Below are positions 1 to 27,414 of a DNA stretch of 27,414 bases, in pieces; position 1 is the first letter of the stretch; each line of letters opens with the position of its first letter. The notes under the pieces were generated by a model. The model worked only from the letters and a program-made list of their open reading frames with translations. It was not told the DNA's origin and ran no database searches. The position numbers were made by a program, and so were the translations under genes. The DNA lies in the IMG/VR virus record IMGVR_UViG_3300020159_003307, positions 1-27,414 of that record; one strand, 5' to 3'. This stretch comes from a virus.

Positions 1-1
1 A

Positions 2-388
2 GCAGCAGCTGCTAATACAGCACAGCAAGACGGAACTACAGCATTTACAGCAATTAATTACAACTCTGTTGCTAAGCAAGTTGCAGCAACAACTGGAAAT
101 ATTGTAACCGCTGCAGCAACAACTGCTATCTCATGGGCAGCAGCAGATTACCGAAGCGCTAAGCTTGTAATTAAAGCAAAAAATGGTAGCCACACCCAGG
201 TATCAGACTTAGTAGTTACACTTGATACTTCTAACAACGTAGCAGTTTCTGAATATGGAATTACATATTCAAACGGAACAGAGTTAGCTGCAATAACTGC
301 AGATTATTCTGGCTCAGATGTAAGAATTCGAGTAACACCAGCAAACAATAACACTGAAGTTGTTGTAGTTGGAACATTAATTAAATAA
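2..388 (+). CDS. C-terminal end of a virion structural (tail/fibre) protein, truncated by the window edge
   Basis: An open frame enters from the left edge and ends with TAA at 386-388, giving 128 visible residues with no start in the window. The sequence is Ala/Thr/Asn-rich and strongly beta-like. It contains a segment reading roughly YRSAKLVIKAKNGSHTQ, then a Ser/Thr/Val-rich strand pattern and a terminal VVVGTLIK. This layout resembles C-terminal beta domains of large phage virion structural proteins, including those of cyanophages; that comparison is from memory. The position directly before three fibre genes supports a tail or fibre role. The full length and N-terminal domains cannot be judged. 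Confidence 0.6.
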   Translation, partial: AAAANTAQQDGTTAFTAINYNSVAKQVAATTGNIVTAAATTAISWAAADYRSAKLVIKAKNGSHTQVSDLVVTLDTSNNVAVSEYGITYSNGTELAAITADYSGSDVRIRVTPANNNTEVVVVGTLIK

Positions 389-403
389 TTAAATAAAAGG
401 CCA

Positions 404-424
404 GGGGAGAGCCTGAATCTCCCC
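404..424 (+). other. Perfect 7-bp hairpin between two structural genes
   Basis: GGGGAGA (404-410) and TCTCCCC (418-424) are exact reverse complements around a 7-base loop. The bases after it are A-rich (ACAAAAAAC) rather than T-rich, so it does not look like a standard intrinsic terminator on the + strand. It may be an mRNA processing or stability element, or a weak terminator. Confidence 0.4.
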
Positions 425-456
425 ACAAAAAACAATTAGGGGATATGTGAACTTAA

Positions 457-813
457 ATGGCAACAACAGATAAAAACTTTAGAGTAAAAAACGGGTTAAA
501 TGTAGCAGGAAACGCTACCTTTGACTCTAACGTTGTATTAGGCGATACACCCCTTAGATTTGACACAACAACAAATAAGCTACAGATTCAGTTAAATGGA
601 ACTTGGAGCCCAATCGCATTTGTGTCGGACATTCCAGATAGTCAAACAGAAATAGGCTTTATGGACATTGGACTAGCTATAGATTATAATGGTCTTCCAG
701 TCTATACAGTTCAAGCAAACGGAGTAAGTACAACAGCAACTAAATTCGCAGACGGTGGTGGCCCAGATACTTCATTATATGGGATAACATTTGATTCTGG
801 AGTTATAGTTTAA
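457..813 (+). CDS. Small tail fibre / virion protein
   Basis: A 118-residue protein. Its N-terminal half (KNFRVKNGLNVAGNATF, then a VVLGDTPLRFD segment and LNGTWSPIAF) matches a short beta-strand pattern common in fibre and virion proteins of marine and freshwater phages, often seen as a repeat in longer fibres. Here it stands alone. The second half is Gly/Asp/Thr-rich without a recognisable motif. A purine-rich AGGGGA at 437-442 could serve as SD but is 14 bases from the ATG, longer than usual. It lies between the truncated structural protein and the large fibre, so a fibre accessory role is likely. Confidence 0.6.
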   Translation: MATTDKNFRVKNGLNVAGNATFDSNVVLGDTPLRFDTTTNKLQIQLNGTWSPIAFVSDIPDSQTEIGFMDIGLAIDYNGLPVYTVQANGVSTTATKFADGGGPDTSLYGITFDSGVIV

Positions 814-823
814 CAAAAATAAA

Positions 824-832
824 TGCTATAAT
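824..832 (+). promoter_or_regulatory. Extended -10 promoter before the main fibre gene
   Basis: TGCTATAAT: a perfect TATAAT (827-832) with the upstream TGn of extended -10 promoters. No good -35 is visible. Initiation would be near 838-840, just before the SD AAGGGG (841-846) of the fibre gene at 855. The same 9-mer pattern recurs at 11708, 17946 and 21932. Confidence 0.6.
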
Positions 833-854
833 TAGCAAATAAGGGGTAATAAAT

Positions 855-3011
855 ATGTCAACAGTAAGAATTCAAGTAAGACGAGGAACAGCATCAGAAT
901 GGACCTCAGCAAATCCTACACTAGCTGCAGGTGAAATGGGTGTTGAAACAGACACCAGAAAAATTAAAGTTGGAACTGGAAGCACAGCATGGACTAGCCT
1001 TTCATACATCGCATCAGATGCACCAGGAATTACAGAAATTGCACAAGATGCAATTGACACAGCCCTTTCAATGGGATCAGGTCTTACAAAATCTTACAAC
1101 GATGCCACAAATACAATTTCTCTTAATATTGACTCATCAGTTGTAGCACTTAAATCTTATGTTGACAGTCAAGTAACTGGACTAGAAAACTCAACGGCTG
1201 CAGATTATGTATTGCTAGCAGACGTCGGAAATGCAGGCGGACCAGCAAAGCTAGATGTTGATGGCAACCTATTAGTTCCTAAATCAAGCATCATATTAGA
1301 AGGCGCAACTGCAAATGATTTTGAAACTACTCTTACAGTAGTAGACCCAACAGCAGACCGCACAATTACACTTCCAAATGCAACAGGAACTGTAGTTCTT
1401 CAAGATTCAACTGATACACTTACAAATAAGTCTATCTCATTAACTACAAACACAATTACAGGAACAAAGGCAGAGTTTAACTCAGCAATGTCAGATGCAG
1501 ATTTTGCATCCCTTGCTGGTAGTGAAACACTTACTAACAAGACTTTGACTTCTCCAATAATCTCATCTATTACTAATGGTGCTGCTACCCTAACTTTACC
1601 AACAAGCACAGGAACAGTAGCCCTTACATCTGATATTACATCAGCAGTTAATAATTTAGTAGATGCGGCACCAGGAGCATTAGACACACTTAATGAGCTT
1701 GCTGCAGCAATAGGAGATGACGCAAACTACGCATCAACTGTTACAGCAGCACTTGGAACCCTTACAACAGGTCTAGGAAACCTGGCTGCAGGAGGAGTAT
1801 CACACGCATCAGCTACAACAAACGTACATGGTATTGAAAACGCTGCAGACCTTGCTACAAAAACATATGCTGATACAGCAGAAGCAGACGCAAATACTTA
1901 TACAGATACAGCATTATCAACTGCAATGACTAGTCACAGCAATGACTCAACAAATATTCATGGCATTGTTGACACAGCAGATTTAATGTTAAAATCTGGT
2001 TCATCTATGACTGGAAATTTAACCTTGAACGGTGCTCCTTCATTTGATCTACAAGCATCTACTAAAAAGTATGTAGATGATACTATCAGTACCCACACAG
2101 CAGACACAACAAACGTACACGGAATTGCAGATACAGCAGAACTTGCAACAAAGTCATACGCTGATACAGCAGAAGCAGACGCTATTACAGCAGCAGGTAC
2201 AGCAGCAGATACAAAAATCTCAACTGCAGTAGCAGCACTTACAAAGTCTTCAGTAGGTCTTGCAAACGTAGACAATACATCTGATTCTAATAAGCCAGTT
2301 TCAACTGCTACTCAAACAGCGCTTGATGGCAAGGCATCTCTTTCAGGAGCAACATTTACTGGCTCCGTAGAAATTGATCAAAACTTAGTTGTAGATGGTG
2401 ACCTTACTGTAAACGGAACTTCCTTCAATGCCTCTTCAACATCAATCGTAATTGAAGATAATATGCTTCAGCTTGCTCATCAAAATGCAGCAAACACAGT
2501 TGACCTTGGTCTCGTAGTTGGATATAACGACGGAGCAGCAAAGCATTCAGGTTTAGTAAGAGACGTATCTGATGCTAAATGGAAATTGTTTAAAGGAGTA
2601 ACCACAGAACCTACTACAACAGTAGACTTCTCACAAGGATCACTAGATGATCTAGCGGTTAACAATGTAACAGCAGCAGGAGTAGTATTTTCAGATGGTA
2701 CACAAACAAAAATTGGTGTTCCATCCATAACAGCATTTGGAACAGAAATAACATCATCAGCAACACTTGCAGCAGGAGAAGAAGATAAATTTGTTCCATT
2801 AAATGGAGCAGTCGAAATTACTCTTCCTTCATCTGGATATGTAACTGGTCAGTCAATTGACTTTTACCAATCATCAGGAACTGGAGCATCATTTGCTTCA
2901 ACAAACAGTGTTGTTGGTACACCAGGATTAAAATTCAGAACAACAAATTCAGTTGTAACAGCAATGAAAACTCCAAGTGGTTGGTTAGTTTTCGGAGATC
3001 TTAAAGCTTAA
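855..3011 (+). CDS. Large tail fibre protein with Mtd-like N-terminal domain
   Basis: 718 residues. Residues 1-52 (RIQVRRGTASEW, then NPTLAAGEMGVETDT, then KVGTGSTAWTSL) match the N-terminal domain first named in the Bordetella phage tropism determinant (Mtd_N) and shared by many fibres, where it probably anchors the fibre. The central part carries repeats of the form TNVHGIxxAADLATKxYADTA near residues 321, 365 and 418. Next comes a classic fibre segment, SVGLANVDNTSDSNKPVS, near residue 475. The C-terminal third is Gly/Ser/Thr-rich beta structure. The SD AAGGGG (841-846) is 8 bases from the ATG. It is probably the main receptor-binding or host-contact fibre. I see no enzymatic motif. Confidence 0.85.
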   Translation: MSTVRIQVRRGTASEWTSANPTLAAGEMGVETDTRKIKVGTGSTAWTSLSYIASDAPGITEIAQDAIDTALSMGSGLTKSYNDATNTISLNIDSSVVALKSYVDSQVTGLENSTAADYVLLADVGNAGGPAKLDVDGNLLVPKSSIILEGATANDFETTLTVVDPTADRTITLPNATGTVVLQDSTDTLTNKSISLTTNTITGTKAEFNSAMSDADFASLAGSETLTNKTLTSPIISSITNGAATLTLPTSTGTVALTSDITSAVNNLVDAAPGALDTLNELAAAIGDDANYASTVTAALGTLTTGLGNLAAGGVSHASATTNVHGIENAADLATKTYADTAEADANTYTDTALSTAMTSHSNDSTNIHGIVDTADLMLKSGSSMTGNLTLNGAPSFDLQASTKKYVDDTISTHTADTTNVHGIADTAELATKSYADTAEADAITAAGTAADTKISTAVAALTKSSVGLANVDNTSDSNKPVSTATQTALDGKASLSGATFTGSVEIDQNLVVDGDLTVNGTSFNASSTSIVIEDNMLQLAHQNAANTVDLGLVVGYNDGAAKHSGLVRDVSDAKWKLFKGVTTEPTTTVDFSQGSLDDLAVNNVTAAGVVFSDGTQTKIGVPSITAFGTEITSSATLAAGEEDKFVPLNGAVEITLPSSGYVTGQSIDFYQSSGTGASFASTNSVVGTPGLKFRTTNSVVTAMKTPSGWLVFGDLKA
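1815..1891 (+). repeat. Copy 1 of a 77-bp intragenic fibre repeat
   Basis: Encodes TTNVHGIENAADLATKTYAD and the following TAEADA (residues 321-346 of the fibre). It is closely similar to 2106-2182, both 77 bases, with mostly third-position differences. A shorter related unit begins near 1947 (STNIHGIVDTADL). Confidence 0.75.
2106..2182 (+). repeat. Copy 2 of the 77-bp intragenic fibre repeat
   Basis: Encodes TTNVHGIADTAELATKSYAD and the following TAEADA (residues 418-443). It lies 291 bases (97 codons) after copy 1 and in the same frame, so recombination between copies would change fibre length without breaking the frame. Confidence 0.75.
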
Positions 3012-3035
3012 AGAAAATAATAGGGGAGAACATAT

Positions 3036-4325
3036 ATGTCAAAACAAGCAGGTAGAATGAGCCAGTCGGCTAATGACTTTTTAGAACCATTTAAGCCAAT
3101 CATTGGCACAGCAACAGATGTTGCAACAGGAAGAGCCTTTAATAATGGAGCAGCATCAGTTACATTTACAGATGCTCCAGACTCACCAGCAGCAACATCT
3201 TACACCGTAACTTCAACACCAGGATCTTTTACTGGAAGTGGAGCTTCTTCCCCAGTTACAGTAGAAGGACTTCAATCAGGAACCTCTTATACTTTTAAGG
3301 TCGTAGCATCTAACTCAGTAGGAAACTCACCAGAGTCAGATGCAAGCAATTCAATAGCAGCAACAACTGTTCCGCAAACACCTAGTGCGCCATCATTATC
3401 AAATAATGGGCAAGAGACAAATGCTGTCTCCTGGTCAGCCCCAGGCAGTAATGGCGGAAGCGAAATTACTGGATATGGGTTAATTGATCATGAAAATGAT
3501 GTTACGTCATACAACTCCAGTACATTCAGCGCCAACCTATCAGAAAATAGTAATGAAGTACAATGGGTAAAAGTAAGAGCTCAAAATGCTAATGGATTCT
3601 CAGAATACAGTAGCCAATCAAACTCAGTTACTACAACACCATTTAGCTTCAGCCCATTCGGATTTACTCCATTTGGATTCACTCCATTTGGATTTACACC
3701 ATTTGGATTTACACCATTTGGATTCACACCATTTGGCTTTACTCCAAAATCAGTTGGAGCAGAAACAGTTATTAAATCAAAGGTGCCAGAAGGATTAATT
3801 CTTGCACACAATTTAAGCGTTGGCGATGTTTTGTATTCTGCTAATATTGAGGGAATAGATGTTTCAAATACAGCAATAATAGAATATTTACAAAATTGGT
3901 CTGTCAATAGCGCAAACATATCCCCAGCCGAAACTACAATTGTTGCAATGGCAGCAAGAATTTCTGACGATGGAGCTATTGTAATTAATGGAAATAAATA
4001 TTCTTTACAACACTTTATTTTAATAAAAAGAGATGGACAGATTCAATTCCAACCAGCAGCAAATGTATTGGAAACAGATTTAATTTTTTCACCAAGCGAA
4101 AATGACTGGAAAGAAATCACAGACTATAAAGCAACTACACAAAAAGAGTTATTAATTTCTATAAATGTTGAACCTTATGACGTATTTTTTACAGATAACG
4201 CTTTAGTTCATGACTCTTATAATGCAGCATTAGATGAAAATGCATTGCTATCAAGCGATGAGACATTCTCAGATAAACTAGATGCAATGTATCAACAATG
4301 GAGAGATTCTCAAGACCAAGCCTAG
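3036..4325 (+). CDS. Fibronectin-III-like virion protein with a PFGFT repeat linker
   Basis: 429 residues. Residues about 45-110 and 115-200 look like two fibronectin type III domains: SGTSYTFKVVASNSVGNSPES is the typical strand F/G region of the first, and VQWVKVRAQNANGFSEYS closes the second. Residues 202-237 form a linker of one PFSFS followed by six exact PFGFT units and a final Pro. The remaining roughly 190 residues start with a segment typical of endosialidase-chaperone-free fibre ends (GLILAHNLSVGDVLYS) and end in an acidic helix-like tail. The SD AGGGGA (3022-3027) is 8 bases before the ATG. Such surface-exposed modules usually bind cell-surface polymers. The regular proline spacing may matter for the modifying enzymes encoded downstream (see findings). 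Confidence 0.8.
   Translation: MSKQAGRMSQSANDFLEPFKPIIGTATDVATGRAFNNGAASVTFTDAPDSPAATSYTVTSTPGSFTGSGASSPVTVEGLQSGTSYTFKVVASNSVGNSPESDASNSIAATTVPQTPSAPSLSNNGQETNAVSWSAPGSNGGSEITGYGLIDHENDVTSYNSSTFSANLSENSNEVQWVKVRAQNANGFSEYSSQSNSVTTTPFSFSPFGFTPFGFTPFGFTPFGFTPFGFTPFGFTPKSVGAETVIKSKVPEGLILAHNLSVGDVLYSANIEGIDVSNTAIIEYLQNWSVNSANISPAETTIVAMAARISDDGAIVINGNKYSLQHFILIKRDGQIQFQPAANVLETDLIFSPSENDWKEITDYKATTQKELLISINVEPYDVFFTDNALVHDSYNAALDENALLSSDETFSDKLDAMYQQWRDSQDQA
3639..3743 (+). repeat. Seven tandem 15-bp units encoding PFSFS + six PFGFT
   Basis: Each unit is CC-A-TT-T/C-GG-A/C-TT-T/C-AC-T/A, with synonymous changes between copies, starting at Pro codons 3639, 3654, 3669, 3684, 3699, 3714 and 3729 and followed by another Pro at 3744. 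The amino-acid sequence is exact in units 2-7 although the DNA differs, which suggests selection on the peptide. Confidence 0.95.
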
Positions 4326-4340
4326 CAGTCAGGAATTAAT

Positions 4341-4988
4341 TTGTTTAAAAAAGTAAAGAAATTACGTTTAATGGGAATTTCTGGAGTTAGGTATTTTAAA
4401 GGTAAGCCTGTACCTAAATTTAGAAGGTATCCACAGTACATAAAAGGTACTTGGGCACAATATACAGTGCTTACCGACAAATGGAATTCTCAAGCCATAG
4501 AATGTCTTTATAAAAATGATGATAATGAGTCTGGCACAATTGTTATGTCTTATTTTATTAACAACGATTACCCAGCATCTTGGGCTACAATAATTATAGA
4601 CGGATATGACAAAGATCACTATACTGCAATAACAGATAGGTTCTATACTAGCCCAATACATCGAAAGAAAAAGTACATAGAATCATTAGCTTTAATTGGA
4701 TATCCAATATGGTGTACATTTTTTAACATTTTACCAAGACTAGGCCCAGGCTATACACAAGGTACACAGGCTGTAGCATTAAGCGGATCTTCCCTCATAG
4801 CATCAGCAACTAAAAAAAGGTTTAATTTAAACAAAGATAAAATTGAAAAAATAGTTAAGGTTGGCATGACACCTGGGAAGCTTCCTGAAATAAATATGCC
4901 AGCAGAATTAGTTATATATAAAGATCCGATATTTCCAGCCTTGTTTCACTCTATGAGCATTTGGGAGCCAAATGATAAAAAATATTAA
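4341..4988 (+). CDS. Unknown 215-residue protein, first gene of the accessory cluster
   Basis: I do not recognise the family. The start is TTG, supported by AGGA (4331-4334) six bases upstream; the next in-frame ATG is 4371. The N-terminus is very basic (FKKVKKLRL), followed by a segment with several Trp/Tyr (KGTWAQYTV, then PASWATIIIDGYDKDHY) and a mainly hydrophobic middle (GYPIWCTFF). The alternation of strands and helices is vaguely like a small acyltransferase, but I see no acetyl-CoA loop, so no function is assigned. It follows the fibre gene by 15 bases and overlaps the next gene by 17, so it is probably co-transcribed with both. Confidence 0.75.
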   Translation: MFKKVKKLRLMGISGVRYFKGKPVPKFRRYPQYIKGTWAQYTVLTDKWNSQAIECLYKNDDNESGTIVMSYFINNDYPASWATIIIDGYDKDHYTAITDRFYTSPIHRKKKYIESLALIGYPIWCTFFNILPRLGPGYTQGTQAVALSGSSLIASATKKRFNLNKDKIEKIVKVGMTPGKLPEINMPAELVIYKDPIFPALFHSMSIWEPNDKKY

Positions 4989-5535
4989 TTCAATTAATAA
5001 TAATACTATGCTTTCCGAGTATAATAAAATGATCTCTCAGATGCACGAATATGTTTATAAATTCAATCCAGGAATTAAACTAGGATTTAAACCTAAAAAG
5101 GTTTCTTTAATTGATTATAAAACATTTAATTTTTTTGCAATGTACAATAAGAATATTCATATTTTGTACAAAGAAATATCTGATTTAACAAAAGAATATT
5201 GTATTCAAAGTGGAGTTAATTTTGAAAGAAATTATTTTTATTTACTAGGAAATATAATTAAAAAAGAAACTATTCCTCTAGATACATATGTAAATTTTGC
5301 TCCTAACTATAAAACTACATTTGTTGGTTTTTATGTTATAGATTGCAATAAAGATCAAATGTTTATAAATGATGAAAAAATTGATTTAATTCCTGGACAA
5401 TTAATATTTTTAGATTCATCATCAAAGATATTGTTTAAAACAATAAGTGATGGTTTAACAATGTTATCATTTAATATCTCTCCTTTAGAATATCTATATC
5501 GGCAGTACTATCAAAAATGGATTCCCCTAGCATGA
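4972..5535 (+). CDS. Degenerate 2OG-Fe(II)-oxygenase-like paralogue lacking metal ligands
   Basis: 187 residues. It aligns by eye with the proteins at 7704 and 8345: an IDYKTFNFF / NIHILYKEI segment near residues 47-70, a C-terminal SPLEYLY segment and a final KWIPLA (matching HWMPIC and KWIPFK). The HDH metal motif of the paralogues is replaced by IPLDTYVNF (101-109), and the distal GxPHAxG by SSSKILFK. The fold is probably kept but iron binding is not. It could be a structural or regulatory partner of the active paralogues, or a decaying copy, although the reading frame is intact. It overlaps its upstream gene by 17 bases. GGGAG (4963-4967) is a short-spaced SD. Confidence 0.65.
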   Translation: MIKNINSINNNTMLSEYNKMISQMHEYVYKFNPGIKLGFKPKKVSLIDYKTFNFFAMYNKNIHILYKEISDLTKEYCIQSGVNFERNYFYLLGNIIKKETIPLDTYVNFAPNYKTTFVGFYVIDCNKDQMFINDEKIDLIPGQLIFLDSSSKILFKTISDGLTMLSFNISPLEYLYRQYYQKWIPLA

Positions 5536-6251
5536 TTAAAATAGAATTTATTCCAAAATATAGGCTATATAAAAAAGCATTCCCAGAGCCAGTCAGTGTT
5601 TCGTCCAGTATACCAGAATGGTGGAAGCATCAAGAAAGTTATTTAAATAACGATCAAAATGTTCATAATGGAACAATGATGCTAACAATTAAAAAATGCC
5701 AATCTATATTCGATTCAATGACATTTGGATATTATTTAAAATGCCCAATGGATATATTTATAGATGCAACAGAAGATAAAATAAAAGTACAGGTAACATC
5801 TGAGATAATGGGAATGCAGAAAGAATATATTCTTTCAAGTCATTTAAAAGAGCAAATGGCCAAGTATCCCATCCCAGATTATTTTCACGAAGAAATTATT
5901 AGAATTCACCCAATGTGGTTAGTCAAAACAGAAGAAGGACACAGTTGTTTATTTACTTCTCCAATGCATGCAGAGGACTCCCCTATTAGATCTATCCCTG
6001 GAGTAATAGACACAGACGCTTACATGTCAGACGGATATTTATCTTTTTTTGTTAAAAAAGGATTTAAAGGAATAATTAAACAAGGTACTCCAATTATTCA
6101 AGTAATACCATTTAAAAGAGAAGACTGGGAAAGCTCAATAAGCGATGACAGGCAGTCAGATACTAAAATAAAAGAAAAAACTTTACAGGTTAGATCAGTA
6201 TTTCAAAATGGATATAGACTCAAATTTTGGAAAAAGAAAACATATAAATGA
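5532..6251 (+). CDS. DUF6065-like protein, copy A
   Basis: 239 residues from the chosen start. ATG 5532 forms an ATGA overlap with the upstream stop and begins MIKIEFIPKY, which lines up with ELIVKFTPGF of the paralogue at 6954; an ATG at 5517 would add five residues. Shared landmarks are IPEWWK (near 30), a Cys-containing KKCQSIFDSMTFGY (near 55-70), RIHPMWLVKT with EEGHSCLF, PGVIDTDAY, and IKQGTPIIQVIPFKREDW. The pattern fits the family I recall as DUF6065 in phages, whose function is unknown. The conserved His, Asp and Gly-Thr-Pro positions suggest a cupin-like barrel, but catalysis is not established. It overlaps the next gene by 4 bases. Confidence 0.7.
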   Translation: MIKIEFIPKYRLYKKAFPEPVSVSSSIPEWWKHQESYLNNDQNVHNGTMMLTIKKCQSIFDSMTFGYYLKCPMDIFIDATEDKIKVQVTSEIMGMQKEYILSSHLKEQMAKYPIPDYFHEEIIRIHPMWLVKTEEGHSCLFTSPMHAEDSPIRSIPGVIDTDAYMSDGYLSFFVKKGFKGIIKQGTPIIQVIPFKREDWESSISDDRQSDTKIKEKTLQVRSVFQNGYRLKFWKKKTYK

Positions 6252-6976
6252 TCAATAAGACAGTTAATAAAGTGCCATATGAAGCGGAATCGTGGTCTCT
6301 AATGTCAAAAATGACCTTTGAGCAAATATGTCATACCTCTAATTTATTTCCAAAATGGAAAGAATGGGAATATGTTAAATCTGATCCTGCCTATAAACAA
6401 TCAATTCTAAAACCAGTAAACATGTATGCCCATCATTTTTCTAACCCGCCAGAAATAATAAAGAATTCTAAAAATAGTTTAACAATTAGATATTATAGCT
6501 ACGGGGATATATTAATTCAAATAGCTGATCCGTTGCTAGGGCATAGGGGGGTATTCAAATCAAATCCAATTAATAGTTTTTTTTATGCAACCGATAAATG
6601 CTGGCTACGTCAATTTTACCCATCAGAAAATCAATATAATATTATAGATGAAAATGCAATTTCTAAAAGAATTTTTAAAATTTATATTCCTTGGTTTTTA
6701 GACATGGACATACAGTATTTAATTAAATGTAATATAGAAAATCCTTCACTAAAAATAATTGAAAAAAAAGATTCTTTTACAAAAACAGATGAAAATGTTA
6801 TAATAAAAGAAGCAAACTTTGTTGATTTTTATTTTACAAACTCTAAAAATCATATGGAAGACAATATTTGCGGGTTAATAAAAAGAGGTTCGTATTTATT
6901 TGATATAGAAATATATGCAGATAAAAAAACTATTAAAAAAATAATAAGGGAATATGAAAAAAGAATTAATAGTTAA
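6248..6976 (+). CDS. Unknown protein, possibly a remote DUF6065 relative
   Basis: 242 residues. ATG 6248 overlaps the previous stop as ATGA. Notable parts are a Trp/Lys-rich N-terminus (PKWKEWEYV), YAHHFSNPPEII near 60-72, IYIPWFLDMDI near 146-156 and a C-terminal block GLIKRGSYLFDIEIYAD. This block sits where the flanking paralogues have GIIKQGTPIIQVIP and GIIPKGTPLFQMIP, so all three may share a fold, but overall identity looks low and this link is inference. It is very AT-rich and overlaps the next gene by 23 bases. No catalytic motif is recognised. Confidence 0.65.
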   Translation: MINKTVNKVPYEAESWSLMSKMTFEQICHTSNLFPKWKEWEYVKSDPAYKQSILKPVNMYAHHFSNPPEIIKNSKNSLTIRYYSYGDILIQIADPLLGHRGVFKSNPINSFFYATDKCWLRQFYPSENQYNIIDENAISKRIFKIYIPWFLDMDIQYLIKCNIENPSLKIIEKKDSFTKTDENVIIKEANFVDFYFTNSKNHMEDNICGLIKRGSYLFDIEIYADKKTIKKIIREYEKRINS

Positions 6977-7703
6977 ATTTACACCAGGATTTTCAATTAA
7001 TCCCGATGACTTAAACAATGGACTAATTGTCGAGCCAGAAGAATCTAAAATTCATCTTCCAGATTGGTATAAAAAGCTTTCTAGATTTTATAAATCTAAT
7101 CACATTAGCAAGCTGCACCCAATTAATGATAGAGGAACCGATGGAAGCGCTGCTTCAACAAAATTATGCATGCCATTTTTTGACGCATTAACTTCTGGTT
7201 ACATGTATACCCTAGAATATGATTTACATGTAACTCAAGATAAAAACGGATTTCCAGTACTTTCCTGGGAAGGACACAACATGATAGTGGACAAAAGATT
7301 AATGATAGACGTCCCAGTCCCCACACAGCATCATCCATTACATTTTGGCTGGAAGGTAAACTGGTATTCGGAAACACCAAAAGGATATTCTTTATTAATA
7401 ACCCACCCATTAAATAGACACGATTTGCCATTTACCACCCTTAGCGGAATAATAGACTCCGATCTATGGCACACACCAGTATTTACATCCTTCTTCCTAA
7501 AAAGGAACTTTATTGGTATAATACCTAAAGGAACACCTCTGTTCCAAATGATTCCAATAAAAAGAGAAGAGTGGGCCTTGGAAATAGATTACTCAATTAA
7601 TGGAAAAGAAATAAATCAAATTAAAGATGAAAAAAGAAGGTCTTCAATCTATGCCTATTATAAAAATATAGTATGGCAACGTAAACAGTACAAGGGAAAA
7701 TAA
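6954..7703 (+). CDS. DUF6065-like protein, copy B
   Basis: 249 residues, clearly paralogous to the protein at 5532: LPDWYKKL (near 35), STKLCMPFFDALTSGYMY, VNWYSETPKGYSLLITHP, LSGIIDSDLW and IPKGTPLFQMIPIKREEW occur in the same order. The start lies inside the previous gene, with AAGGG (6946-6950) just before it. The next gene begins directly after its TAA. Function is unknown. Families of this kind occur beside 2OG-oxygenase-like genes in phages, as here; that general remark is from memory. Copies A and B differ mostly in the N-terminal half, so they may act on different partners. Confidence 0.75.
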   Translation: MKKELIVKFTPGFSINPDDLNNGLIVEPEESKIHLPDWYKKLSRFYKSNHISKLHPINDRGTDGSAASTKLCMPFFDALTSGYMYTLEYDLHVTQDKNGFPVLSWEGHNMIVDKRLMIDVPVPTQHHPLHFGWKVNWYSETPKGYSLLITHPLNRHDLPFTTLSGIIDSDLWHTPVFTSFFLKRNFIGIIPKGTPLFQMIPIKREEWALEIDYSINGKEINQIKDEKRRSSIYAYYKNIVWQRKQYKGK

Positions 7704-8351
7704 ATGATTAATAATATGCAAATGAATCAGCCAACAGGTAAAGAGCATAAATTTTTTGAAAGATATTTAGACAATGACCTAGGCCAATTAGCAGAGTTTT
7801 TACAGAACCAATATTCTAATATGGAAAACTTAAATCTGACTGGCATAACAAAGGTAACAGAAAAAGATCACTGGCTATCATCGGATAGCGTATCTACTAT
7901 AAAATGGAGAGAGTATAATGTTTTTCAATTTTATCACCCATCAATACATAAGCTATATAAAAACCTTGTAGAAATGGTTAAAGAAGCTTGCGAGTATTAT
8001 GAAGTTGATTTTGAAAAACAACAGTACATGATTCAAGGCTGGTTTAATATTAATTATAACGACAAAGGAAAGCTGGACTGGCACGATCACGGCGGACCCT
8101 ATGCCCCATATTTTCACGGATACTATTGCGTAAAGGCAGAGCCATCTACAACATATTATAAAGTTTTTGGTAAGCAAGTTGACAATTACAATAAAGACAA
8201 CAGGCTTATAATATCAGAAATGGGACATCCACATGCAATGGGGTCTTGGGACTGGGAAGGCCCTAGAGTAACAATTGCATACGATATAGTTCCATTAAAA
8301 AGTTTAATAGCAAATAAAGCACACCCACAACACTGGATGCCAATATGTTAA
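7704..8351 (+). CDS. 2OG-Fe(II)-oxygenase-like protein (HDH type), copy 1
   Basis: 215 residues. A double-stranded beta-helix pattern is visible: IQGWFNINY, then DWHDHGG (H127, D128, H129), FHGYYCVKAEPS, RLIISEMGHPHAMG (H175/H177) and PRVTIAYDIVPL (R188 as likely 2-oxoglutarate anchor). This resembles the putative 2OG-Fe(II) oxygenases of cyanophages (2OG-FeII_Oxy_5 type), where a Trp-His-x-His motif occurs. The substrate is unknown. The N-terminal roughly 100 residues are helical and shared with the next gene. It abuts the upstream stop without spacing and overlaps the next gene by 7 bases, so translation is probably coupled. Confidence 0.75.
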   Translation: MINNMQMNQPTGKEHKFFERYLDNDLGQLAEFLQNQYSNMENLNLTGITKVTEKDHWLSSDSVSTIKWREYNVFQFYHPSIHKLYKNLVEMVKEACEYYEVDFEKQQYMIQGWFNINYNDKGKLDWHDHGGPYAPYFHGYYCVKAEPSTTYYKVFGKQVDNYNKDNRLIISEMGHPHAMGSWDWEGPRVTIAYDIVPLKSLIANKAHPQHWMPIC

Positions 8352-8995
8352 ATAAACCACAAAAGTTTTTTGAATCGTACTTAAATAATGATACGCAAGA
8401 GCTATCAAAATATTTATATAAAATAAACGATGAAATTGTTAAAGAAAATGTTTTAAATTTATCTAATGAGGTTTTGGATAAATATAAAGATTTACCAGGC
8501 GCAGCAACAAAAATTGGAATAAATCATTATAATATTTTTATGTTTCCAAATAATGAAATATATAACCTATATTGTGAATTAAAAAATCTTACAAAAAAGG
8601 CATGTGAATATTATGAAATAGATTTTAATATTGAAAATTATGTAATACATGGTTGGTTTAATTTTGACTATAAGTCTATGGGGGACAAGGTTAATCCAGT
8701 AAAAAATCCAGAGCAACTTCATGATCATTTTGGAGGAACTGGCATACCACATTTTCATGGGTATTATTGTGTAGATGCCGAGCCATCTATAACATACTAT
8801 AAGCTAGACAAAAACAATAATGATTTATTTGAAAATGTTAATAAAAATAATAGAGCAATTATTTCCGAAACTGGCTACCCTCATGCTAGGGGAGATTGGC
8901 AACAAGACCAAGCAAGAGTAACAATTGCATATGATATTATTCCGTTTAGAGAAATTAGAAATAGTAAATCCATGAAATGGATACCATTTAAATAA
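8345..8995 (+). CDS. 2OG-Fe(II)-oxygenase-like protein (HDH type), copy 2
   Basis: 216 residues, a tandem paralogue of the preceding protein. Shared blocks are KKACEYYEIDF (84-94), IHGWFNFDY, LHDHFGG (H126, D127, H128), PHFHGYYCVDAEPS, IISETGYPHARGDW (H180) and ARVTIAYDIIPF (R191). An insertion near 110-124 lengthens the loop before the metal motif relative to copy 1. The ligand set is complete, so it is likely an active dioxygenase or hydroxylase. It starts inside the previous gene and shares its last base with the start of the glycosyltransferase gene; no clear SD is visible, consistent with coupled translation. Confidence 0.75.
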   Translation: MLNKPQKFFESYLNNDTQELSKYLYKINDEIVKENVLNLSNEVLDKYKDLPGAATKIGINHYNIFMFPNNEIYNLYCELKNLTKKACEYYEIDFNIENYVIHGWFNFDYKSMGDKVNPVKNPEQLHDHFGGTGIPHFHGYYCVDAEPSITYYKLDKNNNDLFENVNKNNRAIISETGYPHARGDWQQDQARVTIAYDIIPFREIRNSKSMKWIPFK

Positions 8996-9810
8996 TGGCA
9001 AATATTGGTATATGCATTTACAGCTATCAAAATAAAAATTTATTTAAAACTATATCTGAAATTATAGACAAATCTAGTCAAAAAAATATGTTATATTTTT
9101 ACATTATTGATCAAAATAGTGTAGACAGAACTAGATCTTTAGACCAACCAGATTTTTATGCATCAATTGTTTATAAATATGTTACATGGGATTCTATTAA
9201 AAGCCCAATTGAATATAAAAGAGATGCATTTAAGTCACTGAATAAAAAATATTATATGCAAATTGGAGACGATGTTTCATTAGCTAAAGATTGGGACATA
9301 CATGCAATTGAATTTTTAAATAGTAACAAAAAATCAATTTTATCTGGAAATTCTACAGTTACTTTAAAAAATAAAAATTGGTTTATGCTAGAGCCAGAAA
9401 GAGTGCCATCTGCAAATTTTAATAAAATAAATTATATAGACAGAAATTTTATATTTGCATTGTCTGAAGACTTTGCAATAATAAATCAACCAACCTACTT
9501 AAAATATTATGGAGAAGAAGAAAATATTTCAATAGACTTAATTAATAATGGCGTAGATATTTATAATTTCCCAGACGAATACATATCAATTAATAAAAAT
9601 TCAGTAGAGGATAAATATACCCCATTTTCTTTAACCCATAACTATAATCAATTTATTGAAAAATATTCAAATGAAATTCAAAAAAACTTTAATATAAATT
9701 TAATTCAGCTACCGTTTGAAGATAACGATGTTGCTTACGACACTGGCCAGTCTCAAATAGATAGAATGGGCGGATTAAGATATCTTGACAGGATTAAGGA
9801 GATCAGGTAA
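8995..9810 (+). CDS. GT60-like glycosyltransferase (Skp1 hydroxyproline GlcNAc-transferase family)
   Basis: 271 residues. The N-terminus (NIGICIYSYQNKNLFKTI) is the first strand and helix of a GT-A fold. KYYMQIGDDVSLAKDWD (85-101) matches the nucleotide-sugar/metal motif region of the GlcNAc family (YYLQID..M.f..gWD). YYGEEENISIDLINNGVDIY (171-190) matches the FxGEE...T.GYDxY segment characteristic of that family, known for adding GlcNAc to hydroxyproline of Skp1 in Dictyostelium. The family assignment is from memory of these motifs. The C-terminal 50 residues are not recognised. It is followed at once by two prolyl-hydroxylase-like genes (1-base overlap), which suggests it may glycosylate a hydroxylated proline. 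It is among the most AT-rich stretches (11 G/C in the line 9001-9060). Confidence 0.7.
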   Translation: MANIGICIYSYQNKNLFKTISEIIDKSSQKNMLYFYIIDQNSVDRTRSLDQPDFYASIVYKYVTWDSIKSPIEYKRDAFKSLNKKYYMQIGDDVSLAKDWDIHAIEFLNSNKKSILSGNSTVTLKNKNWFMLEPERVPSANFNKINYIDRNFIFALSEDFAIINQPTYLKYYGEEENISIDLINNGVDIYNFPDEYISINKNSVEDKYTPFSLTHNYNQFIEKYSNEIQKNFNINLIQLPFEDNDVAYDTGQSQIDRMGGLRYLDRIKEIR

Positions 9811-10352
9811 TGTTAATAAAAATAGTAGAAAATTTTATATCAGAACAAGATGCATTTTCTCTTATGGAAGAGATGCAATCGCCGTCAAAAATAAACCCGT
9901 ATCCAGAATATTATAAAGATAGAAACGGCGGAACTGCTTTCCCATATAATAATAGAGTGATGGATATACTTAAAAAATATTCAGTAAGAGCAAATCACAT
10001 TCAGAAAGAATTTTTTAACTTAAAAGACAGAGTAATTGTTACTAAGGCTTTTGGCTCGTGGTGGCAGCCAGGACAAAGTGGAAGTCCTCACATAGACGCA
10101 ATTGAAAAAGAACCATTCATAGAATATAGCACCGTAATTTATTTAAATGACGAGTACGAGGGCGGAGAGATATATTTCCCTAAACAAGCACTTTCTTTAA
10201 AGGCCAAAAAGTATTCTGCTATATTTTTCCCAGGAAATGATTATCAATATATTCATGGGGTTAAAGAAATTACTTCTGGCAGTAGGTACACAGCCCTATA
10301 TATGCAATCAACTAAGCAAGAGTTCGTAGACCCAGATTTTAAGGAGTGCTAA
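9810..10352 (+). CDS. Prolyl-4-hydroxylase-like 2OG-Fe(II) oxygenase 1
   Basis: 180 residues with a complete P4H-type catalytic core: SPHIDA (H94, D96), TVIYLNDEYEGGEIYFP (108-124, the hallmark strand after the metal motif), YIHGV (H149) and SRYTALY (R159, ten residues after the distal His, the 2-oxoglutarate-binding position). The length fits a minimal catalytic domain without substrate-binding extensions. AAGGAG (9796-9801) lies 8 bases before the ATG, the strongest SD in this cluster, so this protein may be made at a higher level than its neighbours. The reaction would be hydroxylation of a prolyl (or other) side chain using O2 and 2-oxoglutarate. The substrate is unknown. Confidence 0.85.
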   Translation: MLIKIVENFISEQDAFSLMEEMQSPSKINPYPEYYKDRNGGTAFPYNNRVMDILKKYSVRANHIQKEFFNLKDRVIVTKAFGSWWQPGQSGSPHIDAIEKEPFIEYSTVIYLNDEYEGGEIYFPKQALSLKAKKYSAIFFPGNDYQYIHGVKEITSGSRYTALYMQSTKQEFVDPDFKEC

Positions 10353-10354
10353 TA

Positions 10355-11008
10355 ATGCAATATCAAGAGTTGGCTTTAGGGGTTGTATATTATAAAAATA
10401 TTATAAAAGACCCCAATGAACTAATTAATAAAATAGAGTCTTTAGAAGAAAAAAGAAGCCTGCAAAAAGACTATAGGTCACAATCAGTAAAACCTTGGCA
10501 AGCATGGGACTATGATCATGGCAATAAAGAAAAAACAATATTTTGTTGGCAAAAATTTTTACCAAAGCCAGAGGACATAGATATTAATGATTATTTTTAT
10601 AAAGAACAACATGAGATATCTTCACAGCTTTTTAATGGACTGGAAGACGGGCTAAAACATTATTTTTCATTATACCCATATTCTGAAAAAAATATTAAAT
10701 CTAGAGAAAAAACAATGCATTTATTAAAATATAAAGAAAGCGGATTCTTACCAGCCCATTCAGATCATGGAATAAGCAGCAGAGTTTTATCAGCACTTCT
10801 TTATTTAAATGATGATTATGAAGGTGGCAATATAAGATTTCCGCATTGCGGAATAGACATGAAACCAGAAGCTGGAAGTCTACTGTTTTTCCCATCAAAT
10901 TTTGTTTACGTTCACGAAGTTGATGCGGTAACAAATGGAACAAGATATTCATTGCCAAACTGGTATCACAATAGAAAAAACGCATACTACTCAGACGGGA
11001 CAGAATAA
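10355..11008 (+). CDS. Prolyl-4-hydroxylase-like 2OG-Fe(II) oxygenase 2
   Basis: 217 residues. The start ATG 10355 is chosen because AAGGAG (10341-10346) is 8 bases before it; a GTG at 10346 overlaps the SD and is unlikely. Catalytic residues are AHSDH (H135, D137), the hallmark ALLYLNDDYEGGNIRFP (147-163), YVHEV (H187) and TRYSL (R197). An N-terminal extension of about 115 residues, absent in the preceding enzyme, contains several Trp/Tyr (KPWQAWDYDHG) and could bind substrate. It shares its last base with the start of the dehydrogenase gene. The two P4H-like enzymes are only moderately similar outside the core, so they probably act on different sites. Confidence 0.85.
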   Translation: MQYQELALGVVYYKNIIKDPNELINKIESLEEKRSLQKDYRSQSVKPWQAWDYDHGNKEKTIFCWQKFLPKPEDIDINDYFYKEQHEISSQLFNGLEDGLKHYFSLYPYSEKNIKSREKTMHLLKYKESGFLPAHSDHGISSRVLSALLYLNDDYEGGNIRFPHCGIDMKPEAGSLLFFPSNFVYVHEVDAVTNGTRYSLPNWYHNRKNAYYSDGTE

Positions 11009-11697
11009 TGATTATAGTAACTGGATCAAGCAGGGGAATTGGGAATGTAATAGCAAATAGGCTTTCTAAAAATGGATATGATGTCATTGGCATATCAAGA
11101 GGTATGCCTCAAAACGATGTATCTTTTAAAACTTATCAAGCAGACGTAAGCCAAAAAAATACCTTAAATCCAATATTTGAAGACTTAAAAGAAAAAAATA
11201 TTAGAGTAGAAGCTTTAATAAATTGTGCTGGAATATTAGAAACCCCATTTGTGGACTGGCTAACAATACAACAGGGCGAAATGGAATCAATATTTTCTAC
11301 AAACGTAATAGGAACAATGAATTCTTGTCAAACTTTTTTGCCATTAATGGACAAAAATCAGCATACTCCAATAATCAATATGGCAAGCTTATCAGCACAT
11401 GCAGTAACTGATTTTTCAATATATGGGGCAAGCAAGCATGCAGTATATGGATTTACAAAATCTTTAGCAAAAAAATTACAAAATACATCTATTAGACCAA
11501 ATTGCATATCACCAGGCCCAATAAAATCAACAATGACAGAGGGTATACCAGACATGGCCTTTAAGCTATTTGCTGGTTCACAAATTATTAACCGCACAGT
11601 TTTTACATCTGATGACATATGTAATGTTGTAGAGCTTTTGCTTGACCCAAGATCAAGTAGTTTAACTGGACAGGCATTCCACATTGGTGGATACTAA
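11008..11697 (+). CDS. Short-chain dehydrogenase/reductase (SDR)
   Basis: 229 residues, a complete classical SDR: TGSSRGIG cofactor loop (5-12; Arg9 favours NADP(H)), NCAG (72-75), N99, MASLSA with catalytic Ser (127), YGASK (Y139, K143) and PGPIKSTM (169-176). It is Rossmann-fold, cytosolic, and normally oxidises or reduces a hydroxyl/keto group. The substrate cannot be inferred from motifs; closest overall style is 3-oxoacyl-ACP reductase or sugar/steroid dehydrogenase. As the last gene of the cluster (TAATG overlap with the oxygenase) it may further process the product of the hydroxylases or prepare a sugar donor. The next gene has its own promoter right after this stop. Confidence 0.85.
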   Translation: MIIVTGSSRGIGNVIANRLSKNGYDVIGISRGMPQNDVSFKTYQADVSQKNTLNPIFEDLKEKNIRVEALINCAGILETPFVDWLTIQQGEMESIFSTNVIGTMNSCQTFLPLMDKNQHTPIINMASLSAHAVTDFSIYGASKHAVYGFTKSLAKKLQNTSIRPNCISPGPIKSTMTEGIPDMAFKLFAGSQIINRTVFTSDDICNVVELLLDPRSSSLTGQAFHIGGY

Positions 11698-11707
11698 ACC
11701 ACATCAA

Positions 11708-11716
11708 TGGTATAAT
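11708..11716 (+). promoter_or_regulatory. Extended -10 promoter giving a leaderless transcript
   Basis: TGGTATAAT with a perfect TATAAT (11711-11716). Only six bases separate it from ATG 11723, so the natural start point (6-7 bases downstream) is the A of the start codon. No SD is present. It lies in the 25-base gap after the dehydrogenase. Confidence 0.7.
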
Positions 11717-11722
11717 TTTTAA

Positions 11723-13462
11723 ATGTCATACTCTTATAAAATACTAAAAGACCACCCAATTGGATTCTGGGAATTAGACGACTCTACTACCACAGCAATA
11801 GACATTTCTGGATGCGGTAATAATGGGGTATATACGGGAAGCCTTCCAAGCCAAACTAAGATAATGCCAATGGTTTCTGGAGGTCAATACTCAGCAAAAA
11901 TTACTTCATTGTCAAATATAGAGTTTGCAATTGTTAATGATTATTACGCACAAACAGAAGGAGGAGGATTTGGAACGCTAGACACAGCGGACAATGAATT
12001 TACGCTAGAGTGTTGGATTTTGCCAAAAATATCTTCTACAAACCTTACTCCCATTTTTATAGATTCTTCTAATGATCTTGGAATTGCTTGGCAAAACAAC
12101 AATATTATATTTGTTATTGGTACCGAAACTTTAGAGCACACAGTTCCAGAAACTAATAAATCTATTTATGTTGTATGCAAATATTCAGTAAATTCAGCAT
12201 CTATATATTTAGACGGAAACTTGGCCATTAGCAAAACAATAACTGGCATTCCTTTTGAAAATACACAGGTCTTGCTAAAGTCTGGTCCTACACAAAATAG
12301 CGGAGACGAGTTCTTAATAGATAATCCAGCAGTGTACAGGTACTCTTTATCAGAAAAACAAATTAAAGATCATTACCTAAGTAATCAAAATACCTTACCA
12401 ATACAGATTGCGTACCCAGACAATGGAGAGATTTTTAATATTTATGACAATGGAATGAGAACATCATTTACTTATAATTATCCAAAAGATAAATCTTGGG
12501 AATATTTTTTAACAGAGGATCTTACCCTAGGTAGGTCAGAAGAATATATTGAGTTATCCAAAACAGATTTATTAGAAACAAAAGAAGTTATTTTACAAGA
12601 TGTTATATCTATGCCCTCTGGAATATCAATGGATTCTTCAAAAATTCAATGGGATGGTAGCTCTGGAATTTCTGTTTATACAAGTCTAGACGGAGTGTCT
12701 TATGAACAATGCGAAAATGGATATTCAATACCACAATACAAATATTCAAATTTTAGCCAACAAAGATTTTTTCATTTAAAAATAGTAGTTTCTTCAACAG
12801 ACTCCTCTAAATATATTCCAAAACTTTATTCATTATCAGTAAATTTTTACTCTGAGCAAATAGCTTATTCTAAAAATGGAGCGTCTTATATTTATAAAAT
12901 AGATAACCTAGATTATAGCCTTGGCAAAGAGGTTTATCCAATATTATCAATGAATAAATTAAATGGCGTACTAGTACCAAATAATTCAGGGTTTAAAGTA
13001 GATCTTCCATATGATACAAATAGCATTGAGTTTTTCTATACTCCAAGCAGTATATTAAAAAGCTTATTAATATCATCTACTGGTACGGAATTTAGCTGGG
13101 CGGATAGCGGTTCTATATCAAAAACTAATATATCTAAAATATACGTAAATGGTGAAGATAAAACGGCACAATCAAATATATCTAATGTATTAAATTCAGG
13201 ATATTTAAATCATATTATAATTGTTTTTCAAGCACCCATATCTGGAGACTTGGTTTTTAATTATAAGAGTACTGGGTCCAAGAAAAGCTCATATCAGCAT
13301 ATAACCCTATATAGGGATGCTGTAGATAAAAACAAGGCAATAACCCATTACAATTTATATACTGGAAGATCAGTATATACCTCTGCCGCATCCGCCATGT
13401 CAGTGACAGAAGGATCTACTGAAATATATAATAATGACTGGATTGTTATTCAAAATTCATAA
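11723..13462 (+). CDS. LamG / concanavalin-A-like lectin-domain virion protein
   Basis: 579 residues. Residues 1-225 form a LamG-type jelly roll: the start ILKDHPIGFWELDDST with DISGCGNNGVYTG is the typical first strands, EFTLECWILP and ASIYLDGNLA are inner strands, and VYRYSLSEKQIKDHY is the common closing helix. Residues 230-579 are beta-rich with SKIQWDGSSGISVYTSLDG, resembling a discoidin/galactose-binding-like or minor tail segment. It probably acts as a glycan-binding adhesin or baseplate-associated minor tail protein. It lies between the accessory cluster and the head genes under its own leaderless promoter, apart from the other fibre genes. No signal peptide or enzymatic motif is seen. 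Confidence 0.8.
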   Translation: MSYSYKILKDHPIGFWELDDSTTTAIDISGCGNNGVYTGSLPSQTKIMPMVSGGQYSAKITSLSNIEFAIVNDYYAQTEGGGFGTLDTADNEFTLECWILPKISSTNLTPIFIDSSNDLGIAWQNNNIIFVIGTETLEHTVPETNKSIYVVCKYSVNSASIYLDGNLAISKTITGIPFENTQVLLKSGPTQNSGDEFLIDNPAVYRYSLSEKQIKDHYLSNQNTLPIQIAYPDNGEIFNIYDNGMRTSFTYNYPKDKSWEYFLTEDLTLGRSEEYIELSKTDLLETKEVILQDVISMPSGISMDSSKIQWDGSSGISVYTSLDGVSYEQCENGYSIPQYKYSNFSQQRFFHLKIVVSSTDSSKYIPKLYSLSVNFYSEQIAYSKNGASYIYKIDNLDYSLGKEVYPILSMNKLNGVLVPNNSGFKVDLPYDTNSIEFFYTPSSILKSLLISSTGTEFSWADSGSISKTNISKIYVNGEDKTAQSNISNVLNSGYLNHIIIVFQAPISGDLVFNYKSTGSKKSSYQHITLYRDAVDKNKAITHYNLYTGRSVYTSAASAMSVTEGSTEIYNNDWIVIQNS

Positions 13463-13469
13463 ATTGTCC

Positions 13470-13494
13470 GTCATAATGACAAAATGTGGACATT
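13470..13494 (+). promoter_or_regulatory. Two adjacent short palindromes, possible operator
   Basis: GTCATAATGAC (13470-13480, 5-bp arms) and AATGTGGACATT (13483-13494, 5-bp arms) lie in the gap between the LamG gene and the next gene, 13-37 bases upstream of the -10 box at 13507. There is no T-tract, so a terminator is less likely than a protein-binding site. Confidence 0.35.
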
Positions 13495-13506
13495 AATTAG
13501 AAAGAA

Positions 13507-13515
13507 TGGTAAAAT
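13507..13515 (+). promoter_or_regulatory. Probable extended -10 promoter, leaderless or nearly so
   Basis: TGGTAAAAT, one mismatch from TGnTATAAT, ends nine bases before ATG 13525. No SD is visible between it and the start codon, so the transcript would have at most about three leader bases. Confidence 0.5.
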
Positions 13516-13524
13516 TAACATCTA

Positions 13525-13860
13525 ATGGATATTAAAAGAGTTAATCAGAGCGTAATAGAAGAAACTACGCTAGGAATTTATGTGTGGGAAATGCCAGACG
13601 GGCGCTGGATAGGCGATGATGACGGTAACTTTTTATCTGTGACTTCCATAAAAGGAAATCGTTCAAAAATGAATATATTGGCAGACGCTGTTAGATCTTA
13701 CGGTATATACGAGGGCTCACCAAAATTTTTATCAGGACGAAGAAAAATTGACGACGAAGAGTTCCAGCACCAAAAACAAAGACTAGAGTGGGGACTGACA
13801 CCAGATCCTCTTGACATAGGTGTTTACAAAGATTCATTAAAAAGCGGAGGCAGACAATAA
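13525..13860 (+). CDS. Unknown small protein upstream of portal
   Basis: 111 residues, unrecognised family. The N-terminal half has an aromatic/Gly/Asp-rich motif (YVWEMPDGRWIGDDDGNF, 19-36), then NRSKMNILADAVRSYG helix (46-60) and a charged C-terminus with many Arg/Lys (RKIDDEEFQHQKQRLEWG). It is soluble, with no membrane segment. It ends directly before the portal ATG and contains the portal SD (GGAGG 13846-13850), so the two are co-expressed. A role in packaging or portal assembly is suggested only by position. The terminase usually found here is missing. Confidence 0.7.
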   Translation: MDIKRVNQSVIEETTLGIYVWEMPDGRWIGDDDGNFLSVTSIKGNRSKMNILADAVRSYGIYEGSPKFLSGRRKIDDEEFQHQKQRLEWGLTPDPLDIGVYKDSLKSGGRQ

Positions 13861-15444
13861 ATGGAGTTTATGAACGAAGAGTCTAGTGTTTCAGAAACTA
13901 TTGACATATCAAATTCCGCAGACTGGATAAAGTTTAATAATAAAGAGGTTGTGATAAACAATGATCCATTTAGCATTGAAGGCGAAGAGTTAAAAAAAGT
14001 TAATGGATTAAGTCCAACATTCCGTAGAAAAATATCTAGAGAGTTTCAAAAACGTTTTGTAGGACAAGAAGGAACTGGAACACAACAGAATCTACTACAA
14101 CAAGCAGTTACTGGATATGCAATGTTCGACCTTGTTCAACCAGTTTATAACCTAGAATATCTTTCAAAAATTTATGAGATATCTCCGTACAACTACTCAG
14201 CAATTAATGCAAAGGTTGCTAACATTGTTGGCCTTGGATATTCTTTTGTAGAAACAAAAAAAGCTAACGATGCTTTAGATAATATTACCGACAAAAAACA
14301 ATTAGAACGTGCTCGTCGCAAATTGAATAAGCTTCGTCAAGATTTAGATTCTTGGCTAGAGGAAACAAACGAAGAAGAAACCTTTACAGAAACATTAGTA
14401 AAAGCCTACACAGATTTAGAGGCTACTGGTAATGGATATATTGAAATTGGAAGAACTGTATCTGGCAACATTGGGTACGTAGGACACATCCCATCCAAGA
14501 CAATGCGTGTACGTAGACTTCGTGATGGCTTCATACAACTTCTTTACGGCAAGGCAGTTTACTTTAGAAACTTTGCAGATCAAGAAACTCCTAATCCAAT
14601 TTCTGGAGGAGAAGATCGTCCAAACGAAGTTATTCATTTAAAGAAATATACACCGATGAATAACTACTACGGAATACCAGATATTATTGCCGCACAAACT
14701 GCAATGGCTGGAAATGAATTTTCTGGAAAATATAATTTAGATTACTTTGAAAACAAAGCGGTACCACGATATATTATCACAGTAAAGGGTGCCAAGCTTT
14801 CACCAGAATCTGAACGTAAACTATTAGAGTTTTTCCAGGTTGGGCTAAAAGGAAAGAATCACAGATCACTTTACGTCCCCCTTCCAGCGGATACATCTGA
14901 CTCTAAAGTTGAATTTAAAATGGAGCCTATTGAGGCAAACCCACAAGAGTCCTCATTTAATATATATCGAAAAGCAAATAGAGATGAAATTCTTTTAGCA
15001 CACAGAGTTCCAGTAAATAAAATTGGAGTTCCAGAAGGAGTTAGCCTAGCATCAGCAAGAGATGCAGACAAGATGTTTAAAGAGCAAGTATGTAGACCAG
15101 CTCAAGATATTTTAGAAAAGAAAATAAATAGAATTATTTCTGAAAAAACAGATGCATTAATGCTTAAATTTAATGAATTAACCCTAACAGATGAAGACAC
15201 TCAGTCTAAAATTGATGAAAGATATTTAAGAATGCAGGTAATTACTCCTAATGAAGTTAGAATTAGAAAGGGTATGATACCTATGGATGGTGGAGATGAG
15301 GTTGTTGATTTGCAGGCACAAGCAGCCGAAATCAAGGCCCAGGCGTTAAATACCAGAAATAGAACTCAGGAAAGATCGGCCAATTCACCAGATAGTTCTG
15401 GGGAAGCCAGAAATCCAAAAGGTGAGGGTAGAGTCACAGCTTAA
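13861..15444 (+). CDS. Portal protein
   Basis: 527 residues, HK97/PBSX-type phage portal family. Landmarks are the N-terminal helix region with TGYAMFDLVQP, ISPYNYSAINAKVANIVGLG (clip/wing entry, near 110-130), DLEATGNGYIEIGR (near 180-193), EVIHLKKYTPMNNYYGIPDI (near 256-275) and the helical stem LLAHRVPVNKIGVPEG (near 378-393). The C-terminal 60 residues are Gln/Ala-rich and disordered. It forms the dodecameric ring at the capsid vertex for DNA entry. GGAGG (13846-13850) is ten bases before ATG; an in-frame ATG at 13870 is an alternative. A terminator follows. Confidence 0.9.
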   Translation: MEFMNEESSVSETIDISNSADWIKFNNKEVVINNDPFSIEGEELKKVNGLSPTFRRKISREFQKRFVGQEGTGTQQNLLQQAVTGYAMFDLVQPVYNLEYLSKIYEISPYNYSAINAKVANIVGLGYSFVETKKANDALDNITDKKQLERARRKLNKLRQDLDSWLEETNEEETFTETLVKAYTDLEATGNGYIEIGRTVSGNIGYVGHIPSKTMRVRRLRDGFIQLLYGKAVYFRNFADQETPNPISGGEDRPNEVIHLKKYTPMNNYYGIPDIIAAQTAMAGNEFSGKYNLDYFENKAVPRYIITVKGAKLSPESERKLLEFFQVGLKGKNHRSLYVPLPADTSDSKVEFKMEPIEANPQESSFNIYRKANRDEILLAHRVPVNKIGVPEGVSLASARDADKMFKEQVCRPAQDILEKKINRIISEKTDALMLKFNELTLTDEDTQSKIDERYLRMQVITPNEVRIRKGMIPMDGGDEVVDLQAQAAEIKAQALNTRNRTQERSANSPDSSGEARNPKGEGRVTA

Positions 15445-15449
15445 TTATT

Positions 15450-15472
15450 AGGCAACCATTATTTGCCTTTTT
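15450..15472 (+). terminator. Rho-independent terminator after portal
   Basis: AGGCAA (15450-15455) pairs with TTGCCT (15463-15468) around a 7-base loop, followed by TTTT. It lies six bases after the portal stop. Confidence 0.65.
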
Positions 15473-15485
15473 AAATATACAAAGA

Positions 15486-15491
15486 TAAAAT
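15486..15491 (+). promoter_or_regulatory. Probable -10 box giving a leaderless protease transcript
   Basis: TAAAAT ends seven bases before ATG 15499, exactly the spacing expected if transcription starts at the start codon. There is no SD in the 25 bases before the ATG, and a terminator lies just upstream, so a local promoter is needed. Confidence 0.5.
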
Positions 15492-15498
15492 TAAGCAT

Positions 15499-16809
15499 AT
15501 GAATATTGAAAAATCTTATTGGTCCAGCAATGGCGATAATATCAGCCTATCAGTTCCATTCACAAAAGTAAACCGTGAAAAGCGAACTGTATCTGGTTTT
15601 GCCACACTAGACAACCTAGATCAAACAAATGACGTTGTAACCGCAGAAGCAAGTCTAAAAGCATTTGAAGGTTTCCGTGGAAACATTAGAGAAATGCACG
15701 GGTCAAACGCAGTTGGTAAAATGGTTTCATTTAAGCCAGAAACATACTTTGATGCAAAAAGCGGAGAATTTTATAACGGAGTTTATGTAGATGCATACAT
15801 TTCTAAAGGTGCACAAGATACATGGGAAAAGGTTTTAGACGGTACTCTTTCAGGATTTTCAATTGGTGGAAAAATTATTGAGTCTGATAACGAGGTTAAT
15901 AAATCTACAGGTCAATCAGTTCGTTTTATTAAAAACTATTCTTTACTAGAGCTGTCAGTCGTAGATTCTCCAGCAAATGAACTATGTAACATTATCTCAA
16001 TTTCCAAAATGAATGGTCAATTAATTTTTAAAGGAATTGCAACAGAAGTTTCAACAGAAAATATTTTTTATTGTGAAGAGAGTGATTCTGTTTTTATGTC
16101 AAAAGAAAAAGAATTCAATTCTCCAGTAACTGGTAAACCAGCAAGTTTAATTGGCTGGGTAGAAAGTAACGATGTAAACAAAGCTAAAGAAATAGAAAAG
16201 ATTCTTGCTTCATTTAAGAAGTCAAGATTAACGTTGCCTGAAACACAAACAATAGCAAAACAGGCAAACGCACAAGGAGGTAATGAAGTGTCAGAAAACA
16301 CAGAAACAGTAGCAGTTGAAGAGACTGCTCTAGTAGAAGTTTCAGCACCTGCACAAGATGCAGTAGTTGAAAAAGCTGTTACAGAAGATGTAGTAGCAGA
16401 TACTTCTGCCGAAACCGTTGAAAAAGCAGCAGACGTCTCAGAGGTCGTTGTTGATGAACCTGATTTTGCAAAAATGTTAGGTGATTTAAAAGGCTTTTTC
16501 TCAGATACTCTAAGCAAAGCTTCAGAAGCTAATGCTGCACAGGTAACAACTATTAAAGAAACAGTTGAAGCTTTCAGCAAGAGCGTTGAGACTCAAATCT
16601 CAGAGTTGGCAGATAAACACACAGAACTCAGCAAAACAGTTGAGAACATCAAGAGCACGATTGATAATGTAGAAAAGCGTGTCGACGCAGTAGAATCAGA
16701 GACTGCAATTAAGAAGTCCTCAGACCTTGGCGGGTCTCAGGAAGTAGCAATACAAAAATCAAAATGGAACGGTTCTTTCCTCGGTTCCGTAAACGAACTA
16801 TTTAAATAA
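15499..16809 (+). CDS. XkdF-type prohead protease fused to scaffold region
   Basis: 436 residues. Residues 1-165 match the S78-like maturation protease fold: RTVSGFATLDNLD with DVV, REMHGSNAVGK (H67), LSGFSIGGK (S121 likely nucleophile) and SLLELSVVDSPANE (E151 region). Residues about 245-310 are Val/Glu/Ala-rich and unstructured; about 325-410 are a long coiled coil (QISELADKHTELSKTVEN), as in capsid scaffolds; the C-terminus ends WNGSFLGSVNELFK. The protein would cleave the scaffold and itself during prohead maturation, next to the capsid gene. An internal SD and GTG (16274-16290) indicate that the scaffold part is also made alone. The first ATG has no SD (leaderless promoter). Confidence 0.85.
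   Translation: MNIEKSYWSSNGDNISLSVPFTKVNREKRTVSGFATLDNLDQTNDVVTAEASLKAFEGFRGNIREMHGSNAVGKMVSFKPETYFDAKSGEFYNGVYVDAYISKGAQDTWEKVLDGTLSGFSIGGKIIESDNEVNKSTGQSVRFIKNYSLLELSVVDSPANELCNIISISKMNGQLIFKGIATEVSTENIFYCEESDSVFMSKEKEFNSPVTGKPASLIGWVESNDVNKAKEIEKILASFKKSRLTLPETQTIAKQANAQGGNEVSENTETVAVEETALVEVSAPAQDAVVEKAVTEDVVADTSAETVEKAADVSEVVVDEPDFAKMLGDLKGFFSDTLSKASEANAAQVTTIKETVEAFSKSVETQISELADKHTELSKTVENIKSTIDNVEKRVDAVESETAIKKSSDLGGSQEVAIQKSKWNGSFLGSVNELFK
16274..16280 (+). promoter_or_regulatory. Strong internal SD inside the protease gene
   Basis: AAGGAGG, followed by T, is as strong as any SD in the window. It sits seven bases before an in-frame GTG at 16288. The nearer ATG (16283) is out of frame and hits a stop after nine codons. 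Confidence 0.65.
16288..16809 (+). CDS. Nested in-frame scaffold protein (internal start of the protease gene)
   Basis: From GTG 16288 the protease frame gives 173 residues: a Val/Glu/Ala-rich N-terminal part (SENTETVAVEETALVEV) and a long coiled coil with KETVEAFSKSVETQISELAD, then the positively charged end. This is the composition of a capsid scaffold. In lambda the scaffold Nu3 is made in the same way from the 3' part of gene C. The internal SD (16274-16280) fits well, whereas the full-length start has none. That two products exist is inferred; the SD and frame are seen directly. Its stop is 19 bases before the capsid ATG. Confidence 0.6.
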   Translation: MSENTETVAVEETALVEVSAPAQDAVVEKAVTEDVVADTSAETVEKAADVSEVVVDEPDFAKMLGDLKGFFSDTLSKASEANAAQVTTIKETVEAFSKSVETQISELADKHTELSKTVENIKSTIDNVEKRVDAVESETAIKKSSDLGGSQEVAIQKSKWNGSFLGSVNELFK

Positions 16810-16828
16810 AGGGTAGGTGAAATAAAAT

Positions 16829-17881
16829 ATGAGCAATGAATTATTAGAAAAAGCAGTAGCTGCCGATACAACAGTAACTGGCACATTTGCTTCAAACACT
16901 GGAGGAACAGGAATCCACACTGCATCGGAAGATGGCAATGGTGGTTTACTTAATCCAGAACAATCAGCTCGATTCCTAGACTATATGTTCGACGCTACCG
17001 TAATTGGTAAAGTTGCACGTACCGTTAGAATGAAATCTGATACAACTGAAATTGATCGCATGGGCGTAGGCGAAAAGCTTATGAAACTTGCATCAGAAGG
17101 AGATAACACAAACAGCGAAAACGCTGCAGTGACATTCTCAAAAATTTCTTTGACAACAAAGAAGTTACGCCTAGATTGGGAACTATCAACAGAGTCTCTA
17201 GAAGACAACATTGAAGGACCAGATCTAGAAGATCATATTGCTCGCTTGATGGCAACACAAGCAGGTAATGATATTGAAGACGTAGTTCTTAACGGAAATA
17301 CATCTCTAACAACTGATAAGCTTTACAAGGCCTTTGACGGTGTTGTAAAGAAAGCTAAGGCCGACGCTCACGTAGTTGATGCTGGTGGAGCTGCAATTTC
17401 TCGTGCTGTATTTAACAGCGCTTTGAAGGCACTTCCACGTAAGTACAAGCAACGTCGTACAGACCTTCGCTTCCTTGCAGGTTCAAACCTGATCCAGGAT
17501 TACTTATACTCAACATCTCAAAACATTCAGAACGTTAACCCACAAGATATTGCTTCTGGCATTATCCGTGGTGAGGTAGCGCCTGTTTCAGGTCCAGCAG
17601 GATATGTAGCTCCATACGCATTTGGTATTCCAATCGTTGAAGTTCCACTTCTAGACGAGACACAAGATGGTACATACTCAGCAGCAGCAGGTTCACACGG
17701 TGACGTACACTTGACATTCCCAAATAACGTAGTTATTGGTATCAAGCGTGACGTAACTGTTTACCGCTTCTTCTGGCCAAAGAAGGACTCAATCGAGTAC
17801 ACAATGTATACTCGTGTTGGCGTTCAAATTGAGCAAGCAGACGCTTGGGTAGTTGTAAAGAACGTTAAGATTGCTTCCTAA
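16829..17881 (+). CDS. Major capsid protein (HK97 fold)
   Basis: 350 residues. Features include a flexible N-terminal arm with EDGNGGLLNPEQSARFLDYM (near 30-50), SKISLTTKKLRLDWELSTES (E-loop/P-domain spine, near 103-122), DLEDHIARLMATQAGNDIED (spine helix, near 131-150) and a C-terminal RDVTVYRFFWPKKDSIEYT with the last beta strands of the A domain. Context (portal, protease, capsid) supports the call. The SD AGGTGA (16815-16820) is 8 bases before the ATG. Arginine codons are 14 CGN against 1 AGA, unlike the AGA-rich accessory genes, as expected for a very highly expressed protein. A terminator follows. Confidence 0.92.
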   Translation: MSNELLEKAVAADTTVTGTFASNTGGTGIHTASEDGNGGLLNPEQSARFLDYMFDATVIGKVARTVRMKSDTTEIDRMGVGEKLMKLASEGDNTNSENAAVTFSKISLTTKKLRLDWELSTESLEDNIEGPDLEDHIARLMATQAGNDIEDVVLNGNTSLTTDKLYKAFDGVVKKAKADAHVVDAGGAAISRAVFNSALKALPRKYKQRRTDLRFLAGSNLIQDYLYSTSQNIQNVNPQDIASGIIRGEVAPVSGPAGYVAPYAFGIPIVEVPLLDETQDGTYSAAAGSHGDVHLTFPNNVVIGIKRDVTVYRFFWPKKDSIEYTMYTRVGVQIEQADAWVVVKNVKIAS

Positions 17882-17901
17882 TTAGGAATTAATCCAAATA
17901 G

Positions 17902-17940
17902 AGGCCCCCAATTAATTTTGGGGGCTTCTCATTTTAATTT
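17902..17940 (+). terminator. Rho-independent terminator after the capsid gene
   Basis: AGGCCCCCAA (17902-17911) pairs with TTGGGGGCTT (17918-17927, one G-T pair) around TTAATT, followed by a T-rich tail. It starts 20 bases after the capsid stop. Confidence 0.9.
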
Positions 17941-17945
17941 AGTAA

Positions 17946-17954
17946 TGCTATAAT
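17946..17954 (+). promoter_or_regulatory. Extended -10 promoter for the neck genes
   Basis: TGCTATAAT, identical to the box at 824-832. It lies just after the capsid terminator and 26 bases before ATG 17981. The SD AAGGAG (17970-17975) lies in the short leader. Confidence 0.7.
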
Positions 17955-17980
17955 TAAATAACCTAAACTAAGGAGAATAT

Positions 17981-18376
17981 ATGTCATTTGAGACATTAAA
18001 ATTAGCTGAACTTAAAAAGGTTGCCGAAGATTTCGGAGTAGACTTAGAAAACGTAAAAAGCAAAACAGACGTAATTGCAGCGCTAGCAGAAGAAGGTGTT
18101 ACCTGGGCGGTATACTCAAAAACACTTAAAGACATAGATGATGCAGAAGAAGAGATTGAAGTTTTACCAAGATTTGATGTAAAGAAAAAGCAAGGCAAGG
18201 ACGAAGTTCTTGTAAGAATGACTAGGGCTAACCACAGATACGATACAATGGGATATACATTCACAAGGAATCATCCCTTTGCAGCAATGTCAGAAGATAC
18301 AGCTCAAGAAATTTTTGATAAGGAGGATGGTTTTAGATTAGCCACACCAAAGGAAGCGCAAGACTTCTACAGCTAA
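17981..18376 (+). CDS. Small head/neck protein with SAP/HeH-like N-terminus
   Basis: 131 residues. Residues 5-40 (LKLAELKKVAEDFGVDLENV, then KTDVIAALAEEG) have the helix-extended-helix pattern of SAP/HeH/Rho-N-like domains, often found in small phage head genes that bind DNA or scaffold the connector. The rest (VRMTRANHRYDTMGYTFT, near 79-96, and a C-terminal ATPKEAQDFYS) resembles small proteins encoded directly downstream of capsid genes in actinobacterial and Gram-positive phages. The precise role (decoration or head completion) is not settled by the sequence. It has a strong SD and its own promoter. Confidence 0.65.
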   Translation: MSFETLKLAELKKVAEDFGVDLENVKSKTDVIAALAEEGVTWAVYSKTLKDIDDAEEEIEVLPRFDVKKKQGKDEVLVRMTRANHRYDTMGYTFTRNHPFAAMSEDTAQEIFDKEDGFRLATPKEAQDFYS

Positions 18377-18390
18377 ACTAAATCTTTAAA

Positions 18391-19377
18391 ATGGCAGAAG
18401 TATACATAAACACTAATTCACCAACAGCAACAAAAATAATTTTTGGTGGCGAAATCATAGATGCGGACAGTGATTACGTCATGGCTACAGTTTATGATAT
18501 TACAGAAGATCCTGCCGTAACGCCAGCAGTAAATCCAGCAACCCCAGTTCTTTCTATTCAGGCAACAAAAATAGAAACTGATAATGGTTCATATAAAATA
18601 AATATTCCATATAACTTAACTAATAGAATAAAAAAGTTTAAAGTTAATTGGGCATACCAAATAAATAGCCAATCTCAAAACCATGTAACGTATGTTGACG
18701 TAGTGCAGCCGTATTGCAACCTATCAGAAGCTATTGAAGATATGGGTTTTGGAACTGATCCTTCTGATCCAAATTATAAAACATATCACGAACTAGTAAT
18801 GGCGGAGAAATATGCACGAAAAGTAATAGAAAACTATACTGGCCAAAAGTTTTGTCTATATGATGATGTTCAAGTTGCCTATGGTTCGGGTTCAGACATC
18901 CTTCCATTACCTTTTAAATTAAACACGTTGCACAAATTATATTCAAATGATATTTTATTATTAGACACCATTAATGAAATAAATAATTGGAACTATGCAA
19001 CTCAAGTAACAGAATCTGGTTTTGGAATAAGAATTAACAGAGCAGACATGCTAGACAATACAGTGTATACAGCAAACGGAATGGTTCCTCCATCAATTAA
19101 TGACAATGGTTCTGGTGTTTTTATAAAAGATTATAGATATCGTGTGCAAGGAAGGTATGGATGGGATTCCGTACCAGACGATATTGAAATAGCATGTATA
19201 GAGTTAATGAAAGATTATTTTTCTAAAGACTCTATTTGGAGAGCAAAATACGTAAACAATGTTCAGTCATTTGATTGGAAGTTCGAGTACAATGCAGAAG
19301 CATATCGTGGAACAGGAAATGTATACGTAGACCAAATACTTCTTCCATATGTATTAACTCAATTAATGGTAATCTGA
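18391..19377 (+). CDS. Head-tail connector (gp6-like adaptor) with N-terminal beta domain
   Basis: 328 residues, longer than typical adaptors (100-200). Residues 1-105 form a beta-rich domain (PVLSIQATKIETDNGSYKIN, strands to YVDVVQPYCNLSEA). Residues about 130-328 carry the helical adaptor features: MAEKYARKVIENYTGQKFCL (135-154, common in connector proteins), YRVQGRYGWDSVPDDIEIAC (near 247-266), then ELMKDYFSKDSIWRAKY. It would join the portal ring to the tail. No SD is seen; the gap from the preceding stop is 14 bases. The extra N-terminal domain is unusual and may be a surface-exposed ornament. Confidence 0.7.
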   Translation: MAEVYINTNSPTATKIIFGGEIIDADSDYVMATVYDITEDPAVTPAVNPATPVLSIQATKIETDNGSYKINIPYNLTNRIKKFKVNWAYQINSQSQNHVTYVDVVQPYCNLSEAIEDMGFGTDPSDPNYKTYHELVMAEKYARKVIENYTGQKFCLYDDVQVAYGSGSDILPLPFKLNTLHKLYSNDILLLDTINEINNWNYATQVTESGFGIRINRADMLDNTVYTANGMVPPSINDNGSGVFIKDYRYRVQGRYGWDSVPDDIEIACIELMKDYFSKDSIWRAKYVNNVQSFDWKFEYNAEAYRGTGNVYVDQILLPYVLTQLMVI

Positions 19378-19805
19378 TGTTTAGAGTAGTAGATGCTTCG
19401 TTTTCTATGCTTATGGATGTCTACAAGCAGTCGGACTCCCAAGACGTATCTACTGGGGCAATTAAAAAAGAATGGAATTACATAAAAACAGTTTCTTGTT
19501 ATGCAAAAGGCGTGATCAGTAACACTGCAACAGCAAGAAGCGGAGATAGGCAAGTTCTTGGAAATAAATATGAAAATGTCCAAGTCATAGAAGTTAGAAC
19601 AAATTCAAAGCTGTCTATTAGAGAAAAAATTACAAATATTAGAACAGAGCATGGGGCAAATATTTGGACAGAATTAGACTATCCAAATGACACCCCAACC
19701 GTATTTGAAGTAGTCGGAGTAACCCCAATGACAGATCCATTTGGAGATGTTCTTGCATGGAGTGCCGTATTAAGAAGATCGGAGAACCAGCAAATTGGAA
19801 TCTAA
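19377..19805 (+). CDS. Head-closure / head-tail joining protein
   Basis: 142 residues. The start is ATG 19377, overlapping the previous TGA by one base (TGATG); a longer frame from 19275 lies inside the connector gene and is not used. Sequence FRVVDASFSMLMDVYKQSDS, then beta strands with VQVIEVRTNSKLSIREKITN and VLAWSAVLRRS at the C-terminus. The all-beta pattern fits small neck stopper proteins (SPP1 gp16 type), but identity is by position and fold style, not by a motif I can name. Confidence 0.55.
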   Translation: MFRVVDASFSMLMDVYKQSDSQDVSTGAIKKEWNYIKTVSCYAKGVISNTATARSGDRQVLGNKYENVQVIEVRTNSKLSIREKITNIRTEHGANIWTELDYPNDTPTVFEVVGVTPMTDPFGDVLAWSAVLRRSENQQIGI

Positions 19806-19809
19806 CATA

Positions 19810-20583
19810 ATGTTGTTACAGGCTGCTTCTGGATTAGAGCGGCTAATGCATGGACAACCTAATGACTCTTTAATCAAAGATAGCAATATAGCGCAAATAT
19901 CAGCAGCCCTATATTACGAGGCTAATGTAATAGCTAAATTTAATAATAGTAAAAGATTTAAAAGTGCATTTAAGAAGATAATCTTTACTCAAATAAATAA
20001 AGATTTTGGAGAGCATATAGATGCTCAGGCCAGGTCAAAACCAAAATCCCTACACCATGTTTATGAGTGGAAAAGGGTTGGAAATAAGAGCGCTAGATTA
20101 TTTAAATTAAAAACAATTGACATGGACGGCATTTCATTTAAAATAAATTATGAATTACAGCCATCTAAATCATTCGTTCCATCACCAGAAAATAATAGAA
20201 AACATGTTTTTATTAACAAAGCTTCCGTGATGGAAGCAGGAATGCCTCTAATAATTGCTCCACGCCATTCTGAGAGGCTAGTATTTGAATCTAATGGTAG
20301 AACAGTGTTCATGCCAATAGGGGCCTCAGTGACCGTTAAAAGGCCAGGAGGACCTAGTGTTAAAAATCAATTTCAATTATATTATTCAAGATTCTTTAGT
20401 GGTAATTTAGTAAATAATGCTATTAGAAAATCTGGGTTTCAACAGATATTTAATTCAGAAATTTCCAAGGCATTAAGGCTGCCTGCCCCAATTAAAAGAG
20501 TTCAATATTCATTCTCCCCAAACTCAATTAGATCAATGGCGGACTCAGCAATAGAACAATCATTTGGGGGTGCAATGATATGA
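19810..20583 (+). CDS. Neck / tail-completion protein, unknown family
   Basis: 257 residues from ATG 19810 (a TTG at 19795 would add five residues; neither has a strong SD, but GGAA at 19797-19800 favours the ATG). No known family is recognised. It is basic, with KRFKSAFKKIIFTQINKDFG (48-67), KNQFQLYYSRFFSG and a C-terminal helical MADSAIEQSFGG. It has a beta-rich middle (ISFKINYELQPSKSF, then FMPIGASVTVKRPGG). The position between head closure and tail terminator is usual for HK97 gp10-like tail-completion proteins. The last codons overlap the next gene by 4 bases. Confidence 0.5.
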   Translation: MLLQAASGLERLMHGQPNDSLIKDSNIAQISAALYYEANVIAKFNNSKRFKSAFKKIIFTQINKDFGEHIDAQARSKPKSLHHVYEWKRVGNKSARLFKLKTIDMDGISFKINYELQPSKSFVPSPENNRKHVFINKASVMEAGMPLIIAPRHSERLVFESNGRTVFMPIGASVTVKRPGGPSVKNQFQLYYSRFFSGNLVNNAIRKSGFQQIFNSEISKALRLPAPIKRVQYSFSPNSIRSMADSAIEQSFGGAMI

Positions 20584-21092
20584 CAGCTAATTATAAATTA
20601 GACGCAATGTTTGAAATTAGAAAGTATTTGTGGGATAACCTAGTAGCGTATAACGTATTTGACCCAGAAGAGTATTACAGCGACTCTCTTGGAGACGTCA
20701 TAATCCCTATTATTCCAATACAGCAGTCTCCAGAAATGAATCAATTTCTGAGTGGTAAAAAACATATTGTGTACGACAAGGTTGGATTATCATATGAAGA
20801 CAATTGGCTTATATGCTGTGAGCAACTACTATTTACCATCTACTCAACAGATGTTTCTGAAATAGCCGAAATTAGAAATTTAATGACCGATTTATTTAGG
20901 CGTATGGACGACTCTGCTAGGGATATAAATAGATCAGATAATATAAATGATAAATTTAAATTCCATAGCATATTTATAGCAGACATATCCCCAACTGAAC
21001 CTTCTCAAGAGCTACAAGGGTTCCTTTCAGCAGATATTACATTAGAGATTAAATACTCTAGAATAACAGACCAAGCAGGAAGATTCCTGTAG
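20580..21092 (+). CDS. Tail terminator-like protein
   Basis: 170 residues. The start overlaps the previous stop as ATGA. Pattern: N-terminal helix (LDAMFEIRKYLWDNL), GDVIIPIIPIQQSPEMNQFL, a central strand-helix (WLICCEQLLFTIYSTDVSEI) and a C-terminal strand LSADITLEIKYSR. This matches the alpha/beta arrangement of tail terminator proteins (lambda gpU-like) in general layout and is directly before the tube gene as expected. The last residues end in the stop TAG, after which there is a 106-base non-coding stretch. Confidence 0.6.
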   Translation: MTANYKLDAMFEIRKYLWDNLVAYNVFDPEEYYSDSLGDVIIPIIPIQQSPEMNQFLSGKKHIVYDKVGLSYEDNWLICCEQLLFTIYSTDVSEIAEIRNLMTDLFRRMDDSARDINRSDNINDKFKFHSIFIADISPTEPSQELQGFLSADITLEIKYSRITDQAGRFL

Positions 21093-21101
21093 ATTGCTTT
21101 A

Positions 21102-21144
21102 TAGGCCCAAATCCCGTATCATTGGATATGAGGAAAGAAGCCTA
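21102..21144 (+). other. Predicted structured RNA leader before the tail tube gene
   Basis: TAGGC (21102-21106) pairs with GCCTA (21140-21144). Inside, TCC-CGTATC (21112-21120) pairs with GATATG-A-GGA (21125-21134) around the loop ATTG, with one bulged A. This fills much of the 106-base gap 21093-21198, which holds no gene. It may stabilise the tube mRNA or act as a weak attenuator. Downstream, TTGATT (21151) and TATAGT (21172) form a weak promoter candidate with 15 bases spacing. Confidence 0.4.
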
Positions 21145-21198
21145 GCCAGCTTGATTTTTAAAATATATATATATAGTTTAAAATACAGGAGGTAGTAA

Positions 21199-21861
21199 AT
21201 GTCATTTAACAATGCCAAAAATATTCTTGTAGGTGCATCACCACTTTTCATTTCTGAAAAGGACTCAACGCAGTCAGGTTATGCAGTACAGGAGCCAGGT
21301 TCAGCAGCAGCAGCTGCATACGTATCTGGAGAATCATACACAGATACATTAAACGGTTTAGATGGTTCAAAGTACCGTAACGTTGGCTATACCAACAACG
21401 GTCTTCAAATCACTTACAACCCAACATACGATTCAGTAACGGTAGATCAGCTACTTGATACAGCTAAGCTGTTCAAGTCTGCGATGGAGGTTATGATCGC
21501 AACAGAAATGTCCGAAGGAACACTAGAAAATATTCTTGTAGTTTTCGGACAACAGGGTGACTCATTAGTTTCATCAGGAACTGGACTAACACAAACAAAT
21601 ACTCTAAAACTTGAGGCAGGTGCACTAGGTGCGGTCCCAACAGAGCGTCAATTAATTGCAGTTGGTGCAGCACCAACAGCAGATGCGACAGCAACAGAGC
21701 GTGTATATTATGCACGTCGTGTTTTGTCAGTACAACAGTCACAGTTCTCTTTGGCTCGTAGTCAAGCAACCACATTCCCAGTAACTTTCCGTCTTCTTCC
21801 AGATGCAGCATATGCAGGAGCAGAATACGGCAAGATTATTGACCGTGTATTAACAGTTTAA
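21199..21861 (+). CDS. Major tail (tube) protein
   Basis: 220 residues. The SD AGGAGG (21187-21192) six bases before the ATG is one of the best in the window. Sequence: KNILVGASPLFISEKDSTQ (N-terminal arm), YRNVGYTNNGLQITYNPTYD (57-78) and a C-terminal RSQATTFPVTFRLLPDAAY. This is the barrel-and-arm pattern seen in siphovirus tube proteins. All 8 Arg codons are CGT, like the capsid, so it is highly expressed. The following strong terminator fits an abundant structural protein. The position before the frameshifted chaperones and tape measure is diagnostic. Confidence 0.85.
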   Translation: MSFNNAKNILVGASPLFISEKDSTQSGYAVQEPGSAAAAAYVSGESYTDTLNGLDGSKYRNVGYTNNGLQITYNPTYDSVTVDQLLDTAKLFKSAMEVMIATEMSEGTLENILVVFGQQGDSLVSSGTGLTQTNTLKLEAGALGAVPTERQLIAVGAAPTADATATERVYYARRVLSVQQSQFSLARSQATTFPVTFRLLPDAAYAGAEYGKIIDRVLTV

Positions 21862-21881
21862 TTTAATTAATTAAATTATAG

Positions 21882-21912
21882 AGGCCCCCATTTATTTGGG
21901 GGCCTTTCTATT
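21882..21912 (+). terminator. Rho-independent terminator after the tail tube gene
   Basis: AGGCCCCCA (21882-21890) pairs perfectly with TGGGGGCCT (21897-21905) around TTTATT, followed by TTCTATTT. It closely resembles the capsid terminator at 17902 in sequence. Confidence 0.92.
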
Positions 21913-21931
21913 TGTAGTGATAATGCCTATA

Positions 21932-21940
21932 TGTTATAAT
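21932..21940 (+). promoter_or_regulatory. Extended -10 promoter for the chaperone/tape measure genes
   Basis: TGTTATAAT with a TTGTAG (21912-21917) 17 bases before the TATAAT as a weak -35. It is followed by SD AGGAGG (21956-21961). Confidence 0.65.
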
Positions 21941-21966
21941 AATTTAGACAATCCTAGGAGGATAAA

Positions 21967-22299
21967 TTGGCTACAACCGTATACAATGTAGAAGAAATTG
22001 AACTGCAAAATGGTTCAAAGATTAAACTAAAGCCACTAAGCATTAAGGCGCTACGCCTGTTTATGGCAGAAATTCAAAAAACACAAGCGGCAGAAAATGA
22101 AGACGAAACATTAACAATTCTAATTAACGCATGCGGAATTGCAATACAGTCACAGTTACCAGATTTGGTAGCAGATAAAGATGCCTTAGAAGAAGCTTTG
22201 GACATGCCAACAATCAATCGCATTCTTGATGTTTGCGGAGGGATTAAACTTGACGACCCAAACCAACTAGCGGCAATGGTTCTGGCTGGTCAGAATTAG
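21967..22299 (+). CDS. Tail assembly chaperone, zero-frame product (gpG-like)
   Basis: 110 residues. The start is TTG 21967, with AGGAGG (21956-21961) five bases upstream; no ATG is close. The sequence is a small helical acidic protein: EEIELQNGSKIKLKPLSIKA, EALDMPTINRILDVCGGIK, ending VLAGQN. It occupies the position of gpG of lambda and its counterparts, directly before the tape measure, and is required for tail assembly but not found in the virion (family knowledge). A minor fraction of ribosomes should shift at 22257-22263 into the following frame. Confidence 0.85.
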   Translation: MATTVYNVEEIELQNGSKIKLKPLSIKALRLFMAEIQKTQAAENEDETLTILINACGIAIQSQLPDLVADKDALEEALDMPTINRILDVCGGIKLDDPNQLAAMVLAGQN

Positions 22300-22625
22300 A
22301 TTTAGCCGCATTGCTAGGGGAAGTTTTTCTTTTAGGTAATTGGAAAAATTACGAAGAACTAGAAGAAAGTCTTTCAATGCCAGAGTTAATACAAACATTT
22401 AAGTCTATGCAAAAGACTGAAGAAGAAAAAAGAAAATTCTTGGCTTCTTTACAAGGTGTAAACCTAAATGGAGAAGAAAAAACAGAAGGTCCAACCTTCG
22501 AAGATATACAAAGAAGGGCTTTGGGAATAGATGCATCAGGAGATGATGTAGTTTCTTTACAAGGCCCACTTGCAACACAGCAAGGATTTGGTATTGGGGC
22601 AGGGTTAGGATACTCTAAGGAGTAG
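21967..22625 (+). CDS. Tail assembly chaperone, frameshifted product (gpGT-like)
   Basis: The frame at 22254-22625 is -1 relative to the chaperone, has no good start of its own and continues with PTSGNGSGWSELDLAALLGE and then an acidic helical part (NYEELEESLSMPELIQTF) ending GLGYSKE. A -1 shift at CCCAAAC joins codons 21967-22263 with 22263-22625, about 219 residues, with the 22263 base read twice. This is the usual long chaperone form that binds the tape measure. A few residues at the junction cannot be fixed by eye. The tape measure starts 10 bases downstream. Confidence 0.8.
22257..22263 (+). other. -1 ribosomal frameshift slippery heptamer
   Basis: CCCAAAC in the phase C CCA AAC (zero frame), matching the X-XXY-YYZ rule. 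The -1 frame is open only from 22254, so the shift must occur between 22254 and 22299. Nine bases downstream GCAATG (22273-22278) pairs with CATTGC (22309-22314), with GGCT/AGCC inside, as a possible stimulatory stem. Confidence 0.75.
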
Positions 22626-22635
22626 AATATAGTTA

Positions 22636-25600
22636 ATGGCTGAAGAACAAATAGTAACGAACATAGTTGCTAAATCTGATTTCTCAAATCTTATTACAGA
22701 TCTTAATAAGGTATCTTCAGCCTTAACAGGTTTACAAGACAAACTACAGGCAACCAATAAAACATTAGCAGCACAAGTTGCTGTAATGAACAGATCCTTT
22801 GCAGAAACAATGCGAAGCACTGGGCAATTCTCAACACACTTCGTTAGCCTAAGCTCAGACGTAGAAAAGTTTGGCTCTCAATTAGATAAAGGCCAAATGA
22901 AACTTGGTAAGTTTTTTCAAACTTACTCGCAGCATGTAAAAACAAACGGCGGAATGATAAGGGATTTGGCTAGACAACAAGTCCAATTACAAAATTCAAT
23001 TCTTCAACCACTGGGCAGAAATGCCGAAGGTATGATGCAATACAATGTTCATATTCCAAGAGGTTTAGATTTAGTAAAAAATAAAACAGCAATAGCAAAA
23101 CAAGAATTAATGATCATGAATAAGGTCATTCAAGAAGGTGCTGGTCAATTAATTAACTGGGGTAAAAATACACAGTGGGCTGGTCGTCAATTAACAGTAG
23201 GATTAACAGTGCCGCTTGTGGCATTTGGAAAAGCTGCCTCAGATGCATTTAAAACAGCAGACCAAGAACTTGTTAGATTAACAAAGGTTTACGGAGGCAT
23301 TGCAGCAACCTCTTCACAAGAACTAGGTAAAGTAAGACAGGATGTAATAAAAACTGCAACTGAAATATCAAAAGCTTATGGAAGATCATTTTCAGATACA
23401 ATTGCATTAGCGGCGGATATTGCTGCTACTGGAAAACAAGGAAATGAATTACTTGGATCTGTTAGGGAAACAAGTCGTCTTGCAGTACTTGGTGAAGTAG
23501 ATAGACAAGATGCAATGAAAGCAACACTTGCAATTCAAACAGCATTTAAGCAAAATACAGAAGAGTTATCTGAATCAATTAACTTTCTTAACGCAGTTGA
23601 AAACCAGACATCAACAACGCTTAACGATTTAGTAGAAGCAATTCCTAAAGCAGGACCAATTGTTAAAGGTCTTGGCGGAGATGTAAAAGATCTAGCTCTT
23701 TATTTAACCGCTATGCGTGAAGGTGGAATTAGTGCTTCAGAGGGAGCAAACGCATTAAAGTCAGGTCTTGCATCTTTAATTAATCCAACTAAAGTAGCAA
23801 AAGGAATGTTTGAAGGATTTGGAATATCTTTAACAGATATAGTTCAAAGAAATGCAGGAGATACCACAGCTACAATTTTAGAGTTGCAGGCAGCTTTAGA
23901 AACTTTAAATCCTTTGCAGAAACAACAGGCATTAGAACAGCTATTTGGTAAATTTCAATTTGCACGTATGAATGCTTTGTTTGAGAATCTTGGAAAACAA
24001 GGAAGCCAAACACTACAGGTACTAGATTTGATGAAAGCAAGCTCTGAAGAGTTGGCAAACGTTGCGGGTCGAGAATTAAGTATGGTAACAGAATCGGCTT
24101 CTGGTAAATATAAAAGAGCTCTTGAAGGTCTTAGAGCAGATCTTGCTGGGGTTGGAGAACAATTCTTAAAAATTAATACTTCTTTAATAAAGTTTGTTAA
24201 TGGAATATTAGATTTTGTACAGGCTTTACCAAACCCAATTAAGCAAGCACTAGGGTTTATTGGAATGATTACTGCTGCATCTGGTCCATTAATTATGTTA
24301 ACTGGTGTACTTGCAAACTTCTTTGGATATATTATTAAAGGAGCTTCACACTTTAGGTCTTTCTTTAAAGGTGGAGAAGGATGGAAGCTATTAACACCAG
24401 AAATACTTGCAGCACAAAAAGCTGGAAATTTAGTAGAACAAACTTTTTATAGCGATGCAAAAGCCGCTGCTGTATTAAAGCAAGCAATCTCATCACTCTC
24501 TGCGGAATTTGCAACATTAGAACAAAGAGCAATGTCAGCTGCAGTAGCAGTAAATCCAGCAGTATCAACTGTTGGCGGAACAACAATAATGGCAGGAAGT
24601 GTAAATCCATCACACCCACTTGTTGGAAAACCAGGAACTAGAGCAGCAGCACACCATAATCCAAGATCTGGAATGTCTCAGTCACAGAGAGACTCACAAA
24701 CTATTCACTCAGTTACACCAGCACCAATTCCTGTAAATCAAAAAATAGGAGCAGTGCCACAAATATTTATGGGAGACAATTTCCCACAATATGAAGGACT
24801 AACAACTTCTAAGGGAGTTTCAACTGGAATTGTTGCAGGAGAAGCAGCAAAGTGGCATGCAATGATGGGTTCTTTGTCTATGATGACAAAACAAGAAGTT
24901 GCTGCGCTTAAAAAAGAAATTGCTAGAACTGGAACATTCAGCGCAGAAATAAACAGTACATTCGGTCAACTCCTACCAGCAATGACAAAGCTAACATCTA
25001 ATGCAGCAGCAGAGTCAGCGGCAATTGTTAGACAACTTCAGTCTGGTAAAATAACAGTAGATGCGGCTCGCACAAAAATAATTGCAGTTAATGCTGAACT
25101 AGAAAGATTGATGGCTCAAACAACATCACAGGTAGCAGCTGGATTAGGAAGAACTGCAAACTTAACTCAAGTTCCTTTAGTTAATCAGCCTATTGTAAGT
25201 AATACTGGAAAATCAAACATTAAAGAAATATTTAGACCAAATAGAAAAGCATCTGGAATTCTTGACAAAATTGCTAAATCATTAGGAGTAAGAACTTGGG
25301 GTGGTGGATATTCAACAGAAACCACAATGCCTAAAAAGTTTAATACAGGTAATATTGTTCCAGGAACAGGCAATACAGATACAGTTCCAGCAATGCTTAC
25401 TCCAGGAGAATTTGTTGTTAATAAAAAAGCCACACAAGAAAACCTACCATTGCTATATTCAATAAATGGCGGTCAAGGATTTGGTGGTCCTAATTATAAT
25501 ACAGGCGGGCAGATAAAATTAGAAAGAAGTCACGTAGCAGAAGGATCCGCAGGCGACTTGAAAAAAGTAAGAGGAACAAGAGGATACGGCAAAACCGTAA

Positions 25601-27414
25601 GTGTTGGTAAGGGCATACCTATCTGGATGACACAATATGCCAATCAAGCAACTCGTTCTGTTGGAAAAGGTTTGACTGGACCACAATTAGCTAAAGAATT
25701 TAGAAAAGCAATATCATCTGGAAATCATCCATTTGAACCATTTATGACTACATCAGATGAATTGGGAGGATCTTCACTTAATAAAGATAAGTTCAATAAA
25801 GTATTTGCTGAAATGATAAAGAAACTTGAAAAAGATAACAGAACTTTTGGTGGGAAAAATGGAGATATGACATTTGAAAAATGGTTTCAACAAAATGTAA
25901 TACCATCTAAATCATTTAGTCAAATAAAAGTTGGATCTAAATCATTTAAATCAATATTTAATTCTGTGCTTCAGCCAATGGGTCCAAGAGATGGAAAAGA
26001 AATTGCCGCTCTAGAAACACTTGTTAAGTCTAAAAATGGTCTAACTACAATTGATAAGTCTAATTTATCTGGCCTTGCAAAAGGAATGCTTGGAACATTT
26101 AGTGGAAAATCTTATAACAGTAGCAGGAAGGCTCTTGCTAAACTTATGGCAAAAGCATTTCTTAGAAGAAATTCTGGCGGTATGATTCCAGGATATAATT
26201 TAGGAGGAGTAGTTGGAAACGTATCAAAGGGAACAGCATTTAAAAATTTAGGCGCTAGATTTGGGAAAATGGGTGATAGTTGGGGAGCAACTTCACTGTC
26301 TATTGGAATGGGCAAGAAACTATTCGGAAGTTCAGGTCTTACTCCTAAAGCACAAAACTTAATGTATGGAAAACTTATAGAAAATCTTGAAAAAGAAAGA
26401 CCATATGGATATGTAAAAAATGCTCAGGGAAGTCTTCAAAGGGCTCTTGAGCCAGATATTGTGGACACACTTCTTAAATCATCCGCATCGGATGTACTTA
26501 GTTCAGGTGGTAAAAGCTTAAGTAAAATTGATAGAGAAATATTGCGAACTAAATATGCAAACTGGGATTCAAAATCATGGACTCCGTCAACATCTAAAAT
26601 AAGAAAGAAGATGTTTGGAATGAATAAGGGTGGAATGGTTGGCGGAAGAATTCCAGGAGTCCAGTATTATAATCAGGGTGGAGGACCAGTATCAGCATTT
26701 ACTGAAGGCTTAAGAAACCCTTATGGAAAATCTATGCTATCTAATCGTCAAATGCCAAAAATAGGTATGGGCGCCTCAATGGGAATTGGAATGGGCGGCA
26801 TGGTAGCTAGTCAAATGGTTGGTGGACCAGCTGGAACCGCAATTATGGTAGCATCAAGCATTGCTTCTATGCTGCCAATGTTCGGAGGACTTTCTAAAGG
26901 CATTGGCATAGTAACTAAGTTAGCGTCAGTTCTTGGAAAATTAACAATTCCTGGAGCACTTATAGGCTCACTAGGACTTGGCGTAAAATTATTATTAGAT
27001 TGGAAAAAAAGAGCAGAAGAGGCTGGTGAAGCAAATAGATTAGCATTTGGAGGAACTAAAGAATCTTTTGCTTCCGTAGGAATTACTAAATTTAAAACTC
27101 TTTCAGATAGAATAAAAGAAGTTAATGAGCAAATAGAATTAAACAAAGTTAAAGCTCAGTCTGCATATGAACAGTATACAAAAAATGGACCTACTGGAAT
27201 TACATTAAGCATAGCAGAGCTAAATGAAGCTATTGAAAATGCTAAAAAGAATCAAACTGAATATATTGAAGCATTTAATAATATTGATAGCAGTAGAGTA
27301 AATAAATATGCAGCTGATTTAAAAGCTCAATTTGTTGCTATGGGGCTATCTGCATCAGAAGCATCTAATCAAATATTTGCAATGATTAAAGCTTCTGAAA
27401 AAGCTGGGCAAGCG
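22636..27414 (+). CDS. Tail tape measure protein, 3' end outside the window
   Basis: 1593 codons are open to the window edge without a stop. The SD AAGGAG (22617-22622) is 13 bases before the ATG, rather far. Residues about 10-70 are coiled-coil-like; about 195-450 contain the phage tape-measure core (DAFKTADQELVRLTKVYGG, AADIAATGKQGNELL, NALKSGLASLINP); about 530-580 and 1375-1460 are hydrophobic (ASGPLIMLTGVLANFFGYII and a Gly/Ala-rich segment near 26770-27000). Motifs of the GG-x-x-PG type occur: NTGNIVPGTG with VPAMLTPGEFVVN (903-928), NSGGMIPGYNLGG (1179-1191), NKGGMVGGRIPG (1330-1341). It sets tail length, acts in the tail lumen, and the hydrophobic segments may contact the host membrane during DNA entry. 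Confidence 0.9.
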   Translation, partial: MAEEQIVTNIVAKSDFSNLITDLNKVSSALTGLQDKLQATNKTLAAQVAVMNRSFAETMRSTGQFSTHFVSLSSDVEKFGSQLDKGQMKLGKFFQTYSQHVKTNGGMIRDLARQQVQLQNSILQPLGRNAEGMMQYNVHIPRGLDLVKNKTAIAKQELMIMNKVIQEGAGQLINWGKNTQWAGRQLTVGLTVPLVAFGKAASDAFKTADQELVRLTKVYGGIAATSSQELGKVRQDVIKTATEISKAYGRSFSDTIALAADIAATGKQGNELLGSVRETSRLAVLGEVDRQDAMKATLAIQTAFKQNTEELSESINFLNAVENQTSTTLNDLVEAIPKAGPIVKGLGGDVKDLALYLTAMREGGISASEGANALKSGLASLINPTKVAKGMFEGFGISLTDIVQRNAGDTTATILELQAALETLNPLQKQQALEQLFGKFQFARMNALFENLGKQGSQTLQVLDLMKASSEELANVAGRELSMVTESASGKYKRALEGLRADLAGVGEQFLKINTSLIKFVNGILDFVQALPNPIKQALGFIGMITAASGPLIMLTGVLANFFGYIIKGASHFRSFFKGGEGWKLLTPEILAAQKAGNLVEQTFYSDAKAAAVLKQAISSLSAEFATLEQRAMSAAVAVNPAVSTVGGTTIMAGSVNPSHPLVGKPGTRAAAHHNPRSGMSQSQRDSQTIHSVTPAPIPVNQKIGAVPQIFMGDNFPQYEGLTTSKGVSTGIVAGEAAKWHAMMGSLSMMTKQEVAALKKEIARTGTFSAEINSTFGQLLPAMTKLTSNAAAESAAIVRQLQSGKITVDAARTKIIAVNAELERLMAQTTSQVAAGLGRTANLTQVPLVNQPIVSNTGKSNIKEIFRPNRKASGILDKIAKSLGVRTWGGGYSTETTMPKKFNTGNIVPGTGNTDTVPAMLTPGEFVVNKKATQENLPLLYSINGGQGFGGPNYNTGGQIKLERSHVAEGSAGDLKKVRGTRGYGKTVSVGKGIPIWMTQYANQATRSVGKGLTGPQLAKEFRKAISSGNHPFEPFMTTSDELGGSSLNKDKFNKVFAEMIKKLEKDNRTFGGKNGDMTFEKWFQQNVIPSKSFSQIKVGSKSFKSIFNSVLQPMGPRDGKEIAALETLVKSKNGLTTIDKSNLSGLAKGMLGTFSGKSYNSSRKALAKLMAKAFLRRNSGGMIPGYNLGGVVGNVSKGTAFKNLGARFGKMGDSWGATSLSIGMGKKLFGSSGLTPKAQNLMYGKLIENLEKERPYGYVKNAQGSLQRALEPDIVDTLLKSSASDVLSSGGKSLSKIDREILRTKYANWDSKSWTPSTSKIRKKMFGMNKGGMVGGRIPGVQYYNQGGGPVSAFTEGLRNPYGKSMLSNRQMPKIGMGASMGIGMGGMVASQMVGGPAGTAIMVASSIASMLPMFGGLSKGIGIVTKLASVLGKLTIPGALIGSLGLGVKLLLDWKKRAEEAGEANRLAFGGTKESFASVGITKFKTLSDRIKEVNEQIELNKVKAQSAYEQYTKNGPTGITLSIAELNEAIENAKKNQTEYIEAFNNIDSSRVNKYAADLKAQFVAMGLSASEASNQIFAMIKASEKAGQA

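Follow-up and report, generated by a model that had tools for sequence, protein, structure and literature searches.

Could a tailed phage hydroxylate, and perhaps glycosylate, the prolines of its own fibre? The question is raised by a locus in which the initial annotation recognised a GT60-like glycosyltransferase and two prolyl-hydroxylase-like enzymes encoded in one overlapping run, and proposed that they form a hydroxyproline glycosylation pathway, with a nearby fibre carrying PFGFT repeats as a possible target. The window, meaning the whole stretch of DNA analysed here, consists of the 27,414 bases of IMG/VR record IMGVR_UViG_3300020159_003307. It comes from a freshwater tailed phage and covers its structural region, with genes for fibres, portal, protease, major head protein and tape measure. 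The portal, about 57% identical to those of Streptomyces phages, suggests an actinobacterial host.

A conserved cassette between the fibre and LamG genes

Eleven tightly packed genes were found between the fibre gene and a LamG-domain gene (Table 1). The three reading frames of the supposed pathway (271, 180 and 220 aa) are indeed present as one run, with overlaps of 1-7 bases, and the PFGFT repeat is found in the fibre as described, in six copies. About 30 related contigs share this gene order, with 36-96% identity of the glycosyltransferase-like protein, and purifying selection acts on every gene tested (dN/dS 0.02-0.22). Synteny down to such identities, together with selection, indicates that the block is not a chance arrangement.

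Table 1. Features of the fibre-LamG region, in window coordinates
Position	Strand	Feature	Evidence or remark
3036..4325	+	Fibre protein with FN3 domains, (PFGFT)6 and a C-terminal domain in which Hint/intein-like motifs were seen by eye	fn3 E 6e-11
3654..3743	+	Six PFGFT units, proposed substrate	Same amino acids in every unit, codons varied at the third position
4341..4988	+	Cassette gene without Pfam match	
4972..5535	+	Oxygenase-like protein of the 7704/8345 family, similarity weak, probably degenerate	Distal H not apparent
5517..6251	+	phrog_7084 / DUF6065-like protein	
6248..6976	+	Conserved cassette protein, function unassigned	
6954..7703	+	Second phrog_7084 / DUF6065-like protein	Also in most multi-P4H cassettes that have no GT
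7704..8351	+	2OG-oxygenase-fold protein, HDH...H...R invariant	AF2 and Foldseek
8345..8995	+	Paralogue of 7704, same fold family	
8995..9810	+	GT-A fold, GT60-superfamily homologue, altered metal site G91-D92-D93	AF2, Foldseek, hhalign
9810..10352	+	P4H-type 2OG-Fe(II) oxygenase 1, H94/D96/H149/R159	phrog_61 E 1e-19
10346..11008	+	P4H-type 2OG-Fe(II) oxygenase 2, H138/D140/H190/R200	PF13640 E 4e-16; GTG start, ATG at 10355 possible
11008..11697	+	Short-chain dehydrogenase, lacking in some relatives	PF13561 E 3e-39
11723..13462	+	LamG-domain structural protein, bounds the cassette site	PF13385 E 8e-12

In the fibre, the domain that follows the repeats (3744-4325) resembles a Hint/intein domain, with a Cys or Ser start, a VGD block and a VHD/VHN-like end, as it does in the fibres of two other contigs (L278 and L087). 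These motifs suggest self-processing of the fibre; searches of Pfam and of PDB sequences did not confirm the domain.

The oxygenases

Judged by their DSBH domain, HxD...H triad and basic 2OG residue, the proteins encoded at 9810 and 10346 are P4H-type 2OG-Fe(II) oxygenases, as the initial annotation had it, but the cassette contains at least four oxygenase-fold genes rather than two. The four residues named for the 9810 protein are all invariant in 13 relatives. This protein has no Pfam match of its own, and one of its relatives matches PF13640 (E 3e-8); its best solved relatives are bacterial P4H (3itq/5hv0, E 4.5e-5), and its family aligns to that of the 10346 protein (E 8.5e-16). The latter has prolyl 3-hydroxylase 1 as its best solved relative (E 2e-6). 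Its active-site set is present and invariant among relatives, but the numbering first given (H135/D137/H187/R197) counts from the in-frame ATG at 10355 and not from the GTG at 10346 used in Table 1. Peptidyl-proline is the putative substrate of both enzymes, the evidence for it being the co-occurrence with fibre repeats described below.

The proteins encoded at 7704 and 8345 are of a second oxygenase type, and the HDH...H...R residues are invariant in both. The model of the 7704 protein (AF2 pLDDT 81, pTM 0.83) matched 2OG oxygenases in Foldseek (2rg4, 3bvc, PHD and PHD2; E 2e-4 and up), while a PDB sequence search with its profile gave no useful match. Among cultured phages, the 9810 and 10346 proteins find cyanophage oxygenases at low identity only, and tblastn detected no homologue of either the 7704 protein or the glycosyltransferase-like protein. 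In Synechococcus phage S-SCSM2R (L042, 11314-19347), 2OG oxygenases are found with several glycosyltransferases and with aminotransferase-like, radical SAM and amidinotransferase genes in one mixed sugar/amino-acid cluster.

The glycosyltransferase-like protein

Structure prediction followed by Foldseek, the check proposed in the initial annotation, gave a GT-A fold for the 8995 protein (AF2 pLDDT 82, pTM 0.82, from an alignment of 17 relatives). The best 50 PDB matches are all ppGalNAc-T of family GT27 (E about 1e-10, TM about 0.65), and the high-ranking matches among viral models include phage proteins named 'Glycosyltransferase, GlcNAc'. Homology to GT60 comes from profile comparison: the family profile matches over its full length that of canonical phage PF11397 proteins, in which D91 and H93 of the DxH metal motif are invariant (hhalign prob 97.4, E 1.5e-11), whereas the reversed and 20 shuffled profiles reached prob 2.3 at most and unrelated profiles also failed. 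The direct match to PF11397 is weak (E 8e-4, 19.3 bits) and below the cut-off of 21. A PDB sequence search with the family profile gave no useful match, and no cellular homologue was found in a scan of genome contigs.

The two segments singled out as GT60-like, residues 85-101 and 171-190, do align with the GT60 regions QLDSHHRF..WD and HGEEISIA.RAYT.GYDLF.P, but the canonical DSH is replaced by GDD. In the second segment, GEE is retained, while R and T of the GEE...R..T.GYD pattern are changed to D181 and N184. Relatives have GDD, DGD, EDD, GED, SDD, GDN, GDG, GDK, SDG, TPGT or SPNS at the metal site, several of them with no acidic residue. H215 and Y217, invariant in the family, may represent the distal metal histidine motif H-x-Y. 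The T. cruzi GT60 enzyme and ppGalNAc-T (GT27) share superfamily or fold with this protein and act on polypeptide acceptors, but their DxH metal site is intact. From these alignments the protein is a GT60-superfamily homologue; strict GT60 membership was rejected since the DxH site is absent. With the metal motif altered here and missing in some relatives, it is a putative transferase.

Two tandem copies of a GT-like gene lie between 7704-type and 8345-type oxygenases in one contig (L092, 2431-3953). One PFGFT phage (L178, also G012) combines a GT60 protein of the canonical kind, with DSH, and a P4H-type gene, the two lying some 4.6 kb apart (7871-8746 and 13312-13983).

Oxygenase genes follow the fibre repeat

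Co-occurrence of the enzyme pair with proline-repeat fibres in related phages, also suggested in the initial annotation, was examined in 35 contigs with related portals, compared at the fibre-LamG site. The site has three states in these sisters: a GT cassette, 5-7 P4H-type genes with no GT, or neither. Neither PFGFT repeats nor a full GT match are found outside two of the 35, the ones with the GT cassette, and a third (G075) has a weak GT-like match. In the P4H-only sisters the fibre repeat is (FF[SAG]PPx)n or (FPFFPPY)n. All 18 sisters with a P4H cluster and the fibre in view have an aromatic-proline repeat fibre, against none of 14 with no cluster. Those without a cassette have large fibre-like ORFs at the site with no aromatic-proline repeats; two contigs that lack P4H clusters (L271, L274) have collagen-like GPx repeat proteins there, and VTPP repeats occur in one that has just one P4H-type gene. 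The portal tree implies 4 changes of the repeat and 6 of the P4H cluster, with 3-4 concordant and 0 discordant independent pairs (p 0.125, too few pairs for significance alone). Switches between GT with PFGFT and P4H-only with FFxPPx number 4-5 and are always coupled, the PFGFT state being set equal to the GT state in this count, as the two are identical in those rows.

DUF6065-like phrog_7084 proteins, shared with haloarchaeal tailed viruses, recur in both cassette types, and the neighbours of halovirus DUF6065 genes that we examined gave no clue to their function. In two contigs (L263, L273), proteins of 208-303 aa made nearly entirely of FPFFPPY-type repeats with a Cys/Gly-rich tail precede the P4H clusters.

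Across IMG/VR, the first 50 contigs of at least 15 kb with FFxPPxFFxPPxFF were compared with 50 contigs carrying collagen-like GPT repeats. PF13640 is found in 50/50 of the former (48 over the cut-off, mostly 3-10 copies) and in 11/50 of the latter (Fisher 8e-18); the FFxPPx contigs are not fully independent, their fibres forming 9 C-terminal clusters at 40% identity, and the control may differ in habitat. A P4H-type gene lies within 6 kb downstream on the same strand at 43/46 FFxPPx loci and at 3/35 GPT-repeat loci. The HxD/E...H...R/K residues are kept in 206 of the 208 P4H-type ORFs near FFxPPx repeats versus 188 of 1120 other ORFs. P4H-type genes are thus associated with aromatic-proline repeat fibres. 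The GT family gave a single weak match in these 50 contigs, and P4H-type genes that accompany FFxPPx fibres without any GT indicate that hydroxylation would not depend on glycosylation.

The 30 contigs related to the 9810 oxygenase all contain the GT family, its gene being adjacent or nearly so to that of the oxygenase in nearly all carriers. The PFGFT repeat is present in all 25 that reach the fibre gene; the other 5 end before it. A scan of IMG/VR for two consecutive PFGFT units found 75 stretches in several fibre types, mostly followed by a similar C-terminal domain. Outside the 9810-related set, 39 PFGFT contigs include 10 with the GT family, 20 with PF13640 and 21 with the 7704 family, some contigs perhaps being partial. 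Two of over 40 kb each (G020, G026) have no GT, P4H or 7704-type genes, so the PFGFT repeat can occur without these enzymes. Three contigs (L084, L102, L136) encode two unlike PFGFT fibres each, one being a 917-922 aa protein of a different type.

Possible roles of the cassette

We suggest, with moderate confidence, that the oxygenases hydroxylate the aromatic-proline repeat of the phage's own fibre and that the GT60-like protein then acts on PFGFT. The 9810 and 10346 enzymes, perhaps with those of 7704 and 8345, would hydroxylate prolines, or neighbouring residues, of the FN3 fibre's repeat before virion assembly; in the PFGFT branch, the 8995 protein would then attach a sugar to that repeat, either at hydroxyproline or at the neighbouring threonine. 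That the fibre repeats are the target of the hydroxylases is most likely. The glycosyltransferase would be an add-on of PFGFT phages, which may glycosylate hydroxyproline or threonine, or may be inactive. Threonine is the acceptor type of other GT60/GT27 enzymes, and as PFGFT has one before each next-unit proline, it is as plausible an acceptor as hydroxyproline. Of the pathway first proposed, the hydroxylase side is supported by genes that track aromatic-proline fibres, but the hydroxyproline-glycosylating side is weakened by the lost DxH site, by the alternative acceptor and by the FFxPPx phages that have no GT.

A doubtful but credible alternative is that the oxygenases modify the fibre while the 8995 protein, a GT-A relative, has lost catalysis or does not glycosylate and instead, for example, binds the repeat or serves as its chaperone. 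The replaced D and H ligands, with TPGT or SPNS in some relatives, speak for this, as do P4H clusters kept in GT-less sisters and a constraint on the GT (dN/dS 0.14-0.19) weaker than on the oxygenases (0.04-0.13). However, W100, D101, G173, E174, H215 and Y217 are retained in the close family, the window copy keeps D92 and D93, and metal-independent GT-A enzymes are known; purifying selection indicates that the protein matters, but says nothing on transferase activity.

It is unlikely that the fibre and oxygenase genes merely travel together as a block, with enzymes acting on host proteins (as a bacterial P4H hydroxylates EF-Tu), surface glycans or small molecules. The genes do adjoin at a site where content is swapped, so that part of the co-occurrence could result from joint transfer, and PFGFT contigs devoid of the enzymes exist. 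The linkage, however, holds for three unlike repeats (PFGFT, FFxPPx and FPFFPPY) and across the 9 clusters of diverse fibres; it is not seen for the non-aromatic GPT-repeat fibres, nor are aromatic-proline repeats found in the fibre-like ORFs of cassette-less sisters. Modification of DNA, in which TET/JBP-like oxygenases would hydroxylate a base for the GT to glycosylate, was rejected as highly improbable. Phage systems that combine TET and GT are known, and the 10346 protein has a faint Tet_JBP match (E 0.004), but its 16.9 bits are far from the cut-off of 34.9 and PF13640 fits it far better. The genes also lie between fibre genes, their presence tracks the repeat type, and the predicted GT fold is closest to polypeptide glycosyltransferases, a resemblance that we counted in favour of modification of the fibre.

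Comparison with known systems

In the literature searched, mostly papers free of subscription, we found no account of a phage system that hydroxylates prolines of fibres. The Skp1 pathway of Dictyostelium and Toxoplasma performs prolyl hydroxylation and glycosylation with PhyA and Gnt1, a GT60 enzyme, the family that also includes the T. cruzi polypeptide GlcNAc-transferase (PMC6939170). Both systems have a P4H-type oxygenase and a GT60-superfamily protein, and the Skp1 glycosyltransferase acts on hydroxyproline; unlike the phage, with its repeat fibre, at least four oxygenase-fold genes and a GT with no DxH, Skp1 modification concerns one site of one soluble protein. In mimivirus, L230 and a collagen glucosyltransferase hydroxylate and glycosylate collagen (PMC9546862), so that a virus uses its own hydroxylase and glycosyltransferase on virus-encoded repeat proteins, and putative enzymes of both types are encoded here. 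There, a lysyl hydroxylase acts on collagen in a eukaryotic virus, whereas here prolyl-hydroxylase-like genes accompany aromatic-proline repeats in a tailed phage. Mycobacteriophages, as far as their virion glycosylation is described in an article citing the original study (Freeman et al. 2023, cited in PMC11256854), likewise use phage glycosyltransferases to place glycans on virion proteins, but that account concerns capsid proteins and includes no hydroxylase step.

The cyanophage 2OG-Fe(II) oxygenases (phrog_61) belong to the same superfamily as the P4H-type genes of the cassette. Such oxygenases abound in the genomes of aquatic phages, in most cases with no substrate assigned, and their co-occurrence with FN3-(aromatic-Pro)n fibres gives a large group of these enzymes a candidate. 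If this is correct, tailed phages post-translationally hydroxylate proline in their own fibres, and one branch perhaps glycosylates them; the stiffness, adhesion or protease resistance of the fibre could change as a result. We tentatively propose that a large group of tailed phages, known mostly from metagenomes, carries its own banks of P4H to hydroxylate proline in aromatic-proline fibres and that the PFGFT branch adds a sugar through a divergent GT60-like enzyme, which would make this a counterpart, in phages, of the way collagen or Skp1 matures.
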